Assembly: GCA_016280725.1 (NCBI GenBank)
Contig: JAEEHF010000047.1
Coordinates: forward strand, 1-64,000
Direction: 5' to 3'
DNA length: 64,000 bases
DNA from: Bacillota bacterium
Lineage (GTDB): Bacteria > Bacillota > Clostridia > TANB77 > UBA1234
This document shows positions 1 through 64,000 of the stretch, piece by piece. A model generated the notes under the pieces. That model saw only the letters and a list, made by a program, of their open reading frames with translations. It had not been told where the DNA came from and searched no databases. The first letter of the stretch is position 1. Each line of letters starts with the position of its first letter. Made by a program: the position numbers and the translations under genes.

Positions 1-2213
1 CCATATATACTTACTTGTCCTGATTTTGGCTTTGGTGTCGGTGTTATTCTTGGCGTTGGTGTTGGTGTTGGCGTTGATGTTATTTTTGGTGTTGGCGTTG
101 GTGTTGGTGTTGATGATGCTTTTGGTGTTGGCGTTGGTGTTGATGATGCTTTTGGTGTTGGTGTTCCTGTAGGTGTCGATGTTGGAGTTGTTATTATTGT
201 TGTTACCGGAGTGGTTAAAACTGATACTTCTTCAACAAAATAAGTAACTGATTTATACCTATTTGTTTTGTTAAAAGTAAAAGTTGTCGTTAAGCTTTTA
301 TCCCCTTCACAAGAAGGATCATACATCCTCGCGCTTCGTGTGTAATTATCTACTAGTTTGCCTAAAACAACAAATGATTTAGTCGTTGACTTAGATACAT
401 TCGCCGTAATTGTATACCTTGGTGATTCTTTAGTTGTATTATATCCCCAACTATCGTCTGGTAATTCGGGAACTATAGAATTGTCTTTATATCTATAAAA
501 TGTAGTGCCATATACACTATATGATTCTGACGTTGTTCCACTACCTGTTGTAGTAATATGTCCAAGATCGCCTTTAACGTCAGTTGAATAATTATACCTT
601 GAATCATCTGTTTCGATACTTAAAAGTGCAAAGTTTCCTTCCATCCCGTTGCTATCTGCCGAAAGAATTCCGCCTTGCGTTTTAATATCAGCATTTATTA
701 ATGCTACTCCAGAAAAAGAATTAGATAGAGCATCATTAATTTCATCTATTGTTTTGCCCTCATTAACACCATCTCTATATAGAGCCACTGCATCATCATA
801 AGCGCTTTGTGTCAAATCATTTCCGAAATGTAAAATTGTTGCAATACCTTCTATATTATTACCCGTTTTCTCATCATAATTAAACTGAATAGTACCCTCA
901 TCTGAGTGTGGTTTATCACTTTTGCCACTAAAGAATTCCACATCATCTATAGATTTACCATCCGAATCATTACCTACAGCGCTTCTATTGTCTATGTACG
1001 TCCTAGAAACTGACAGTTTTTCATATTCGCAAACTTTGCATCTTTCTATTACTCGATTAGTTCCGGTTATCTTATAATCCTGCTCATATATTAATGTATG
1101 TTTTTCATTGTTTCTAACTAAAGATATCGTTTCGCCACATGTTTTGCATACTTTCCAAACAGCATGAGTGGCATTATCAATTTTTCTTCCAACTTCTCTT
1201 GTATTTGTATGTTTACAGTCACGTGCAGCCGCATCTAAAACATTTATTTTTACCATTTCTGACATGGAACCATACCATACAAATACGACTGCGTTACCCT
1301 TCTTAATAGCTTTTACATTACATGTTGTTCCTTTGCTTCTGCCTAATGATACTGAATCGCTCGAACAGCTCCATTCCGATGACACATTTTTCCCTTTATA
1401 TAATGATGACAATACTATTGAATCACCAACATACATTGTTGATACAGCACCATTAACTGTTATTCTCTGTGATGATACTTCAACTAAGCATGTTGCAGTT
1501 TTCTTGGTACTTGTTCCTGATAATTGAGCAGTATATGTTATTTTGGCTGTTCCAGGATGACTAGCAGTCACGGTTCCTGATTTAGTTACTGTTGCGACAT
1601 ATGAATCCGATGTTGAAAATGATTCTAATACCGTAGCTCCTCCATTTCCAACATATGACCCTGTTAATTTTACAGTATCTCCAACCATTATACTTTCATT
1701 TGAAGAACTTATAGAAACACTAAAAGGTTGGCTTACTGTTACTTCACATGTATCAGTTACTCTTTTTGTCGTACCTGTGATTCTCGCGGTATATGTTATC
1801 GTTGTTGTACCAGCCTTAAGAGCTGTTACTGTTCCTGATGATGTTACAGTAGCAACACTCGTATCTGATGATGAAAAAGTTTCAATCACACTAGAGCTTC
1901 CATTCCCTGTATATGAGCCTGTTAATTTTATAGTTCCCCCAACCTTTAAACTTGCTGTTTTAGGATTTATCAATGCACTAAACGGTTTTGGTGTTGGAGT
2001 TGGAGTTGGAGTTGGGGTTGGTGTTGGTGTTGGTTTTGCTGTTGGTCTTGCTGTTGGTTTTTTTGTTGGTTTTGTTGTTGTTGTTGGTTTAGGTGGTGCC
2101 TCATCGTCAAAACGAACAAAATCCGAATCTACAACAAACCTTCCAAATGAAAAACTAGATATAATAGACATTAACGTCAAAACAATTAATCCAAATATTA
2201 TTATTTTCTTCAT
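1..2213 (-). CDS. Secreted Ig-like (BIG2) surface protein, 3' end missing
   Basis: The frame stays open from an ATG at 2213 (GGAG six bases upstream) to the window edge, so about 737 N-terminal residues are visible and the C-terminus is not. The start is a hydrophobic signal sequence (MKKIIIFGLIVLTL). A Thr/Pro linker with TPTPTP repeats follows, then two bacterial Ig-like BIG2-type domains at about residues 75-250; each carries a conserved SDTSVATVTSSGTVTALKAG-like segment. Around residues 325-400 are paired cysteines (CKTCGE, CKVCEYEK) that could bind metal. A second TPTPTPK-rich stretch lies at the window edge, possibly leading to a wall or membrane anchor. It is probably an adhesin or other envelope protein. 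No enzymatic domain was recognised, and the substrate is unknown. Confidence 0.8.
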   Translation of the reverse strand, partial: MKKIIIFGLIVLTLMSIISSFSFGRFVVDSDFVRFDDEAPPKPTTTTKPTKKPTARPTAKPTPTPTPTPTPTPTPKPFSALINPKTASLKVGGTIKLTGSYTGNGSSSVIETFSSSDTSVATVTSSGTVTALKAGTTTITYTARITGTTKRVTDTCEVTVSQPFSVSISSSNESIMVGDTVKLTGSYVGNGGATVLESFSTSDSYVATVTKSGTVTASHPGTAKITYTAQLSGTSTKKTATCLVEVSSQRITVNGAVSTMYVGDSIVLSSLYKGKNVSSEWSCSSDSVSLGRSKGTTCNVKAIKKGNAVVFVWYGSMSEMVKINVLDAAARDCKHTNTREVGRKIDNATHAVWKVCKTCGETISLVRNNEKHTLIYEQDYKITGTNRVIERCKVCEYEKLSVSRTYIDNRSAVGNDSDGKSIDDVEFFSGKSDKPHSDEGTIQFNYDEKTGNNIEGIATILHFGNDLTQSAYDDAVALYRDGVNEGKTIDEINDALSNSFSGVALINADIKTQGGILSADSNGMEGNFALLSIETDDSRYNYSTDVKGDLGHITTTGSGTTSESYSVYGTTFYRYKDNSIVPELPDDSWGYNTTKESPRYTITANVSKSTTKSFVVLGKLVDNYTRSARMYDPSCEGDKSLTTTFTFNKTNRYKSVTYFVEEVSVLTTPVTTIITTPTSTPTGTPTPKASSTPTPTPKASSTPTPTPTPKITSTPTPTPTPRITPTPKPKSGQVSIY

Positions 2214-2276
2214 TTTTTTCTCCAATCTTTTGTTTCTCTTCTAACGTTTTAACTTATGAATAATAAATTGAAAGTA

Positions 2277-3320
2277 CTAGTGTGTTCCTCCAATGTCTGA
2301 ATCATTTTGTGCTCTATAATCTGTTTCGTAAATTGCAATTGTTCCAGCTGACACTTTAACAGGCTTCCCATTTGGCAAAGTTATATCTTTTTCTGTCAAG
2401 CCATCATAAAGCAAATAATCATTTCCGCTTTCATTTTTACCTACAAATTTCATAGATACCAAGATGTACCCATTTCTCTTTATGTTTGTAGCAACACTAG
2501 GATCAGCTCCTGAATCAACGGCAATTGTTGACGCAGGTAAAGTATATCCTGAGTACCATCTTCCAACTGAGCCAATAACTCTATCTACGCTTCCTGCATC
2601 TTTTCCTATAGCTTCCACTGCTGTGCCATATCTTAATTTTTGAATATATTCCGCAAAATTGTTAAATGTAAGTCTTAGTGAGTGAGGAAGTAACATATTC
2701 TTTAAATTACCAACCCCAACTGGGATTTGATAGTTATATACTCCCTTTCCTTCTGCTTGATAGATTCTAATAGAATCCGTCATTTCTGTAGGAACTACCT
2801 TTAAATAGGCATCCACCAATCTCACATTTATTGGTCTATTATTAGTATTATCAATTTTTGCCCTTTGAGCTGCCGTTCCAAAATATAAATCTACTTCTGT
2901 AGGATTACCATCATCTGATTTTCCTACAAAATAGAATTTATCCACTTCAATTCCGACTTGTGTTGTTTTTCTTCCTTTAGTTTTAAAATTAAACGCAAAA
3001 GTATAACCTAGCTTTGGCGCATATTTATAAGCCATATTCATATTTTGTCCAGCTTGGCCAAAAGGTAATTCATTCTCAGCAACAAATCCATTTTTAATTT
3101 TATTTATCCAATCAGGATCTAAAGAGTTATTAACTTGTAAATCATATATTTTTCCATATGTATCAACAGATACCTCTTGAATAGCAACGTATGAACTTTC
3201 GTCAGGTGGAAGAGCGTATCCTTTAGCTCCCAAAGCAATAAATGACAAAAACATTAAAGCTAATGTTTTCTGCATTGAATGTCTTCTTAATTCGTACCCG
3301 TTTGAATAATTCTTTTTCAT
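2277..3320 (-). CDS. Hypothetical exported protein
   Basis: This 347-residue protein has a signal sequence whose hydrophobic part begins at about residue 16 (MQKTLALMFLSFIALGAKGYA), with probable cleavage after the Ala-rich end. The upstream ATG is preferred because GAGGAG lies just before it; the internal Met has no clear ribosome site. The mature part has no transmembrane segment and no domain that I recognise. It is rich in short beta-type stretches, as in pilin-like or surface proteins. It sits downstream of the activase terminator and upstream of the BIG2 protein on the same strand. A possible -10 (TATAAT) lies at 3388-3393. Function unknown; an envelope role is an inference. Confidence 0.65.
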   Translation of the reverse strand: MKKNYSNGYELRRHSMQKTLALMFLSFIALGAKGYALPPDESSYVAIQEVSVDTYGKIYDLQVNNSLDPDWINKIKNGFVAENELPFGQAGQNMNMAYKYAPKLGYTFAFNFKTKGRKTTQVGIEVDKFYFVGKSDDGNPTEVDLYFGTAAQRAKIDNTNNRPINVRLVDAYLKVVPTEMTDSIRIYQAEGKGVYNYQIPVGVGNLKNMLLPHSLRLTFNNFAEYIQKLRYGTAVEAIGKDAGSVDRVIGSVGRWYSGYTLPASTIAVDSGADPSVATNIKRNGYILVSMKFVGKNESGNDYLLYDGLTEKDITLPNGKPVKVSAGTIAIYETDYRAQNDSDIGGTH

Positions 3321-3452
3321 TTATCTAGACTCCTCACATAAAAAATATAAAATAGCTTCCTTCGAGAAAATATTTTTACTCTCAAATATTATACATTACT
3401 TCTATAATAAATACGCAATTGTAACAAAACTGTAAGATTAAAAATTATTATC

Positions 3453-3481
3453 AAAAAAGTGACGCTCATTAAGAACGTCAC
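3453..3481 (-). terminator. Rho-independent terminator after the activase gene
   Basis: A GTGACG/CGTCAC stem (3459-3464 and 3476-3481) is followed on the minus strand by a run of six T. It ends transcription of the gene starting at 7752. Confidence 0.8.
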
Positions 3482-3495
3482 ATCGTTTAAAACTT

Positions 3496-6400
3496 TTATT
3501 GATTTTTTAGGTTATCTTTTGCCTGAGCCATCATGAGTTTAATTCTGTTAAATTGGTTTGTCTCTGATGCGCCAGGGTCGTAGTCTATTGGGCTAATATT
3601 TGCTTCAGGATACTTGGTTCTAATCGTTTTAATTACACCCTTACCTACTACGTGGTTTGGAAGGCACGCAAATGGTTGAACACAAACAATGTTTGGAATC
3701 CCATGTTCTATGTATTCACACATTTCAGCAGTTAAGAACCATCCTTCACCAGTTTGGTTTCCGATAGACAAGATGTCTTTAACCTTAGTTTCAAGTTCCC
3801 AAATATCTGGTGTAGGCATATAGCCTTTTTTAGACTCAGCTAAAGCTTTATTAACTGGTCTTTCCAAAATACCAATTAGCTTAATTGCAATTTTGAAAAT
3901 AGTAGATAATTTCTTGTCCCTATTCAATAGCATATTGTTAGTAATCTTGTGCGTGCAAATAAATTTAATAAATCCCATAAAGTCTGGGTTAATTACCTCT
4001 GCACCCTCTTCTTCTAGTTTTTCAACAATATGATTATTGCCATAAGGATGATATTTTATTAAAACTTCACCAACAATTCCAACACGAGGTTTTTTCTGAG
4101 TCATATCAACCTTAATTGTTTCAAAATCTTGAACCATTTCGAAAATTGCCTTTTTAAACTCTTTATAAGTTCCGTTAGCAACTACTTCTTTTCCTTTTTG
4201 CATCCACTTGTCGTACTTTTTCTTTGTATCACCTTTGTGAATTTCATAGGCTCTATTTCTAAATGTTATTTTTTGAATTAGGTCACCAAAGATAACGCCT
4301 TTAAGCAAAGTTTCAACAAGCTTAATATCAATCTTAAATCCATCTGTTTTTTCAAGTCCTACTACGTTAAATGAAATAATAGGGATGTTAGGATATCCTG
4401 CATCACGAAGTGCTTTACGAATAAAGCCGATGTAGTTTGTTGCTCTACAACCACCACCCGTTTGAGACATTATAAGTGCAGTCTTATTTAAATCATATTC
4501 TCCACTTTCTAACGCTTCAATCATTTGACCAGTAGTTAAAATTGATGGATAACATGCATCATTATTTACGTATTTAAGTCCTGTTTCAACTGTATGCTCA
4601 GTGCAGTCTTTAAGCACTTTTAGGTTATATCCACATGCTCTCATTCCGGCTTCTAAAAGTTCGAAGTGAATTGGAATCATTTGTGGGCAAAGGATTGTAT
4701 ACCCTTCTTCTTTCATTTGCTTTGTATACTTAACTTTTTTGATTTCGTAATTACCTTCTGCTTCTTGCTTTTTAATTGCCATTCTCTTATTCATAGAAGC
4801 AAGTAGTGAACGAATTCTTATTCTAATTGCACCTAGGTTATTCACTTCATCAATTTTAATTAGTGTATACATGTTGTTATAGCTCTTTAGGATTTCTTCA
4901 ACTTGGTCAGTTGTTACTGCATCTACACCACAGCCAAATGAGTTAAGCTGAATCATTTCTAGGTTATCGTGCTTACCTACAAAATCTGCAGCAGCATATA
5001 ATCTTGAATGGAATACCCACTGATTTACAACACGAATTGGATTTTTAAGTTCTCCCATATCTGCAACAGAATCCTCAGATAGAACGCATAGTCCAAGCGA
5101 AGTAATTAAAGTATCTATTCCGTGATTAATTTCTGGGTCAACATGGTATGGTCTTCCAGCAAGAACAATTCCTTTTAGATTATTATCTTCGATGTATTTT
5201 AGATATTCTCTGCCTTTTTCTCTAATATCTTGTTTATACTTTTGATACTCTTCTTCGGCAGAATTAACTGCATCTTCTACTTCTTTTTTACTAAAGTTAT
5301 ATTCTTTAAAGCACTCGTTTTCTAAAACAACTTTAACTAAGTTTTTCAAATCGTCTAAAGGTAAGAATGGATTAATATATTTTACCTTTTTCAAGTTCTC
5401 AACATTGTTTCTAAGAACTTCAGAATAAGAAATAACTATTGGGCAGTTATAGTGGTTTTCTGCATTTTCATTTTCTTTTCTAGAATATTGAATACAAGGA
5501 TAGAAGATTGTTTCTATACCGTCTGCAATTAATGCTTCAATATGTCCATGTGCAAGTTTAGCAGGATAGCATACGCTTTCAGAAGGCATACTTTCCATTC
5601 CTTTTTCATAAGTTTTACGAGTAGATTTTTCAGAAATAATTACTCTAAACCCGAGCTTTGTAAGGAAAGTAAACCAGAAAGGATAGTCCTCGTACATATT
5701 TAAAACTCTAGGTATACCAATTACTCCACGTGGTGCTTTATCTTCATCTAAAGGTTTATAGTAGTTAAATAATCTTTCATGTTTATACTTATACATGTTA
5801 GGTAACTCACTATTTTTAGTAGCTTCTCCGCTACCTTTTTCACATCTGTTACCCGAGATAAATCTTTTTCCGTTTTCAAAAATATTAATTGTAAGTAGAC
5901 AATTATTTTCACATCTTCCACATCTAGCGTGTGAAGTTTTGATTGTAAGATTATCTATTTCATCTGAACTTGCAATTGTAGAATGGTATTCCATGTCTAG
6001 ATTTGTTTCAAATTGTTCTTTAGATAGAAGCGCCATTCCATATGCACCCATAAGACCTGCTATATCTGGGCGAATAACATTCTTACCAACTATTTTTTCA
6101 AAAGCTCTTAGTACTGCATCGTTATAGAAAGTTCCGCCTTGTACAACTATATGGTCACCTAACACTTCGGTATTTCTAACTTTCATTACTTTTTGAATAG
6201 CATTTTTAATTACAGAATATGAAAGTCCTGCTGAAATATCTCCAACAGTAAAGCCTTCTTTTTGTGCCTGCTTAATTTTAGAGTTCATAAATACAGTACA
6301 CCTTGAGCCAAGGTCTACTGGTCTTTTTGACTCTAAAGCTTCTTTTACAAAATCTTGAATTGAAATATTTAAAGATTTAGCGTACGTTTCAATAAACGAA

Positions 6401-7752
6401 CCACAACCAGATGAGCATGCTTCATTAAGCATGATATTATCTATGCTTCCATCTTTAATCTTTATATATTTCATGTCTTGTCCGCCGATATCTACTATGG
6501 CAGTAACATTAGGTTCAAAGAATTTTGCTGCAGTATAGTGTGCTATTGTTTCAATTTCATTTAAATCAACATTAAGTGCTGTTTGAATTAGTTTTTCTCC
6601 ATATCCAGTAACACCTGAATATCTTAATTTGGCAGTATTAGGTAAAACCTTGTATAAATCTTTAAGCATATTCATTACGCTACGAAGTGGGTTTCCTTCA
6701 TTACTTGCATACTTTGAATATAGTAGTTTTGAATCTTTATCTATTAAAACTATTTTTGTTGTAGTAGAACCTGCATCGATTCCTAAGTAACAATCCCCAA
6801 CGTAGCCTTCTAAGTTTGCTTTTTCAACTTTATCTTTGTCATGTCTATCTTTAAATTCCTTGTACTCTTTTTCATCTTTAAATAAGACTTCGATAGATTC
6901 TGACATATCTTCTTTGTAGTTTTTTAAGTCATTTATTCTCTTTGCTAATTCTTTTGTTGAAATTGGCTTACTATCTATTGAATCTAAGGCTGCACCTTTT
7001 GCAACTAAAAGGTGTGCATCTTCTGGGACAATAACTTCTTCTGGTGTAAGTTTTAATGTTTCTATAAATCTTTTTCTAAGTTCTGGCAAGTAGTTTAAAG
7101 GACCACCTAGAAATGCTACATTTCCACGAATTGGTCTACCACACGCCAAACCTGAAATTGTTTGGTTAACAACTGCTTGAAATATAGAAACAGAAATATC
7201 TTCTTTTGCTGCACCTTCGTTTAGAAGTGGCTGAATATCTGTCTTTGCAAAAACACCACAACGAGAAGCTATTGGATAAATAGTATTATAGCTTTTTGCA
7301 TACTCATTAAGTCCCATAGTATCTGTAGATAAAAGTGATGCCATTTGATCTAGAAATGCACCTGTACCACCAGCACATGTACCATTCATACGTTGCTCAA
7401 TAGATTTTCCAAAATAGATTATCTTAGCATCTTCTCCACCAAGCTCAATTACAACATCAGTCTTAGGAATATACTTTTCTACTGCTCTTTTACAGCTAAC
7501 AACTTCTTGAATAAATGGAACTTTTAAAATCTCCGCTACCTTTAATGCTCCACTTCCTGTAAGTGCTATTGTCATCATTCTGTTTGGGAACTTTTCAATT
7601 AGTTCATTTAAAACTAATACCATTGTTCCTCTAGCATCAGAAAAGTGTCTTCTATATAGTGAATGTAATATATTAAATTCTTCATCAAACACGACGGTTT
7701 TTATTGTCGTTGAGCCAATATCTAAACCGACATGAAGTAAGTTTTTACTCAA
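3496..7752 (-). CDS. 2-hydroxyacyl-CoA dehydratase-type activase, giant multidomain form
   Basis: This 1418-residue protein has two tandem BadF/BadG/BcrA/BcrD ATPase domains. The first (about residues 4-260) has GLDIGSTTIKTVV, GGEDAKIIYF and the Cys-bearing NGTCAGGTGAFLDQMA. The second (about 320-575) has GIDAGSTTTKIVLID, DIGGQDMKYI and NEACSSGCGSF. A Cys cluster near residue 610 (CGRCENNC) leads into a DUF2229-type region and a C-terminal part resembling the dehydratase HgdB subunit. In the family, an ATP-driven [4Fe-4S] activator injects one electron into a 2-hydroxyacyl-CoA dehydratase. The role of these giant fused forms is not established. The start codon is TTG, eight bases after GGAG, under a good promoter at 7799-7828. 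It appears monocistronic. Confidence 0.88.
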   Translation of the reverse strand: MSKNLLHVGLDIGSTTIKTVVFDEEFNILHSLYRRHFSDARGTMVLVLNELIEKFPNRMMTIALTGSGALKVAEILKVPFIQEVVSCKRAVEKYIPKTDVVIELGGEDAKIIYFGKSIEQRMNGTCAGGTGAFLDQMASLLSTDTMGLNEYAKSYNTIYPIASRCGVFAKTDIQPLLNEGAAKEDISVSIFQAVVNQTISGLACGRPIRGNVAFLGGPLNYLPELRKRFIETLKLTPEEVIVPEDAHLLVAKGAALDSIDSKPISTKELAKRINDLKNYKEDMSESIEVLFKDEKEYKEFKDRHDKDKVEKANLEGYVGDCYLGIDAGSTTTKIVLIDKDSKLLYSKYASNEGNPLRSVMNMLKDLYKVLPNTAKLRYSGVTGYGEKLIQTALNVDLNEIETIAHYTAAKFFEPNVTAIVDIGGQDMKYIKIKDGSIDNIMLNEACSSGCGSFIETYAKSLNISIQDFVKEALESKRPVDLGSRCTVFMNSKIKQAQKEGFTVGDISAGLSYSVIKNAIQKVMKVRNTEVLGDHIVVQGGTFYNDAVLRAFEKIVGKNVIRPDIAGLMGAYGMALLSKEQFETNLDMEYHSTIASSDEIDNLTIKTSHARCGRCENNCLLTINIFENGKRFISGNRCEKGSGEATKNSELPNMYKYKHERLFNYYKPLDEDKAPRGVIGIPRVLNMYEDYPFWFTFLTKLGFRVIISEKSTRKTYEKGMESMPSESVCYPAKLAHGHIEALIADGIETIFYPCIQYSRKENENAENHYNCPIVISYSEVLRNNVENLKKVKYINPFLPLDDLKNLVKVVLENECFKEYNFSKKEVEDAVNSAEEEYQKYKQDIREKGREYLKYIEDNNLKGIVLAGRPYHVDPEINHGIDTLITSLGLCVLSEDSVADMGELKNPIRVVNQWVFHSRLYAAADFVGKHDNLEMIQLNSFGCGVDAVTTDQVEEILKSYNNMYTLIKIDEVNNLGAIRIRIRSLLASMNKRMAIKKQEAEGNYEIKKVKYTKQMKEEGYTILCPQMIPIHFELLEAGMRACGYNLKVLKDCTEHTVETGLKYVNNDACYPSILTTGQMIEALESGEYDLNKTALIMSQTGGGCRATNYIGFIRKALRDAGYPNIPIISFNVVGLEKTDGFKIDIKLVETLLKGVIFGDLIQKITFRNRAYEIHKGDTKKKYDKWMQKGKEVVANGTYKEFKKAIFEMVQDFETIKVDMTQKKPRVGIVGEVLIKYHPYGNNHIVEKLEEEGAEVINPDFMGFIKFICTHKITNNMLLNRDKKLSTIFKIAIKLIGILERPVNKALAESKKGYMPTPDIWELETKVKDILSIGNQTGEGWFLTAEMCEYIEHGIPNIVCVQPFACLPNHVVGKGVIKTIRTKYPEANISPIDYDPGASETNQFNRIKLMMAQAKDNLKNQ

Positions 7753-7798
7753 ATTGCTCTCTCCTTCTTTGCTTATTTTTAAGCTTTATCGATTGAAT

Positions 7799-7828
7799 AT
7801 TATAATACAAATAGGGCTAATAAGTCAA
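7799..7828 (-). promoter_or_regulatory. Sigma-A-type promoter for the activase gene
   Basis: Minus strand: TTGACT (7828-7823), an 18-base spacer, then TATAAT (7804-7799). It lies about 47 bases before the TTG start at 7752. Confidence 0.75.
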
Positions 7829-7857
7829 TCTGTGGTGAACATAAGTTTGCATTATTT

Positions 7858-8070
7858 GGCACGAGCATGATATGTATAAATCTTGTCGTTCAAATGCTCC
7901 AATTTCATAGAATGCCTAATAAAGTAGTCGCACAAGCAATTGGATTTTTTTCAGGAACCCGCTTAACGCGCCTAAAAAAAATCCTAATTGCCTTGTAGCT
8001 TGAAAACTTTATAAGGCATTCTAACTCATTTTCACGCGAACTTAAGATTTATACACATCATGTTCGTGCC
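7858..8070. other. 213-nt imperfect palindrome, candidate structured RNA (6S-like) or MITE
   Basis: The outer arms 7858-7884 and 8044-8070 are complementary over 27 bases with two mismatches. After an internal bubble of roughly 20 bases per side, 7908-7925 pairs with 8006-8023. A third stem is formed by 7932-7955 and 7971-7996, around a small loop at 7956-7970. There is no reading frame. A long rod with a central bubble is the general architecture of 6S RNA. Terminal inverted repeats of 27 bases would also fit a miniature transposable element. No convincing promoter settles the strand. It fills most of the 360-base gap between the activase and the next gene. Confidence 0.7.
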
Positions 8071-8080
8071 ATGCGAATAT

Positions 8081-8106
8081 AAAAAACAGCGCCAAATAAT
8101 GGCGCT
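8081..8106 (-). terminator. Rho-independent terminator after the 78-residue gene
   Basis: An AGCGCCA/TGGCGCT stem (8088-8094 and 8100-8106) is followed on the minus strand by TTTTTT. It closes the 10393-8113 gene group. Confidence 0.8.
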
Positions 8107-8112
8107 GCTATT

Positions 8113-8349
8113 TTACTTATATGTGCACATATACATTACTAAGTAAAGTCCTTCTTTTGAAATATTGCCATCTTCAACCACTTTCATCGATTCAAATGGC
8201 TTAACAGTTTTAAAGTCTCCATAGTAAAGAAGCCTATTAACAAAGTCCTCTGGAATTTTAGCCTTATCCTCGTCGTTTAAAAGTTCATACACTCTGTATG
8301 CCTCTGCCATTGCGATAGTGTCTTTGATTTCTAAAACATCTTTTCCCAT
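8113..8349 (-). CDS. Small hypothetical protein (78 residues)
   Basis: This is a small acidic, probably cytosolic and mostly helical protein (NDEDKAKIPEDFVNRLLYYG). It has no signal sequence, membrane segment or recognised family. GGGAGG lies about six bases before its ATG, and a strong terminator follows. It is the last gene of a three-gene group with the two unknown genes upstream, so it may be co-expressed with them. Function unknown. Confidence 0.6.
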   Translation of the reverse strand: MGKDVLEIKDTIAMAEAYRVYELLNDEDKAKIPEDFVNRLLYYGDFKTVKPFESMKVVEDGNISKEGLYLVMYMCTYK

Positions 8350-8370
8350 TTAAAAACCTCCCATCACATT

Positions 8371-8751
8371 TTAAGCATCATCATGATCCTGAATTGTTCT
8401 AAGTGTTTCCACTTGACTAGGTATTTCTTGCAATCTTTTAAGTGAAATTCCTCTTTGCATTTCATCTGTAGCATTATATATATGAGCTATATATCCTCTT
8501 GCTTCTTTAAGTTTATCTATTTCTACTAATTTTGTTGTTGCTTCAGTAAGTTGACTAAGTGTTATTTCTCTCCTAGAAAGTTCTCTTTTCATGATTCTTC
8601 TTGGCAAACCACGAATATTCTTTTCTTCCGTACTTTGTTCTCTACCCGTTTCAGCACTTTTTATTGCTTCAGCAATTAATCTTACCCTATTAGGGCAATC
8701 AATTCCTTCAGTTCCGCTTTGTAGCATGATAAACTCTAATAGCTTCCTCAT
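8371..8751 (-). CDS. Hypothetical helical protein (126 residues), overlaps the upstream gene
   Basis: Unrecognised, charged, helix-rich protein (RREITLSQLTEATTKLVEIDK). Its first 44 bases overlap the end of the 561-residue gene in another frame. The ATG at 8751 has no obvious ribosome site, and neither does an internal Met codon at 8727. It may therefore depend on translational coupling or on ribosomal frameshifting from the upstream frame. No slippery heptamer is evident in the overlap. It lies 21 bases from the next gene, so it is probably in the same transcript. Function unknown. Confidence 0.5.
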   Translation of the reverse strand: MRKLLEFIMLQSGTEGIDCPNRVRLIAEAIKSAETGREQSTEEKNIRGLPRRIMKRELSRREITLSQLTEATTKLVEIDKLKEARGYIAHIYNATDEMQRGISLKRLQEIPSQVETLRTIQDHDDA

Positions 8752-10393
8752 TTGCTACAAACCTATCAAGTGAGATTCTCTTTTTAGAAAGTACTTGTGC
8801 AAATTCGCTAAGTTGTTGGTCAGATTTTACTATAAAAGTTGAATTATGTGGTTGGCCAATTGGCTCTAAAACTCTATATTCTCCATTTTCACCTACTCTG
8901 AATACAAAATAATAAACTTTATCTCGTCCTTTTGCTTTCAATCCAACATTTGTGCCTATTATTCCTTCGTAGATGATATCATCATCTACAACGTCCGTTA
9001 TAAAGCTTCTTGCAACTGGGTCTGTAAGAGGATTATATTTATCTCCACTTCTTCTTTTAGGTATTCTATCAATCGGAGGTAAGTGACTGATTGAACCCGA
9101 AGGATTACCTCTTTGCATTCCAGGTGTCATATCAACTACAGTGTATTGTGCTTCTTCAATTGCTTTAGAAGAAGTTCTTTCTAACGTTTCTTTTGAAAGT
9201 CTATCAAGTCTTCTCTTTTCTCCTGGTGTTATAGTTCCAAATTCGCTATTTAGTGCAAGCCTTCTAAATTGGGTTCTAGCTTCATCTTTCATGTTTTCAA
9301 TCATCTGCTGCTGTTCAGGATGAAGATTTATATATGCAGTATATGCTTTTTCTCCTTCTCTTATAGCTTTTCTAAGTTCCGGATATTTATCAAGCATTTC
9401 CTTGTAATTGCTGTTGTTTTCCATAAAGCCATCCAACACTAATGGATCATGCAAAACAATTTCTTCCATCTTTGAATATGATACTTTTTTGTCCAATTGA
9501 TTATTCACATATTTTAATGAAGTCATAATATCTGAAAACTCATAATCAAAGTAATCTAAGAATCTGACATCACTCATAAGCATTGCACTTATCAGCTGAT
9601 GTGGATTATCAAAAGAAATTGATGCATCATATTTCTTTTTGCCATTATAGGTAGTGTTAATATAATTTAAGAAATTTAGTCGACTAAGTAAAACCCTAGG
9701 ATTTTGAAAAAGTGCAATCTTGTTTCCATTTTGCAAATTATTCTTTGCATCTCTCAAGAATGCATTCAAAATGCTCGCTTCGCCTTTTACAAGTGGATTA
9801 TCTTTTGGCGAAATCTCGTCAAACTGTCTAAGAATTTCAATTACTTGTTCTAGTCTACTTGAAAGTGCAGAATAAATTTGTGCTTCTGACATGGATCCAT
9901 GTGAAAAAGAATTTCTAAACTTTGATACAAGCATTTTTGAACTTATGCCTGCCGTCCCAAGTCCTAAGTTTTGCATAGTTGGCTCAAAGACATGATTTTG
10001 CAATGCTCTTTCTTCTGTAATTGTAATCCAATGATTTCCAATAGCGCTACCACACATTGTAGAGCTTTCTTTTCCAAGACTTGATAGATGATTATCTCTT
10101 GAATGTAATAGTCTCTCAGTTTGTACAGTTGGCAGGCTAAGCATGTCTTGCATCACAATTCCCATTAGTTCAGGGTATTCTTCAAGTTTCATTTCTCTTA
10201 AAATAGTCGAGTCAAATGGTGTTCCTGTTTTTTTTGCCTCTATATATCTTTCAAGCGCATCGTAACATGAGCGCTCTTTTTCAGCAGAATACTTCTCATC
10301 CGGTTCTTTATTTTCAAGCAAATGCTTAAGTTTTTCTCTAAGCACTGAAGTATCCAAAATATGACTAATATCTATCCTTTGAAACTTACTCAT
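8708..10393 (-). CDS. Hypothetical cytosolic protein (561 residues)
   Basis: No family was recognised. The protein is helix-rich through about residue 390, including the stretch EGEKAYTAYINLHPEQQQMI. A Gly/Pro-rich linker near 410-440 (PPIDRIPKRRSGDKYNP) leads to a C-terminal domain with beta character (VYYFVFRVGENGEYRVLEPI). There is no signal peptide or membrane segment. It begins a three-gene minus-strand group, with rpmE and its terminator upstream. The C-terminal sequence overlaps the start of the 126-residue gene. Function unknown. Confidence 0.6.
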   Translation of the reverse strand: MSKFQRIDISHILDTSVLREKLKHLLENKEPDEKYSAEKERSCYDALERYIEAKKTGTPFDSTILREMKLEEYPELMGIVMQDMLSLPTVQTERLLHSRDNHLSSLGKESSTMCGSAIGNHWITITEERALQNHVFEPTMQNLGLGTAGISSKMLVSKFRNSFSHGSMSEAQIYSALSSRLEQVIEILRQFDEISPKDNPLVKGEASILNAFLRDAKNNLQNGNKIALFQNPRVLLSRLNFLNYINTTYNGKKKYDASISFDNPHQLISAMLMSDVRFLDYFDYEFSDIMTSLKYVNNQLDKKVSYSKMEEIVLHDPLVLDGFMENNSNYKEMLDKYPELRKAIREGEKAYTAYINLHPEQQQMIENMKDEARTQFRRLALNSEFGTITPGEKRRLDRLSKETLERTSSKAIEEAQYTVVDMTPGMQRGNPSGSISHLPPIDRIPKRRSGDKYNPLTDPVARSFITDVVDDDIIYEGIIGTNVGLKAKGRDKVYYFVFRVGENGEYRVLEPIGQPHNSTFIVKSDQQLSEFAQVLSKKRISLDRFVANEEAIRVYHATKRN

Positions 10394-10470
10394 GTCCGCC
10401 CTTCTTTCAAAATTTGCATAACTATTCAGTATTTAGTTTATCATACCTTTTTAAAGCAATTTTAGAGCAA

Positions 10471-10509
10471 ACAAAAACGTTACAGAAAAATAATATTCCT
10501 GTAACGTTT
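10471..10509 (-). terminator. Terminator after rpmE
   Basis: An AAACGTTACAG/CTGTAACGTTT stem (10475-10485 and 10499-10509) is followed by T residues on the minus strand. Confidence 0.8.
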
Positions 10510-10513
10510 AGTA

Positions 10514-10717
10514 TTAATCTTTAATTCCATATTTAGCTTTGAATTTCTCAACTCTTGAACTTGCAACTTGGAATTTTTGGCTACCAGTGTAAAATGGATG
10601 GCATTTTGAACAAGTTTCAACTGTCATTGACTCTTTTGTAGAACCAACTTTCATAACATTACCACAACCACATTTAATAGTAGCTTCTGTATAATTTGGA
10701 TGTATTCCTTCTTTCAT
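10514..10717 (-). CDS. rpmE: 50S ribosomal protein L31
   Basis: This 67-residue protein of the large ribosomal subunit has the L31 signatures MKEGIHPNY near the start and [10 protein letters not shown]. Four cysteines (in IKCGCGN and CSKC) make it the zinc-binding C+ type, usually the form used under zinc sufficiency. The ATG at 10717 is chosen because GAGGTG lies a few bases upstream; a GTG three codons earlier overlaps that ribosome site. It is monocistronic between its own promoter and terminator. Confidence 0.95.
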
Positions 10718-10764
10718 TACTTTCACCTCGCTTAAAATCTATGTATATAAAATAAGCCTTTACT

Positions 10765-10793
10765 ATATTAGCATAGGATTTCTTATATTGCAA
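10765..10793 (-). promoter_or_regulatory. Promoter for rpmE
   Basis: Minus strand: TTGCAA (10793-10788), a 17-base spacer, then TAATAT (10770-10765), about 50 bases before the start codon. Confidence 0.65.
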
Positions 10794-10825
10794 GCATTTT
10801 CTTTATAGACTTAAGGCCTACAGGC

Positions 10826-10857
10826 TAAAAAAAAAAAGTAGCCCCTTTCGGAGCCAC
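10826..10857 (-). terminator. Terminator after the 147-residue orphan gene
   Basis: A GTGGCTCC/GGGGCTAC stem with a GAAA loop is followed on the minus strand by more than ten T. It is one of the strongest terminators in the window. Confidence 0.88.
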
Positions 10858-10863
10858 CTTTTT

Positions 10864-11307
10864 TTAGTGAACAATTTCGAAATATTTTCTCGAATCGAGA
10901 ACCATGGTCTTGATTTCGAGGATCTCTCGCCGTTCATTCCTTAGTGCTTCCACCTCAGCCTCAGAGATTGGCTGAATGAAGTCAAAGGCCAACTGTCCGG
11001 CCATCTGGTTTTTTTCTCGAAGCAATTCTTCAATCTTCTTGAGCCGACGATTCAAGAAACCGAAAAAGTGTGATATTGGTTGTCTCGAATTGAAGTAATT
11101 GGAGAACTTTCGAAGGGTGGCATACGCAAAATCTACTCGCCGCCGAGCTTCTTTCTGATTCTCATAGGGAACCACCCAGCAGTACGGATCGTCACCAACA
11201 ATCGTCCCTTCCAGGTCTTGGTGGAGTTTAAGCGCCATTTGCTTGATTCTATCACGTGCTTTGGAACAAGGTACTGTGTAGTCGAATGCCTTTGCGTCGG
11301 GTGCCAT
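10864..11307 (-). CDS. Hypothetical protein of unusual base composition (147 residues)
   Basis: Unrecognised, basic, helix-rich cytosolic protein (KEARRRVDFAYATLRKFSNY, NRRLKKIEELLREKNQ). A 60-base line counted inside it is about 50% G+C, well above its neighbours. Codon choice resembles the GreA-like gene at 19326 and the radical SAM gene at 58651. It is a self-contained unit: promoter at 11352-11380, AGGAGGG before the ATG, then a strong terminator. It abuts a repeat cluster of the transposase family. Recent acquisition or distinct codon selection are both possible. Function unknown. Confidence 0.65.
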   Translation of the reverse strand: MAPDAKAFDYTVPCSKARDRIKQMALKLHQDLEGTIVGDDPYCWVVPYENQKEARRRVDFAYATLRKFSNYFNSRQPISHFFGFLNRRLKKIEELLREKNQMAGQLAFDFIQPISEAEVEALRNERREILEIKTMVLDSRKYFEIVH

Positions 11308-11351
11308 TAGGTATCCCTCCTATCAATGTTTTTATTGGTCTTCCGAATGAA

Positions 11352-11380
11352 ATTATACCACATTAGTTCACATAATTCAA
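11352..11380 (-). promoter_or_regulatory. Promoter for the 147-residue orphan gene
   Basis: Minus strand: TTGAAT (11380-11375), a 17-base spacer, then TATAAT (11357-11352) in the context TGTGGTATAAT. Confidence 0.75.
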
Positions 11381-11400
11381 GAACTTTTTCTCCATCCCTC

Positions 11401-11580
11401 TGACCAGGTTTTTGGGGACACGACGGTCATACCTGCTCACCAGGTTTTTGGGGACAGGTCATTGAAGCATTATTTACTGGCTTCAATGACCTGTCCCCAA
11501 AAGAGAAAAAATTCTCCTGAATGTCGTGTCCCCAAAAGAGAAAAAATTCTCCCGAATGTCGTGTCCCCAAAGGAGAAATT
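11401..11580. repeat. REP-like cluster A with a 49-base central hairpin
   Basis: Left arm: units ending in TTTTTGGGGACACGAC with a CCTGCTCACCAGG hairpin spacer. Right arm: units of the reverse orientation (GTCGTGTCCCC) with GAGAAAAAATTCTC hairpin spacers. The centre (11450-11498) is a perfect 19-bp hairpin opening with GGGGACAGGTC and closing with GACCTGTCCCC. It matches the design of the transposase-bearing element at 37824-38948 and is probably a non-autonomous form. Confidence 0.85.
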
Positions 11581-11582
11581 TC

Positions 11583-12140
11583 TTATTTAGCTTTGTGAAA
11601 AATAGATATAACCTTGCCTACAAAGCTTATTATTCGTGTACTATTTTTGATAGCAATCTGTTTAAATAGTCCTTTTGACCATACTGTAAGAGCTGTAACC
11701 GTTGCAGTTACTAATAATGTTGTTAATGTGATATCCTTTTGCCCTAGCATTTTTGCCACGTTTCCAGCAATTAAAGCCGATATAGCTCCTGATAATACTC
11801 CGCAGATATCTCCTATTACATCAGCACACACATTTGCCACCCTATCAGCATTTTTTATTAATAATAAGGCCTCTTTTGCCCCTTTTTTCTTGTCTGAAGC
11901 CATAGCATGGAAAGGGACATCAGATGCTGCTGTAACGGCAGTTCCAATAAGGTCAAAACAAATTCCTACCGCAACTACAACTACTAAAAGAATAGCCGAA
12001 ATAATAATATTATTCACATTTTCAACTAATTCTGTCGAAAGCATATTAAAAACCGCTGAAAGTGCAAAAGTACTTATAAATATAATGGCAAGCCATTTTC
12101 TTTGGTTTATATGATCTTTCTTATTAGATTTTTTACTCAT
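11583..12140 (-). CDS. oapA: OLE-associated membrane protein OapA
   Basis: This 185-residue membrane protein has hydrophobic segments at about residues 16-35, 48-75 and in the C-terminal half. It shares a DUF21/CorB-like stretch with magnesium-transport-type proteins (FDLIGTAVTAASDVPFHAMA, NADRVANVCADVIGDICG). OapA is the membrane partner of OLE RNA in Gram-positive anaerobes and extremophiles, and is linked to magnesium, cold and alcohol tolerance. The call rests mainly on the RNA-like segment directly upstream. The start at 12140 is chosen because GGAGG precedes it; the longer frame begins inside the RNA. An alternative is a stand-alone CorB-like protein. Confidence 0.75.
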   Translation of the reverse strand: MSKKSNKKDHINQRKWLAIIFISTFALSAVFNMLSTELVENVNNIIISAILLVVVVAVGICFDLIGTAVTAASDVPFHAMASDKKKGAKEALLLIKNADRVANVCADVIGDICGVLSGAISALIAGNVAKMLGQKDITLTTLLVTATVTALTVWSKGLFKQIAIKNSTRIISFVGKVISIFHKAK

Positions 12141-12147
12141 AATCCTC

Positions 12148-12176
12148 CAAAAAGGCGGAAAACCAAGTTTTCCGTC
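12148..12176 (-). terminator. Terminator or attenuator between OLE RNA and oapA
   Basis: The hairpin GACGGAAAAC...GTTTTCCGCC is followed by TTTTT on the minus strand. The oapA ribosome site GGAGG comes immediately after the T-tract. Partial termination would give abundant RNA and less oapA message. Confidence 0.7.
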
Positions 12177-12227
12177 TTCATAACTTGTTAAATATTTAAG
12201 AATAGTGATAGTATGCTTAGTCAATTT

Positions 12228-12767
12228 TATGGCTTAGGTTTAGATGGATTTCCCTGCTTTCTGCTAAGATATCGCCATCTCAGCGGTTCCCCTTTAAAGA
12301 AAGCACTACATCGTTACCGAGTGTAGGTCTAAATTACCACTTAGTCCATACCTCAATCCCAAGCATACCTTGTTTTGCAAATGCTCTAGGAGATTTCCTC
12401 AAGCTATCAATAGAAATGTTTATCCTCTTTTGCAAGATTGGTTTCAAGAAATAATCCACCAACCCCACTCAAGGAAGGCTACACTGTGTACTAAAATTCT
12501 ACCTAAATATGAATTAAAGCCTTGCAGGTTTTCAAAACGGATTCAAGCTATTTTGAAAGGTTTACACGTTAAACCCGTTCGTCTCCGCGAGAAAAGGGTC
12601 CACGCCCACATGCCATTGCGGATCGCCCTTAACTCTTTACTCCTAGATAGCACCCACGACTGGGCGTCGCAAGCATCTACCTAAAAACTTCATCGATTAT
12701 GCCCTGTAAGTGGATTTTTAGCCCCACCTTCGCATTTCATTGCAGCAACTAGAATAGCATATCACTA
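12228..12767 (-). ncRNA. OLE (ornate, large) RNA, probable
   Basis: About 540 bases without a credible gene, higher in G+C than the surroundings, lie between a consensus promoter and the oapA-like gene. The minus strand is rich in short complementary segments and GA-containing loops. Examples are GGGCGATCCGCAATGGCATG, GTGGGCGTGGACCC, and the CTAAGATATCGCCATCTCAG region paired around GCGATATC. OLE RNAs are about 600 bases, lie directly upstream of oapA, and form a membrane ribonucleoprotein with OapA. Identification is by size, structure-like sequence and the oapA neighbour; a covariance-model search was not possible. Ends are estimated from the promoter and the terminator before oapA. Confidence 0.75.
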
Positions 12768-12773
12768 GGTGAC

Positions 12774-12802
12774 ATTATACCATATTTTTACCTAAAAATC
12801 AA
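12774..12802 (-). promoter_or_regulatory. Promoter for the OLE RNA
   Basis: Minus strand: TTGATT (12802-12797), a 17-base spacer, then TATAAT (12779-12774), giving a start near 12767. The -35 box overlaps the end of the esaB terminator by two bases. Confidence 0.75.
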
Positions 12803-12831
12803 ATGGTGACCCTTTTAAAAGGCCACCATTT
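12801..12831 (-). terminator. Terminator of the type VII secretion operon
   Basis: The stem AAATGGTG/CACCATTT encloses a CCTTTTAAAAGG palindrome and is followed on the minus strand by GATTTTT. It separates esaB from the OLE transcript. Confidence 0.7.
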
Positions 12832-12839
12832 AGTTTATT

Positions 12840-13091
12840 TCATATCATTATCAGTTCTGTTCCATTTTTAATCGACGTATTTGCGACTATTTTAGATACA
12901 TCAAAAGCTTTACTTGAAATCTTATCGTACAGCATTGGCATATTTTTAGGCTTATATGAATTATCATTTAGCTCAGAAACTGCTTTTACGAGAAGAACTA
13001 TAAGATTATAAATTCTTTTCTGAGGCGGAACCCAAACTTCATATGATTTTTCAAGACTAGGTATGTACACTTTTATTAAGATTTGGTTCAT
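12840..13091 (-). CDS. esaB: Type VII secretion ubiquitin-like protein EsaB/YukD
   Basis: This 83-residue protein has the YukD-like ubiquitin fold pattern: an N-terminal beta strand (QILIKVYIPSLEKSYEVWVP), a central helix (YNLIVLLVKAVSEL) and a C-terminal strand (IKNGTELIMI). In type VIIb systems EsaB is a small cytosolic accessory or regulatory factor. Its start overlaps the end of essC by four bases, a typical translational coupling. It is the last gene of the locus. Confidence 0.85.
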   Translation of the reverse strand: MNQILIKVYIPSLEKSYEVWVPPQKRIYNLIVLLVKAVSELNDNSYKPKNMPMLYDKISSKAFDVSKIVANTSIKNGTELIMI

Positions 13092-16000
13092 AATTCTTCC
13101 TCCTCTTCTTTAATACCAAGTACTTTTATAAGTGTAGCAACACCATTTTGTACACCATATCCAAAGCTCTTACCATAGTTTACTCTAAAATCTGCAAAAG
13201 AAGACTCTGTGCTAATTAAGTATTGCTCACCCATTCCATTTCCTATCCATATTCCATTATCCTTTGACACAAACTTTTTATACCAAGGATCATATTCATG
13301 ACCTTTTAGTTTTACAGCACTATCCGCTATAACAAAGTATGTATTTCCAGCATCTTCAGCTTTTGCAAGAGTTTGCTCCAAACCAGAATCCACATTTCCT
13401 AAGAATTTATCAATTCCAACAATAATACATAATCTCTTTGTATTTAATCTTTGTTCTTTACCCAATCCTTCTACAAAAGACATATATTCTTCTTTTAAGT
13501 TATTTTTATTCTTAGAAGATATTGCTCCCTCCATGTCAAACACAGATATTTCAATATCTGGAACATCCTTTACTATATCCAAGAATTCTTTAGTAAAGTT
13601 CTTTACGCTTTCAGCACTTTTTGAAGTAATAATATTTAATACATTTCTAGTGAAATTATATGAGTAAACATTTAATGTTTTCTTTGCAATTCCGATAGGA
13701 ACTTTAGAAATACCATTCAAATCATATGAAATATCAAAACCTGTCACAACATCAGGCAAACTAGGGATATGCTTTGCATATTCATCACAAGTTTGCTTTA
13801 GTTTATCTATTTTTAACTTTATGGCTTCATTAAATAACTCCGTTTTGCATATCTTCGCTGTTTGCATCTCATACACATCATCATATTTAATTAGTCCCCT
13901 ACCAAATAGTTTTGATGGTCGTTTTTTGCCTATACCTTCCCAAATTGTATAATAGTCTTCGTCCCTATTAAGCTGAAGAGTAATTTTTCTGTTAAAGTTT
14001 TGAGACAGCCTATATCTCATATCCGATGGATTACTTGCCGTAATAACAAACTTTATCCCAACTTTTAGGCCTTCACGTGTAAACGTTTGAAGCGTCTCAT
14101 CATATTTGTTTTCAAAATTCTCTTGGAATAATTCGAAATTATTTATAATTATAACAATTAGTGGCATAGATTGATTTCCAGAGCCAACATACATCTGATA
14201 ATCTCCACCGAAATCAGATAATATACTAATTCTTTCTCTAATTTCTTTTGAAATAATTTCAAAGAATCGGCCTATCTTTTCATCATCATTAGCAAATACA
14301 ACATCTCCTACCTGCGGTGCATTTCTGAATACTTTAAGTGATTCACTTCCAAAGTCCATAATATAAACATTTACTTCAGATGCATTGTGAGTACTAATAA
14401 TATCATAAACAAGTGTTGATATAAGTGTTTCTTTACCACTATATGCATTTCCAAAAACAACAACATTTCCGCCTCTAGAAAGATCAATTTCAACTGGGCC
14501 CTGTCTTTGATTATCAGGGTCATCAAACTCACCAATTATAGGCCTAATACTAAACTTTTCATCTTTAATATTGTATTTTTCTCTTATATCATCTAAATAA
14601 ATATCTTCCGGAATACTATCAACCCAAAGATTATCTAATTTAATTTTTTCCTGCTTAGCAATTCTATCCATGTATTTAACAATATTTGTAAGTTGATCTC
14701 CGTTATTATCTTTTCCATCACTTTGTGATGTGCCAATTTGTTTAACTACTTTTCCGATATTAGAGATGAATTTAATTGAAGTATCAAGCTTTTTCTTAGT
14801 GACGTCAGATGGATAATACAATGCTCCCGACCATGCCGCAATTCCCAAAGTGAAAAATTCGTTGTTACCAACTTGCATATAAAACTGACCTACTTCTTTT
14901 AAATCAGCAGCATCTGGTCTTTTTATAACGTCCATACTATCAGATTTATCTTGAACTTTTAGGCAAATTGCAAACCTACTGTTACTTCTGATTTGATCGT
15001 TTACAATACCCGCCGGTTTTTGAGTAGCCAAAATTAAGTGAACGCCTAAACTACGTCCTATTCTAGCAACAGATATTAATTCATCCATGAAATCTGGTTG
15101 TTGCTGTTTTAACTCTGCAAACTCATCACAGATAATAAGTAAATGTGGAATTGGTTTATCGATTATTCCATCATGATATAATCTTTGATATTTATAGATA
15201 TCTATTGTTCCACCATCTGTTTTATTTCTTGCATCATTAAACATTATTTGTCTTCTTCTAAGTTCCGACTTAATCGATGCAAGTGATCTTCTAAGTCCAA
15301 CGGTATCAATGTTGGTTATCGTTCCAATTAAATGTGGTAATTTAACATCACCTTTTTGGAATGCTCCAGCAAGTCCTCCGCCTTTATAATCAATTAGTAT
15401 TATTGCTACATCATTAGGATGAAAATTAAGTGTAAGGGACAAAATATAAGTGATTATAAATTCGCTCTTACCTGAACCTGTACTACCAGCAATAAGTCCA
15501 TGAGGTCCATGTGCTTTTTCATGAATATCTAACACAATAGGCATTCCCGCACTATCTATACCAACAGGAACTGCAAGTGACTTGGTAGGGTCATTAGTTC
15601 TCCATCTTTGTAGTACATTTAGCTGTTCAATACGTCCAACATCATATAACTCCAAAAATGTTATCGTATTTTTTAACACTGCCTTGTCAGCCATTGAATG
15701 CTTGATTGGAATTGATGATATCTCCTTGCAAGCACTATCAAAATAGCTCATATTTGATTTAATAATCTTAAAATCAACTTTACTCTCATTTGCCATATCA
15801 CTTTCAAACATAAAGCCTTCGTCTTCTTCAACGCAGATAAAAGTTTTACACTCGTCTGGCAAATCAACAAGATTATTAGATATGCACAAAAGGCTATATC
15901 CAAGATTATTTTTGCACTTTATCATTCTCGAAACAAAACTTAGATGCCTTATCATTTTATAATCGTCTGTAATAACCAAATAATATGGTCTATAGTTTTT

Positions 16001-17665
16001 GTATGACTCCTCTGTATTTTCTCTTGAGCTTTCGATTCTACGTTTTAGTTCTTCATCTAAATATTGAGACAACTCTTTCATGTCATCATAGTCATCAGCA
16101 AAAAATCTAATCTGTTTCGTATTATCCCAAAGATGTGGTAAAACCTTCATACTTTCCCACATTTCCGATGTTTCTTTACCAACAAGTAATACAAGTTTAA
16201 CATCATCATAACTATGGAAAGTAATTAGTTGCATAATTATATTTTGAACGTAATCCCTAAGAATATTTCCCTTGTTCTTTACAATAAGTGCTGTCAAATT
16301 CTTTTCACAAAGTGACACTGTTATAGGAGCATCCTGAATATCTCCCTCATTCTTGCCGACTTCGTTCAAAATATCCATCAATTCATCATCTTCCATAGAG
16401 AATTCTTTTTCAGGATATTCTATAGATAGGTCTATTGGAACCGTACCACTTCCAAGTCTAACCATTAAAAAGTCTTTATCTTCACTCTTTCTTTCCCACA
16501 ATCTTGCATCCTTTGTTTTTATAATCTTGTGACACTGATCTGCAAGTAGATAATTGTTTATTAAATAATCTCTTTGCTTATGCCTTATTTCGTTTATCTC
16601 TTCTATTTTTTCTGAAATGTATGCTCTATACCTTGTCTGACGTTTCTTTTCATAGTCTTTCTTTTTCTTTTTTTCATATGCTTTGTTCGCTATTGGAATT
16701 ATTAGCATAGATACAAATAATGCAAGTGAAATGGCAAGCTGAGGAAGCGCTTTTTCAAAAGTCGTCTCTCCAGCTGATATTGATCTCAAAGTCGAAATTA
16801 ATGTTATTATTGTAACCATTCCCATAGATAGCGAAGTACCAATAACTAACATTAGTGGCATTCCCTCTTTGTTTTGCAATTGAGGAGGTGCCTCAATCTT
16901 AACTTTCTCATGTCCTATACTGTTAATAATTCTTGGACTTCTTGAGAAATAATCATTTTCGTTATATATCTCTATATCATTATCATCGTCTTTAAATTCT
17001 TTATTCGGAATATTGACATTGCTTAATTTCAAAGAATTTGATATTTTTACTTGCCCCAAAGGATTATTTACAAATAGATACTGCCCTATAAGAACAATCC
17101 TAAGCCCCATAATAAAAATGATATCGCCATTATTCAATCGACATTTTTGCGAATTAATTCTTTGACCATTTAAATATGCTCCATACTGCTTATCGTAACA
17201 TTCAAAATATGCTGTTGTGCCTTCGAAGAATATCTTTGCATGTTTTCCCAAAACAAATATACTATTAAAAACAATGTCCGAATTTTCGCTACCAATAGTA
17301 ACTCCATTTAATATGTTTGATATTTCATATCGTTTCAGATCTTCATTTGTAGGCGCACAATATAAAAGGTATGTGTCAGAAATACCTTTAAGTGCTATAT
17401 AAAAAATATCATAGTCTATAAGTGGAATCTCATAAGTGCCATCGTCATCAATAAAACGACCTTTTTTAGCGTTAATAATTTCTTGTGCATTTACAACTTG
17501 AGCTTCACTATTACTTCTAAAGCTCCACTTACCACTGTTACCAACGATATTAATTAGTCGCTTTCCTGATTCGTCGGTAATCCAATAATCGCCTTCAGCT
17601 ACATCTGGTAAAATTGCTTTATATATTAAGTTTCCACCAATTAGTGTTGCAATCAAGCGATTCAT
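13088..17665 (-). CDS. essC: Type VII secretion ATPase EssC
   Basis: This 1525-residue membrane-anchored FtsK/SpoIIIE-family motor energises export of WXG100 proteins. A forkhead-associated-like region lies near residues 120-190. Two transmembrane helices are at about 268-294 and 303-326 and are followed by a Lys-rich stretch. The first ATPase domain has Walker A GSTGSGKSEF near residue 727 and Walker B LLIICDEFAE near 842. The second has GNAYSGKE near 1073 and IVIIINNFE. A third, degenerate domain follows. Its substrate-like gene lies just upstream and esaB overlaps its end. EsaA, EssA and EssB are not present nearby. Confidence 0.93.
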   Translation of the reverse strand: MNRLIATLIGGNLIYKAILPDVAEGDYWITDESGKRLINIVGNSGKWSFRSNSEAQVVNAQEIINAKKGRFIDDDGTYEIPLIDYDIFYIALKGISDTYLLYCAPTNEDLKRYEISNILNGVTIGSENSDIVFNSIFVLGKHAKIFFEGTTAYFECYDKQYGAYLNGQRINSQKCRLNNGDIIFIMGLRIVLIGQYLFVNNPLGQVKISNSLKLSNVNIPNKEFKDDDNDIEIYNENDYFSRSPRIINSIGHEKVKIEAPPQLQNKEGMPLMLVIGTSLSMGMVTIITLISTLRSISAGETTFEKALPQLAISLALFVSMLIIPIANKAYEKKKKKDYEKKRQTRYRAYISEKIEEINEIRHKQRDYLINNYLLADQCHKIIKTKDARLWERKSEDKDFLMVRLGSGTVPIDLSIEYPEKEFSMEDDELMDILNEVGKNEGDIQDAPITVSLCEKNLTALIVKNKGNILRDYVQNIIMQLITFHSYDDVKLVLLVGKETSEMWESMKVLPHLWDNTKQIRFFADDYDDMKELSQYLDEELKRRIESSRENTEESYKNYRPYYLVITDDYKMIRHLSFVSRMIKCKNNLGYSLLCISNNLVDLPDECKTFICVEEDEGFMFESDMANESKVDFKIIKSNMSYFDSACKEISSIPIKHSMADKAVLKNTITFLELYDVGRIEQLNVLQRWRTNDPTKSLAVPVGIDSAGMPIVLDIHEKAHGPHGLIAGSTGSGKSEFIITYILSLTLNFHPNDVAIILIDYKGGGLAGAFQKGDVKLPHLIGTITNIDTVGLRRSLASIKSELRRRQIMFNDARNKTDGGTIDIYKYQRLYHDGIIDKPIPHLLIICDEFAELKQQQPDFMDELISVARIGRSLGVHLILATQKPAGIVNDQIRSNSRFAICLKVQDKSDSMDVIKRPDAADLKEVGQFYMQVGNNEFFTLGIAAWSGALYYPSDVTKKKLDTSIKFISNIGKVVKQIGTSQSDGKDNNGDQLTNIVKYMDRIAKQEKIKLDNLWVDSIPEDIYLDDIREKYNIKDEKFSIRPIIGEFDDPDNQRQGPVEIDLSRGGNVVVFGNAYSGKETLISTLVYDIISTHNASEVNVYIMDFGSESLKVFRNAPQVGDVVFANDDEKIGRFFEIISKEIRERISILSDFGGDYQMYVGSGNQSMPLIVIIINNFELFQENFENKYDETLQTFTREGLKVGIKFVITASNPSDMRYRLSQNFNRKITLQLNRDEDYYTIWEGIGKKRPSKLFGRGLIKYDDVYEMQTAKICKTELFNEAIKLKIDKLKQTCDEYAKHIPSLPDVVTGFDISYDLNGISKVPIGIAKKTLNVYSYNFTRNVLNIITSKSAESVKNFTKEFLDIVKDVPDIEISVFDMEGAISSKNKNNLKEEYMSFVEGLGKEQRLNTKRLCIIVGIDKFLGNVDSGLEQTLAKAEDAGNTYFVIADSAVKLKGHEYDPWYKKFVSKDNGIWIGNGMGEQYLISTESSFADFRVNYGKSFGYGVQNGVATLIKVLGIKEEEEEL

Positions 17666-17704
17666 CCCCTTTTGCTAATGCTTAATCTTTCGTAAATAAA
17701 TTTT

Positions 17705-17741
17705 AAGGAAATGAAACTAGCTTTGCTACTCCCATTTCCTT
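17705..17741 (-). promoter_or_regulatory. Intergenic hairpin between the WXG gene and essC
   Basis: AAGGAAATG/CATTTCCTT with an inner AGTAGC-AAA-GCTAGT helix forms a stable hairpin that is not followed by a T-tract. It may protect the 3' end of the WXG message or act as a processing site, so that the substrate is made in excess over EssC. Confidence 0.55.
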
Positions 17742-17768
17742 AATCGATAAACAATATACTAGTTATGG

Positions 17769-18404
17769 CTAAACCATTGAATTCTTTGCTTCAACCTCGC
17801 TAACATCTTGTGATGCTTGAGATATAGCATTTTCGAATTCTTCTCTTGTTTCTTCTATGTTTTTAATAACTCTACCTTTTAATTCTTCAAATCTCGTTCT
17901 AAACATTTCCGAAGCATCACTCTTCCATGGAAGTTCAGTAATCTCAGTAGATATTTTTTGCATGATGTCTAGTAGGATATTAAATCTTTCCATAATAGTT
18001 GATCTTGAATTTTGAATTTCATCTTGCATGAATCTAAAGTCAGTTTCCCCACATGGTGGAATTTCAGGAATTGTAGCAGGAACTTCATCAGATACTGCAC
18101 AAATCTTACTACCTGTATCTACAACAGCATAATTATTTGCTATTTGTTCTAGAGCTACTGGAATTGTTTGAACACATAGTGTTAAAATTTCCCTAAATCC
18201 AGGTATTAAATTATTGAAATAACTAGCAAAATCATTATAACGTTTACCATGCCAATGCATTCTTAATTCTTCAACAGCTCTATAAACAGATATAACTGTA
18301 TTTGCAAGATCTTTTCCATCTTCTCTAATCATTTTCGCATATGAAGGAAGTTCTTCATAATTTGCTCTTCCAACACTTCTATCTCCATATCCACCTTCGA
18401 ACAT
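17769..18404 (-). CDS. Fused double WXG100-like protein, probable type VII substrate
   Basis: This 211-residue helical protein contains two WXG-type hairpins in one chain. The first turn is HWHGKRYNDF (W51-H-G53). The second is LPWKSDASEMF (W160-K-S162), where Ser replaces Gly. Normal WXG100 proteins are about 100 residues and pair as dimers, so this looks like a covalently linked pair joined by a Pro-rich linker at about residues 108-118 (VPATIPEIPP). It lies directly upstream of essC. Export as a substrate or role as a structural partner is inferred from context. The ATG is preceded by GGGGGT. Confidence 0.75.
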   Translation of the reverse strand: MFEGGYGDRSVGRANYEELPSYAKMIREDGKDLANTVISVYRAVEELRMHWHGKRYNDFASYFNNLIPGFREILTLCVQTIPVALEQIANNYAVVDTGSKICAVSDEVPATIPEIPPCGETDFRFMQDEIQNSRSTIMERFNILLDIMQKISTEITELPWKSDASEMFRTRFEELKGRVIKNIEETREEFENAISQASQDVSEVEAKNSMV

Positions 18405-18518
18405 AACAGTACCCCCTATGTTTAAGGACTATCGCCCATATATCTAATTAAATAGTGCCATAAAAAGGCTTGTTATACAAGAAATTCCGCCAAAATGTAA
18501 TCGTTACGTAACAAAAAT

Positions 18519-18896
18519 TTAAATAACATCTGCCATCCATAAGCCATGTAAATTACAGTATGCATAAACCTTACTTCCAGAAACGTATTCAAATGTTTCT
18601 TCAATTTTATCTCCTGGCTTATAACATACTCTAGTTACTTTATTATTAGCAACATATGCTATCCACATAATATAATGTTCTTCTGTCATCGGATGTTCAA
18701 CGCTTCCAACTTTTACAATTAATTTATCTCCATTTACTTCACAATATGGAATGTGCTTTTCTTGAGCAGCGTCCACAGTATTTGGTCCAAGTTTAGTCAT
18801 AGATTCTCCACAGCATTTTAAAGTAGCTCCATTCCCTTTAACTACTTCAACTATATTTCCGCAAATATTGCACTTATAAAATTCAACATTATTCAT
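18519..18896 (-). CDS. dfx: Desulfoferrodoxin / superoxide reductase
   Basis: This 125-residue enzyme reduces superoxide to hydrogen peroxide without making oxygen, a hallmark of anaerobes. An N-terminal desulforedoxin-type site has four Cys (YKCNICGN and CCGE). The catalytic neelaredoxin domain follows, with the iron ligands in EKHIPY, VEHPMTEEHYI and YCNLHGLW. It is cytosolic. AGGAGG precedes the ATG. A repeat cluster lies immediately upstream, and the gene appears to be alone. Confidence 0.95.
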   Translation of the reverse strand: MNNVEFYKCNICGNIVEVVKGNGATLKCCGESMTKLGPNTVDAAQEKHIPYCEVNGDKLIVKVGSVEHPMTEEHYIMWIAYVANNKVTRVCYKPGDKIEETFEYVSGSKVYAYCNLHGLWMADVI

Positions 18897-18969
18897 TTTA
18901 TCTTCCTCCTTTATTCTTATTATATGATATCAAACTTTCTAAAATGAGAAAAGTGAAACTTTTGAAGAA

Positions 18970-19248
18970 GGTTTTTGGGGACACGACAGTCAGACCTGGT
19001 GACCAGGTTTTTGGGGACACGACGGTCAGACCTGGTGACCTGGTTTTTGGGGACACGACGGTCAGGGTTGAAAAACGAGAAAAAGGGGACATGTCATTAG
19101 AGCATTTCTTGCATTCTTTAGTGACCTGTCCCTAAAGGAGAAGAAATTCTCCCGAATGTCGTGTCCCCAAAGGAGAAGAAATTCTCCCGAATGTCGTGTC
19201 CCCAAAGGAGAAAAAATTCTCCCGAATGTCGTGTCCCCAAAGGAGAAG
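18970..19248. repeat. REP-like cluster B with central hairpin
   Basis: Three left-arm units (TTTTTGGGGACACGAC plus CCTGGTGACCAGG-type spacers) are followed by a central hairpin at 19085-19132 (GGGGACATGTCATTA...TAGTGACCTGTCCC). Right-arm units of the opposite orientation have GAGAA...TTCTC spacers. Same plan as cluster A. Open frames crossing it are repeat artefacts. Confidence 0.85.
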
Positions 19249-19263
19249 GCGTTTACATAAGTG

Positions 19264-19292
19264 TTGACAACCATAATAGACCATGGTATAAT
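19264..19292 (+). promoter_or_regulatory. Perfect consensus promoter for the GreA-like gene
   Basis: TTGACA, a 17-base spacer and TATAAT. It starts 15 bases after the end of repeat cluster B. Confidence 0.88.
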
Positions 19293-19325
19293 ACCCAATG
19301 ACTAAATTCTTAGGAGGTGCTTAGG

Positions 19326-19796
19326 GTGATACCTGACGCAAACTACCTGGATCCTGAAGGCGCAGCCCGGATTGAGGCGGAAATCTCTAGGCTTGAGGGT
19401 GAACTTGACCAAGTTCGGAAGGACAAAAGTGATGTCGATCATCGGATGGTCGATAATGAAACTTTGCTCAACCCCGAGCTGATTGCCCTTGAACACAAGG
19501 AAGAAGCGTGCAAAAATGATATTAGTTATCTTAGAAGCATTCTGATGCATTCTATTATTGTGGACGTTAAACAAATTCCTGGAATCGTGGGTATTGGATC
19601 TGTTGTGACCATTTCTATCAATGATGGCCCCGATGAAGTAGTTAAGATCGTTTCAGCAAGCCCCAGATTCCTTGATGGAGAAGTTGATCCCCATTGCCCG
19701 CTTTGCAAGGCGATTATGGGAAAGGCTCCCGGTTTCAAAGGTTCATATAGCGTAGAAGATACTACACTGACCGTACAAATCATTGCGGTGCAGTGA
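19326..19796 (+). CDS. GreA/GreB-family transcription factor-like protein
   Basis: This 156-residue protein has GreA architecture: an N-terminal helical hairpin (about residues 10-75), then a C-terminal FKBP-like domain (GSVVTISINDGPDEVVKIV; DPHCPLCKAIMGKAPGF, the counterpart of SPIAKALLGK). Gre factors enter the RNA polymerase secondary channel and stimulate transcript cleavage. Here the tip of the hairpin is divergent (MVDNETLLNPEL instead of the usual GDLxENAEY). It could thus be a specialised Gre/Gfh-like modulator. GTG at 19326 is chosen because AGGAGG lies eight bases upstream. G+C is higher than in neighbours. It is a lone plus-strand gene with a perfect promoter and its own terminator. 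Confidence 0.75.
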   Translation: MIPDANYLDPEGAARIEAEISRLEGELDQVRKDKSDVDHRMVDNETLLNPELIALEHKEEACKNDISYLRSILMHSIIVDVKQIPGIVGIGSVVTISINDGPDEVVKIVSASPRFLDGEVDPHCPLCKAIMGKAPGFKGSYSVEDTTLTVQIIAVQ

Positions 19797-19805
19797 ATTA
19801 AAAAA

Positions 19806-19840
19806 AGGTGTTGCCCCGATAAAGGGCAACACTTTTTTTA
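19806..19840. terminator. Bidirectional terminator between the GreA-like gene and fba
   Basis: GTGTTGCCC/GGGCAACAC stem with A residues before and T residues after it, so it can serve the converging genes on both strands. Confidence 0.85.
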
Positions 19841-20725
19841 TGTTATTGAAGCATTATAAATAATATCTATTGCATGTCCCAACTTTTTATCAAATTCTTT
19901 TTGAGTTTGATTAGCATTTAAATCCTCTAAAAGAGCTCTTGAAAAGCTTGCTATCATTCTCTCATTTGCTGCTAAGTAATCACAAGCAACATCTATTGTA
20001 TATCCACCTGAAAGTGCAACAATTCTAACAACACAAGGATAATCATATAAACTAAGATATTTATTAGCGATTGTCGGAATGGTAAATTTAAACATTATCA
20101 AATCTTTTTCATCCCATTCTTTTAATTTTTCTTCTATCTTATTTTTTAAAATATCTTCACACAAAGCTTTATCTTCAGCATTAATATCAACTTCAGGTTC
20201 AATAATAGGAACTAATCCAGCATCACATATCCTCTTTGCAAATTCAAATTGTTGATTAACAACATCTTCTATTCCTTTTTCATTTGCTTTATAAATAACG
20301 CTTCTCATTTTTGTTCCAAATATATTCTTTTTTCTTGCCTCTTCTAATTGTTCATCCAAGTCGGGAATGTCTTTCATCAATTTGCAGTCATTTTCTTCAT
20401 CGCTTAATCCCTTATCAACTTTTAAAAATGATACGATATGTTTCTCATTCCAAAGGTAGTCTGCCGTGTACTCGTCGCCAACTTTTGACATCATTGTCTT
20501 ATAAAATAATATTGCACCTAGTATCTTTTCACCTGTGAACTTTTCACTCATGAATACTCTTTTTCTCATTTCATGAATTAGTTCAAACATTTCTTCCTCG
20601 CTTGAATACTCACTTTCAGGAATTCCATACTTTTCTAAGGTCTTAGCTGTTGAACCACCACTTTGATCTAATGCAGCAATAAATCCCTTTCTATATTTAA
20701 CCGCTTCTAGTTTTTTATTATCCAT
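19838..20725 (-). CDS. fba: Class I fructose-bisphosphate aldolase
   Basis: This 295-residue cytosolic glycolytic enzyme cleaves fructose 1,6-bisphosphate through a Schiff-base lysine. Family features are KGFIAALDQSGGSTAKTLEKYG at the start (LDQSGG motif), GLVPIIEPEVDI, and IMFKFTIP carrying the likely catalytic Lys. VVALSGGYT-like sequence (RIVALSGGYTIDVA) supplies the phosphate-binding loop. Length fits the bacterial class I form. It is transcribed alone, between the terminator at 20740 and the shared terminator at its 3' end. Confidence 0.92.
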   Translation of the reverse strand: MDNKKLEAVKYRKGFIAALDQSGGSTAKTLEKYGIPESEYSSEEEMFELIHEMRKRVFMSEKFTGEKILGAILFYKTMMSKVGDEYTADYLWNEKHIVSFLKVDKGLSDEENDCKLMKDIPDLDEQLEEARKKNIFGTKMRSVIYKANEKGIEDVVNQQFEFAKRICDAGLVPIIEPEVDINAEDKALCEDILKNKIEEKLKEWDEKDLIMFKFTIPTIANKYLSLYDYPCVVRIVALSGGYTIDVACDYLAANERMIASFSRALLEDLNANQTQKEFDKKLGHAIDIIYNASIT

Positions 20726-20739
20726 CTTATCCTCCGTAA

Positions 20740-20785
20740 AATAAAAATCTCATAGAATAATATTAACATATTATTCTATGAGATT
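20740..20785 (-). terminator. Terminator upstream of fba
   Basis: A 17-bp stem (20746-20762 with 20769-20785) is followed by TTTTATTTT on the minus strand. It ends the transcript of the coiled-coil protein and small peptide. Confidence 0.8.
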
Positions 20786-20810
20786 CATAATTTTAACAAT
20801 AACTTAACAA

Positions 20811-20909
20811 TTAAGCATTTTTTGCTTCTTCAAGGTCTTTTTCCATCCTGTCTAATTCATCTTCAATTAGTTCAAGATTCATTAAAATATTTAACCAGTT
20901 TTCTTCCAT
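20811..20909 (-). CDS. Small acidic helical peptide (32 residues)
   Basis: A very short frame begins with ATG at 20909, eight bases after GGAG, and reads MEENWLNILMNLELIEDE and onward, ending in EEAKNA. The peptide is acidic and amphipathic, with heptad-like leucines. It sits between the coiled-coil gene and a strong terminator, so it is likely co-transcribed with that gene. A good ribosome site, helix-like composition and operon position support it. Function unknown. Confidence 0.5.
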   Translation of the reverse strand: MEENWLNILMNLELIEDELDRMEKDLEEAKNA

Positions 20910-20921
20910 ATCAAAGACTCC

Positions 20922-22577
20922 TTATTTTTCAACTTCTTGACTTGGCTGAGATAATATCGATAAACCTCTAATTCTTGCCTTTAGTCTCTCTATTTTATCG
21001 TCAAGCTCTTGTTCCATATCGTTTCTCTCAGCATTTACACTAGATTTTCCAAGAACTTGTTCAAAATTACCACATAGTTCTTCGAAAGATATCTTTCTGC
21101 CAGAAACTAAACTTTCCAAAATCATAATTGCTGCACTACTTGATATTGTCTGTCTTGCATTTGCAGCTTTCCTTCTATCACTTTTGCTATAATATTTTTC
21201 GTGAATACTTAGTATCTCCTCTTCTGGATTTTCTTCAAGAAGCTTTATTGCTGTCTTAGACAACCCTTGATGTAAAGATTCTGTTCTATCGTGTTGTTGT
21301 GCAACTTCTTCATTTAGCTTTGCTATTCTACTAGTTGATTTTCTAATACTATTACTTATTGCCATTTTCACATCTTCAGAAGATATTTGCTCTCTTGGAA
21401 GATCAAATCGACTAATTCCACTAAATAAATTTCTTGCAGCTATTTCTAGATTGTTACCTGTTAAGTGTTCTTGTCCAATTATAGTTCCTCTACAGCCTAC
21501 ATATTGACTATAAGTACTTCTAAGTTTTTTATCTGATTTTACTTTTGTCAAAAAGTCTTGAATTGTTTCTTCAAGTTCTTTTCTAGCTCTAAGTGTTTTC
21601 CTTGTAGTAATATACCTTGGTCTACGTCCAAATAGTTCTCTAATCTTATTTACAATAGACCTATCAGACTTTCTTTCTTCTATTTCTAAAATAGAATTAT
21701 ATTCACTAATAATCTTATTAATAGAATCATGTATAAAAGTAAATTCCTTTGATCCAAAATTACCTTGCAATTCTGTTCTTTCTGCAACTGCTGTTTCCTC
21801 TTTTTGAATGCTTTCTCGTGTTTCTTCTTCTTTTCTCTTTGCTCCTATATATTCTGAGCAAGCAATGATTGCTCTACCTTTTTTTACTGTGGTAATATAC
21901 TTTTTTGCTTCCTTAGGATTAATTGTATATGTATCTGTTTCTTTGTCGTAAGTAAACGGTTTTCCTTCACCAATTAATACTTTTCCATCAAAACCAGACG
22001 TTATCACTCTAGCACATAAATCAATTAATCTTTGATATTCAGTAGCTGAAGCCATTCTTTCTTTTTCAAATAATAGTTCCATTATTTTACTTGGCTTACC
22101 TACATTCTTTTCTAATAAGTCTAATTCTTTTAGTCTTTCTCTTAATGATTTGATTTCATTTTTTATATGGTTTCTCTTAGCGTCTAATTCTTCATTAAAT
22201 TTAGTTGCTGTTTTTTTCTTTTCATCTGCTATTTGCTCTTCATATCCATATAAATGACTTTCTTTAACAGCTAAAGACTTTTTTCTTGGCAAATTTCTAT
22301 ACTCATTTTCTTTCTCTTCAATTTGTCTTAAAATATTTTCTCTAGCAATTTTAATTTCTTCTGCAAAAGCACCACTATCTCCAATTGCTCTCGATAATGC
22401 TTGTATTTTTGCATAGTTTTTAAGATATTTGACTGTTTCCTTAAGTTCTTTAATCTCTTCTATATCATCTGAAAGAAGAAATCTACCATCTTTTCTTTTT
22501 AAAGTTTCTGGTGAATAACCACTATTTCTACATAAAAAAAGTAATACGCTAGCAAGTCTTTGATCTACCGACTTCAT
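20922..22577 (-). CDS. Hypothetical coiled-coil protein (551 residues)
   Basis: No family was recognised. Residues about 85-175 are a strongly charged coiled coil (EEQIADEKKKTATKFNEEL, HIKNEIKSLRERLKELD). The middle part has further coiled-coil stretches, and the C-terminus is another helix (ELDDKIERLKARIRGL). There is no signal peptide or membrane segment. It has a perfect consensus promoter at 22638-22666 and is followed by a 32-residue peptide and a strong terminator. It resembles the 561-residue gene at 8708 in style but not by clear homology. Function unknown. Confidence 0.65.
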   Translation of the reverse strand: MKSVDQRLASVLLFLCRNSGYSPETLKRKDGRFLLSDDIEEIKELKETVKYLKNYAKIQALSRAIGDSGAFAEEIKIARENILRQIEEKENEYRNLPRKKSLAVKESHLYGYEEQIADEKKKTATKFNEELDAKRNHIKNEIKSLRERLKELDLLEKNVGKPSKIMELLFEKERMASATEYQRLIDLCARVITSGFDGKVLIGEGKPFTYDKETDTYTINPKEAKKYITTVKKGRAIIACSEYIGAKRKEEETRESIQKEETAVAERTELQGNFGSKEFTFIHDSINKIISEYNSILEIEERKSDRSIVNKIRELFGRRPRYITTRKTLRARKELEETIQDFLTKVKSDKKLRSTYSQYVGCRGTIIGQEHLTGNNLEIAARNLFSGISRFDLPREQISSEDVKMAISNSIRKSTSRIAKLNEEVAQQHDRTESLHQGLSKTAIKLLEENPEEEILSIHEKYYSKSDRRKAANARQTISSSAAIMILESLVSGRKISFEELCGNFEQVLGKSSVNAERNDMEQELDDKIERLKARIRGLSILSQPSQEVEK

Positions 22578-22637
22578 ATAAATACCTCACTTAATACAAT
22601 CTAACTAAAATGCTTATATTTAAGCAGTGTGGCTAGA

Positions 22638-22666
22638 ATTATATCACGGTAAAGTAATTATGTCAA
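22638..22666 (-). promoter_or_regulatory. Perfect consensus promoter for the coiled-coil protein gene
   Basis: Minus strand: TTGACA (22666-22661), a 17-base spacer, TATAAT (22643-22638). The -35 box overlaps the end of dtd. Confidence 0.85.
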
Positions 22667-23130
22667 CGATTTAGGTACAAGACTTTGCCCTCTTTTACCT
22701 CTAAAAAAATGGTTACTGGGCCATCATTAATTAGGTCAATTTTCATATCCGCCCCAAAAACACCCGTTTCGACTGGAATATTGTATTTTTTGCATTCTTC
22801 AATGAAAAATTCATATATTGGAATTGCCTGTTCTGGCTTTGCTGCATCTGTAAAAGATGGCCTATTTCCATGGTGGCAATCAGCATATAAAGTAAACTGT
22901 GAAACTATATGTAATGAACCCTTTACGTCTTGAATAGATAGATTCATCTTTCCATTTTCGTCATCAAAAACTCTTAATTTTGATATCTTTTCTGCCATTA
23001 CGGCCGCATCTTCTTTTGTATCATCTAAAGTTACTCCAAATAAAACTAAAAAGCCTTTTCCAATGCTGGAATAAGGCTTATTATCGATTTGAAGCATAGA
23101 CTTAGAGACTCTCTGAATTATCGCTCTCAT
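22663..23130 (-). CDS. dtd: D-aminoacyl-tRNA deacylase
   Basis: This 155-residue cytosolic enzyme hydrolyses D-amino acids mischarged on tRNA. It has the family motifs SQFTLYAD, GNRPSF and NDGPVTIFLE (the Gly-Pro motif that enforces chirality), starting with MRAIIQRVSK. Length matches the family. It overlaps the preceding membrane-protein gene by 29 bases, suggesting one transcript. YebC, another translation-linked factor, lies further upstream. Confidence 0.95.
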   Translation of the reverse strand: MRAIIQRVSKSMLQIDNKPYSSIGKGFLVLFGVTLDDTKEDAAVMAEKISKLRVFDDENGKMNLSIQDVKGSLHIVSQFTLYADCHHGNRPSFTDAAKPEQAIPIYEFFIEECKKYNIPVETGVFGADMKIDLINDGPVTIFLEVKEGKVLYLNR

Positions 23131-23449
23131 CTTGATCTTCTTCTTTCTTTTTATTCTTTTTATATCTGTCTTTAAAAACCTGATTTATGACTTTTCTTCG
23201 CGTTTCTATCTCATCTATAACGATATAAAAGCATAGTCCCGCTGTAAGCCCCAAAAAGTTAAAGAATCTATGAATCGCCATATCTTCTATATAATAGCTA
23301 TTAGCTGTAATCGCAAGAATTATCAAAAAATAGACTACTGGTACTAGACAGATTAGCGATTTTTTTGTCTTATATGCTAAAAACAACAACCCTGCGGTAA
23401 TAACATACCAGACTAAGAATACCCACGGATTGCTAAAATCAATTATCAT
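23102..23449 (-). CDS. Small membrane protein with charged tail (115 residues)
   Basis: Three hydrophobic segments (WVFLVWYVITAGLLFLAY; LICLVPVVYFLIILAI; FFNFLGLTAGLCFYIVI) are followed by a cytosolic tail rich in Lys and Glu/Asp. No family was recognised. Its end overlaps dtd by 29 bases and yebC lies about 30 bases upstream, so the three are probably co-transcribed. Function unknown. Confidence 0.65.
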   Translation of the reverse strand: MIIDFSNPWVFLVWYVITAGLLFLAYKTKKSLICLVPVVYFLIILAITANSYYIEDMAIHRFFNFLGLTAGLCFYIVIDEIETRRKVINQVFKDRYKKNKKKEEDQDESDNSESL

Positions 23450-23481
23450 AAAACTCGTATCCTTTTATATAAATTTTAAAA

Positions 23482-24219
23482 CTATTCTTCTCCTTCTTCA
23501 TCCCAGTTATGCCATACTTCAGAAACGTCATCATTATCTTCCAAATTATCAATGATTAGTCTCATTTTTCTAGCAGCTTCTGCATCCAAAGAAACATAGT
23601 TTTGTGGAACCATTTTTATTTCAGCTTCAACAAATTCAAGACCTTTTGCTTCCAAACCTTCTCTTACTTTTGAAAAATCTTCTGGGCTTGTTGTAATCTC
23701 ATAAAACTCATCTTCTGATTCAAAATTATCAGCACCAAGCTCAATTGCTTCCATCATAATGTCTTCTTCTCCAAGCTTTGTAGAAGCTTTTTCAATTACA
23801 ATAACACCCTTTTTATCAAAGCTCCAGCTAACCGAACCTGTTGCTCCTAGGTTTCCGCCAAATTTATCGAATATATGACGAACGTCTCCAGCAGTTCTGT
23901 TTCTGTTATCTGTTGTAGCTTCAACTATGATTTGAGCTCCATTTGGTCCATATCCTTCATATACAACGTCTTCGTAATGAGAATTAGAACCTTCTCCGGC
24001 AGCTCTTTTTATACTTCTTTCTATATTGTCATTTGGCATATTATTAGCCTTACATTTTGCTATTACATCTCTAAGCTTAGAATTTGAAGCAGGATCTGCT
24101 CCACCTTCTTTTACAGCAATTAGTAATTCTCTTCCTAATTTTGTAAATATTTTGCCTCTTGCAGCATCTGTTTTACCTTTCTTAGCCGCAATATTATGCC
24201 ATTTACTATGTCCAGACAT
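23482..24219 (-). CDS. yebC: YebC/PmpR-family protein (TACO1-like)
   Basis: This 245-residue protein begins with the diagnostic [20 protein letters not shown]. It also has [49 protein letters not shown] and [20 protein letters not shown]. The family has long been annotated as a transcriptional regulator; more recent work links YebC to translation of proline-rich stretches. It is the first gene of the yebC - membrane protein - dtd group. Confidence 0.95.
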
Positions 24220-24299
24220 ATTATAAACCCCCTTAAAATCTTTTGGTGCCTTGCAATTTTATTACAAAACACTATTTTTGTCAAAGAAACGGTAAAAAA

Positions 24300-25637
24300 T
24301 CATTTCTTTTGAACATTTTCCTGAAAGCAAAAACAATAGAATGTTAGTAGCATTCCAAGCATAAATAGTAATGCATGCCTATATACAAAATATGAATGAA
24401 GAATTGTATGATTAGCAAGCACTAAATACCACGCTATTGGCATAAAAGCTACTAATAGAAATGCAATTATTATCTCTTTATTATTTGTAATTCCTTTTGC
24501 TTTACCAACAAACATCATTATTGCCATAGTAATTAGAGCAGATTCTGCAGCTTTGCCAAGACAGTCAATAATTGTTGCAATAATGTTTGCTCCTGCTGCC
24601 ACAGGATTATCTCTATTCATTCTATAAAAGCTTTGACCAAAACCTATTTGTAACATTCCACCTTCTGCAATTGTTAGGTCGTACTGTATCCATTTAAATA
24701 TCCATGTTAAAGCATATCCAGCGAACCAGACTATAGAAGATATTATCACTTGAAGCCAAGGCTTTTTAATCTCACCATTTTGATATTTATATAGTAACCA
24801 AATACTAAGTGGAATTCCTAAAGAGATTAATGGAACTGTCAAATAATCAACATAATTTGCAATCATTCCAACTACAAATAGGAAATAATTAATATCTTTA
24901 ATCTTTTCAATTCTGCACAATAGGATAATAGAAGCAACCATAGTTATGAAAAATATACTGCCACTTTCTAACGAGTAAGCTACACTTATATATCCTCCAC
25001 ATACTAATGAAGCAAAATACACAATCGCTGGTAACTTTCCAATTTTTTTGAGAATAAGATATGACAAAGCTGCCAACAAAGCAACAAATACAATAAATTG
25101 AATTATTCTTATTCCCTTAATACTAAATAATAAGAACAGTGGTCTAAATAGTACAAGATAACCATGCCAGTATCTTCCATATGTTAGCGACGTAGTAACT
25201 GTACCATCTAAAAAGTCTTTAAGTTCTCCTATAGAATCATAATTACCATCAACATGTTCCTGATTATCTTCATACGAATAATTAGCAGTAACTCCTTCAC
25301 CCGTAGTTTCGGTAGACTCAGTTAATGTTTGCCCTTCCTTATAATTCTTTCTTGCTTTCATATAAGATTCATAAGGATGCTTACTATCAATCGAATATAT
25401 TTCATTAACGATAACACTATCTGTATAAGTGTTTATATATACATCAAAAGGATTTGACACCTTAAGATATGGTCCATTTTCAGTAAGGGTTTCCGATGAT
25501 TGTAATACATTTTTTTCATAATTTTCAGAAGGTATCAATGAAACAAGAAATAATAGCAAATTAAACAACGCTATCATACCAACAAAAGTGCCAACATATT
25601 TTAAAATGTACTTAATACTGTTTTTCATGGGAATCAT
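24300..25637 (-). CDS. Polytopic membrane protein, probable surface glycosylation role
   Basis: This 445-residue protein has one N-terminal membrane helix, an extracytoplasmic segment of about 130 residues (near 36-165), then eight or more hydrophobic helices. This layout is seen in GT-C-like glycosyltransferases and GtrC-type proteins. No catalytic motif is certain. It lies 12 bases downstream of a GtrB-like glycosyltransferase. A plausible role is transfer of a lipid-linked sugar made by that enzyme to a surface acceptor; this is inference. Confidence 0.6.
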   Translation of the reverse strand: MIPMKNSIKYILKYVGTFVGMIALFNLLLFLVSLIPSENYEKNVLQSSETLTENGPYLKVSNPFDVYINTYTDSVIVNEIYSIDSKHPYESYMKARKNYKEGQTLTESTETTGEGVTANYSYEDNQEHVDGNYDSIGELKDFLDGTVTTSLTYGRYWHGYLVLFRPLFLLFSIKGIRIIQFIVFVALLAALSYLILKKIGKLPAIVYFASLVCGGYISVAYSLESGSIFFITMVASIILLCRIEKIKDINYFLFVVGMIANYVDYLTVPLISLGIPLSIWLLYKYQNGEIKKPWLQVIISSIVWFAGYALTWIFKWIQYDLTIAEGGMLQIGFGQSFYRMNRDNPVAAGANIIATIIDCLGKAAESALITMAIMMFVGKAKGITNNKEIIIAFLLVAFMPIAWYLVLANHTILHSYFVYRHALLFMLGMLLTFYCFCFQENVQKK

Positions 25638-25649
25638 AGTTCCTTTCGA

Positions 25650-26357
25650 TTATTTTATGATATATCTTTTTTTGTGGATAAACATTTTTAAAATTAAAAA
25701 CAAATGCCTAAATCCATCTCTAATTGTTCTTAAATGCGGTTTTCTATCTCTAAGATCTTTTCTAAGAATTGTTGGAACTTCACACATTTTGTAATCATTA
25801 ATCGCTGATTTTATTATCATTTCACTTGCGTATTCCATTCCACCGCACTCAAGCTTTAAGTTTCTAATCCTTTGTGTATTATATACTCTAAGACCTCCAT
25901 GATAGTCTTTTATCGGAGTTCTAAAGAAAAAATTAGCAAACCCAGATAGAAATTTTACTCCAAATTTATGTGATAATGGCATTGCATCTTTTGAGATTCC
26001 TCCTGCAAATCTATTTCCAACTACCAAATCAAATCCTTCTTCTTTAACTTTTTTAAAGAATTGATCTAAATTTGAAAAATCATAACTTCCATCACAATCG
26101 CCCATCACGCAATATTTTCCTTTTGCTTCTTTTGTACCTGTAATCAAAGCATTTCCGTATCCTCTATTAGGGCATGAAACAACCCTTGCACCATTTTCCA
26201 TAGCAACTTTAGCACTATTATCTTCACTATTATTATCTGACACTAAGATTTCAGCATCTAATTTGTTCTTTTCAATATATGTTTTAATTTCGCTAATACA
26301 AAATGGAAGTGTTTTTTCTTCATTTAAACATGGCAATACGAATGTTATCTCTGGCAT
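25650..26357 (-). CDS. Family 2 glycosyltransferase (polyprenyl-phosphate sugar synthase type)
   Basis: This 235-residue GT-A enzyme begins EITFVLPCLNEEKTLPFCI, has SDNNSEDNSAKVA, and the metal-binding MGDCDGSYDF (DxD-type). The length and the absence of C-terminal membrane helices fit dolichyl/undecaprenyl-phosphate hexose synthases, which charge a lipid carrier at the inner membrane face. It lies between polA and the polytopic membrane protein, with short spacers, so it is probably in one transcript with both. Confidence 0.85.
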   Translation of the reverse strand: MPEITFVLPCLNEEKTLPFCISEIKTYIEKNKLDAEILVSDNNSEDNSAKVAMENGARVVSCPNRGYGNALITGTKEAKGKYCVMGDCDGSYDFSNLDQFFKKVKEEGFDLVVGNRFAGGISKDAMPLSHKFGVKFLSGFANFFFRTPIKDYHGGLRVYNTQRIRNLKLECGGMEYASEMIIKSAINDYKMCEVPTILRKDLRDRKPHLRTIRDGFRHLFLILKMFIHKKRYIIK

Positions 26358-26373
26358 GTTTCCTCCTTAAATA

Positions 26374-29022
26374 TTAATGAGCTTCAAACCAAGTATTTCC
26401 AACATTTGCTTCTGCAATTAGTGGAACTTTTAGGTTCGCAACTTCTTGCATTTTATTAGTTAGTATTTCTTTAACTTTCTCAACTTCATTTTCTGGGCAT
26501 TCAATAATTAGTTCGTCATGAACTTGAAGGATTAATCGTGCGTTAAGATTTTGTTTTTCAAGTTCTTTATCAACATTGACCATCGCAATCTTAATAATAT
26601 CTGCTGCACTACCTTGAATTGGAGTATTCATAGCAATTCTTTCTGCAGCTTGTCTAATATTATAATTCTTAGCATTTATTTCTGGAACATCCCTTTTTCT
26701 GCCCCACATAGTTACAGAATATCCCTTTTCTCTACATTCTCTTACTGCATTATCCATAAATGCTTTTATTTTAGGATATTTACTAAAATATTTTTCAATA
26801 TAAATCTTCGCTTTATATCTTGAAATACCAATATTGGCACCTAACCCAAAATCTGAAATACCATACACTATTCCAAAATTAACTGCTTTTGCATCACTTC
26901 TCATTTCTTTAGTTACTTGATCTAGTGGCACTTCAAAAACCTGAGACGCTGTTATCTTGTGAATATCTTCGCCCATATTAAACGCATTAACCATGTTATC
27001 ATCGCCAGAGATATGAGCAAGAATTCTAAGTTCTATTTGCGAATAGTCAGCATCGATTAACTTATATCCTTTTGGAGCTACAAATATTTTTCTAAACTCT
27101 CTACCAAGATCAGTTCTAACCGGAATATTTTGAAGGTTAGGATCAGAACAGCTTAACCTTCCTGTTGCAGTAATTGTCTGATTAAATGAAGCATGAATTC
27201 TTCCGTCATCTTTTATTAATGGAAGTAAGCCATCTGCATAAGTAGATTTTAGCTTACTTATTGTCCTGTATTCCAAGATTTTATTTATTATTGGATGTTC
27301 TTCTTCAAGTTTTTCTAGAACTTCTGCATCTGTGGAATACCCGCTTTTAGTCTTTTTAATAATTGGTAAGTGCAATCTATCAAACAAAATTACTCCAAGT
27401 TGTTTTGGTGAATTAATATTAAAATCTTCACCAGCAAGTTTTATTATTTCGTTATGTAGTTCGTCAACTTTTTTAGAAAGAGTATCTTGATATTGCTCTA
27501 ATGTCTTTTTATCTACCAAAACACCATAGTACTGCATCTTAGCAAGCACAATCCTAAGTGGCATTTCTATATCTTTAAATAGGCTAAATTCATCTCTCTC
27601 AATGAGTTTCTTTTTCAAGCTATCCATACATGTATGAATGTATCCCGGATATTGTTTTTCCACTTTAGCATTACTATCAGAAGAAGCGTTATCTAATAGA
27701 CTAAGTTGCGCATTGTTTGTAGAATCATCTACTATTATTCCCATTTCTTCTAAAACAATATCACTAAGTTTATAATTATTCTTTGTTGGATTTAATATGT
27801 ATGAAGCAATTTTAATATCAAAGTCCAAACTATTAGCTATAATACCTTTATCTCTTAATCTAATATAATCTGTCTTAATATCATATCCGATCTTTTTGAT
27901 ATTATCATTTTCAAAAAACTTTTTAAGAAATTTTTCTTCTGGATTCTGACTAAAATACACTATGCCATTGTGCAAAACATAAAGTGCACCAGAAGAACTA
28001 AAATAATACGAAAGCTCAACTTGTATTTCATTTAACTTCTCAAATAATTTCTTAAGGTCTTCTAGTTTATAATCAACATTTGTAGGTTCCACTCTCTTTG
28101 ATGGATCTAATTTACCTGAAGCACTTGGCGCTTTTAGATTAAACTTTTCGATATAAGATTTAAATTGAAGCTTAACAAATAAATTGTAAAGCTCATCATT
28201 ATTAACCGATTTAGTCTTAAATTCATCATCTTTATAATCAATAGGAACCTCTCTAAAAATAGTTCCCAAATCTTTAGATAAGTACGCTAAGTCTTTATTA
28301 GCTTCGAACTTTTCTCTAAGTTTTCCTTTTATATCTTTGAATTCTTCATTTTCTTCAAGCTCTTTATATATTTCATCTAAAGAGTGATATTTTTGAATTA
28401 GGGAAAAAGCTGTTTTTTCACCTACACCAGGTATTCCAGGGATATTATCAGATGAATCTCCCATAAGACCTTTTATCTCAATAAATTCTTCTGGCTTAAT
28501 CCCAAACTTTTCAAAAACAACTTGCGGCGTATAGTCTGTATATTCTGTGTTTCCCTGTTTAGTAGTTGGAATCCTAACCGTAACATTATTAGATACTAAT
28601 TGAAGGTAATCTCTATCTCCGGTAAGCAGTAAAACTTCATTTTTTGATTTTTCAAAGTGCAAAGCCATAGTACCTAAAATATCATCTGCCTCATAGCCTT
28701 CTTTTTCAAGAATAACAATATTCATTGCTCTAAGAATATCTTTAATAAGTGGCATTTGCATTCTTAATTCTTCAGGCATTGGCTTTCTTGTACCCTTATA
28801 TTCTTCATATTTTTGATGACGAAATGTTGGAGCTTTAAGATCAAAAGCGACACAAATATAATCTGGATTACAGTCTTGTATAGTTTTATTAAGTATTGCT
28901 AAAAATCCAAATAAGGCATTTGTGTAAATTCCATCTGTAGTCCTCATAATATTTCTTCCCATGATTCCATAGAAAGCTCTATTCATTATACTATTACCAT
29001 CAATACCAAGAAATTTTCCCAT
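26374..29022 (-). CDS. polA: DNA polymerase I
   Basis: This 882-residue repair and Okazaki-fragment polymerase has an N-terminal 5'-3' exonuclease (KFLGIDGNSIMNRAFYG, SDNIPGIPGVGEKTA). The middle exonuclease-like domain appears to lack the acidic residues needed for proofreading: the position of the usual DTET motif reads LSYYFSSSGA. The polymerase domain has motif A DADYSQIELR, motif B RSDAKAVNFGIVYG and motif C LQVHDELIIE. Loss of proofreading is common in Gram-positive homologues. It is flanked by glycosylation and DUF4330 genes on the same strand. Confidence 0.96.
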   Translation of the reverse strand: MGKFLGIDGNSIMNRAFYGIMGRNIMRTTDGIYTNALFGFLAILNKTIQDCNPDYICVAFDLKAPTFRHQKYEEYKGTRKPMPEELRMQMPLIKDILRAMNIVILEKEGYEADDILGTMALHFEKSKNEVLLLTGDRDYLQLVSNNVTVRIPTTKQGNTEYTDYTPQVVFEKFGIKPEEFIEIKGLMGDSSDNIPGIPGVGEKTAFSLIQKYHSLDEIYKELEENEEFKDIKGKLREKFEANKDLAYLSKDLGTIFREVPIDYKDDEFKTKSVNNDELYNLFVKLQFKSYIEKFNLKAPSASGKLDPSKRVEPTNVDYKLEDLKKLFEKLNEIQVELSYYFSSSGALYVLHNGIVYFSQNPEEKFLKKFFENDNIKKIGYDIKTDYIRLRDKGIIANSLDFDIKIASYILNPTKNNYKLSDIVLEEMGIIVDDSTNNAQLSLLDNASSDSNAKVEKQYPGYIHTCMDSLKKKLIERDEFSLFKDIEMPLRIVLAKMQYYGVLVDKKTLEQYQDTLSKKVDELHNEIIKLAGEDFNINSPKQLGVILFDRLHLPIIKKTKSGYSTDAEVLEKLEEEHPIINKILEYRTISKLKSTYADGLLPLIKDDGRIHASFNQTITATGRLSCSDPNLQNIPVRTDLGREFRKIFVAPKGYKLIDADYSQIELRILAHISGDDNMVNAFNMGEDIHKITASQVFEVPLDQVTKEMRSDAKAVNFGIVYGISDFGLGANIGISRYKAKIYIEKYFSKYPKIKAFMDNAVRECREKGYSVTMWGRKRDVPEINAKNYNIRQAAERIAMNTPIQGSAADIIKIAMVNVDKELEKQNLNARLILQVHDELIIECPENEVEKVKEILTNKMQEVANLKVPLIAEANVGNTWFEAH

Positions 29023-29045
29023 TTTATTCTCTTTTCTATCGTAAT

Positions 29046-29513
29046 TTATTTAACATTTTTAATACTCATGACTGTACCATTTGTTTTAACATATAGTGTT
29101 TCAAATGCTTTTTCACTACCAACTTTAAGCTCAACACTTCTGTCAGCGTAGAACGCCGTGTCTGTTTCTAATCCATCTGTTTCAATAGATAAAGTTACAG
29201 TATACTTTCCAGGTATTGATGCTTGAACTAGTTTTCCTTTAATTGATTCAACATTTACAACATGATCTTCTTTTTTAATGTCAGTTATTTTTCCAATTAT
29301 TACTTTTGTTTGAGAATCATAAACTGTATCTCCAACTTTAAAAGCATCTGCAGTAAATTCTCTAACACCTCTTACACACATTGTATATTGTATTTTGTTC
29401 ATTGTTCCATCTGTTTTTGCAACATCGTATTTAGATACTTTTAAAGCGGCGACTGCAATTAATAAAACTACAACTAGTATAAAAACTATATCTATGATAT
29501 TAAACTTCTTCAT
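29046..29513 (-). CDS. DUF4330-type membrane-anchored protein
   Basis: This 155-residue protein has one N-terminal membrane helix (IIDIVFILVVVLLIAVAALKV) and an extracytoplasmic beta-rich domain (VGDTVYDSQTKVIIGKITDI). The pattern fits DUF4330, often found beside envelope polysaccharide genes. The ATG at 29513 is chosen because it follows the stop of the upstream gene by one base. The C-terminal part of that upstream protein carries a second copy of the same domain. Function unknown. Confidence 0.7.
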   Translation of the reverse strand: MKKFNIIDIVFILVVVLLIAVAALKVSKYDVAKTDGTMNKIQYTMCVRGVREFTADAFKVGDTVYDSQTKVIIGKITDIKKEDHVVNVESIKGKLVQASIPGKYTVTLSIETDGLETDTAFYADRSVELKVGSEKAFETLYVKTNGTVMSIKNVK

Positions 29514-29514
29514 G

Positions 29515-31104
29515 CTACTCACCAAGCCTTTCTACACCAACGATGTACCCATATGCTGCAAAACCTTTTCCTTTAACAAATGCCTCGTTACCAACTTTTA
29601 TTGGGTATTCATTTGATACGACTATATTTCTGCCCTCAACAGTGGCGTCAACATTAATTGTTAAAGTAATGCTAACTTCTGTTTCCGACTCACAAGTAAC
29701 ATATTGTTCAAGTTCTTCATTAAATACTTCCGAAGTATCTTTTGCCACTTCTTTCTTTACAATTTTACCTATGTAGTAATTTTTGATACTATCGTATACA
29801 CTCATTCCTTCTTCAATCATGTCAGCAACTTCTGGCTTTGTTTTGGTTGATCTAAAAGAATATGTTACATTTACCATATCTTTTGAAACCACATTTGTTC
29901 TTTTTAGAACCTTATATCCTACAAAGCCCATTACTAATATTACTAAAATAATAATAAAGTCTAGAGGATTTAATTTAACCTTTCTTTTTTCACTACTCAC
30001 TTTGTCGTACACTCCTTCAACATTATTAACAAATCTTTGAACCGTAAATTTTTCGTCAAATATTTCAACAGCTCGTTTTTGCATATGAGTTTTTATATCA
30101 TCATCAGTTAATATTTTCATAGCCTTTTCCGCAAGTTCTTGAGAATCTTTTATCTTGAAAATATAACCGTTTTCACCGTCATCTATTAGGTATGGATTTC
30201 CTCCATAATTTGAAGCACATGCAGGAACACCAATACTCATTCCTTCAAGTAACGAAAGACTTGATGTTTCTGTTCCATATGAACAATTAACTTGTAAATC
30301 AAATATATTTAAATAATCTCCAACATTTTTTACGAATCCAGTAAAGATTATTTTATCTTCAAGTCCTAATGATTTAACTTTCTCTTTGAGAGATTCTTCT
30401 ATTGTTCCAGTTCCAAGAATAAAAAACTTTGCTTTTAGTTTCTTTTCTTCTAGAAGTATTTTAGCAGCATCAATAAATGTATCATGTCCTTTAACTTCCT
30501 CTAGCCTTGCAACAATACCAATTACTTTTTCATCAGGTGAAATTTTGTACTTTTCTTTTAATTTAGCCTTTTCAGAATCACTTGTAACAGTTAATTTATC
30601 TACCCCATTAAAGAAGGTATCTATTAAATCCTTTTTAATTCCACCTTCTAATAGATTTTCTTCAGCTGCATTTCCTACAGCAATTATTCTATCTGCAAAG
30701 AATTCATTAACAAATTTATATATAAATTTTCCTGGATTGTGCTTTATCCAAAAGCTTACTGGATAAGCACAATGCCTTGTATATACAATTTTAATCCCTT
30801 TGACAAATCTTGCTGCAATCCTTGCAGTCATACTTGCATGAGTATGAACAATGTCTGGCTTTTCTTTCTTGAATATCTTTAGAAGCTTAAAGAATGCCTT
30901 TATATCTAGCGATTTGTCTTTTAAGCCATCAATTTCTATAAGCTTTACCTTAGTCTCTTTAAGTTCTTCAATGAGAAGGCTTCCCTTAGGTAAAACTATA
31001 CTAACATCATACTTAGAAGAATCATAATTTTTGGCATAGTTAATTATTACTTTTCCCGCACCGCCAATATTAGTATCCGAAATAACATTTAGAATTTTAA
31101 TCAT
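29515..31104 (-). CDS. Family 4 glycosyltransferase fused to a DUF4330-type domain
   Basis: Residues about 1-365 form a GT-B glycosyltransferase: NIGGAGKVIINYAKNY, IVHTHASMTARIAARF, IGIVARLEEVKGHDTFI, and the donor-site segment ETSSLSLLEGMSIGVPACAS. A membrane helix follows near 382-400 (LDFIIILVILVMGFVGYKVL). The last about 130 residues resemble the separate DUF4330-type protein encoded next. The enzyme domain would thus face the cytosol and the DUF4330 part the outside. It overlaps the O-antigen-ligase-like gene by four bases. It is probably part of surface polysaccharide synthesis. Confidence 0.8.
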   Translation of the reverse strand: MIKILNVISDTNIGGAGKVIINYAKNYDSSKYDVSIVLPKGSLLIEELKETKVKLIEIDGLKDKSLDIKAFFKLLKIFKKEKPDIVHTHASMTARIAARFVKGIKIVYTRHCAYPVSFWIKHNPGKFIYKFVNEFFADRIIAVGNAAEENLLEGGIKKDLIDTFFNGVDKLTVTSDSEKAKLKEKYKISPDEKVIGIVARLEEVKGHDTFIDAAKILLEEKKLKAKFFILGTGTIEESLKEKVKSLGLEDKIIFTGFVKNVGDYLNIFDLQVNCSYGTETSSLSLLEGMSIGVPACASNYGGNPYLIDDGENGYIFKIKDSQELAEKAMKILTDDDIKTHMQKRAVEIFDEKFTVQRFVNNVEGVYDKVSSEKRKVKLNPLDFIIILVILVMGFVGYKVLKRTNVVSKDMVNVTYSFRSTKTKPEVADMIEEGMSVYDSIKNYYIGKIVKKEVAKDTSEVFNEELEQYVTCESETEVSITLTINVDATVEGRNIVVSNEYPIKVGNEAFVKGKGFAAYGYIVGVERLGE

Positions 31105-32549
31105 TTACTACTCTCCAATTTCTTTGAATTAAAATTAGGGAAATCAAACCTTGTTGCTACTTGAGATATTGCAATAACCATCCAAAATATAAATAGCACT
31201 CTATAATTGTACCATGTATAGTCAGTTGCACTTTCAAACATAAATCCCGCCATAGCCGAAATAGTAGCAATAGCAATAAAGTTCTTTGTCTTTTTGTAAC
31301 TTATAAAGTTGTCTTTTAGTAAATAATACATAATAACCATAAATACTATGAATCCAATTACTCCATATTCAACGAATAGCTGTAGATATAAGCTATGAGA
31401 ATGAGGAGCAACTACTTCACTATAAGAATAAAGAGGATATATTAAGTTAAAGCTTGTAACGCCAAGCCCTATTCCACACCAGAAAAAGTCTTTAAGCATA
31501 GCGATTGTACCAAGCCAAATGTAAACTCTATATGACGTTGAAGAGTCTTTCATGTTACCAATACTTAAGAATCTATCCATAATTGTTGTAGGCAATACAA
31601 ATGGTGCTGCGAGTAAGGCAACCAAGAAAAACCAGATTAATCTTTTATCTACTAATATTGCCATTATACCCAAAGATAGTATTAATCCTACCCAACAACC
31701 TCTTGAAAACGTTAAAACAAGTGCTAAAGACAATATTCCAACATTACCAAGCCAAAACAGTTTACTAAACCATGTTTTTCCATTTAAGCAAAGAACTGCT
31801 GCGAATGGAATAACCATAATTAGAAACTCTCCAAAAACATTTGGATTAGAGAATGTCGAATATACTCTCATTTTAATATCTTCAAACATCTCATCATCAA
31901 GCCATTCTTGAGAATAAATATTGCCAAAGTAGTATTGATACAATCCATATAAAGCACTAACTGTACCAGCTATTACGAATGTCTTTACGAAGAACAATAA
32001 TTGTTCTTTAGTATCGACTGTATTTATAAATATGAAATAAAATAGAACGAATGCTGAAATAAGCATTCCTATATTATAGCTTTCAGCCGTTGAAACAGAA
32101 GTAATTGCTGAAATAATAACAATTACAACAAAACATAAAATCCACGAATTAGCCTTAAAAAACTTTAACTTAAAATCATCATAAATAGTAGCTTTTAAGA
32201 ACAGCGAAAATGCTGTAAATGCCTCTATAGCTAGAATAACCATTGTTGGCAAAAATGGTACACCTACAATTACAAAGAAAAGCCAAATTTCCGGCTTGGT
32301 AAAAATACTTCCCTCTAACAATGAATCAAGTTTAATTTTATGAAACAACTTTCTAAAAATCGAAATTACCTTGTAAACAAACTTTGTAATGATACTTCCC
32401 TCATAGGTTTTGTTAACATCTTTATCCTTAAGAAAGCCATTTACGATAAAGCTTTTTGAAATCAAATTATTTATGAATTTACTAATATACATAATAATTG
32501 CATATAGTTTACTTTCTTTCCAAACGTTCAAATTTAATCCTCCCTGCAT
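31101..32549 (-). CDS. O-antigen ligase / polymerase-like membrane protein
   Basis: This 482-residue polytopic protein has about ten or more hydrophobic helices. It carries the Wzy_C-type signatures LTFSRGCWVGLILSLGI and SYSEVVAPHSHSLYLQLFVEYG, the latter with the conserved extracytoplasmic His region. Family members polymerise or ligate lipid-linked glycans outside the membrane. It is first in a run of overlapping genes with the glycosyltransferase-DUF4330 fusion. A repeat cluster starts about 60 bases upstream of its start. Confidence 0.8.
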   Translation of the reverse strand: MQGGLNLNVWKESKLYAIIMYISKFINNLISKSFIVNGFLKDKDVNKTYEGSIITKFVYKVISIFRKLFHKIKLDSLLEGSIFTKPEIWLFFVIVGVPFLPTMVILAIEAFTAFSLFLKATIYDDFKLKFFKANSWILCFVVIVIISAITSVSTAESYNIGMLISAFVLFYFIFINTVDTKEQLLFFVKTFVIAGTVSALYGLYQYYFGNIYSQEWLDDEMFEDIKMRVYSTFSNPNVFGEFLIMVIPFAAVLCLNGKTWFSKLFWLGNVGILSLALVLTFSRGCWVGLILSLGIMAILVDKRLIWFFLVALLAAPFVLPTTIMDRFLSIGNMKDSSTSYRVYIWLGTIAMLKDFFWCGIGLGVTSFNLIYPLYSYSEVVAPHSHSLYLQLFVEYGVIGFIVFMVIMYYLLKDNFISYKKTKNFIAIATISAMAGFMFESATDYTWYNYRVLFIFWMVIAISQVATRFDFPNFNSKKLESSK

Positions 32550-32609
32550 AGCCTTAAAATGCCAAATTTTCGCAAAGTTAGTCTACCACAAAATCGGCCT
32601 TTATTCAAC

Positions 32610-32912
32610 AGGTTTTTGGGGACACGACGGTTAGACCTGGTCACAAGGTTTTTGGGGACACGACGGTCACACCTGCTCACCAGGTTTTCGGGGACACGGT
32701 TTTTGGGGACACGACGGTCACACCTGCTCACCAGGTTTTTGGGGACACGACGGTCACACCTGGTCACAAGGTTTTCGGGGACACGACGGTTAGACCTGGT
32801 CAGCAGGTTTAAGTGTCGTGTCCCCAAAAGAGAAAAAATTCTCCCGAATGTCGTGTCCCCAAAAGAGAAAAAATTCTCCCAAATGTCGTGTCCCCAAAGG
32901 ATCCCCAAAGGA
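32610..32912. repeat. REP-like cluster C, arms without a core
   Basis: At least six units of TTTTTGGGGACACGACGGT with CCTG...CAGG spacers are followed directly by two to three units of the opposite orientation with GAGAAAAAATTCTC spacers. No GGGGACAGGTC centre is present, unlike the other clusters. Several spurious frames cross it on both strands. Confidence 0.85.
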
Positions 32913-32913
32913 G

Positions 32914-32947
32914 AAAAAAAGCCTCCCTTTAGAGGGAAGCTTTTTTA
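32914..32947 (-). terminator. Terminator after pilC
   Basis: An AAGCTTCCCT/AGGGAGGCTT-type stem is followed by TTTTTTT on the minus strand. A-rich and T-rich flanks on both sides make it usable from either strand. Confidence 0.8.
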
Positions 32948-32950
32948 TTT

Positions 32951-34372
32951 TTACATTCCATTTGCCTCGAATAAGAACGAACCCATATATACTTCCATAA
33001 TTGGTTTTAAGATAATAATTACGAAACCAATCAAAATAACACCCATGAATGTCATTGAAACTGTTGGAAGTACTTTAGTAATTCTTTCAATTGTTATTCT
33101 TATATCTTCATCAATGAAGTTTAAGATATTCTCTATCATTTGCATCATGTTAGTTTCCATACCTATTCTAAGCATTTCTTGAATCATCGGTGGAAACTGT
33201 TTCATGTGTTCAAATGGTTCAATCCATGAATCACCGACAATTAAGTTAGCTTCTGCTGCCTCTATAGCAGCTCTAAGAACATAGTTTGAAACTACCTGCT
33301 TACAATCTGAAATAGCATCCTGAAGTCTTGCGTTGTTTTTAAGGTTGATATTTACCGCAACGAAGAACTTCTGAACTTGAAGTCTAAGTATAAGTGGTCC
33401 AAATACTGGCATAGTTATTTTAAACTTATCCCATGTATATCTTCCTGAAGGAGTGTGAACCCACGCTTTAAATGCTAAAAACAAGCCAACAGCAACTGCT
33501 AAAAGTATGTACCAGTGATTACCACACCAATAGACGACATTTGCAGCGGCCATTGTTTCTTTTGGAATCTGGTCAGTTAATCCATAGCTTGCATACATAT
33601 CCTGCATGATTGGCAATCCTACGATAATACATACAATACCAAATATAATAAGGAATAGTGACTGCATAAGCGGACCAGTAAGTGCTTTTTTAACAGAACG
33701 TTTAATTCTAATTGAATCCTGCAAATACTTAAGTGCTTGTTCAAGAGAATTTACTAATGATCCTGATTGCTCACCTACTCTAATAAGTTTTGTATACATC
33801 TCAGGGAATATGTGATTGTAATATTCCATAGTTGAATAAATATATCCACCTGTTTCCATACCATTTATCATATCACCCATAACGGCTTTCATAGCCATAT
33901 TGGTGGCATTATTGTACATTGTTTGTATTGCTCTAATATTTGTAAAGTTTGATTTTTTTAGAAGTAAAAACATTTCTGTAAAAGAAACAACCTCATCTAT
34001 TTTAACTGGAAGATATGCGGAAAGCATTTTTAAATCAAAGCCAACTTTTACATCTCCTGTAAGGATTTCTTTAAGTGTTTTCTTTGGCTTGGCAGCTTGT
34101 TCTTTAATCCTTTGTTGCTCTAAAGCAAGGTCTTGATCTTCTACTAGTGTTGCTTCACGCATACCAATTGCAGCTCTTTGGTTTTTCTGTGGCTTAACAA
34201 TTCCTACCTTACCAAGCATTTCGTCAAGATCAAAATTTTTCTTCTTGATGCTAATTGGTCTTAAGCCCATTTTCGAAAGTCTCTCTCGAATTACTTTCTC
34301 ACTATCAACTTTAGCTTTATTGGTGATAACCTTTCCGCCTTTAGTCATGGCTTTATATTCAAATAGTGGCAT
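32951..34372 (-). CDS. pilC: Type IV pilus inner-membrane platform protein PilC
   Basis: This 473-residue GspF/PilC protein has an N-terminal MPLFEYKAMTKGGKVITNKA domain and an unusual charged insert at about residues 55-100. Two GspF domains follow, with ETGGYIYSTMEYY, GEQSGSLVNSLEQAL and three to four membrane helices. It anchors the pilus assembly motor and is last in the pilB-pilC pair, 19 bases after pilB. It carries out no catalysis itself. Confidence 0.92.
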   Translation of the reverse strand: MPLFEYKAMTKGGKVITNKAKVDSEKVIRERLSKMGLRPISIKKKNFDLDEMLGKVGIVKPQKNQRAAIGMREATLVEDQDLALEQQRIKEQAAKPKKTLKEILTGDVKVGFDLKMLSAYLPVKIDEVVSFTEMFLLLKKSNFTNIRAIQTMYNNATNMAMKAVMGDMINGMETGGYIYSTMEYYNHIFPEMYTKLIRVGEQSGSLVNSLEQALKYLQDSIRIKRSVKKALTGPLMQSLFLIIFGIVCIIVGLPIMQDMYASYGLTDQIPKETMAAANVVYWCGNHWYILLAVAVGLFLAFKAWVHTPSGRYTWDKFKITMPVFGPLILRLQVQKFFVAVNINLKNNARLQDAISDCKQVVSNYVLRAAIEAAEANLIVGDSWIEPFEHMKQFPPMIQEMLRIGMETNMMQMIENILNFIDEDIRITIERITKVLPTVSMTFMGVILIGFVIIILKPIMEVYMGSFLFEANGM

Positions 34373-34391
34373 GACTACCTCCTTAAAAATA

Positions 34392-36053
34392 CTAGTAAGC
34401 TAATTTCTTTTTAACTTCTTCAACTGTTGTAATTCCTTCCAAGACCTTTTTAAACGCATCACATACAAGAGGTTTATATCCTGAAATAAATGCAGCTTTT
34501 CTGATTTCGTTTGAAGGAACATCAGCAACAATTAAGTCTTGTAAATGGTTGTCAATGTTTAATATTTCAACACAAGCTATTCTTTCGTAATAACCTGTAT
34601 TATTGCAATATTCACATCCTACTGCTTTATATGCCTTCTTACCTTCTAAGTCAAAATTCATATCATATCTCTTACCGATAACTTCGAATTCTTTTCTTTC
34701 TTCGTCTGAAAATTCTCTTTCTTCTTTACATTTTGGACAAAGTCTTCTAACAAGTCTTTGTGCAATAACTGTAACAAGTACTGAACCAATGTCGTAAGAA
34801 GAAACTCCAAGTTTTTTAAGACGAGTAATAGCTTCGATGGCATCAACGGTGTGGATTGTAGATAAAACGAAGTGTCCTGTTTGACCAGCCTGAATAGCGA
34901 TACCTGCTGTTTCCTGGTCTCTTATCTCTCCTACAAGAATAATATCTGGGTCTTGACGAAGGATAGTTCTTAAGTTATCAGCAAATGAACTATTTGCAGA
35001 AACTTGAACTTGGTTAAGACCTGGAACACGAATTTCAACTGGGTCCTCAATTGTTGTTATATTTATTGATGGTTTTTGTAAGAATTTTAAAACTGAATAT
35101 AGAGTCGTTGTTTTACCTTCACCAGTAGGTGCTGCAACCATCGCTATACAGTTTCTTCTATCAAATGAACGTCTAATGATTTCTTCATCATTTGGAAATC
35201 CAAGTTCAAATAATCCTTTAATGTTTGAATTTTTCTTTAGAAGTCTTAGAACGAATTTTTCACCATAAATGTTTTCTTGTGAAGATACACGGATGTTATA
35301 ATCTGGATATGAGTTAATTTCACCATCTTGGTTTCCTTTTTTCTCTTGGTGCATTCCAGAGATTGCTTTAAGTCTTCCTATTACGTATTCTATTTTAGAT
35401 CTATCTATATTTGTAACTTCAATTAAGTCACCATCAATTCTGAACCTAATACGCATTCTTGATTCCATAGGTTCGAAGTGAATATCTGATGCTCTTTTAT
35501 TCATAGCAGAACGAATGATGTTATCTACAAGCTGTGTTGTATCTTGTCCAGCAACATCATACTCTGTTGAACGACCAGACTTTTTATCTAGTTCTTCAAA
35601 CATAGCATCTATGTACGACGCGAATGTAACATAGATATCCATTTTTAAATTCTTATTCATAAGAATATATTCTATACGCTTTTTAACATTTTCGTTTTCT
35701 GGATCAGCAAATGCGACCATAATTGTTGATTTGTTTTTATCTGCAAATCCAAATGGAACAACCTTATGCTGCCTCATCGTATCGTATGGTATATACTCTG
35801 AACAAGGAAATTTTTCGAATGTATTTTTTGGTAATATATAATGCTTAACTCCAAACTTTTCAGCAAGCGCCTTTAATAATTCCTCATCACTACACAAATT
35901 TAATGTGTGAAAAATTTCTCCTATTTTCTTTTCAGGATGCTCTTTTTTATATGCTAATGCAGTATCTATATCTCTTTCTGTAATAAGATTTTTTCTGATT
36001 AAAAAAACACCCAAAGGAACATTCTTTTTGCTTGAATTGTCAAAAATAGGCAT
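34392..36053 (-). CDS. pilB: Type IV pilus extension ATPase PilB
   Basis: This 553-residue GspE/PilB ATPase has an N-terminal MshEN-type region. Walker A is AAPTGEGKTTTLYS, the Asp box is TIEDPVEI, and Walker B is ILVGEIRDQETAGIAIQAGQTGHFVLSTIHT. A zinc-binding four-Cys motif (CPKCKEE and CEYCNNTG) is typical of PilB. It powers pilin polymerisation at the cytosolic membrane face. No pilT retraction ATPase is in the window. Confidence 0.95.
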   Translation of the reverse strand: MPIFDNSSKKNVPLGVFLIRKNLITERDIDTALAYKKEHPEKKIGEIFHTLNLCSDEELLKALAEKFGVKHYILPKNTFEKFPCSEYIPYDTMRQHKVVPFGFADKNKSTIMVAFADPENENVKKRIEYILMNKNLKMDIYVTFASYIDAMFEELDKKSGRSTEYDVAGQDTTQLVDNIIRSAMNKRASDIHFEPMESRMRIRFRIDGDLIEVTNIDRSKIEYVIGRLKAISGMHQEKKGNQDGEINSYPDYNIRVSSQENIYGEKFVLRLLKKNSNIKGLFELGFPNDEEIIRRSFDRRNCIAMVAAPTGEGKTTTLYSVLKFLQKPSINITTIEDPVEIRVPGLNQVQVSANSSFADNLRTILRQDPDIILVGEIRDQETAGIAIQAGQTGHFVLSTIHTVDAIEAITRLKKLGVSSYDIGSVLVTVIAQRLVRRLCPKCKEEREFSDEERKEFEVIGKRYDMNFDLEGKKAYKAVGCEYCNNTGYYERIACVEILNIDNHLQDLIVADVPSNEIRKAAFISGYKPLVCDAFKKVLEGITTVEEVKKKLAY

Positions 36054-36156
36054 TTATATTTCCTCCTCTTTAGTAAAACAAAATATTATATTCCAATAAT
36101 AATTTTATTATAATGCCAATTACAGTCAACAAAATGGCTGTAATTGTTATGAAAAC

Positions 36157-36384
36157 TTAATAATTTATTACTACTCCGCCTAAGGTTTCATATAATCTTT
36201 GAAGGTCTTGGTCAGTCATATTATTATCATATGAAGCAATGATTGTATTTATGTTGTTAGTTTGGTTTTGATATTTTCGAGATGAATTTCCAAGAATGAC
36301 TGCACCATATAGCGATAAAAATAGCATAACTACGAAGGCCATAATAGTAACAGAACCTTTATTATTCTTTAATAGTTTATTCAT
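36157..36384 (-). CDS. Small membrane protein of the pilus locus, minor pilin-like
   Basis: This 75-residue protein has a short positively charged N-terminus, then one hydrophobic helix (GSVTIMAFVVMLFLSLYGAVIL) and a small polar domain. The KGSVTIM start resembles PilX-type pseudopilins but lacks a clear FTLIE motif. It lies 18 bases after the prepilin gene and upstream of pilB, so it probably belongs to the pilus transcript. Confidence 0.6.
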   Translation of the reverse strand: MNKLLKNNKGSVTIMAFVVMLFLSLYGAVILGNSSRKYQNQTNNINTIIASYDNNMTDQDLQRLYETLGGVVINY

Positions 36385-36402
36385 AGTCTATCCCTTCTTT
36401 CT

Positions 36403-37215
36403 TTAAGTTGATGTTTTAACGGCTTTGATTAAGATTGAATCAAGCTCGTCGTCAGCAACTAAACGAACATCCTTATTAGGAACTTTTCCATTTTTAGGGA
36501 AGAATACTTCTACTTCTATTTTTAGGATATTGTTACCATATGCTTTTCCATTCCCTGCAGGAATTCTTCTAACTCTTCTTTTTACTCTTAAGATATTGCT
36601 ATTTGAAACTAAATAATTATTTGCATCGCTATAGTAATACTCATCGTTTAAGAATAATTCTTGAGCATTTATAGCCATTTCGTTGTTTCTAGTGACTTCA
36701 TTTACTCCAACAATAAGCCCATCTTTATTTAAGAAACCATAGTCGCCATTTTGTAAATCAACACTAGGAGTACTATCTATTACTTCCTTTTCTATATATT
36801 TATTTACAATGAAATCTATATCGCTAGTAATGTACTCCATAAGGTCTTGAGTCGATGGTGTACTTGTAATTTCAGATTTATCCACGCCCTTATATGAAGC
36901 ATACTTAGCAAGAAATTCAGTGTCAAAAGAATTACTTACAAAACTAACAATAGTTGGATTTGGAATGTATTCTATTTCATTGGTGGTTTCATTTATTTCT
37001 TCCAAAATATAACCTGTAAGGATGTTTTTATCTGCCTGAAGAAGTGTTTCAACATAGAACACAGCTCTATCTATTGCTAAATTTCTTTGCTTAATCCTTC
37101 TATAGTTTGTATAGCAACCATTGATAAGTCCTATACTAAATAGCAAAAAGATTGTAAGAATTAAGATACCAATACCTATTTCGACTAATGAATAGCCTTT
37201 GTTCGATTTAAGCAT
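36403..37215 (-). CDS. Type IV prepilin-like protein
   Basis: This 270-residue protein has a classical class III signal: a short leader ending MLKSNKG, then YSLVEIGIGILILTIFLLFS with the conserved Glu at position +5. Cleavage after Gly is expected. The long C-terminal domain fits a minor pilin or pseudopilin (PilW-like size). It lies just downstream of the truncated prepilin peptidase gene. Confidence 0.82.
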   Translation of the reverse strand: MLKSNKGYSLVEIGIGILILTIFLLFSIGLINGCYTNYRRIKQRNLAIDRAVFYVETLLQADKNILTGYILEEINETTNEIEYIPNPTIVSFVSNSFDTEFLAKYASYKGVDKSEITSTPSTQDLMEYITSDIDFIVNKYIEKEVIDSTPSVDLQNGDYGFLNKDGLIVGVNEVTRNNEMAINAQELFLNDEYYYSDANNYLVSNSNILRVKRRVRRIPAGNGKAYGNNILKIEVEVFFPKNGKVPNKDVRLVADDELDSILIKAVKTST

Positions 37216-37239
37216 ATTTTCACCTCAATTAAATATGTT

Positions 37240-37725
37240 TTAAGACCAAATTGAATGTACAACTACTGAATATATAATTTTTGCTGTCGTAACTGATACT
37301 CCATATATGATAAGTCCCTTTGGTAATTTTTTTGTTTCTTTAAAAATCCCAATAGATATAAAACCAAAGCATAAAAATAAAATATCAAAAGCAAAAATAA
37401 TAAACTCGTGAATTGATGTATTTAGACCTATATTTCGCCATAAGCCAAGTAACAAAAATACAAGCCCTGATGTTATCTCAAGAATTAAATATCTTGGTCT
37501 TATTTTATTTTTGCAGTATCTACACTTGCCTCCTAAAAATATATAACTCCAAACTGGTATCAAATCTAAAAACTGAAGTTTGTGATTACAATTTGGACAA
37601 TAGCTTCTTTCATGAGTTATATCTTGATGTTTCGGTATTCTATGAACTGCAAGAGTGAAGAAACTTCCAAAAACAGTTCCAGAAATCCAAAGTGTTAAAT
37701 AAATAATAAAATTAATTAAGTCCAT
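37240..37725 (-). CDS. Truncated prepilin peptidase-like protein
   Basis: This 161-residue protein keeps the N-terminal domain of PilD: ISGTVFGSFFTLAVHRIPK, and the two zinc-type pairs CPNC and CRYC. Full-length PilD enzymes are about 220-290 residues and need two catalytic Asp residues (one in LIDxxxxxIP, one in GxGD). Here the first position reads GIFKETKKLPKG, without Asp, and the second region is missing. The next gene starts 25 bases after the stop, with no remnant. It may be methylase-like only, a scaffold, or a degenerating gene; the working peptidase would lie elsewhere. Confidence 0.75.
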   Translation of the reverse strand: MDLINFIIYLTLWISGTVFGSFFTLAVHRIPKHQDITHERSYCPNCNHKLQFLDLIPVWSYIFLGGKCRYCKNKIRPRYLILEITSGLVFLLLGLWRNIGLNTSIHEFIIFAFDILFLCFGFISIGIFKETKKLPKGLIIYGVSVTTAKIIYSVVVHSIWS

Positions 37726-37823
37726 ACTACTCCCTTATTTTAATAATTATCACTATTATTATATCAAAAGTAGCTAAAGCAATACACTTTTAAGAGAAAA
37801 TATAATAATTCTGTAACAAAGGA

Positions 37824-38948
37824 CTTTCTCCTTTGGGGACACGACATTCGGGAGAATTTTTTCTCCTTCGGGGACACGACATTTGGGAGAATTTTTTCTC
37901 CCTTGGGGACACGACATTTGGGAGAATTTTCTCTCCTTCGGGGACAGATCTTTCTCTATTTTTTACTATCTTTTACGTTTTTTCTTTACCTTTTTTGATT
38001 ATGCGATATGCTTAAGGGTACAAAGCTGATTATAATTTATACATTACTAGGAGGAAACATGCCAAGATTAGCAAGAAAAAATATTGAAACCGAATATATT
38101 CACGTTATGGTTCAAGGAGTAAACAAAGAGTACATTTTTGACGATAGAAAACATCTTCTAACCTATTTAAAGCTGATAAAGGAAAATATAAAGCCTGAAA
38201 GCTTTTCTCTTATTGCATATTGCATGATGTCCAACCATGCTCATTTTCTATTCTATGTGTGTGATATCATTTCATTTGAAAAATATATGCATAAAATTAA
38301 TCAACATTTTGCTCAAATATATAATTATGACAAAAATCGTGTGGGAGTTGTTTTTAGAAACAGGTATCGCGTTGAACCAGTTTGTAGCGAAGAATATATT
38401 ATTAATTGTATCAATTACATTCATGACAATCCTGTGGAGGCTAGGATGGTTGAAAGACGTGAAGACTACCCCTATTCATCATTCAGAGAATATTTGAATA
38501 AAACTGGTGTATCACAAAATGAGATTGTCAAAAGACTAGTAAATTATGAGTTCATTTGTTCACAGCCGGTTGAAACTATGACAAAACGAATATTTATGGA
38601 TGTAGAAGAAGCAAACAATAACAATTGTATTTTGTCTGGAATAAAGATTTTCATGAAAAAATATAATAAGAACTGGATTGATATTTTTTGTAATCGTAAA
38701 ACTTTACGACATTTGCTTATATTTTTGAAAAATATATGTAATGCTTCATATAGAGACGTCGGAAAATACCTTGAAATACCTAATAACTCATTAAAATATA
38801 ATCTGAAAGAGCGCAGCTGATCGACCTGTCCCTAAAGGAAAAAAAATTCTCCTGAATGTCGTGTCCCCAAGGGAGAAAAAATTCTCTCGAATGTCGTGTC
38901 CCCAAGGGAGAAAAAATTCTCCCGAATGTCGTGTCCCCAAGGGAGAAA
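37824..38948 (+). mobile_element. REP-associated tyrosine transposase element with repeat arms (cluster D)
   Basis: Left arm (37824-37950) has GGGGACACGACATT units with GGAGAATTTTTTCTCC hairpins, ending GGGGACAGATC. The transposase gene follows. Right arm (38821-38948) begins GACCTGTCCC and continues with opposite-orientation GTCGTGTCCCC units. It lies between the pilD-like gene and the pilin gene. It is the only copy in the window with a coding centre and is the likely autonomous source of clusters A, B, C, E and F. Confidence 0.85.
38059..38820 (+). CDS. REP-associated tyrosine transposase (Y1/HUH family)
   Basis: This 253-residue single-strand DNA transposase of the Y1_Tnp/RAYT family has the metal-binding HUH motif in MMSNHAHFLFYV. 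The catalytic Tyr is in CINYIHDNPVEARMVERRE, and the start is ARKNIETEYIHVMVQGVNKE. The C-terminus (ASYRDVGKYLEIPNNSLKY) resembles a DNA-binding HTH. The ATG at 38059 is chosen because of GGAGG a few bases upstream. RAYTs act on hairpin repeats next to short guide sequences. Here the gene is bracketed by such repeats, so those are its probable substrates. Catalytic residues look intact. Confidence 0.9.
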   Translation: MPRLARKNIETEYIHVMVQGVNKEYIFDDRKHLLTYLKLIKENIKPESFSLIAYCMMSNHAHFLFYVCDIISFEKYMHKINQHFAQIYNYDKNRVGVVFRNRYRVEPVCSEEYIINCINYIHDNPVEARMVERREDYPYSSFREYLNKTGVSQNEIVKRLVNYEFICSQPVETMTKRIFMDVEEANNNNCILSGIKIFMKKYNKNWIDIFCNRKTLRHLLIFLKNICNASYRDVGKYLEIPNNSLKYNLKERS

Positions 38949-38982
38949 AAAAAGATGAAAGGAATATTTCATCCTTTCATCT
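38946..38982 (-). terminator. Terminator after the major pilin gene
   Basis: An 11-bp stem AGATGAAAGGA/TCCTTTCATCT is followed by seven or more T on the minus strand. Confidence 0.85.
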
Positions 38983-39004
38983 ATAAGCTTCAATTATTTA
39001 GATA

Positions 39005-39895
39005 TTAAAGCATTGGAACGCCATTTGCGTTTTCAACTCCTTGTCCACCAACTTTTCTTGAGTTAGTAGCAATAGTCTCTGAAGGTTGTCCATCTTCAGC
39101 AGTAATACCATGTTTACCACTTATGTATGTAGCAAGAATTGGCTTTTTGTTTGTTACATAATCACCATTAACATTCTTTTCACCATATGTTTTTCCAGAA
39201 TTACCAGCTACTACATAGTAGTGACCATTCTTAGAGTCGATATGATATTCGATAGAACCATCTGTTTGTTGAACAGGATATCCTGGTAATGTGAATACTT
39301 GTCCATTAGATGTTACAAAGTGATATTCTGTACCATTTGAATCACCATAGAATTCTCTTGCAGCTGAACCATCATTAACTGCTGGTTTAGCTGTTTCATC
39401 TTTGTAAGAAGCAGAAATTGTTATAGAGCTATCTCTTATAACATAAGCAACTTCAGCTGCTTCGCCTTCACCAGATAGATGACCAATTTCTGAACCATTA
39501 CCTGTAGCTCCACCAATATTTAAGATATATTGAAGAACATATGGATAATGTCCAGTACCATCTGAATCTGTATTTGTCATAACATATCCTACTGGCATTG
39601 TCATTCCTGAAATTCCCCACTCACCTGATGTCTCAACTCTTGAGAATCCATTTGCTGTCATGTAGTACATTTGAGCATTGTTAATAATTTGTCCTCTAAT
39701 ACCTGTGTTTGATTTAATGTTTGCTGCGTCAAGAGCGATTTGGTCTGTATATTCACCAAATTCTTGAGCAAATCTTGCATATTGTGCATTACCTACTGTA
39801 GATGTAGATGCATTCATAACGATAGCGGCTAATATAATTATAACGATGATTGTTATAATTAAAGCTATCAAAGAAACACCTCTTGAATTTTTCAT
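39005..39895 (-). CDS. Type IV pilin (probable major pilin)
   Basis: This 296-residue prepilin has a short leader MKNSRG followed by VSLIALIITIIVIIILAAIV, the N-terminal assembly helix. Position +5 is Ala rather than the usual Glu. The large C-terminal domain is rich in Gly, Thr and Asn and contains repeats of FVTSNGQVF-like strands, suggesting a surface-exposed beta domain. AGGAGG precedes the ATG, the leader carries hairpins, and a strong terminator follows. This suits a highly expressed single gene. It would be processed by a prepilin peptidase and polymerised by PilB. Confidence 0.8.
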   Translation of the reverse strand: MKNSRGVSLIALIITIIVIIILAAIVMNASTSTVGNAQYARFAQEFGEYTDQIALDAANIKSNTGIRGQIINNAQMYYMTANGFSRVETSGEWGISGMTMPVGYVMTNTDSDGTGHYPYVLQYILNIGGATGNGSEIGHLSGEGEAAEVAYVIRDSSITISASYKDETAKPAVNDGSAAREFYGDSNGTEYHFVTSNGQVFTLPGYPVQQTDGSIEYHIDSKNGHYYVVAGNSGKTYGEKNVNGDYVTNKKPILATYISGKHGITAEDGQPSETIATNSRKVGGQGVENANGVPML

Positions 39896-39970
39896 TTGAA
39901 ATCCTCCTTAATAATAAGTTGTTAAATTTAATTAATTAAATTTGCTTAAAGAAAGTTAAGCACTTTTATA

Positions 39971-40045
39971 TACTGCATGTATTACCCCATACAGCAGTAA
40001 TAAATAGATTAGTATGCTTATCAAGTATCACATATTAATCTATTT
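39971..40045 (-). promoter_or_regulatory. Two hairpins in the pilin upstream region
   Basis: AAATAGATTA pairs with TAATCTATTT (40002-40045) and may end the pilMNO transcript. TACTGC-TGTAT pairs with ATACA-TGCAGTA (39971-39999) and lies in the presumed pilin leader. No T-tract follows the second hairpin, so an RNA-stability role is more likely than termination. Confidence 0.5.
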
Positions 40046-40064
40046 AGTACACAAAATAAAATAA

Positions 40065-40508
40065 TTACAATTCTCTAACTACCTCTCCACCTTCTGATGA
40101 AGCAGGAGCAGTAACGTTTTCTGTCTCATTTGTTTCAGTAGTCGTTTCTGTGTAGTTAGAATTTGCTTTGTTCTCAATTGTAACGTATTCAGAAGGGATA
40201 TCTTGCTCCGCTTTACCTTGTGATGTGAATGGGTTTGCAGAACCAGTCATAATTAAGTATTCCCTCTCCATATTACGAAGACTGTTGTTTGATGCTGTAT
40301 ATGTTCTTGTTGGATCTGTTTCATCTTCCAAGTCGCCTTTGATATCATAATCCGCCATATTGATACCATCATATGAAACCGGATTTGGAATATCGGATGA
40401 CAAAAATGGAATTTGATTTTTAAATAGAAGCATTCCAACAGCGAACAAAATACCAAGCAATAGTATCGCAATTCCTATTTCTTTAAGTATTCTTAAGAAA
40501 ATTTGCAT
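40065..40508 (-). CDS. Membrane-anchored protein of the pilMNO group (PilP position)
   Basis: This 147-residue protein has one N-terminal membrane helix (IGIAILLLGILFAVGMLLF) and a disordered, Thr/Glu/Asn-rich outer part. It holds the place that pilP has in pilMNOP operons but shows no clear PilP lipoprotein or beta domain. It is probably an accessory of the pilus alignment complex, by position only. Confidence 0.55.
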   Translation of the reverse strand: MQIFLRILKEIGIAILLLGILFAVGMLLFKNQIPFLSSDIPNPVSYDGINMADYDIKGDLEDETDPTRTYTASNNSLRNMEREYLIMTGSANPFTSQGKAEQDIPSEYVTIENKANSNYTETTTETNETENVTAPASSEGGEVVREL

Positions 40509-40525
40509 TTAAAAATCCTCCTTAA

Positions 40526-41122
40526 TTAGCCATTACCCTCTCCTGTAACTATGTGTATGCTAGATACAACAAATGAAGCTTTTGTAACAGCTGAAGAACT
40601 ACCACCTTGCATTACAATGTTGTCTATGTTAAATGACAATTCTTTGTCGTTTTCTAAATCGTAAATAAAGTTTATTACTGCAATGTATTGACCTGTTATA
40701 TCAAACTTTATCTCGTCTCTTTCATAGTTTGGATATATCTTAACCTTGATAGCATTAGTATTTGCATATGTACCAATCTTCATCCAAAGATAATCAAGGA
40801 AGTATTCCTCTTTTTGATTTGCCTGTCTGACTTCTTCAACAGAAGCACGGTTAGCTAGTTCATCATAAGAAGCCTTATTTATTTTGAAGTTACTCTTTGC
40901 AGCCTCTTGCCTAGATAATGCTTGATTGTAGTCTTTGTTATTTTTGGTTTCAAGTTCAGCTTTTTTATTTACAAGTTGTTTTGATTTATCAACAATTGTT
41001 GAGTATGCACTTGTATTAACTGAAAGCCCCATAAACTTCAAAGATACACCATGGGCAAATGAATTAAAAAGCCCAATAGCAAGAAGTACTGTTAAAATAA
41101 GCAATAATACTTTTCTTATCAT
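40526..41122 (-). CDS. pilO: PilO-like pilus alignment protein
   Basis: This 198-residue protein has one N-terminal membrane helix (KVLLLILTVLLAIGLFNSF), a coiled coil (KQLVNKKAELETKNNKDYN; residues about 45-100) and a C-terminal ferredoxin-like domain (KFDITGQYIAVINFIYDLEN). This is the layout of PilO, which pairs with PilN at the membrane. Its start overlaps the end of the PilM-PilN fusion by four bases. Confidence 0.75.
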   Translation of the reverse strand: MIRKVLLLILTVLLAIGLFNSFAHGVSLKFMGLSVNTSAYSTIVDKSKQLVNKKAELETKNNKDYNQALSRQEAAKSNFKINKASYDELANRASVEEVRQANQKEEYFLDYLWMKIGTYANTNAIKVKIYPNYERDEIKFDITGQYIAVINFIYDLENDKELSFNIDNIVMQGGSSSAVTKASFVVSSIHIVTGEGNG

Positions 41123-42855
41123 GGTAGCACCCCTTTAATTTTTATTTGAATGTTAGAAGACATATCAACAACTTCCATGTCAACATTCTTAAGTATACCT
41201 GCTAGTTTAAGTCTTGAAACAAAGTATCCTAGCTGTGCATACTTACCAGATGAAGCCTCAAGAATAACTGAATCGTCGCTTCCAATTTGAATTGATGAAA
41301 CTGTAACGTTTGAAGGAATAATAAACATTAATTGGCTCATGAAGTTTGGAACATCATAGCTTCTTTCCTTCTTAAGTCTGATTGAATCTATAATCTTTTG
41401 AAGCTTATCTTTCTTATCTTTGTATTCAGAAGATTTTCTAGAAATAGAATCTGTATCACTATCTACTCTTCTGATTTCTCCTTCGGTTTTAGCTATATTA
41501 TTATTTACAGCAAGAAGTTTATCATTTAGGTTGCTTTCCACAATGAATGCACCTGCAGTATACGCAATCCAACCAACAAATAATGCGATTGCAAATCTTG
41601 CAAACCATTCTGCCATTGGATCATAATACTCAAGCTCTTCCTCAACTCTAGGTGCTGCATATTCTCCAGCTCCACCAAGCTCTGTTAGATTTTCAACTTC
41701 ATTGTCAAACTCAATCTTCTTTTTCTTCTTACCTGTTTTTCTAGCCTTAAGAGTCTTTTGGTTAAGCTCATCAATCTTTTCCTTAACTGTTGCAAATATT
41801 ACTTTTGGTTCAAGTTTTTTAGATCTAGCTTCTTTCTTTAGGTAATTGCCTGAAGCCAAGAAGTCTATGTCTTTACTTATTCCATTTAAACAATAAGATG
41901 CAGATGCAAGCGCCGAGTTAACTTCTAAAACATCTTTTAAACTACTTCTTTCTTTATTGACAAAGAATGGAACAAGTATCTCCACTCTCTTTCCACTAAA
42001 TGCTTCTTGTAAGTATAAATCAATGTTATTAACAATTATTCCTGTACCTGTAATGTATACATCTTGAACATCTTTTATAAATGGCTCAACAGCCATAATA
42101 ATACGTTGCTTTAAATCATATAGTGTTGGCATTAAAACGTCTCTAATGCTTTGTGCTTCAATATCGTACGTTAAATCTGACTCAGAATATGCATCAACAC
42201 CCTTGCATGCCTCATAAGCTCTAGCATAAGAATTATACTTATCTGCAAGTCTAGTAATAACTTCATCCATACCAACTGGTATTTGGATCAACTCATCTAC
42301 TGCTCCATTTTTAACAAATGTAAGTTTTGTATCGTCTTCTATATTAACAATTAAACAATTTTGTCCAGCACCTTTATCTTTAAGCAAGTTGACAACTGTT
42401 GGACCAATTGCAGAAATACTTTCTAACTTTGATGTACTAAGTGCTTGCCATAAATTATTAAGCTCTACCTTACCTGCTGCTACACAAAGAACTTTGTATT
42501 GTTCAGGATTTTGATCATCTTCTGCAAGAACATAACGAACATCTAAACTTCCTGCATTTACACTCTTCTTTGAACAAATCTCTTCAAATTCGCCATTAAG
42601 ATAGGCTTCTCTGTCTTTAGGTTTAAGCTGTTTAAAGCACTCTGTTTTTTCATAGTCCTCTGACGTAATACTTACGCTAATACTAGCATCTTTGCTCTTT
42701 GTCTCTTCGATGATTTCATTAATTGTCTGCGATAGGATGTCATAGAACTTTACACCATAAGCTTCGATAGTAGTCTGTAATTTACCTTTTTCTTTGGACA
42801 ATTTGGCATATTTAATTAGATTTTTACCTACGCTAATTCCTAAGCAACTTGCCAT
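41119..42855 (-). CDS. PilM-PilN fusion protein
   Basis: This 578-residue protein joins two pilus proteins that are normally separate. Residues 1 to about 350 resemble actin-like PilM (CLGISVGKNLIKYAKLSKEK; IVNIEDDTKLTFVKNGAVDE; VYITGTGIIVNNIDLYL). After a basic linker (KTGKKKKKIEF) and an acidic stretch comes a membrane helix near 430 (FARFAIALFVGWIAYTAGAF). A PilN-like coiled coil and a C-terminal ferredoxin-like domain follow. The cytosolic ring and the periplasm-side complex are thus covalently linked. It is translationally coupled to pilO. Confidence 0.8.
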   Translation of the reverse strand: MASCLGISVGKNLIKYAKLSKEKGKLQTTIEAYGVKFYDILSQTINEIIEETKSKDASISVSITSEDYEKTECFKQLKPKDREAYLNGEFEEICSKKSVNAGSLDVRYVLAEDDQNPEQYKVLCVAAGKVELNNLWQALSTSKLESISAIGPTVVNLLKDKGAGQNCLIVNIEDDTKLTFVKNGAVDELIQIPVGMDEVITRLADKYNSYARAYEACKGVDAYSESDLTYDIEAQSIRDVLMPTLYDLKQRIIMAVEPFIKDVQDVYITGTGIIVNNIDLYLQEAFSGKRVEILVPFFVNKERSSLKDVLEVNSALASASYCLNGISKDIDFLASGNYLKKEARSKKLEPKVIFATVKEKIDELNQKTLKARKTGKKKKKIEFDNEVENLTELGGAGEYAAPRVEEELEYYDPMAEWFARFAIALFVGWIAYTAGAFIVESNLNDKLLAVNNNIAKTEGEIRRVDSDTDSISRKSSEYKDKKDKLQKIIDSIRLKKERSYDVPNFMSQLMFIIPSNVTVSSIQIGSDDSVILEASSGKYAQLGYFVSRLKLAGILKNVDMEVVDMSSNIQIKIKGVLP

Positions 42856-42875
42856 ATCGTATACCCCTTTTAAAA

Positions 42876-43931
42876 TTATTTTGCTTTGCTAATAGAAATT
42901 GTAACTCCACCATCTACATACTTGAATCCTTCTTTTGAATAAATCTCATCAAGGAACTCTCCTACCTCACGCAAAGTCCAGTTGTCACCAATGTCTTCTT
43001 CGATTCTGCCCATAAGATCAATTTGTCTTCCCGTGTTTTCATATACTTCGTTCAAGAATGATTCAAGTTCCATTTTGCTAATTGAACCACTAAGTGCCTT
43101 CTTAATATATGAAGGTAAGTCTGTAAGTGCCGTCTTACTTGTTGAGTTTTCAAAATCATATATTTCAAATCTATACAAGAAAGAATACATTTCTGAGTAA
43201 AGCAACTTCTTGTCAAGTTCAAGACCTGTGTCGTATCCAATAAGAACGCCAGTATCATAGAATGAATCAATAACAGCGCTATCTGAACTTTGTGTTTTAG
43301 CAAGCAAATCATTCATAACTAAAAGAAATTCTTTTCTAGAAATCTTCTCTGTATAAGGAATTATTCCATAATCAATAACCTTAGAATTTTTAACATAGCC
43401 TAATCTTGAAAGAGCATAATCTCTTTGAGCCCTGCTCTCAATTAATTTAGCGGCTCTATATTTTGCAAGTCTAAGATAGGCATCCATATTCTTAAGATCT
43501 TCTCGAGTCATGAACTGTGAAAGATCTCTGTACTTTGCTAATATATTGTAGCCATCATCTGCATAATTCTCTACGTTGTAAAATTCCATTATTGTAAGTG
43601 AATTTTTAGAAGTGTAACCATTAATAATTTCTGCAAGCCCCTTTGCAACTGGGTCAACATCAAGCATCTTATCTTCATGGTGAATGATTCTGTCCTTCGG
43701 TGTAACACCCTTCATAGCAAGATACTTTAGAATTGTGGCATATAAGTCATCAAGTTCAACTTCGGTATGAAGCTGACTCATAGTCTTTTGACCTGTAAGA
43801 CCATTTCTAAGGCTCCACTCATAGCCTGGTGTTCCCCACCAAGCAGCAAAACAAAGTGACGCACTCATAATTGCTATGCACATAATAATAGTCAATATAA
43901 CAAACTTTTTAAGAAGTGTTTTTTTCACCAT
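42876..43931 (-). CDS. Secreted protein upstream of pilMNO, SLH-like
   Basis: This 351-residue protein has a signal peptide (VILTIIMCIAIMSASLCFA) and an all-helical mature part. It contains segments reminiscent of S-layer homology domains (KISRKEFLLVMNDLLAK, YDTGVLIGYDTGLELDKKLL) but no perfect SLH motif. It is first in the pilMNO transcript, 20 bases before pilM-pilN, so it may help to anchor or pass the pilus through the thick wall. This is inference from position. Confidence 0.6.
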   Translation of the reverse strand: MVKKTLLKKFVILTIIMCIAIMSASLCFAAWWGTPGYEWSLRNGLTGQKTMSQLHTEVELDDLYATILKYLAMKGVTPKDRIIHHEDKMLDVDPVAKGLAEIINGYTSKNSLTIMEFYNVENYADDGYNILAKYRDLSQFMTREDLKNMDAYLRLAKYRAAKLIESRAQRDYALSRLGYVKNSKVIDYGIIPYTEKISRKEFLLVMNDLLAKTQSSDSAVIDSFYDTGVLIGYDTGLELDKKLLYSEMYSFLYRFEIYDFENSTSKTALTDLPSYIKKALSGSISKMELESFLNEVYENTGRQIDLMGRIEEDIGDNWTLREVGEFLDEIYSKEGFKYVDGGVTISISKAK

Positions 43932-44019
43932 TTTTCACACCTTTACCTATGTTTATATCATCGTGCCACAAATCATGAGCACCTTACGGATAGACTAATT
44001 ACCTAATAATTCTAAAAAT

Positions 44020-44048
44020 ATTTTATTAGTTATCTATTTTATATGCAA
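44020..44048 (-). promoter_or_regulatory. Candidate promoter for the pilMNO group
   Basis: Minus strand: TTGCAT (44048-44043), a 17-base spacer, then TAAAAT (44025-44020). It leaves a leader of about 80 bases, in which no riboswitch was recognised. Confidence 0.5.
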
Positions 44049-44110
44049 CATTTAGATTTGTATTGTAATAATAATGTAAAACAAACGTAAAACTACCAAA
44101 ATTTGGTAAT

Positions 44111-44136
44111 AAAAAAAGACTAGCAAAATGCTAGTC
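44111..44136 (-). terminator. Terminator after veg
   Basis: GACTAGCA/TGCTAGTC stem with a short loop, followed by TTTTTTT on the minus strand. Confidence 0.85.
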
Positions 44137-44142
44137 ATGTTT

Positions 44143-44436
44143 TTAAAGTGTTATTCCCTGATTTTGGTTTTCGATAACATTTAGGATTGAATCATACGTT
44201 CCTCCATTATTTATACTAAGCTCAACAGTCTTTGTTAGAACGTCAACATATCTATAGCTAAGCTTTTCTAAACCATTGTCTGTTTTTACCAAAAACATAT
44301 TAGGATATGCATTAACTAAAGTACCTTCTTTTTCGAAAGATTTGTTTCTACCAAGGCTTCCACGAAGTACTACTTTTTGACCTACACAGTCTTCTATATT
44401 TTTCTTTACTTCATTAATATTACTCTTCTCGATCAT
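44143..44436 (-). CDS. veg: Veg family protein
   Basis: This 97-residue protein matches Veg (DUF1021), a small Gram-positive protein reported to stimulate biofilm matrix genes in Bacillus. Diagnostic stretches are DCVGQKVVLRGSLGRNKS, EKEGTLVNAYPNMFLVKTD and LSYRYVDVLTKTVEL. It has a slightly longer C-terminus than usual. It is monocistronic with its own terminator, and lies between the pilus group and a flavoprotein gene. Confidence 0.85.
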   Translation of the reverse strand: MIEKSNINEVKKNIEDCVGQKVVLRGSLGRNKSFEKEGTLVNAYPNMFLVKTDNGLEKLSYRYVDVLTKTVELSINNGGTYDSILNVIENQNQGITL

Positions 44437-44570
44437 ACATCATCCCTCCACTATTAAAACTACAGGTTTGATTGTAGCACACTTTTTTTTCAATGTCAAA
44501 GAAAACAAAATAAATATGTTCTTACTGCGCCAAGGCTTTCAAAGTTTCCGTTATGTGAAGTATATGTAAT

Positions 44571-45803
44571 TTATTTATGTAATTCATTTATGTTTTTTAT
44601 AATGTCGTTTGCAACATTGATTCCAGATTTAATTGCAAAAGCAACTGTATTTTTATTCTGTGTTAAATCTCCACCTGCATAAATGTTTTTATGATTTGTC
44701 ATATTGTTCTCATCAACTTTAATTAAACCATACTCATCATATTCAAAAAAATCGTCAAAATCATTTTTATCTATTTTGTTTCCAATTGCCAAAATTATTT
44801 TATCACATTCAAGTTCTTTTTCATCATTTAGTGTTGCAAGAATTCTTTCGCCATTTGCGTCAATTTTAGTGATATTAGTCTCAAAAATAAAATTGACTCC
44901 CTCTTCAATTGCCTCTTCTATTTCTATATTATTTGCTGGCATTTTTTCTCTTGTCCTTCGGTATACAATTGTAGAAGACTTACATAGCTTATTTGCTGTT
45001 CTTGCGGCATCAATTGCTACGTTTCCTCCGCCAACTACTAGGACTTCTTCATCTAGTTTATCAGTAACTCCATGTCGTTTTTGACTATTTTCAAAATAAT
45101 CTCGTAAATAGTTACTTGCAAAGATAACATTTTTATTGTCAATTCCAGGTATATCAAGCCCTTTGTTCTTGTTTAATCCAATTGCAATAAATATGTATTC
45201 GTATCCATCCTCTTTCAATTTATCAATGCTAATTTTGCCTTCATGCTTTCTTGCCGAAAAATCCGAATTATATTTTTCTTCTATTTTGTCATTTAAAAGA
45301 TAACCTATGTTCTTTTTGACATTTTCCTTATCAAGTCTATAATCTGGAATACCATACATTAAAATTCCGCCCAGGAAATTCTCTCTTTCAAATATAGTCG
45401 AATTAATTCCTGCCTTACTTAATACATAAGCACACGAAAGGCCGGCAGGGCCTCCTCCAATAATTGCGACTTTTGATTTTTTATTTTCACTTAAAATGTC
45501 ATTTGATGTTTTTGAAATGTAAGTATTGCAAATATAATTTTCTATCTTTCCAATTTCTATTGGCCTATCTTTTATTCCTCTAATGCATGCACCTTGGCAC
45601 TGCTTCTCATGTGGACAGACAAGACCACAAATTAACCCAAATGGGTTACTAGCATTATCTACTTCAAATGCTTCTTTTATTTTTCCCTGCTTTAATTCGT
45701 TAATCATTTGTGGAATATTTACATGCAACGGGCATGCTTCAACGCATCGAGGATTACGACAGTTTAAACATCTATTTACTTCGTTTTTTATTACTTCTTC
45801 CAT
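44571..45803 (-). CDS. GltD-like NAD(P)H-dependent oxidoreductase
   Basis: This 410-residue protein resembles the small subunit of glutamate synthase and relatives such as NfnB/SudA. The N-terminus has cysteines for two iron-sulfur clusters (CLNCRNPRCVEACPLHV; CGLVCPHEKQCQGAC). An FAD fold follows (VAIIGGGPAGLSCAYVLSKAG), then an NAD(P) fold (VLVVGGGNVAIDAARTA) and a C-terminal GGDLTQNKNTVAFAIKSG. No large-subunit gene is adjacent, so the electron acceptor is unknown. It may be a stand-alone electron-transfer enzyme. Confidence 0.85.
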   Translation of the reverse strand: MEEVIKNEVNRCLNCRNPRCVEACPLHVNIPQMINELKQGKIKEAFEVDNASNPFGLICGLVCPHEKQCQGACIRGIKDRPIEIGKIENYICNTYISKTSNDILSENKKSKVAIIGGGPAGLSCAYVLSKAGINSTIFERENFLGGILMYGIPDYRLDKENVKKNIGYLLNDKIEEKYNSDFSARKHEGKISIDKLKEDGYEYIFIAIGLNKNKGLDIPGIDNKNVIFASNYLRDYFENSQKRHGVTDKLDEEVLVVGGGNVAIDAARTANKLCKSSTIVYRRTREKMPANNIEIEEAIEEGVNFIFETNITKIDANGERILATLNDEKELECDKIILAIGNKIDKNDFDDFFEYDEYGLIKVDENNMTNHKNIYAGGDLTQNKNTVAFAIKSGINVANDIIKNINELHK

Positions 45804-45832
45804 ATTAACTCCACCATTACATTACTATTAAC

Positions 45833-45855
45833 AAAAAGGCGCCGTGCTTGGCGCC
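45833..45855 (-). terminator. Terminator after the second pilin gene
   Basis: GGCGCC/GGCGCC stem with a six-base loop, followed by TTTTT on the minus strand. Confidence 0.8.
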
Positions 45856-45862
45856 CAAATTT

Positions 45863-46534
45863 TTATTTATTTTGTAATTCAAAACCATCCGCATTTTTAT
45901 ATTTTCCAGTTTCATAATTTACTACATATGGGTATTTGATATATTCTGCATATCCAGCATATCTGCCAGTTAAATCTGATGGTTCAACATAGTACCATCC
46001 ATCACCAAAAGCTTCATTTGTTTCCGTATTAACATACATTTTTCCATCGGTTGCTGAAAAGTTTTTAAGCGGTGTGCCTACATAATCAGGTGAATCTCCA
46101 CTCTCGTAGTCCTTAACATCGTGAAGTAGTTTTGACACCTCATATTTTTCAAAGTATGTTGGATCTCTCATAGGAAGAACTTCCTCATACTCATAATTAA
46201 CTAAAACTCTTTCGTTTGTTTCGGTAACACCAAGCTCTCTAAGTTCTGGCTCATCAAGTTGATACCAGCCTTCAGCAATAACTGTTCCGTCACCAATAGT
46301 AGGATTAGCCTTTCCAGGAAAAGTTATGCCAATTGGAATGATTGTTCCTTGCATCTTGGTTTCGCTTTTCTTTCTTCTAACCGCTTCCATAACATTTTCA
46401 ATTATTTGTGCTTCAGTGTATTCTTTTGATCTAACAACAAGCTTGTTACCAGCAATTATACTTGTAGTTGCAATGATTATTATTACGATAATTATTACTG
46501 TAACTGTTATTAACGTTATTCCTTTGTTATTCAT
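45863..46534 (-). CDS. Type IV prepilin-like protein
   Basis: This 223-residue protein has leader MNNKG followed by ITLITVTVIIIVIIIIATTSI, a pilin-type N-terminal helix with Thr at position +5 instead of Glu. The ATG at 46534 is chosen because GGAGG lies six bases upstream; an earlier Met overlaps that site. The C-terminal domain has two similar segments with EGWYQLDEPELRELGV and DGWYYVEPSDLTG, suggesting an internal duplication of a short strand-turn unit. It is the only gene before its terminator. Confidence 0.75.
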   Translation of the reverse strand: MNNKGITLITVTVIIIVIIIIATTSIIAGNKLVVRSKEYTEAQIIENVMEAVRRKKSETKMQGTIIPIGITFPGKANPTIGDGTVIAEGWYQLDEPELRELGVTETNERVLVNYEYEEVLPMRDPTYFEKYEVSKLLHDVKDYESGDSPDYVGTPLKNFSATDGKMYVNTETNEAFGDGWYYVEPSDLTGRYAGYAEYIKYPYVVNYETGKYKNADGFELQNK

Positions 46535-46708
46535 ATTTTTCCTCCAGTACATTTATAATTAAAGTATATATACAAGTTCCAAATATTTCAAGCATTTCTA
46601 TTTTTTACAACTTATTACTATCTTTTACTATTTTGTATAGCTTTCATAGACAATACTATAAAGTGGTCGTATTATAAAATCAGTTTACTAACAGGATGGT
46701 TTATTTCT

Positions 46709-47290
46709 ATGAAAAAACATTTTTTATTCTCCACTTTATTTCCAGTTGTTCTTGCAATCTTTGTTTCTGTATTCTTTGTTCCATTTGCATGTTCAAACAG
46801 TATAACTTCTTCTGGTATTCCATTTGTAATTGATGACAATCCTAAAGACTTTATGTGGCCAACTCCCAGCTATAAAAACGTCACTTCACCATTTGGATAT
46901 CGAAAATCACCAGCAACTGGAGCTTCTACCTATCACGGCGGAATCGATATTGGTGCCCCACAAGGATCAAAAATATTTGCAACCTTAAGCGGAAAAGTAA
47001 TTTATACTGGCTTTAAAGGAGCCAACGGTTATACCGTCATTATTAAACACGACAACAACTACGAAAGCACTTATGGCCACGTTTCGCCAAACTTTGTTGT
47101 TGAAGTTGGTGATTATGTAGAAAAAGGCGACCATATAGCAAACGTCGGGCCAAAGTATATTGATAAAAAATCTTTCACTACATACAAAGATTCAACCGGT
47201 CAATACACAAATGGCGCCACTACAGGCCCTCATTTACACTTTGCAATTTCTCTTAATGGCAAAAGAATTGACCCTGCTACTTTGTTTTAA
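46709..47290 (+). CDS. M23-family (LytM) peptidoglycan endopeptidase
   Basis: This 193-residue secreted enzyme has a signal sequence (STLFPVVLAIFVSVFFVPFAC) and one LytM domain. Zinc ligands are in TYHGGIDIGAPQGSKIFA (HxxxD) and in GPHLHFAI (HxH), both intact. It would cut stem-peptide cross-links in the wall. Its end meets the convergent thioredoxin gene with no spacer. It could help the neighbouring pili cross the wall, but that is a guess. Confidence 0.92.
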   Translation: MKKHFLFSTLFPVVLAIFVSVFFVPFACSNSITSSGIPFVIDDNPKDFMWPTPSYKNVTSPFGYRKSPATGASTYHGGIDIGAPQGSKIFATLSGKVIYTGFKGANGYTVIIKHDNNYESTYGHVSPNFVVEVGDYVEKGDHIANVGPKYIDKKSFTTYKDSTGQYTNGATTGPHLHFAISLNGKRIDPATLF

Positions 47291-47617
47291 TTAGTCCTTA
47301 AAGCCATAATACTCCACAACATTTGAAAGCTTTTCTAGCGACTCAAGGCCCACTATTCTCTCTGCTTCTTTTCCATCATGATAGATAATCATTGTTGGAA
47401 CCGATGTAATATTATTAAGTAAAGCATATTCTTCAGATTCATCTATGTTAACTTTAAATATTTCAACATTTTTATATTTTTTATCTAATTCAACTAAAAT
47501 TGGGCCTAGCATTTGGCAAGGCATACACCAATCAGCATAAAAATCCACTATAACCAATTTGTTTGAATTTTTAATAACTTCTTCGACAATGCTTTTGTCT
47601 TCTATATAATGTACCAT
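47291..47617 (-). CDS. Thioredoxin-family protein with WCMPC active site
   Basis: This 108-residue thioredoxin-fold protein has active site DFYADWCMPCQMLGPIL. Met replaces the usual Gly in WCGPC, which should alter the redox potential. The cis-Pro loop is NITSVPTMIIYHDGKE. The ATG at 47617 is chosen because of GGAGG six bases upstream. No thioredoxin reductase gene is close. It is a cytosolic disulfide reductase by family. Confidence 0.9.
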   Translation of the reverse strand: MVHYIEDKSIVEEVIKNSNKLVIVDFYADWCMPCQMLGPILVELDKKYKNVEIFKVNIDESEEYALLNNITSVPTMIIYHDGKEAERIVGLESLEKLSNVVEYYGFKD

Positions 47618-47706
47618 AACATCCCTCCCAATTTTCATTATTACACTTTATTTATTATTTTACAAGAAGTATAATCTACATAACGACTTCAAAAGGATGT
47701 GAAATA

Positions 47707-48501
47707 ATGAATAATCAACCAATCGGCCTTTTTGATTCTGGCCTTGGTGGACTTACAGTCCTTTCAGAATTAAAAAATCTGATGCCTAATGAAAACTATA
47801 TATATTTTGGGGATACGGCAAGAGTCCCTTATGGGTCAAAGTCCAAAGAAACTATCATTGAATACTCTAGACAAATAATTAGATTTTTAATATCAAAAAA
47901 CGTGAAAATGATAATAATAGCATGTGGTACCGCAAGTAGCCTTGCTTTTGATACCGTAAAAAAAGAATTTGATATTCCAATAATAAACGTTATTACACCT
48001 ACTGCAAAATCAATTGAGAGTTCTAATATTGGAGTTGTTGCTACAAATGCTACAATAAAAAGCAACGCTTGGAAAAAGGAGATTCTAAAAAATCATCCAA
48101 ATGTAAAAATAACATCAAAAGCATGTCCTCTTTTTGTACCTATAGTTGAGGAAGGCTTAGCAAATACCAAAATAGCAGACTCAGTAATAGACTTATATCT
48201 AAAAGACTTTTCTAAAAGCAAAATCGATAGCCTAATACTTGGATGTACTCACTATCCTATACTTGCCAAAAAGATTAATAAATATTTTCAAGGAAAAGTT
48301 AATCTTATAAATATTAACAAAGCATGTGCAAAGGAAGCTCTTTCTTCACTTAAAAAGAAAAGCCAACTTAACACTCAATCTGGCAAAAACTACACATATG
48401 CATATACCACAGATAGTACATTGAGCTTCAAAAAAAATGCAAAACTATTTTGTAATTGCACATTTGATAAAATATCTCAAATTAAGGCAGACAAACTATA
48501 A
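47707..48501 (+). CDS. murI: Glutamate racemase
   Basis: This 264-residue enzyme makes D-glutamate for peptidoglycan. Motifs are GLFDSGLGGLTVLSEL, FGDTARVPYGSKS, IIACGTASSLAFD (first catalytic Cys) and LILGCTHYPIL (second catalytic Cys). The Asn usual after the first Cys is Gly here, as in some Firmicutes. It is divergent from the thioredoxin gene and ends at a bidirectional terminator. Confidence 0.94.
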   Translation: MNNQPIGLFDSGLGGLTVLSELKNLMPNENYIYFGDTARVPYGSKSKETIIEYSRQIIRFLISKNVKMIIIACGTASSLAFDTVKKEFDIPIINVITPTAKSIESSNIGVVATNATIKSNAWKKEILKNHPNVKITSKACPLFVPIVEEGLANTKIADSVIDLYLKDFSKSKIDSLILGCTHYPILAKKINKYFQGKVNLININKACAKEALSSLKKKSQLNTQSGKNYTYAYTTDSTLSFKKNAKLFCNCTFDKISQIKADKL

Positions 48502-48514
48502 TTTTGGCATAATA

Positions 48515-48541
48515 AAAGCCCAGCACATCGCTGGGCTTTAT
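48515..48541. terminator. Bidirectional terminator after murI
   Basis: AAAGCCCAGC/GCTGGGCTTT stem between two converging genes. Confidence 0.85.
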
Positions 48542-48551
48542 TTATTACACT

Positions 48552-48890
48552 TTATTTTCCAAACACAACTTGCATAACAATAATAACTGCTTGACAAATT
48601 GCAATTCCAACTAATGATGTCATAACACCATTTTTGATTCCTGTAATAAACTTAGCATTTTCTTCTGCGTTTCCGTTGCTCTCTTTTGAATGCTTAATGA
48701 ACTTAGCAGTATATAGAATAAATACAATTAAACATAGAAGTGATAAAATTTCTGCTACTAGAGATACCCAATCTGTAAGACTTCTTGTAACAGTTTGTCT
48801 TTCTGGGTTAATTAAATCTGCAAAGCAAGTAGTTGATGCTACACCCATAAATGATGCTGTAAGCATTCCAACTTTAGTACTTAATTTCAT
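48552..48890 (-). CDS. Small two-helix membrane protein, T4SS pilin/TrbC-like
   Basis: This 112-residue protein has a signal-like start (VGMLTASFMGVASTTCFA) and two hydrophobic helices (LVAEILSLLCLIVFILYTAKF; VMTSLVGIAICQAVIIVMQVVF) separated by a polar loop. The arrangement resembles VirB2/TrbC-type conjugative pilins, but no conjugation gene is nearby. The ATG at 48890 is chosen because AGGAGGAG lies upstream. Function unknown. Confidence 0.6.
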   Translation of the reverse strand: MKLSTKVGMLTASFMGVASTTCFADLINPERQTVTRSLTDWVSLVAEILSLLCLIVFILYTAKFIKHSKESNGNAEENAKFITGIKNGVMTSLVGIAICQAVIIVMQVVFGK

Positions 48891-49017
48891 AAAATACTCC
48901 TCCTCTTTTGTTATAGCGTGCAATTAAACTTACACAACAGAATTATACTTAACTTGATTTTAACACAAATGTTTTAAAGTAAATACTTTTTTAAAATTTT
49001 TAACATTGTTGTTACAC

Positions 49018-50661
49018 TTATGCAACGGTTTTGAAACTTTCTAATCTTGAGAGAATTCTATCTTTTCCAAGAAGTTTTAAAATATCATATAGACTTGGTG
49101 ATTGATGTTTAGTTGTTACAACGTATCTTAACATCTCACAAATGTTACCGATTGAACCAGCATAAGCATCTGGATTAGCTTTATATTCTTTTGTTGTAGC
49201 ATAATTATATTTTGCACCAAATACTGCTAAATCATCGAACCACTCTTGCTGCGTTTTAGATGACTCATAACAGTTTTTAATATAGTCTATAAGCATATCT
49301 ACATCAACTTTATATTCTTTGTCTTCCCATTTATTAGTAAATAGTTCATCGAACATATACCACATTTCATTTTTAGCATCACTATAATATGCTAAATCTT
49401 TACGAGGCTTCTTTTGCTCTCTTTCGATATTTAAAAATGCTGTTGAATACTCTGGGTCTCTTGTAAATATTTCATAGAAGTCTTTGTCAAATTCATCTAG
49501 ATAATTTGCAATTCCCTCGTATACTTCTTTTGCAGATATCTTCGCCATGTATTCTTTGCAGATAAAGTTTAGTTTATCCAAATCAAATATTGCAGGGCTC
49601 TTTGACATTTTTGAAAATTCAAAAACATATTCTTCTGCCTTAACTGCAGGATTTGAAGTATACCATGGTTCAAATCCAGAATTTGCTAATGTCCCTAAAT
49701 ATAATTTAACCGCTTCTAGTGGAACACCAAGTTCATGATAATATGAAGTTGCTGCTTCTGGGTCTTTTCTCTTACTAATTTTTCTAACTTTACCATCTTC
49801 CATTTTTGCAATTGGAGCTATATGACAATATGTAGGTAGTTTAAATCCAAATACTTCAAATAGTTGAACGTGAATTGGAAGTGAAGCAACCCACTCATCT
49901 CCTCTAATTACGTGTGTAGTACGCATTAGATGGTCATCAACTAAATGTGCAAAGTGATATGTTGGAAGTCCATCAGACTTACAAATAACAATATCTTGGT
50001 CGTTCTCTGGAAAACTAAGTTTTCCTTTAATTGCATCTTGAATTGTTTTCTTGCGGTCAAAGTTTCCTGGAGATTTAAGTCTAATAATATATGGATCTCC
50101 ATTTTTAATTCTTTCTGCGCGTTGGTCATTACTTAAGTTTCTACATGTTGCCCAAGGACCATAGTAACCAATTCTTGCTTTTGTTTTTTCTTGCTTTGCA
50201 CGCATAGCCTCAAGTTCTTCTGGTGAACAGAAACATGGATAAGCAAGTCCTCTTTCTAATAAGTGTTTAACAAAAGCTTGATAGATATCTTTTCTTTCAC
50301 TTTGAACATAAGGACCATAATCACCTTTATAATTCTCATCATCAATCTGGCCTTCATCAAAAGTTACATTATATTCTTTTAGACCATTTATAATATGGTG
50401 AATTCCATTGTCTATTGTACGTTTTGTATCAGTGTCTTCTACTCTTAAGAAAAACACACCATTTGTTTGTCTTGCAAAAGAAGCAGAAACAAAGCTTTGA
50501 TACAAGGCTCCTATATGAATATATCCTGTTGGACTAGGTGCATATCTAGTAACAATTGCACCCTCTGGCAAGTTTCTTTCAGGATACATTTTTTCATAAT
50601 CTTCAACTGTTTTTGTAATGTTTGGAAAAATTAAATCTGCTAATTCCTTATCTGTAAGCAT
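49018..50661 (-). CDS. gltX: Glutamyl-tRNA synthetase
   Basis: This 547-residue class I synthetase charges tRNA-Glu. The HIGH-type motif is APSPTGYIHIGALYQS and the KMSKS-type motif is VRKISKRKDPEAA. The zinc-like segment CFCSPEELEAMRAKQEK is also present. No gatCAB genes are in view, so whether it also misacylates tRNA-Gln cannot be judged. It lies just downstream of a lipoprotein gene. Confidence 0.95.
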   Translation of the reverse strand: MLTDKELADLIFPNITKTVEDYEKMYPERNLPEGAIVTRYAPSPTGYIHIGALYQSFVSASFARQTNGVFFLRVEDTDTKRTIDNGIHHIINGLKEYNVTFDEGQIDDENYKGDYGPYVQSERKDIYQAFVKHLLERGLAYPCFCSPEELEAMRAKQEKTKARIGYYGPWATCRNLSNDQRAERIKNGDPYIIRLKSPGNFDRKKTIQDAIKGKLSFPENDQDIVICKSDGLPTYHFAHLVDDHLMRTTHVIRGDEWVASLPIHVQLFEVFGFKLPTYCHIAPIAKMEDGKVRKISKRKDPEAATSYYHELGVPLEAVKLYLGTLANSGFEPWYTSNPAVKAEEYVFEFSKMSKSPAIFDLDKLNFICKEYMAKISAKEVYEGIANYLDEFDKDFYEIFTRDPEYSTAFLNIEREQKKPRKDLAYYSDAKNEMWYMFDELFTNKWEDKEYKVDVDMLIDYIKNCYESSKTQQEWFDDLAVFGAKYNYATTKEYKANPDAYAGSIGNICEMLRYVVTTKHQSPSLYDILKLLGKDRILSRLESFKTVA

Positions 50662-50678
50662 TATAGTTCATCTCCTAA

Positions 50679-51401
50679 TTATTTTATCTTTGCAACAAGT
50701 TCATGTTCAGCCTCAAAATCCTTTAAAACTTTCTCATAAACTTCTTTTGTCATCTTTTGTCCATTTGCTTCATATTTAAGTGTGTGTGCCTCAATATATT
50801 CTTTTAATTGTGCTTCATTTAAATTATCAATATTTTCAAACTGTGCTCTCTTTGCTTCCTCAGCTTCGGTATCACAACTATATGATGCTATTACTGTTTT
50901 TGATAAAACATTATTTTTATTTTCAAGCAGCATTGTTTCAGAGCCTTCTCCACATAAACCATTCCTATACTCTGTAGTTAAATAAATAATGTTGGCATTT
51001 TTGCTTTTCCTAATTTCAAATTTTGAAATAGCTTTAAGTGTCCACTCAAGACCATCAGCTGGGAAAATAACTTCTTGTGCCAATCCATTTACTAAAGAGT
51101 AAATATGAAAATTAGCTCCTCCCTCCGTAAGAGGTGGCAATATTTGAAACAACTCAGCTACTCCATCTCCATCAAAATCTGCAAATGCAGTTTTTAATTC
51201 TTCTTCCGACATAGCTAAATCTTCTTTAGCATAGGTTTTAAGTTCGTTTGGAATGGTAATATCGTCTTTTTTGACGGTCTTTTCTGAAGTTTGAGTAATA
51301 GTTGGTGTCTTTGTACTTGTAGGACTCTCTTTTATTTCATCACATCCACAAACAACTAATATGCTAGTAACAGCTAACAACAAGCAAACAATTCTTTTCA
51401 T
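50679..51401 (-). CDS. Putative lipoprotein (240 residues)
   Basis: The signal is MKRIVCLLLAVTSILVVCGC, with a probable lipobox ending in VCGC. A Thr/Ser/Pro linker precedes the folded domain. That domain contains LAMSEEELKTAFADFDGDGV, an EF-hand-like Asp-rich loop, and no clear catalytic motif. It lies 17 bases upstream of gltX on the same strand and downstream of a repeat cluster. Function unknown. Confidence 0.7.
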   Translation of the reverse strand: MKRIVCLLLAVTSILVVCGCDEIKESPTSTKTPTITQTSEKTVKKDDITIPNELKTYAKEDLAMSEEELKTAFADFDGDGVAELFQILPPLTEGGANFHIYSLVNGLAQEVIFPADGLEWTLKAISKFEIRKSKNANIIYLTTEYRNGLCGEGSETMLLENKNNVLSKTVIASYSCDTEAEEAKRAQFENIDNLNEAQLKEYIEAHTLKYEANGQKMTKEVYEKVLKDFEAEHELVAKIK

Positions 51402-51489
51402 ATCTTTATCTCCTGTATATTGTTTTTATAAAACACATGGATTTTAGCACATTTTTACCTTTTTTTCAATCCATTAGGAAAACTTTTGG

Positions 51490-51957
51490 TGACCAGGTTT
51501 TTGGGGACACGACATTTAGGAGAAAAATTTCTCCTTTGGGGACACGACATTTGGGAGAAAAAATTCTCCTTTGGGGACACGACATTTGGGAGAAAAAATT
51601 CTCCTTTGGGGACACGACGGTTACACCTGCTCACCAGGTTTTTGGGGACACGACGATCACACCTGCTCACCAGGTTTTTTGGGACAGGTCTCAGAAGTTT
51701 ATTTTGATTTTTCGAAAAAAAGATTATTGTTAAGGCATTTAAAAAGACATCTTCTCTTTTCAGTATTGAGGCCGAAAGAAGAATGTCTTCCGTATTTTCT
51801 CTATTAGTTAATTTAATAATACATTTTGAAAACTCTAGTGAGCAGGTGTGACTGTCGTGTCCCCAAAAACCTGGTGAGCAGGTGTGATCGTCGTGTCCCC
51901 AAAAACCTGGTGAGCAGGTGTGACCGTCGTGTCCCCAAAAACCTGGTCCCCAAAAGT
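51490..51957. mobile_element. Repeat cluster E: REP arms around a ~147-base non-coding core
   Basis: Left arm 51490-51690 mixes GGAGAAAAAATTCTCC and CCTGCTCACCAGG spacers and ends GGGACAGGTC. The core (51691-51837) contains AAAGACATCTTCTCTTTTCAG, complementary to CGAAAGAAGAATGTCTT. Right arm 51838-51957 runs in the opposite orientation (GTCGTGTCCCC). The core is clearly related to that of cluster F. The right arm ends just before the tRNA-Leu promoter. It is probably a non-autonomous relative of the 37824 element. Confidence 0.85.
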
Positions 51958-51959
51958 AC

Positions 51960-51988
51960 TTGCAACGTCGTTTTATTCATGCTATAAT
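51960..51988 (+). promoter_or_regulatory. Promoter for tRNA-Leu
   Basis: TTGCAA, a 17-base spacer, TATAAT. It lies directly after repeat cluster E and 26 bases before the tRNA. Confidence 0.8.
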
Positions 51989-52014
51989 TGGCGAGTATTC
52001 AACAATCTATCTAT

Positions 52015-52096
52015 GCCGGTGTGGCGGAATGGCAGACGCACATGACTCAAAATCATGCGGGAAACCGTGTGGGTTCAAGTCCCACCACCGGTACCA
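52015..52096 (+). tRNA. tRNA-Leu (anticodon CAA)
   Basis: Acceptor stem GCCGGTG pairs with CACCGGT, with a G-U closing pair. The anticodon stem-loop is CATGA-CTCAAAA-TCATG, giving anticodon CAA for codon UUG. The long variable arm (CGGGAAACCGTG) is typical of Leu tRNA, and the T-loop is GTTCAAGTC. The CCA end is encoded. It is a single gene with its own promoter and terminator. Confidence 0.95.
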
Positions 52097-52132
52097 AAAA
52101 AGAACTTGGATTAATTCCAAGTTCTTTTTTAT
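52097..52132. terminator. Bidirectional terminator after tRNA-Leu
   Basis: AAGAACTTGG/CCAAGTTCTT stem with flanking A- and T-runs. It also serves the converging small membrane-protein gene. Confidence 0.85.
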
Positions 52133-52134
52133 TT

Positions 52135-52413
52135 TTATCTTCCAAAAGCTGCAGCTCCAACACCTACCGTTGTTACAATTATAGCTGTAAAAATAGATAT
52201 TACTATTGCGATTACAAATCCTAAAAGCATATTCCATAAATATCCTCTAGCTAAGTTTCTTCTGTTGATTTGTGTATCATCACAAGCAAACACAATCATA
52301 AGGATAAGGCCAACTATTGGAATAGCAAATAACCACATGTATCCAACATATCCCCAAGGTCTTATTGGCTTGAATTGCTGTGGTCCGTTATCTGGATAAT
52401 TGTCTTTATTCAT
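52135..52413 (-). CDS. Small membrane protein (92 residues)
   Basis: A Pro/Gln-rich N-terminus (NGPQQFKPIRPWG) is followed by two hydrophobic helices (VGYMWLFAIPIVGLILMIVF; MLLGFVIAIVISIFTAIIV) with a basic loop (QINRRNLARGYLW). This pattern is common in small Firmicute membrane proteins of unknown role. The ATG at 52413 follows a G-rich ribosome site; a longer frame would overlap the rel gene. It is downstream of rel on the same strand. Confidence 0.65.
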   Translation of the reverse strand: MNKDNYPDNGPQQFKPIRPWGYVGYMWLFAIPIVGLILMIVFACDDTQINRRNLARGYLWNMLLGFVIAIVISIFTAIIVTTVGVGAAAFGR

Positions 52414-52447
52414 CTTTCTCCCCCCTTTTTCTTTTGTATTTAAAAAA

Positions 52448-54625
52448 TTATTTGCTTCTTTGAACTTCATATACAGAATCAACTTTACGAAGAACTTTAA
52501 TTATCTTGTTTAGCTTATCTGTACTTTCTACTTCAAATCCTATTGTTATTATAGCAACTCTATTTGGATTTGTCTTTGCATTTGCAGATAAAATATTAGC
52601 TTTTATTTCATTTAATGCAATTGTAATATCTGCAAGTAATCCAACTCTGTCATTTGCATATACTGTTAATTCGGTAACGAACGATGCCTTAACTTCTTTC
52701 TCCCAAGAGACATCAATTAGACGTTGTTCATTGTTAATAAGATTTCTGCAGTTAACACAGTCGGCTCTATGAATTGAAACTCCTCTTCCTCTCGTGATAT
52801 ATCCTACGATGTCATCTCCAGGAAGTGGATTACAACACTTTGCAAGTTTTACTAAACAGTTTTCAATTCCTTTTACTATTATACCATTTTTTGAACTACG
52901 AGGTCTATTGTCTAATTTAACTTGTTTTAATTCCTCGATTGTTTTTTCAATTTCGATGTCTTTATTTTCTTTTTTGTATTCTTCTAACAGCCTTGTAATA
53001 ATCTTTAAAGGCGAAATTGCGCCAAATCCAATTGCTGCATATGCATCATCTAAAGTATTGTATTTATATTTATCCAAAACTTCTTGAAGCCATTCTGTCC
53101 TAAATAATTCATTGAAAGAAATACCAATTCTCTTTAGTTCTCTTTCAACCATGTCCTTTCCTTTTGCTGTGTTTTCTTCTTTTAATGCCTTCTTAAAGAA
53201 ATTTTGAATCTTGGTTCTTGCCGAAGATGTTTTAACCATCTTTAACCAATCTCTCGAAGGTCCATTTGAATTTTCCGAAGTTATAATCTCGACAATATCA
53301 CCATTATGTAGTTCTGCCGTGATAGGAACAATCTTTGAATTTACTTTGGCACCTACCATTTTATGTCCGACTTGTTCGTGAACTGCATAAGCAAAGTCTA
53401 TTGGTGTAGAGCCTGATGGAAGCGATTTAATATCTCCAGCAGGTGTGAAAACAAATACTTCTTCGTCGAACAAATCAAACTTTAGCTTACTCATGAAATC
53501 TTTATCATCATTTGTTTCATTTTGCCATTCAATTGTTTCGCGAAGCCAAGATAATTTGTCGTCCGAAACTGAAACTGAAGCTCCCTTTTCTTTATAAGCC
53601 CAGTGAGCTGCGATACCATATTCAGCGACTCTATGCATATCCCATGTCCTTATCTGGACTTCAAATGGGACACCATTTTTACCAATTAACGTGGTATGTA
53701 ATGATTGATACATATTTGGTTTTGGCATTGCTATGTAATCCTTGAAACGTCCTGGCATTGGCTTATACATTTCATGTACAAAACCAAGCGCTGCATAGCA
53801 ATCTTTAACTGAATTTACTATTATTCTAAGTGCAAAAAGATCATAGATTTGATCTAAAGTTTTATTATCTTTTTGCATCTTTCTATATATACTCCACAAA
53901 TGCTTTGGCCTTCCATAAATCTCAGCAGTGATTTTGGCCTCTTTCATTTTTTCTTTAAGTTCTTCGATTATTTCGTTAATAAACTTTTCTCTTTCTTCTC
54001 TTTTGGTTTTTACACCTTTAGCAAGATCAAAATATGCCTCAGGTTCCAAGTACATAAACGAAAGATCTTCAAGTTCCCACTTAATAGAATAGATACCTAG
54101 CCTATTTGCAAGTGGTGCATAAAGCATTTGAGTCTCTTTCGCATTCGCTATTTTTCTATCATCTGTAAGATGCTTTAAAGTACGCATGTTGTGAAGTCTA
54201 TCCGCAAGCTTAATCATTAGCACACGAATGTCTTTTGCCATTGCCATAAAAAACTTTCTGTAATTTTCAACTTGTTCTTCTCTTTTGTCTATAAAAGTCT
54301 GTGCAGAAAGTTTTCCAAGTTTTGTTACACCATCGACAAGTTTTTCAACATCTTCACCAAATTTTTCTCTAACTTGTTCATGCGTAACATCTGTATCTTC
54401 AAAAACGTCATGAAGCAATGCTGCACAAATCGAATCATCATCTAATTGCAAAGTTGTAATAATGTATGCTACTTCTAAAGGATGGATAATATATGGTTCA
54501 CCAGACATTCTTAGTTGGTCACCGTGAGCAGCCTTCGCAAATTCATACGCCTGAGTAATTTTCTTGGCACTAGAACGTTTATTGTACGTTTTTGCATTTA
54601 CAATAACATCTTGAATTGTAACCAT
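52448..54625 (-). CDS. relA: Bifunctional (p)ppGpp synthetase/hydrolase Rel
   Basis: This 725-residue RSH protein controls the stringent response. The HD hydrolase domain (about residues 25-200) has IIHPLEVAYIIT and ALLHDVFEDTD. The synthetase domain has GRPKHLWSIYRKMQ and RIIVNSVKDCYAALGFVH. TGS (EEVFVFTPAGDIKSLPSG), zinc-finger (CCNPLPGDDIVGYITRGRG) and ACT domains follow. The ATG at 54625 is chosen because AGGAGG overlaps the upstream GTG. It lies 14 bases after recJ, the usual Firmicute neighbourhood. Confidence 0.95.
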   Translation of the reverse strand: MVTIQDVIVNAKTYNKRSSAKKITQAYEFAKAAHGDQLRMSGEPYIIHPLEVAYIITTLQLDDDSICAALLHDVFEDTDVTHEQVREKFGEDVEKLVDGVTKLGKLSAQTFIDKREEQVENYRKFFMAMAKDIRVLMIKLADRLHNMRTLKHLTDDRKIANAKETQMLYAPLANRLGIYSIKWELEDLSFMYLEPEAYFDLAKGVKTKREEREKFINEIIEELKEKMKEAKITAEIYGRPKHLWSIYRKMQKDNKTLDQIYDLFALRIIVNSVKDCYAALGFVHEMYKPMPGRFKDYIAMPKPNMYQSLHTTLIGKNGVPFEVQIRTWDMHRVAEYGIAAHWAYKEKGASVSVSDDKLSWLRETIEWQNETNDDKDFMSKLKFDLFDEEVFVFTPAGDIKSLPSGSTPIDFAYAVHEQVGHKMVGAKVNSKIVPITAELHNGDIVEIITSENSNGPSRDWLKMVKTSSARTKIQNFFKKALKEENTAKGKDMVERELKRIGISFNELFRTEWLQEVLDKYKYNTLDDAYAAIGFGAISPLKIITRLLEEYKKENKDIEIEKTIEELKQVKLDNRPRSSKNGIIVKGIENCLVKLAKCCNPLPGDDIVGYITRGRGVSIHRADCVNCRNLINNEQRLIDVSWEKEVKASFVTELTVYANDRVGLLADITIALNEIKANILSANAKTNPNRVAIITIGFEVESTDKLNKIIKVLRKVDSVYEVQRSK

Positions 54626-54639
54626 ATATTTCACCTCCT

Positions 54640-56325
54640 TTAAATACTCTTTTTAATGTCTTTAATATTCAGCTGAATCATGTTTATACCGTTGTATGAA
54701 TTAATCTCCAAAGTATGAAGTATGTCAGCTCTTTCTCCCATTCTAATTTCGTTTTTCTTGTTTCCCATATTAAAAGCAATTGCCGAGAAAATTCTATGTT
54801 CATCTTTGATGTTAAGCTTTAAGTGCTTGTCATTTGATAACGTCCTAATACTATCCACTCTAACATTTTTATATGCGAAAAGTGGTGGCAAATTGCCTTC
54901 ACCATATGGTTCTAGCAGCTTTAATTCCTGAACTTTTTCCATCGTTATATCTTTGTTTGTAATTTCCATATCATACCTAACTGTTGGAATTGCATCATCA
55001 GGCAATATATCCTTTGCATATTCATTTATTTTCTTTTTGAATTCTTCGAAATTTTCTTTTTTCATTGTAAGTCCAATTGCCATTTCGTGACCGCCATATT
55101 TTAAAAGTAAGTCTTGGCAACTTGATAGTGCTGAATGAAGGTCAAATCCGTCAACACTTCTTCCTGAGCCTTTGCCTTCTCCATCTTCGAAACTAACTAG
55201 AATAGATGGCTTATAATATGTTTCGGTTATCTTTGATGAAACTATTCCGATAACTCCATGATGCCATTTTTCATTTCCCATAACCATTATTTTGTCTTTA
55301 TCTAAGTGCTGTTCTTTTATTTGTTCCAAAGCTTCATTCAAAATTTCTTTTTCGACTTCTTGTCTTTCAAAATTCATTTTTTGAAGCTCATTTGCAATTT
55401 CATTTGCTTCCTTAAAATTCTCTGTAAGAAGCATCTTTAAGGCAAGTTCTGCTTTTCCCATTCTTCCGCATGCATTAATTCTTGGAGCAAGTCCAAATGA
55501 AATACCACCAGAATCAATAGTTTTCACGCCAGAAACATTTATTAATGCTTTAAGACCAATGTTTGAAGTTTTCTTGATTGCCTCTAATCCAAATTTAACT
55601 ATTACTCTATTTTCATCAACTAATGGAACAATATCTGCTATAGTTCCAAGTGCTGCTATATCTAGGAAACGAAGAAATTCTTCATCATCTAGGCCAAGTT
55701 CTTTGACAAGTGCTTGAACGACTTTAAAACTTACTCCGCATCCTGCTAATACACTACAAGGATAAGTATTATCATCTCTTTTTGCGTCGATGACTGCAAT
55801 TGCATTTGGCAATTTTTCTGGACATTCATGATGGTCCGTTATTATTACATCGATACCTTTTGATTTTGCATATTCAACTTCATCATGTGCTGAAATTCCA
55901 CAATCTACAGTAATTAACAGATTTGTTCCTCTTTCGAAAATCTCATCAACTGCTTCGTTGTTTAATCCATAGCCTTCTGTAAGTCTGTTTGGAAGATAAT
56001 AGTCAACCATTGCTTCGCGAGACTTTAGAAACTTCATAAGAATCATCGTGCTAGTAATTCCATCAACATCGTAGTCGCCATATATTGTGATATGTTCTTT
56101 GTTGTTAATTGCTTTTATGATTCTAGCAACTGCTAAATCCATTCCCTTAAATAAAAATGGATCATATAAATCTTTTATTTCAGGGTATAAAAAATTGTGT
56201 ATTTTATTTTTTTCGATTCCTCTGTTGTATAAAACCGTTGCAAGACATTTTGAAATGTTATTTTCTTTTGACATCTCTTCTACTGCTTTATCATTTATCT
56301 CGTATGCTTCCCATTTCTTAATCAT
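54640..56325 (-). CDS. recJ: Single-stranded-DNA exonuclease RecJ
   Basis: This 561-residue DHH-family 5'-3' exonuclease acts in repair and recombination. Metal-binding motifs are ITIYGDYDVDGITSTM, LLITVDCGISAHDEVEY and DVIITDHHECPE. The DHHA1 domain has LLKYGGHEMAIGLTM and GSGRSVDGFDLHSAL. Length is normal for a Gram-positive RecJ. It is first in the recJ-rel pair. Confidence 0.95.
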   Translation of the reverse strand: MIKKWEAYEINDKAVEEMSKENNISKCLATVLYNRGIEKNKIHNFLYPEIKDLYDPFLFKGMDLAVARIIKAINNKEHITIYGDYDVDGITSTMILMKFLKSREAMVDYYLPNRLTEGYGLNNEAVDEIFERGTNLLITVDCGISAHDEVEYAKSKGIDVIITDHHECPEKLPNAIAVIDAKRDDNTYPCSVLAGCGVSFKVVQALVKELGLDDEEFLRFLDIAALGTIADIVPLVDENRVIVKFGLEAIKKTSNIGLKALINVSGVKTIDSGGISFGLAPRINACGRMGKAELALKMLLTENFKEANEIANELQKMNFERQEVEKEILNEALEQIKEQHLDKDKIMVMGNEKWHHGVIGIVSSKITETYYKPSILVSFEDGEGKGSGRSVDGFDLHSALSSCQDLLLKYGGHEMAIGLTMKKENFEEFKKKINEYAKDILPDDAIPTVRYDMEITNKDITMEKVQELKLLEPYGEGNLPPLFAYKNVRVDSIRTLSNDKHLKLNIKDEHRIFSAIAFNMGNKKNEIRMGERADILHTLEINSYNGINMIQLNIKDIKKSI

Positions 56326-56431
56326 ATAACCTCCGTTTCTTATTTGACATAATGTAAGTCAAACTAATGCCTAAAATTTATAATATTATACCTTTTTCCA
56401 TGGTCATTTACAACATAAAAGGACATTTTTA

Positions 56432-56748
56432 CCCACCAGGTTTTTGGGGACACGACGGTCGCACCTGCTCACCAGGTTTTCGGGGACACGACGGTCATAC
56501 CTGCTCACCAGGTTTTTGGGGACAGGTCTCAAGAAGATTCTTTTGATTTTCAAAAGAAAAGATTATTGTTAAGACATTAAAAAAGACATCCTCCATTTTC
56601 GGTATATAGTCTGAAAGAAGAATGTCTTCAGTTATTTCTCTATTAGTAGAATCTATACCAGATTTTAAAACTTTATGTGCAGGTCTAACCGTCGTGTCCC
56701 CAAAAACCTGGTGAGCAGGTGTGACCGTCGTGTCCCCAAAAACCTGGT
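56432..56748. mobile_element. Repeat cluster F: REP arms around a ~150-base non-coding core
   Basis: Left arm 56432-56528 has CCTGCTCACCAGG spacers and ends GGGGACAGGTC. The core (56529-56675) shares long blocks with cluster E, such as AAAGATTATTGTTAAG, AAAAAGACATC and GAAAGAAGAATGTCTTC. Right arm 56676-56748 is of opposite orientation. The inner segments can fold through AAGACAT/ATGTCTT. It is a non-autonomous element of the same family. Confidence 0.85.
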
Positions 56749-56797
56749 TGACTTTTAGAAGCGAATGATGATACTATTTGAAAGAATGGAGGCAAAA

Positions 56798-57340
56798 ATG
56801 ATAAAAGTAATTGCTTTTGATATGGGTGGAGTGCTAATAACAGAAAAAGATATTTCACTTTCCCCTCTTGAAAATGAAATTGAACGAACTTTTGGAAGAA
56901 ATAATAGCGATGAAGAATTTGTAAACAATCTTTCATACCTAAAAAAATCAAAAGATCAAATATTAAGAAAAGCCAAGAAAATAATTTTTAAACTATACGA
57001 GATAAAATACCCAAATCTTTTTAACGAAATAAAAAACATCAACCCAGATATAAAAATCTGTATAGCAACGAATCATATTACCGCTATAAAAGAGTATATT
57101 GAAAAATCTTTTGACATGAACCTAATTAATAACGTTTTTATATCAGCCGAAATGCATGTTTCAAAACCAGATGTATTGTTCTACAAAAAAATACTTCAAG
57201 AACTACAATGTGAACCACATGAACTATTATTTGTTGATGACAGAGCAGAAAATACAAGCTCTGCAGAAAGTCTTGGGATTCAAACAATACTATTAAATAA
57301 AGAATCAAACTTACTTGATGAAATAAAAAAATGTATATAA
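56798..57340 (+). CDS. HAD-superfamily hydrolase
   Basis: This 180-residue phosphatase-like protein has motif I IAFDMGGVLI (Asp nucleophile), motif II CIATNH, a Lys in SKPDVLFYKKIL and motif IV LLFVDDRAENTSSAESLG. A GDAC-type substrate cannot be assigned. The ATG at 56798 is chosen because GGAGG lies upstream. It starts 50 bases after repeat cluster F and converges on the peptidase gene. Confidence 0.85.
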   Translation: MIKVIAFDMGGVLITEKDISLSPLENEIERTFGRNNSDEEFVNNLSYLKKSKDQILRKAKKIIFKLYEIKYPNLFNEIKNINPDIKICIATNHITAIKEYIEKSFDMNLINNVFISAEMHVSKPDVLFYKKILQELQCEPHELLFVDDRAENTSSAESLGIQTILLNKESNLLDEIKKCI

Positions 57341-57375
57341 AAAAACGGAACACTAAACTCGTGTTCCGCTTTTAT
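57341..57375. terminator. Bidirectional terminator between the HAD and C39-like genes
   Basis: CGGAACAC/GTGTTCCG stem with A- and T-rich flanks on both sides. It overlaps the last codons of the peptidase gene by a few bases. Confidence 0.8.
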
Positions 57376-57965
57376 TTACCTGATTCCTGACCTATTGGTA
57401 TTTCGAGCACCCAACTTCCAAATGAAACCAAAGCATCAATAATTGTTTTCTTGGGAATAGATGAAAGATGAATCATTGTCTTTCCTGGATTTGCAACAAG
57501 AAAACTTCTTTCATCATAACCAATCAGTACTATAAAATGTCCACCTGAAAAACTAGCATCATTGTGTATAATGCTTGATGCAACATTTAAAAGAAATATA
57601 CTATTCTTTGACAACCTTCGCTCTAAATATTGGCACGTAACCTTCTTTTCGGTAATCAAATCTCCACTATAATTGCAGTAATTGTCCAATTTGATAAATC
57701 CTTCAAATTCAAGTTCTCCATCTTTTTTATACCAAATATAGTCTTTATACAGTCGACTTCTGTAGCACGATAGTCTTGCATCAACACCTAGTTTATTTCT
57801 AATAAATAATGCAATATCTGTCATCCATTGTAATTGATATGGTATCTCAACTTCTACTTTAAGAATCTTTTCCAAAAACAAGATACATGCTGGGCCGCAT
57901 AACATATTTGCTGGCTTTTTTATTCCCTTTAGCTTTTCTATCCTCTCCATCAAAAAACATTTCAT
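57372..57965 (-). CDS. C39-like cysteine peptidase, possible RiPP leader peptidase
   Basis: This 197-residue soluble protein has a papain-like pattern of the C39 type. Probable nucleophile C23 lies in NMLCGPACILFLEKIL, His143 in FSGGHFIVLIGYD, and the third position is Asn159 in VANPGKT rather than the usual Asp. C39 domains cleave leader peptides, usually as the N-terminal part of ABC exporters; here the domain stands alone without transporter or membrane helices. It overlaps the NTPase gene by four bases. A role in maturing the peptide encoded at 60104 is inferred from position only. Confidence 0.65.
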   Translation of the reverse strand: MKCFLMERIEKLKGIKKPANMLCGPACILFLEKILKVEVEIPYQLQWMTDIALFIRNKLGVDARLSCYRSRLYKDYIWYKKDGELEFEGFIKLDNYCNYSGDLITEKKVTCQYLERRLSKNSIFLLNVASSIIHNDASFSGGHFIVLIGYDERSFLVANPGKTMIHLSSIPKKTIIDALVSFGSWVLEIPIGQESGK

Positions 57966-58567
57966 AGCCTTATCACCTCAAATAAAGATGAAAGCTTTCC
58001 AATAGACTTATCATCATGAAGAGTATCTATAATCGGAATCCCGCATTTACTGTATTCCAAGAATACATTTCTCATTTCTGGAATCAATTCTATTTCATCC
58101 ATCAAGACTATTGCTCTCCTGCCATGTAAAAAGGAAAGCATGACTGTCAGTTCTTGCAGCACCAGATACTTATAGTACATTCTGATTCTTTCCCGCTCAA
58201 CCAAATCTTCTGTATCATATCCTTCTTCGAGGTATCTAGAAACATCAAAGAGGATAAGTGAAAGATCTTGCTTCTTTTTTAGCAATTCATATGGATATGC
58301 ATTGCTAAAAATTTTAGTTCCATAACAAATTGATTTTTTCTGAGGTGATTCAATAACCTCTGCTCCATCATAAGACTCTTTCATATAAACTAAAAAAGAT
58401 TTATCTTTATGATCAGTGGCGCTATCAAATACTATAATAGTGTCGAATCTTTCCCTAAATAATGATACAACTTTTTTTAGGATAGTCGTTTTTCCCGAAT
58501 CACGTTTTCCAATGATTATATGTGGGGCATACAAAAACCGAGTAAAATCACCATTGTAATATTCCAT
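57962..58567 (-). CDS. P-loop NTPase of unknown family
   Basis: This 201-residue protein has Walker A IIIGKRDSGKTT (Lys26) and Walker B RRAIVLMDEIE (Asp157-Glu158). The following segment ends in TLHDD. The GKRxSGKTT form with a strand just before recalls FtsK/HerA or A32-like packaging ATPases, but the match is too short to assign. No membrane helix. It is translationally coupled to the C39-like peptidase and separated by a terminator hairpin from the radical SAM gene. It may power export, unfolding or peptide handling. Confidence 0.65.
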   Translation of the reverse strand: MEYYNGDFTRFLYAPHIIIGKRDSGKTTILKKVVSLFRERFDTIIVFDSATDHKDKSFLVYMKESYDGAEVIESPQKKSICYGTKIFSNAYPYELLKKKQDLSLILFDVSRYLEEGYDTEDLVERERIRMYYKYLVLQELTVMLSFLHGRRAIVLMDEIELIPEMRNVFLEYSKCGIPIIDTLHDDKSIGKLSSLFEVIRL

Positions 58568-58594
58568 GTTCTTACACTCCCTTGATTTTTTCTC

Positions 58595-58636
58595 AAAAAC
58601 AAAAGATACGTGAAGAATCGGCCTTCACGTATCTTT
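58595..58636 (-). terminator. Terminator between the radical SAM gene and the NTPase gene
   Basis: A 14-bp stem AAAGATACGTGAAG/CTTCACGTATCTTT is followed by TTGTTTTT on the minus strand. Leaky termination would lower expression of the NTPase and peptidase. Confidence 0.85.
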
Positions 58637-58650
58637 GTTTTTAGCACAAG

Positions 58651-59988
58651 TTAGTTATTCAAGACATTCTGACGAATCCATTCATCAAAAAGGAACAAGA
58701 ATATCTGCTTACGATCAGCACAGCTAGGATCCTCCCTGTAGACCGTGCCAAACTCGCCAAACGCAGAATAGCAACATGAACAGCACATAGACCGGAACAT
58801 ACACTTACTACATGCAGGAATATCCTTAGCAGTGCGAGACTTAAGCTTAACAACCCAATCCTTGGAAAGCATTTGCTTGAGGGTTTCCTGAAGAATGTTA
58901 CCCATCACAAAGCTTTGCTCTCCTTTGAAACCATCACACGGGAAAACATCTCCATTGGGATTAACAGAGATCACCTCTCTGGCCGCACCACACGGATATC
59001 TCATGCAAATGTAATCGCGAATCGGTGTGTAAACATTTTCCTCAAAAATGTGAATAGAAAAGTTTTCAACACCAACTTCTTTACTGCGATAATACATCTG
59101 CCTGTAGCATTCTGCCCATTCGCCCTTTTTGGTGGTAGTATTATTCTCAAGCTCACGACCCAACTTATTAGCCGGCCTCGGCTTAAAACTAATACCATTT
59201 TCTGCGAAGAAATCAACCACTTCTTTCGGGAACATGCAGTTATGCTGACCAACCGTGCAAACGGCACCATCAACTTCAAGGCCACCAGCTTTGAGACGAC
59301 CAATGCCTGCCATGATGTCATCAAACGCGCCCGTGCCATCAGCACGAACTCGAAGCTGATCTGTCATCTGCTTGGGTCCGTCCAGACTAACACCAACTTT
59401 AATATCATACTTCTTAGCAAGCTCGATAAACTTATCATCAATAAGAGTGCAATTGGTAACAGTACGATACTGAACCCGTTTCCCATACTTATCTTTCAGA
59501 GACTCAGAAATTTCAATAAAGCGTCTCATGCCATCAACATAACAAAGCGGCTCACCACCCTGCAACTCAAAGGTTACAAGAGGCGTCGGCATTTCAAACA
59601 TTTGCTCGATCAAGCGCCGCATAACGTCTTCAGTCATGTATTCGCCCTTCACGGGTCCGCAATCTGCAAAGCAATACTTGCAGCGAAGATTACAAGTAGT
59701 AGTAATATTCACCACAACAACGCTAGGAAACTCTTCCGGCTGAGGGAAGTCATAAGTGACAAGTTCTCCCTGATCATCCAAAGCCAAGGCTCTCATGTAC
59801 AAGGCTTCCATCTCAAGTTCATTGAGTTCGTCATTATCATAGCGCTTGATATCAGCTTCGTCAAAAACCATCCAAGAGCCAATTTCCTCGTTAAGAAGAA
59901 TAGTAAACAGATGTCCATCAACATTACGGGTAATACGCCGAAGGCCCGGCATTTTTTGATAGGAACTACTCATCCAAGGTGAACGCAT
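58651..59988 (-). CDS. Radical SAM/SPASM peptide maturase
   Basis: This 445-residue radical S-adenosylmethionine enzyme has its [4Fe-4S] cluster motif at C99-N-L-R-C-K-Y-C106. The N-terminal 90 residues (HLFTILLNEEIGSWMVFDE) may form a peptide-recognition domain. A C-terminal SPASM region holds C333, C351, C393, C396 and further Cys to C423 (CSKCMFRSMCCSCC), fitting two auxiliary clusters. Such enzymes crosslink or epimerise ribosomal peptides. The ATG at 59988 follows GGAGGAG; the longer frame starts inside a terminator hairpin. G+C (near 45-57% in counted lines) exceeds that of neighbours. The 56-residue gene upstream is the probable substrate. Confidence 0.85.
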   Translation of the reverse strand: MRSPWMSSSYQKMPGLRRITRNVDGHLFTILLNEEIGSWMVFDEADIKRYDNDELNELEMEALYMRALALDDQGELVTYDFPQPEEFPSVVVVNITTTCNLRCKYCFADCGPVKGEYMTEDVMRRLIEQMFEMPTPLVTFELQGGEPLCYVDGMRRFIEISESLKDKYGKRVQYRTVTNCTLIDDKFIELAKKYDIKVGVSLDGPKQMTDQLRVRADGTGAFDDIMAGIGRLKAGGLEVDGAVCTVGQHNCMFPKEVVDFFAENGISFKPRPANKLGRELENNTTTKKGEWAECYRQMYYRSKEVGVENFSIHIFEENVYTPIRDYICMRYPCGAAREVISVNPNGDVFPCDGFKGEQSFVMGNILQETLKQMLSKDWVVKLKSRTAKDIPACSKCMFRSMCCSCCYSAFGEFGTVYREDPSCADRKQIFLFLFDEWIRQNVLNN

Positions 59989-60016
59989 TCTCTGATTCTC
60001 CTCCTTCTTATTTAAC

Positions 60017-60056
60017 CTCAAAAAAGAAGAATGCACTTCTTCAATGCATTCTTCTT
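60017..60056 (-). terminator. Attenuating terminator between precursor and maturase genes
   Basis: A 12-bp stem AAGAAGAATGCA/TGCATTCTTCTT is followed by TTTTTTG on the minus strand, 30 bases before the maturase ribosome site. This is typical where a precursor peptide must exceed its enzyme. Confidence 0.85.
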
Positions 60057-60103
60057 AAGTAGGTCGCTCTAGTAATCAAGAAACCAGTACGGCAAACTTG
60101 AGA

Positions 60104-60274
60104 TTACTTGTGAGTGTGGGTGCCACACCCGTCGTATCCCTGGCCATACTTCCCGGTGAACTTAAGAACAGACTTCTTGGTCTTCTTCTTAGTGTCCACC
60201 GACACCTCGGCTTTGAGACCATCAACACGGTCATTCCGAGCCGGCGCGGAGCAAGACGAATTCCTCTTCTCCAT
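60104..60274 (-). CDS. Putative RiPP precursor peptide (56 residues)
   Basis: The frame starts at ATG 60274, six bases after AAAGGAGG. The N-terminal 40 residues are charged and leader-like (KAEVSVDTKKKTKKSVLKF). They are followed by a Gly/Tyr-rich C-terminus, YGQGYDGCGTHTHK, with a single core Cys50 and two His; another Cys is at position 8. Such a core suits thioether or C-C crosslinks by a SPASM enzyme. It is about 53% G+C in a counted 60-base line. A longer shadow frame covers the same DNA in another register. No named RiPP class was recognised. It has its own promoter, leader dyad and terminator. Confidence 0.7.
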   Translation of the reverse strand: MEKRNSSCSAPARNDRVDGLKAEVSVDTKKKTKKSVLKFTGKYGQGYDGCGTHTHK

Positions 60275-60311
60275 GGTAATCCTCCTTTCAAATACATTGA
60301 TACGAGAACCT

Positions 60312-60329
60312 GTCTAAAATGATTTAGAC
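60312..60329. promoter_or_regulatory. Perfect 7-bp dyad in the precursor leader
   Basis: GTCTAAA-ATGA-TTTAGAC lies just downstream of the precursor promoter and about 38 bases before its start codon. It could be a repressor operator or a leader hairpin. Confidence 0.5.
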
Positions 60330-60336
60330 GTGCATT

Positions 60337-60365
60337 ACTTTATCATTATGTATCTGTTATGTCAA
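60337..60365 (-). promoter_or_regulatory. Promoter for the RiPP precursor
   Basis: Minus strand: TTGACA (60365-60360), a 17-base spacer, then TAAAGT (60342-60337). It is divergent from the helD promoter 19 bases away. Confidence 0.7.
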
Positions 60366-60383
60366 CATTTTTCTTTAAAGTTA

Positions 60384-60412
60384 TTGAATAATACATATTC
60401 TCATGTTATCAT
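60384..60412 (+). promoter_or_regulatory. Promoter for helD
   Basis: TTGAAT, a 17-base spacer, TATCAT, about 55 bases before the ATG. Confidence 0.6.
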
Positions 60413-60467
60413 GTTCCTGTTAAAATATAGTATTACCAAAACAAATATTTTGAGGAGGTAGTGTTAA

Positions 60468-62495
60468 ATGTTTCATGCCAGCCATGAAGAAAACGCATAT
60501 TTAGATAAAGTCGTTCAAATCATTAAAGGAAAATTGGCTGAAATTATAAGTAGAATCGACAAATATGGAATTTCTATTCATGATAGCAAAAGAAACCTTT
60601 GGGAAAACATTTATGAACTCGATCCTGTAGAAATTGCACAAACCAGGCAAGATATTGAAGCTGAAATAAGCGAAGGGCAACGCGCTGTTAAGGACAAGCA
60701 AAATTTGGAAAGACTACTAGTAAATCCCTATTTTGCTAGAATTGACTTTTTGCAAGATGGTGAAAAGGAACCTGCTTCAATTTACATTGGAATCAGCGCC
60801 CTACTCGACTTAAATCAGCCAGAAGGCCTAGAGATGGTAGTTTACGATTGGCGTGCTCCAATTTCTAGTATGTTTTACGCCTTTGAAACAGGGCCAGCAT
60901 CATTTGAGTCTCCAGAAGGTATAGTCACGGGAAACCTTTCTTTAAAGAGACAATTCAAAATCGAAAATGGTAGAATTGTTTATTACATAGATAGTAGTAC
61001 AACTATCAGTGACGATATCCTTATGGAATGTCTTGCAAAAAGCTCCGCACCGCAGATGCACAATATTGCTTCAACTATCCAGCGTGAACAAAACACTGTT
61101 ATTAGAAGCGATGGTTCCAACAACCTCATAGTACAAGGTGCAGCTGGTTCTGGAAAGACTTCAATTGCACTCCACAGGGCAGCTTATCTTCTATATAAGT
61201 TTGCAGGAAGTATTACAGCGAAAGACATCTTAATCATTTCGCCAAACAAATACTTCACTGAGTACATTTCAAACGTCTTACCTGAGCTCCAAGAAGAGAA
61301 TATTCTAGAATGTGAAGTTAATCAATTAGCTGAATCTGAACTTCCAAGCAACTTTCATTTTGAAGCACCTTGGGAACAAGCTGAGAAACTAATTGAGCGA
61401 CGTGACCTTAAGTATCTTCAAAGAGTTGCCTTTAAATCTTCTTCTGAGTTCTTTCATCTTCTTCGTGCTTTCATTGATAAAATGTGTATAGAATCCTTTA
61501 CTCCAACAGATTTAAGGCTTGGTGACCGTTTTATATCAAAGGAAATGCTTTTAAAGAAATACAACAATTATCAAAAGTATGCTCCACTAGTGCGAGTTAC
61601 CAAGATTTATGAAGACCTTGTTCAACTTGTCACTGGAGATAGAAGCAGGATTAATAAAGGCAAACTTAAAGAGCTAATCTTTAACATGTTTCATTACAAA
61701 GATTCAATTAGTTTGTATAACCTATTCTTAGAAAGCATCTCGAGAGAAGATATGTTTGTTGTAAGAAAAAGAAACTTTGAATATTCAGATCTTTTCCCTT
61801 TGGCCTACATAAAAGTCAGGATGGAAGGACCATCTAGAACATTCAGAATCAAGCATTTGATAATCGATGAAATGCAGGACTATACACCAGTTTGCTATGC
61901 ACTTATAAATGAACTTTTCAAATGTCCAAAGACTGTTCTAGGAGATATTGCACAATCAGTTACTGGAATAAGTACTACTTTAGATGATATTTCTAGTTCC
62001 TTTGAAAACAGCATTGTGGTTACTCTTAATAAAAGCTATCGTTCTACATCAGAGATAATCGAATTTGCTAAGAAAATAAGTCGAAGGGCAAACAACATTG
62101 AGCCTGTTTTAAGGCATGGTAACAAAGTACAAGTTACCGTATACTCTGATATTAACGCTCATGTCACGCAAGCGATTCAAAAGGCAAAAGCTTCCGGACT
62201 AAGTAGTATTGCAATTATTTGTAAGACTTACAAACAATCCCTTTCTTTGTATGAACAACTAAAAGACAATCCAGACATTTCACACATTACTGAACAAAGA
62301 GACTCTTTTGTAAAAGTTATGCCAATTCAAATGGCAAAGGGTCTTGAATTTGACTCAGTTATAGTTGTTGACTGCGATGATGATAATTATCATACGGAGA
62401 ATGAACGAGATCTTCTTTATGTAGCTTGCACAAGAGCAATGCACAATCTAGAGTTGATTTATTCTGGAAAGCTTACTCGTTTCGTTGAATTATAA
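60468..62495 (+). CDS. helD: HelD-like superfamily 1 helicase / RNA polymerase recycling factor
   Basis: This 675-residue UvrD/Rep-like motor has an N-terminal coiled coil (about residues 1-75) as in HelD, which inserts into RNA polymerase and releases it from DNA. Motif I is IVQGAAGSGKTSIALHRAAYL. Motif II is HLIIDEMQDYTPVCYALI, followed by TVLGDIAQSV; later motifs are LNKSYRSTSEIIEFA and QMAKGLEFDSVIVVD. VYDWRAPISSMFYAFETGPA is a HelD hallmark. GAGGAGG precedes the ATG. It is a single plus-strand gene divergent from the RiPP precursor. Confidence 0.9.
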   Translation: MFHASHEENAYLDKVVQIIKGKLAEIISRIDKYGISIHDSKRNLWENIYELDPVEIAQTRQDIEAEISEGQRAVKDKQNLERLLVNPYFARIDFLQDGEKEPASIYIGISALLDLNQPEGLEMVVYDWRAPISSMFYAFETGPASFESPEGIVTGNLSLKRQFKIENGRIVYYIDSSTTISDDILMECLAKSSAPQMHNIASTIQREQNTVIRSDGSNNLIVQGAAGSGKTSIALHRAAYLLYKFAGSITAKDILIISPNKYFTEYISNVLPELQEENILECEVNQLAESELPSNFHFEAPWEQAEKLIERRDLKYLQRVAFKSSSEFFHLLRAFIDKMCIESFTPTDLRLGDRFISKEMLLKKYNNYQKYAPLVRVTKIYEDLVQLVTGDRSRINKGKLKELIFNMFHYKDSISLYNLFLESISREDMFVVRKRNFEYSDLFPLAYIKVRMEGPSRTFRIKHLIIDEMQDYTPVCYALINELFKCPKTVLGDIAQSVTGISTTLDDISSSFENSIVVTLNKSYRSTSEIIEFAKKISRRANNIEPVLRHGNKVQVTVYSDINAHVTQAIQKAKASGLSSIAIICKTYKQSLSLYEQLKDNPDISHITEQRDSFVKVMPIQMAKGLEFDSVIVVDCDDDNYHTENERDLLYVACTRAMHNLELIYSGKLTRFVEL

Positions 62496-62497
62496 TT

Positions 62498-62528
62498 AAA
62501 AGCACCTCGAAAAATCGAGGTGCTTTTT
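62498..62528. terminator. Bidirectional terminator after helD
   Basis: AAAGCACCTCGA/TCGAGGTGCTTT stem with flanking A and T runs between converging genes. Confidence 0.88.
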
Positions 62529-63156
62529 ACATTAGGTTTGTTAAATATAACATTTTCTTCCACTCTTCATCAGAGATTAAATTATCAGTTGAAGTAATAT
62601 TTAGTTTTTTGATTACTTCAATTTCTCTCTTTGCTTCTTCAAGAGTTGCATCAGGACAATGTACATACTTCAAAAAGAAAGAATCAAATCTTCCTTCTTG
62701 AGAAATATAGCTATCAATCTTGCTAAACTTGTTATTATGAAATGTCCCAAGAAAACCAGGTTCAATATCTGATGCTTTTAGTCCAAGCTTATTAAGATCC
62801 GAAATAATCATAAATGTTCCGTTTCTAGAAGCATTAAGCTTATCTCGAATACACTTTTTCAGGCTCATTATTTCCTCAAGAAGTTCTTCATCCTTTGTTG
62901 AATCTTTTTCTAGAAACCAAACTTGAGCATAATTTCCAAAGATGTACTTAATGAGCCAAATATGTGCTTCAATTTCATCACCAAATAGACTTCCCTTTTT
63001 CTTTATTTCTTCCTTATTCAATTCCAAATGCATTTCATCCCAAGAATAAACATGATACTTACTTACAATCCTAAAACCATGATTAATTGTTTCGCTTTCA
63101 ATATAACTAAGATATCTTAGCCCATCTGGTTTGACTATTAGAATTGAATAGTCCAT
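62527..63156 (-). CDS. Divergent nucleoside diphosphate kinase-like protein
   Basis: This 209-residue protein begins YSILIVKPDGLRYLSYIE, the NDK KPDG motif. It ends with KYVHCPDATLEEAKREIEVI, matching the NDK catalytic His region (HGSDS...AxREI). The middle is expanded and divergent (typical NDKs are about 140 residues), with only a PGFLGTF segment resembling the PGTIRGDF stretch. It may transfer phosphate between nucleotides or use the fold for another purpose. The ATG at 63156 is chosen because of GGAG eight bases upstream. A near-consensus promoter precedes it. Confidence 0.7.
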   Translation of the reverse strand: MDYSILIVKPDGLRYLSYIESETINHGFRIVSKYHVYSWDEMHLELNKEEIKKKGSLFGDEIEAHIWLIKYIFGNYAQVWFLEKDSTKDEELLEEIMSLKKCIRDKLNASRNGTFMIISDLNKLGLKASDIEPGFLGTFHNNKFSKIDSYISQEGRFDSFFLKYVHCPDATLEEAKREIEVIKKLNITSTDNLISDEEWKKMLYLTNLM

Positions 63157-63192
63157 TGCCTTATCTCCTTTCAACAATTACTTTACGTGAAG

Positions 63193-63221
63193 TTTATAAT
63201 CTAAAACACTTCATTTGTCAA
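63193..63221 (-). promoter_or_regulatory. Promoter for the NDK-like gene
   Basis: Minus strand: TTGACA (63221-63216), a 17-base spacer, then TATAAA (63198-63193). Confidence 0.8.
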
Positions 63222-63262
63222 TAGTTCTTTGATGTGAGGAGAATTTTGTGGACTCGTATCAT

Positions 63263-63922
63263 TTAATATAGCTTGCTCAATGATTCTAGATTCTTATCAG
63301 AAGCCATTATCATTAATGTGTCACTTTCTAGCACTTCCGTACTAGCAGTTGGAAATACTACTTCCTCGCCTCTCTTCACGCAAACAACATTAAATGAATA
63401 CTTTTGCCTTAATGCAAGTTCACCAAAACTCTTTGAAACCCACGCTTTTGGTGCTGTTATTTCAAGTAAACTATGGTCTTTACCAAGTGCTAATTTATCT
63501 TTTATATATTTTGTTGTTAAACTACTTACCAATTTGTTTGCAGAATCAATTTCTGGTTGAACTATTTGATTAACGCCAATCATTTCAAGAAGTTTAACAT
63601 GTTTTTCATCTTTCGCTTTTGCAATTATACGAGGAATTCCAATATCTTTAAGTGTCAATGCAATCATTAAACTCGATTCTAAGTTTTCTCCAATACCTAT
63701 TATTACAGTATCAAAATCTTGTATTCCCGTTGCTAAAAGTACATCTTGATCAAGAGCATTCACTTGCATTGCTTTAGTAACATAAGGAACCGCTTCCTCA
63801 ACAAGAGCTTCATCTTCATCAATGGCTAAAACTTCACAATCATATTTTTCAAGTTGTCTAATTACTTGCATTCCAAATCTTCCAAGACCAATAACAGCAA
63901 CTTGCTCTAACCCTTTTTTCAT
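63263..63922 (-). CDS. ktrA: Potassium uptake regulatory protein KtrA/TrkA (RCK domain)
   Basis: This 219-residue cytosolic protein has an RCK_N nucleotide-binding domain (VAVIGLGRFGMQVIRQL, with acidic EVLAIDEDEALV) and an RCK_C domain (residues about 140-219). It forms an octameric ring that gates the membrane subunit KtrB in response to ATP, ADP or c-di-AMP in the family. AGGAGGAG precedes the ATG. The end of the probable ktrB gene lies 15 bases upstream, so the two form one operon. Confidence 0.9.
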   Translation of the reverse strand: MKKGLEQVAVIGLGRFGMQVIRQLEKYDCEVLAIDEDEALVEEAVPYVTKAMQVNALDQDVLLATGIQDFDTVIIGIGENLESSLMIALTLKDIGIPRIIAKAKDEKHVKLLEMIGVNQIVQPEIDSANKLVSSLTTKYIKDKLALGKDHSLLEITAPKAWVSKSFGELALRQKYSFNVVCVKRGEEVVFPTASTEVLESDTLMIMASDKNLESLSKLY

Positions 63923-63937
63923 AGCTAATCTCTCCTC

Positions 63938-64000
63938 CTATAATTTTATATCTGCTTTTGGATAATTAATTAAGTTGTTTTCTTTAAACCTTTTGCCCGC
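63938..64000 (-). CDS. C-terminal end of a membrane transporter, probably KtrB
   Basis: Twenty codons and a TAG stop are visible (KRFKENNLINYPKADIKL at the end). A short basic tail with a YP segment is usual at the end of KtrB/TrkH potassium channels. The next gene being ktrA supports the call, but the visible part is too short to prove it. Confidence 0.45.
   Translation of the reverse strand, partial: AGKRFKENNLINYPKADIKL

Follow-up and report, generated by a model that had tools for sequence, protein, structure and literature searches.

We found a conserved cassette of six genes in uncultured gut Bacillota that encodes a radical SAM/SPASM-type RiPP system, the product of which might act on RNA polymerase, with a HelD protein encoded alongside it as possible self-protection, a combined reading that we hold tentatively and to which we give slightly less than an even chance. 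The six genes, which code for a short precursor, a radical SAM/SPASM maturase, a P-loop NTPase, HelD, a C39-like protein, and a HAD protein, are found in 11/11 complete Bacilli loci, and all six are present in the 64,000-nucleotide stretch of DNA analyzed here (the window):

56765..57340, plus strand: HAD-family protein, 191 aa, with a homologue in 11/11 complete Bacilli loci (E 1e-34 to 1e-44)
57372..57965, minus strand: free-standing C39-like papain-fold protein, 197 aa, with Cys23 and His143 invariant and Asn159 replacing Asp
57962..58567, minus strand: P-loop NTPase, 201 aa, with invariant GKTT, DSxTxHxxKS, FDxSxxLE, and DExE blocks
58651..59988, minus strand: radical SAM/SPASM maturase, 445 aa from the ATG at 59988 (longest frame from the GTG at 60036), with Pfam Radical_SAM and SPASM domains
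60104..60274, minus strand: RiPP precursor, 56 aa, with an NDxVxxLK block in the leader and the C-terminal core KYGQ-GYDGCGTHTHK, conserved in 15 aligned loci
60468..62495, plus strand: dedicated HelD paralogue (RNA polymerase recycling motor), 675 aa, at 518 bits to NF041464 (cut-off 419)

The initial annotation had grouped the precursor, maturase, NTPase, and C39-like genes into one system, and these four are indeed present; its gene set was nonetheless incomplete, as it missed the HelD and HAD genes, which flank the region that it covered and belong to the same conserved set.

The precursor reads MEKRNSSCSAPARNDRVDGLKAEVSVDTKKKTKKSVLKFTGKYGQGYDGCGTHTHK over its full 56 residues (60274-60104, minus strand) and ends, as first described, in YGQGYDGCGTHTHK. 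Across the 15 aligned precursors, the leader carries N-D-x-V-x-x-L-K and the C-terminus K-x-G-x-G-Y-D-G-C-G-T-H-T-H, with the last Lys as the sole variable position of the core (in locus L012, it is replaced by Gly and a tail). The initial annotation had asked whether GYDGCG and the two His are conserved among homologues, and both were kept, GYDGCGTHTH being invariant in 15/15 aligned loci. The upstream pairing of the precursor with the SPASM maturase likewise held in 15/15 aligned loci: the peptide frame was kept beside each homologous maturase examined, and no rival frame was conserved. Upon comparing the window with a second Clostridial locus (L005, from a sheep-rumen MAG, with a maturase 85% identical to that of the window), we found that 10/10 synonymous sites had changed over the last 16 codons versus 0/38 nonsynonymous sites, that differences over the precursor gene were distributed as 9/11/32 by codon position, and that both alternative frames contained stops in at least one of these two genomes. 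The saturation of silent sites, the codon-position bias, and the stops in the other frames together indicate that the peptide frame is the conserved product. With a short conserved precursor beside the maturase in all 15 aligned loci, the assignment to a RiPP family is well supported. The core had not been recognized initially, and zero Pfam or NCBIfam models matched the peptide, so that its initial label as unassigned stands; the radical SAM peptide family that it represents is uncatalogued and varies remarkably little in its core. In all cassette loci, the core ends in ..GYDGCGTHTH(K), near-invariant across two bacterial classes. Full-text searches retrieved no paper that contains the core sequence and, among the titles listed, no HelD-RiPP link, with much of the radical SAM RiPP literature outside the reach of these searches; an unnamed network cluster that contains the GYDGCGTHTH family may already exist in that literature.

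The DNA around the precursor carries four regulatory elements, the first three of which had been proposed for the window from the outset and were recovered here together with the ribosome site (AAAGGAGG) that precedes the precursor ATG:

60337..60365, minus strand: consensus-type precursor promoter, TTGACA-17-TAAAGT with extended TG (same layout in L005, TTGACA-17-TAATAT)
60312..60329, minus strand: leader dyad GTCTAAA..TTTAGAC, a hairpin close to the 5' end predicted for the precursor transcript (in L005, GTCGAA..TTCGAC at the same place)
60023..60057, minus strand: attenuating terminator in the precursor/maturase gap, a strong hairpin with a U-run (z -3.56; hairpin with U-run also in L005)
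58602..58636, minus strand: second terminator, between maturase and NTPase (z -4.43), terminator-like on both strands, with an equivalent in L005

The dyad of L005 differs in sequence on both arms while occupying the same position, indicating that the structure is kept rather than the letters. Rfam returned no RNA match, and a CCTATGTTGTGT..GGAGG element that is conserved before the Bacilli maturases showed no consensus fold. High GC3 of the precursor and maturase genes was considered as a sign of strong expression and dropped, because the gene for ribosomal protein S12 in this genome is low in GC3 (0.19).

Using a profile scan built from a two-sequence alignment, we searched 84,980 species genomes and obtained 14 clear homologous loci from MAGs of Clostridia and Bacilli, in all of which the precursor lies just upstream of the maturase; an earlier single-sequence genome scan had returned zero relatives, its search patterns having fallen on variable stretches. 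Within the window's own family, the sole other genome with the maturase (G004) is the one that holds L005. The loci L006-L018 come from MAGs of Bacilli/Tenericutes, the isolate names of which mention rabbit or deer in several cases; their maturases share 55-60% identity with that of the window. Below L018, identity drops to about 26-31%, the range of generic SPASM enzymes and chiefly of SCIFF maturases, and the matches from L019 on were set aside as mainly SCIFF-type maturases outside the GYDGCGTHTH family. The cassette is rare and patchy, with 11/385 sampled genomes carrying it in the Bacilli-side order and 2/287 in another order. When 395 Bacilli-class genomes were searched for the exact core, the one hit was a member already known, and viral contigs and phage and plasmid records contained no relatives of the precursor or NTPase and no close relatives of the maturase. 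Both Clostridial genomes are MAGs with an estimated contamination of 7-10%; flanking genes that are common to the window (62527-63177) and L005 (10622-11254) speak for the locus being part of this genus.

The radical SAM and SPASM domains assigned initially to the maturase were confirmed by Pfam, and the enzyme keeps the core CxxxCxxC as well as the auxiliary-cluster cysteines (CX12GX4C, CX2CX5CX3C, and a final Cys) of radical SAM/SPASM proteins. Its start (MRSPW/MRTPW) and all SPASM cysteines are conserved in 15 loci, and the Bacilli maturases contain an extra N-terminal repeat of a ~80-residue domain preceding the radical SAM core. By sequence profile, the solved structure closest to the maturase is that of a radical SAM domain protein (5wgg), which we take to be CteB. 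The best NCBIfam match, TIGR03978 (HxsB), covers the N-terminal region at 183.9 bits, half the cut-off of 370 (167.9 bits for L013), and TIGR03974 (122.9 bits, cut-off 425) and NF047865 (152.6 bits, cut-off 340) also stay below their thresholds. In a tree, the maturases form a supported clade separate from the HxsB and SCIFF enzymes, with support that does not extend to the deeper branches. Membership of the Hxs, SCIFF, CbpB, GrrM, and sulfatase-maturase families was ruled out by score and tree. The likeness to His-Xaa-Ser systems extends to a His-x-His motif in the precursor tail, but whereas named Hxs loci combine HxsB with HxsC and mostly HxsD, the cassette loci contain no HxsC, HxsD, HxsA, or His-Xaa-Ser repeat precursor. 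With SCIFF/ranthipeptide systems (CteB, TIGR03974; PapB, NF047865), the cassette shares the SPASM architecture, a single upstream precursor, and a core Cys, although its core has one Cys rather than six. Triceptide/cyclophane maturases (GrrM, XyeB, YhhB, DynA/DarE) are SPASM enzymes too, and the core offers candidate Tyr and His residues, these two amino acids being reported as possible aromatic partners in three-residue cyclophanes (Sugiyama et al. 2022, cited in PMC10885120); the cassette differs from them in having no matching precursor motif, family-level match, or dedicated exporter.

Intact Walker motifs bear out the P-loop NTPase, the AlphaFold2 model of which (pLDDT 87) shows a generic P-loop fold, and no curated family in Pfam or NCBIfam scored above cut-off. 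The C39-like protein was confidently modeled by AlphaFold2 with a papain-like fold (pLDDT 92); the solved folds nearest to it, at modest TM-scores, are those of a putative C39-like peptidase (3erv), of phytochelatin synthase, and of the PCAT1 peptidase domain. Like C39 peptidases, it has a catalytic Cys and His in a papain fold; it departs from them in its Pfam score (21.0 bits versus a cut-off of 24) and in the Asp, which is Asn or another residue at position 159. The Asn-for-Asp exchange, already noted initially, is found in 11/13 homologues, with Cys23 and His143 invariant in all 13. Asn is tolerated by papain-type enzymes and is compatible with activity. No conserved Gln precedes Cys23 among the homologues, and the oxyanion residue expected of C39 peptidases is thus not apparent; since, in addition, Asn159 is not invariant, peptidase activity of this protein is uncertain as judged from its sequence. 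The fold, Cys, and His are those of PCAT/C39 leader peptidases and of PoyH-type free-standing RiPP proteases, but the cassette has neither an ABC transporter nor a double-Gly site. RiPP clusters with free-standing protease genes have been described (PMC10885120).

The NTPase and C39-like genes occur in every untruncated locus, and so does HelD, which adjoins the precursor or lies within the operon. In the Bacilli loci, HelD is located inside the operon; in the Clostridia (window and L005), it is divergent from the precursor, with the maturase, NTPase, and C39-like genes following on the opposite strand. In the window, the HAD gene sits at the distal end of the cassette in convergent orientation; it lies upstream in L012 and after a gap in L010, and L005/G004 either lost it or never had it. 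Across pairs of loci, the identities of the five larger proteins are correlated (rho 0.69-0.92 for all pairs, 0.46-0.87 within Bacilli), as expected for genes travelling together, and the genes outside the six differ among the loci inspected. All six products look cytosolic.

The cassette HelD has the features of Class I HelD/HelR proteins: it passes the curated model, matches the Bacillus subtilis structure 6wvk, and carries the DWR motif, Walker A/B, and a long secondary-channel arm. Unlike these, it is encoded with a RiPP maturase as a second paralogue, has a short clamp arm, and implies no housekeeping role. The operon HelDs retain Walker A, DE[A/M]QD, and DWR and are thus catalytically intact by motifs. 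A second, housekeeping HelD, of the kind that most members of the window's family carry, lies on contig C62 of the window genome; both Clostridial carriers have such a copy elsewhere in the genome, and cassette-free relatives have the housekeeping copy alone. In a tree, the cassette HelDs stand apart from the housekeeping clade, and those of Bacilli group together, with three non-cassette Bacilli HelDs among or next to them, so that the cassette copies do not form one exclusive clade and need not have a single origin. All cassette HelDs have a long N-terminal secondary-channel arm with an acidic tip, W-[ED]-N..LD..E (WEN/WDN), which is not found in the housekeeping HelD of the window genome, and their clamp-arm span from GSGKT to DExQD measures 237-249 residues versus 280-312 in the housekeeping copies of the window's family. 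In B. subtilis HelD, the acidic tip of the secondary-channel arm is needed for rifampicin protection of RNA polymerase (PMC12802891), and HelR makes Actinobacteria resistant to rifampicin (PMC10719064). By analogy with the role of the B. subtilis tip, the arm of the cassette HelD leads us to propose RNA polymerase as the putative target and HelD as the protecting factor.

We hypothesize that the terminator between the first two genes would yield precursor in excess over maturase, that the maturase would recognize the leader, and that it would install one or more cross-links on GYDGCGTHTH(K), the candidate positions being Cys50, Tyr47, Asp48, His53, and His55. Next, the C39-like cysteine protein, assisted by the NTPase and HAD protein, might trim the leader near the Gly-rich junction K-x-G-x-G. 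The small modified peptide would act on RNA polymerase, most likely at the secondary channel or active centre, and the long acidic arm of HelD would enter the secondary channel and displace the peptide or rescue the polymerase, leaving the producer protected. The observations behind this scheme are the conserved coding frame, the gene set, and the dedicated HelD paralogue with its arm architecture, from which cross-linking, leader cleavage, the polymerase target, and HelD immunity are inferred. That the core GYDGCGTHTH(K) defines a new RiPP class, that its product hits RNA polymerase through the secondary channel, and that the dedicated HelD motor confers self-immunity is, as a whole, a possibility that we rate somewhat below even. 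This proposal is favored by the 15/15 pairing of precursor and maturase with a core that stayed fixed despite saturated silent change, and by the retention of HelD across two gene orders, in each locus long enough to show it; the link between HelD and the peptide is, on the other side, guilt by association.

No exporter, transporter, or regulator recurs at the inspected loci, whether within the operon or in its flanks, and neither the operon nor these flanks contain the dedicated exporter or PCAT of a bacteriocin/lantibiotic-type operon, which is odd for a secreted antibiotic; likewise, so little variation in the core would fit a cofactor or signal better than a bacteriocin, which typically diversifies. 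The main rival is therefore an intracellular role, in which the modified peptide is a redox- or metal-responsive cofactor or transcription regulator that works with HelD on stalled RNA polymerase. The Cys, two His, Asp, and Tyr of the core would be the residues concerned, the inspected loci contain no recurrent immunity membrane protein, the gene products appear cytosolic, and HelD is itself a transcription factor with intact motifs. However, the patchy spread speaks against a core physiological cofactor, and the cassette-free relatives have their housekeeping HelD, which leaves this explanation with roughly a one-in-four standing in our judgment. Somewhat less probable is an ordinary RiPP with a target unrelated to RNA polymerase, where HelD, NTPase, and HAD protein would ride along on a mobile cassette or help it in a general way. 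The missing HAD gene of L005/G004 shows that accessory genes can drop out, and Class I HelD paralogues are widespread and subject to horizontal transfer (PMC8655204), but HelD was kept in all untruncated loci despite the housekeeping copy and the rearranged order, and the long-arm/short-clamp architecture is common to the cassette HelDs. We consider it improbable that the cassette serves in phage defence or abortive infection, with a C39-like protein that, once triggered, would free the modified peptide and so shut down transcription: while the patchy, horizontally spread chromosomal cassette combines P-loop NTPase, peptidase-like, and UvrD-like genes and gave weak PADLOC matches, the latter concern generic domains (the radical SAM core of viperin and the UvrD helicase core of GajB type), viral contigs lack relatives of the precursor and close relatives of the maturase, and no defence islands surround the inspected loci. 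A chance precursor frame beside a maturase that acts on another substrate, for which only the small size and the missing database model speak, is refuted for practical purposes by the conserved frame and position, the ribosome site, and the saturated silent changes.

Returning to the proposed action on RNA polymerase, if the HelD copy is an immunity factor, the core would represent a new and compact ligand of RNA polymerase, and HelD would become a marker for mining further peptides that target this enzyme. HelD paralogues are common in Gram-positives, and why multiple copies are kept is an open question (PMC8655204), which a HelD locked to a RiPP cassette makes testable. Even with a different target, the peptide family is small enough for reconstitution from synthetic genes.

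Third-position GC in the precursor and maturase genes ranges from 0.44 to 0.68, far above that of the NTPase, C39 and HelD genes and of the remaining window. The rise is seen in both genomes, that of the window and that of its nearest relative, the sheep-rumen locus L005, between which silent sites are saturated, and ribosomal protein S12 does not share it.

Window 58651-60274: high third-position GC, precursor and maturase
L005 7718-9344: the same stretch in the relative

The maturases of the window and L005 carry a single copy of the N-terminal domain, which is duplicated in tandem (residues 1-170) in the Bacilli maturases (L006-L018). In all 13 of these Bacilli loci, a near-invariant CCTATGTTGTGT element, followed by a GGAGG ribosome site, lies between precursor and maturase, for which neither a consensus fold nor an Rfam match was found. 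The window lacks this element and has a terminator at the corresponding place.

L006-L018, 10-40 nt upstream of the maturase start: CCTATGTTGTGT element (e.g., L013 7975-8005)

Outside the cassette, three Bacilli genomes (L111, L112, L113) encode a second HelD of the cassette's long-arm, short-clamp type; these proteins are neighbours of the cassette HelD clade, and no maturase adjoins the gene at L111 or L112, the two loci inspected. G009, a member of the window's family without the cassette, retains a HAD gene remnant (L133) that is broken by three internal stops and is 38% identical to the window HAD. A conserved gene lies next to HelD in the window, and in L005 it sits beside the C39-like gene; its uncharacterised product of ~210 aa (IVKPDGLRYL..) is possibly nucleoside-diphosphate-kinase-like.

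G009:C43:15032-15460: HAD remnant
Window 62527-63177: ~210 aa protein

A 36-nt unit (GTCGTGTCCCCAAAAACCTGGTGAGCAGGTGTGACC) is dispersed through the window (20 matches versus 0 expected), including two inverted arrays at 51.5-51.9 kb and 56.4-56.7 kb, each around spacers of ~140 nt. These repeats look like REP-type elements, and a transposase-like frame (PRLARKNIETEYIHVMVQGVNKEYIF) may encode the matching enzyme.

Window 11403-11460, 18966-19059, 32607-32787, 51492-51947, 56435-56748: 36-nt repeat sites
Window 38008-38820: transposase-like frame
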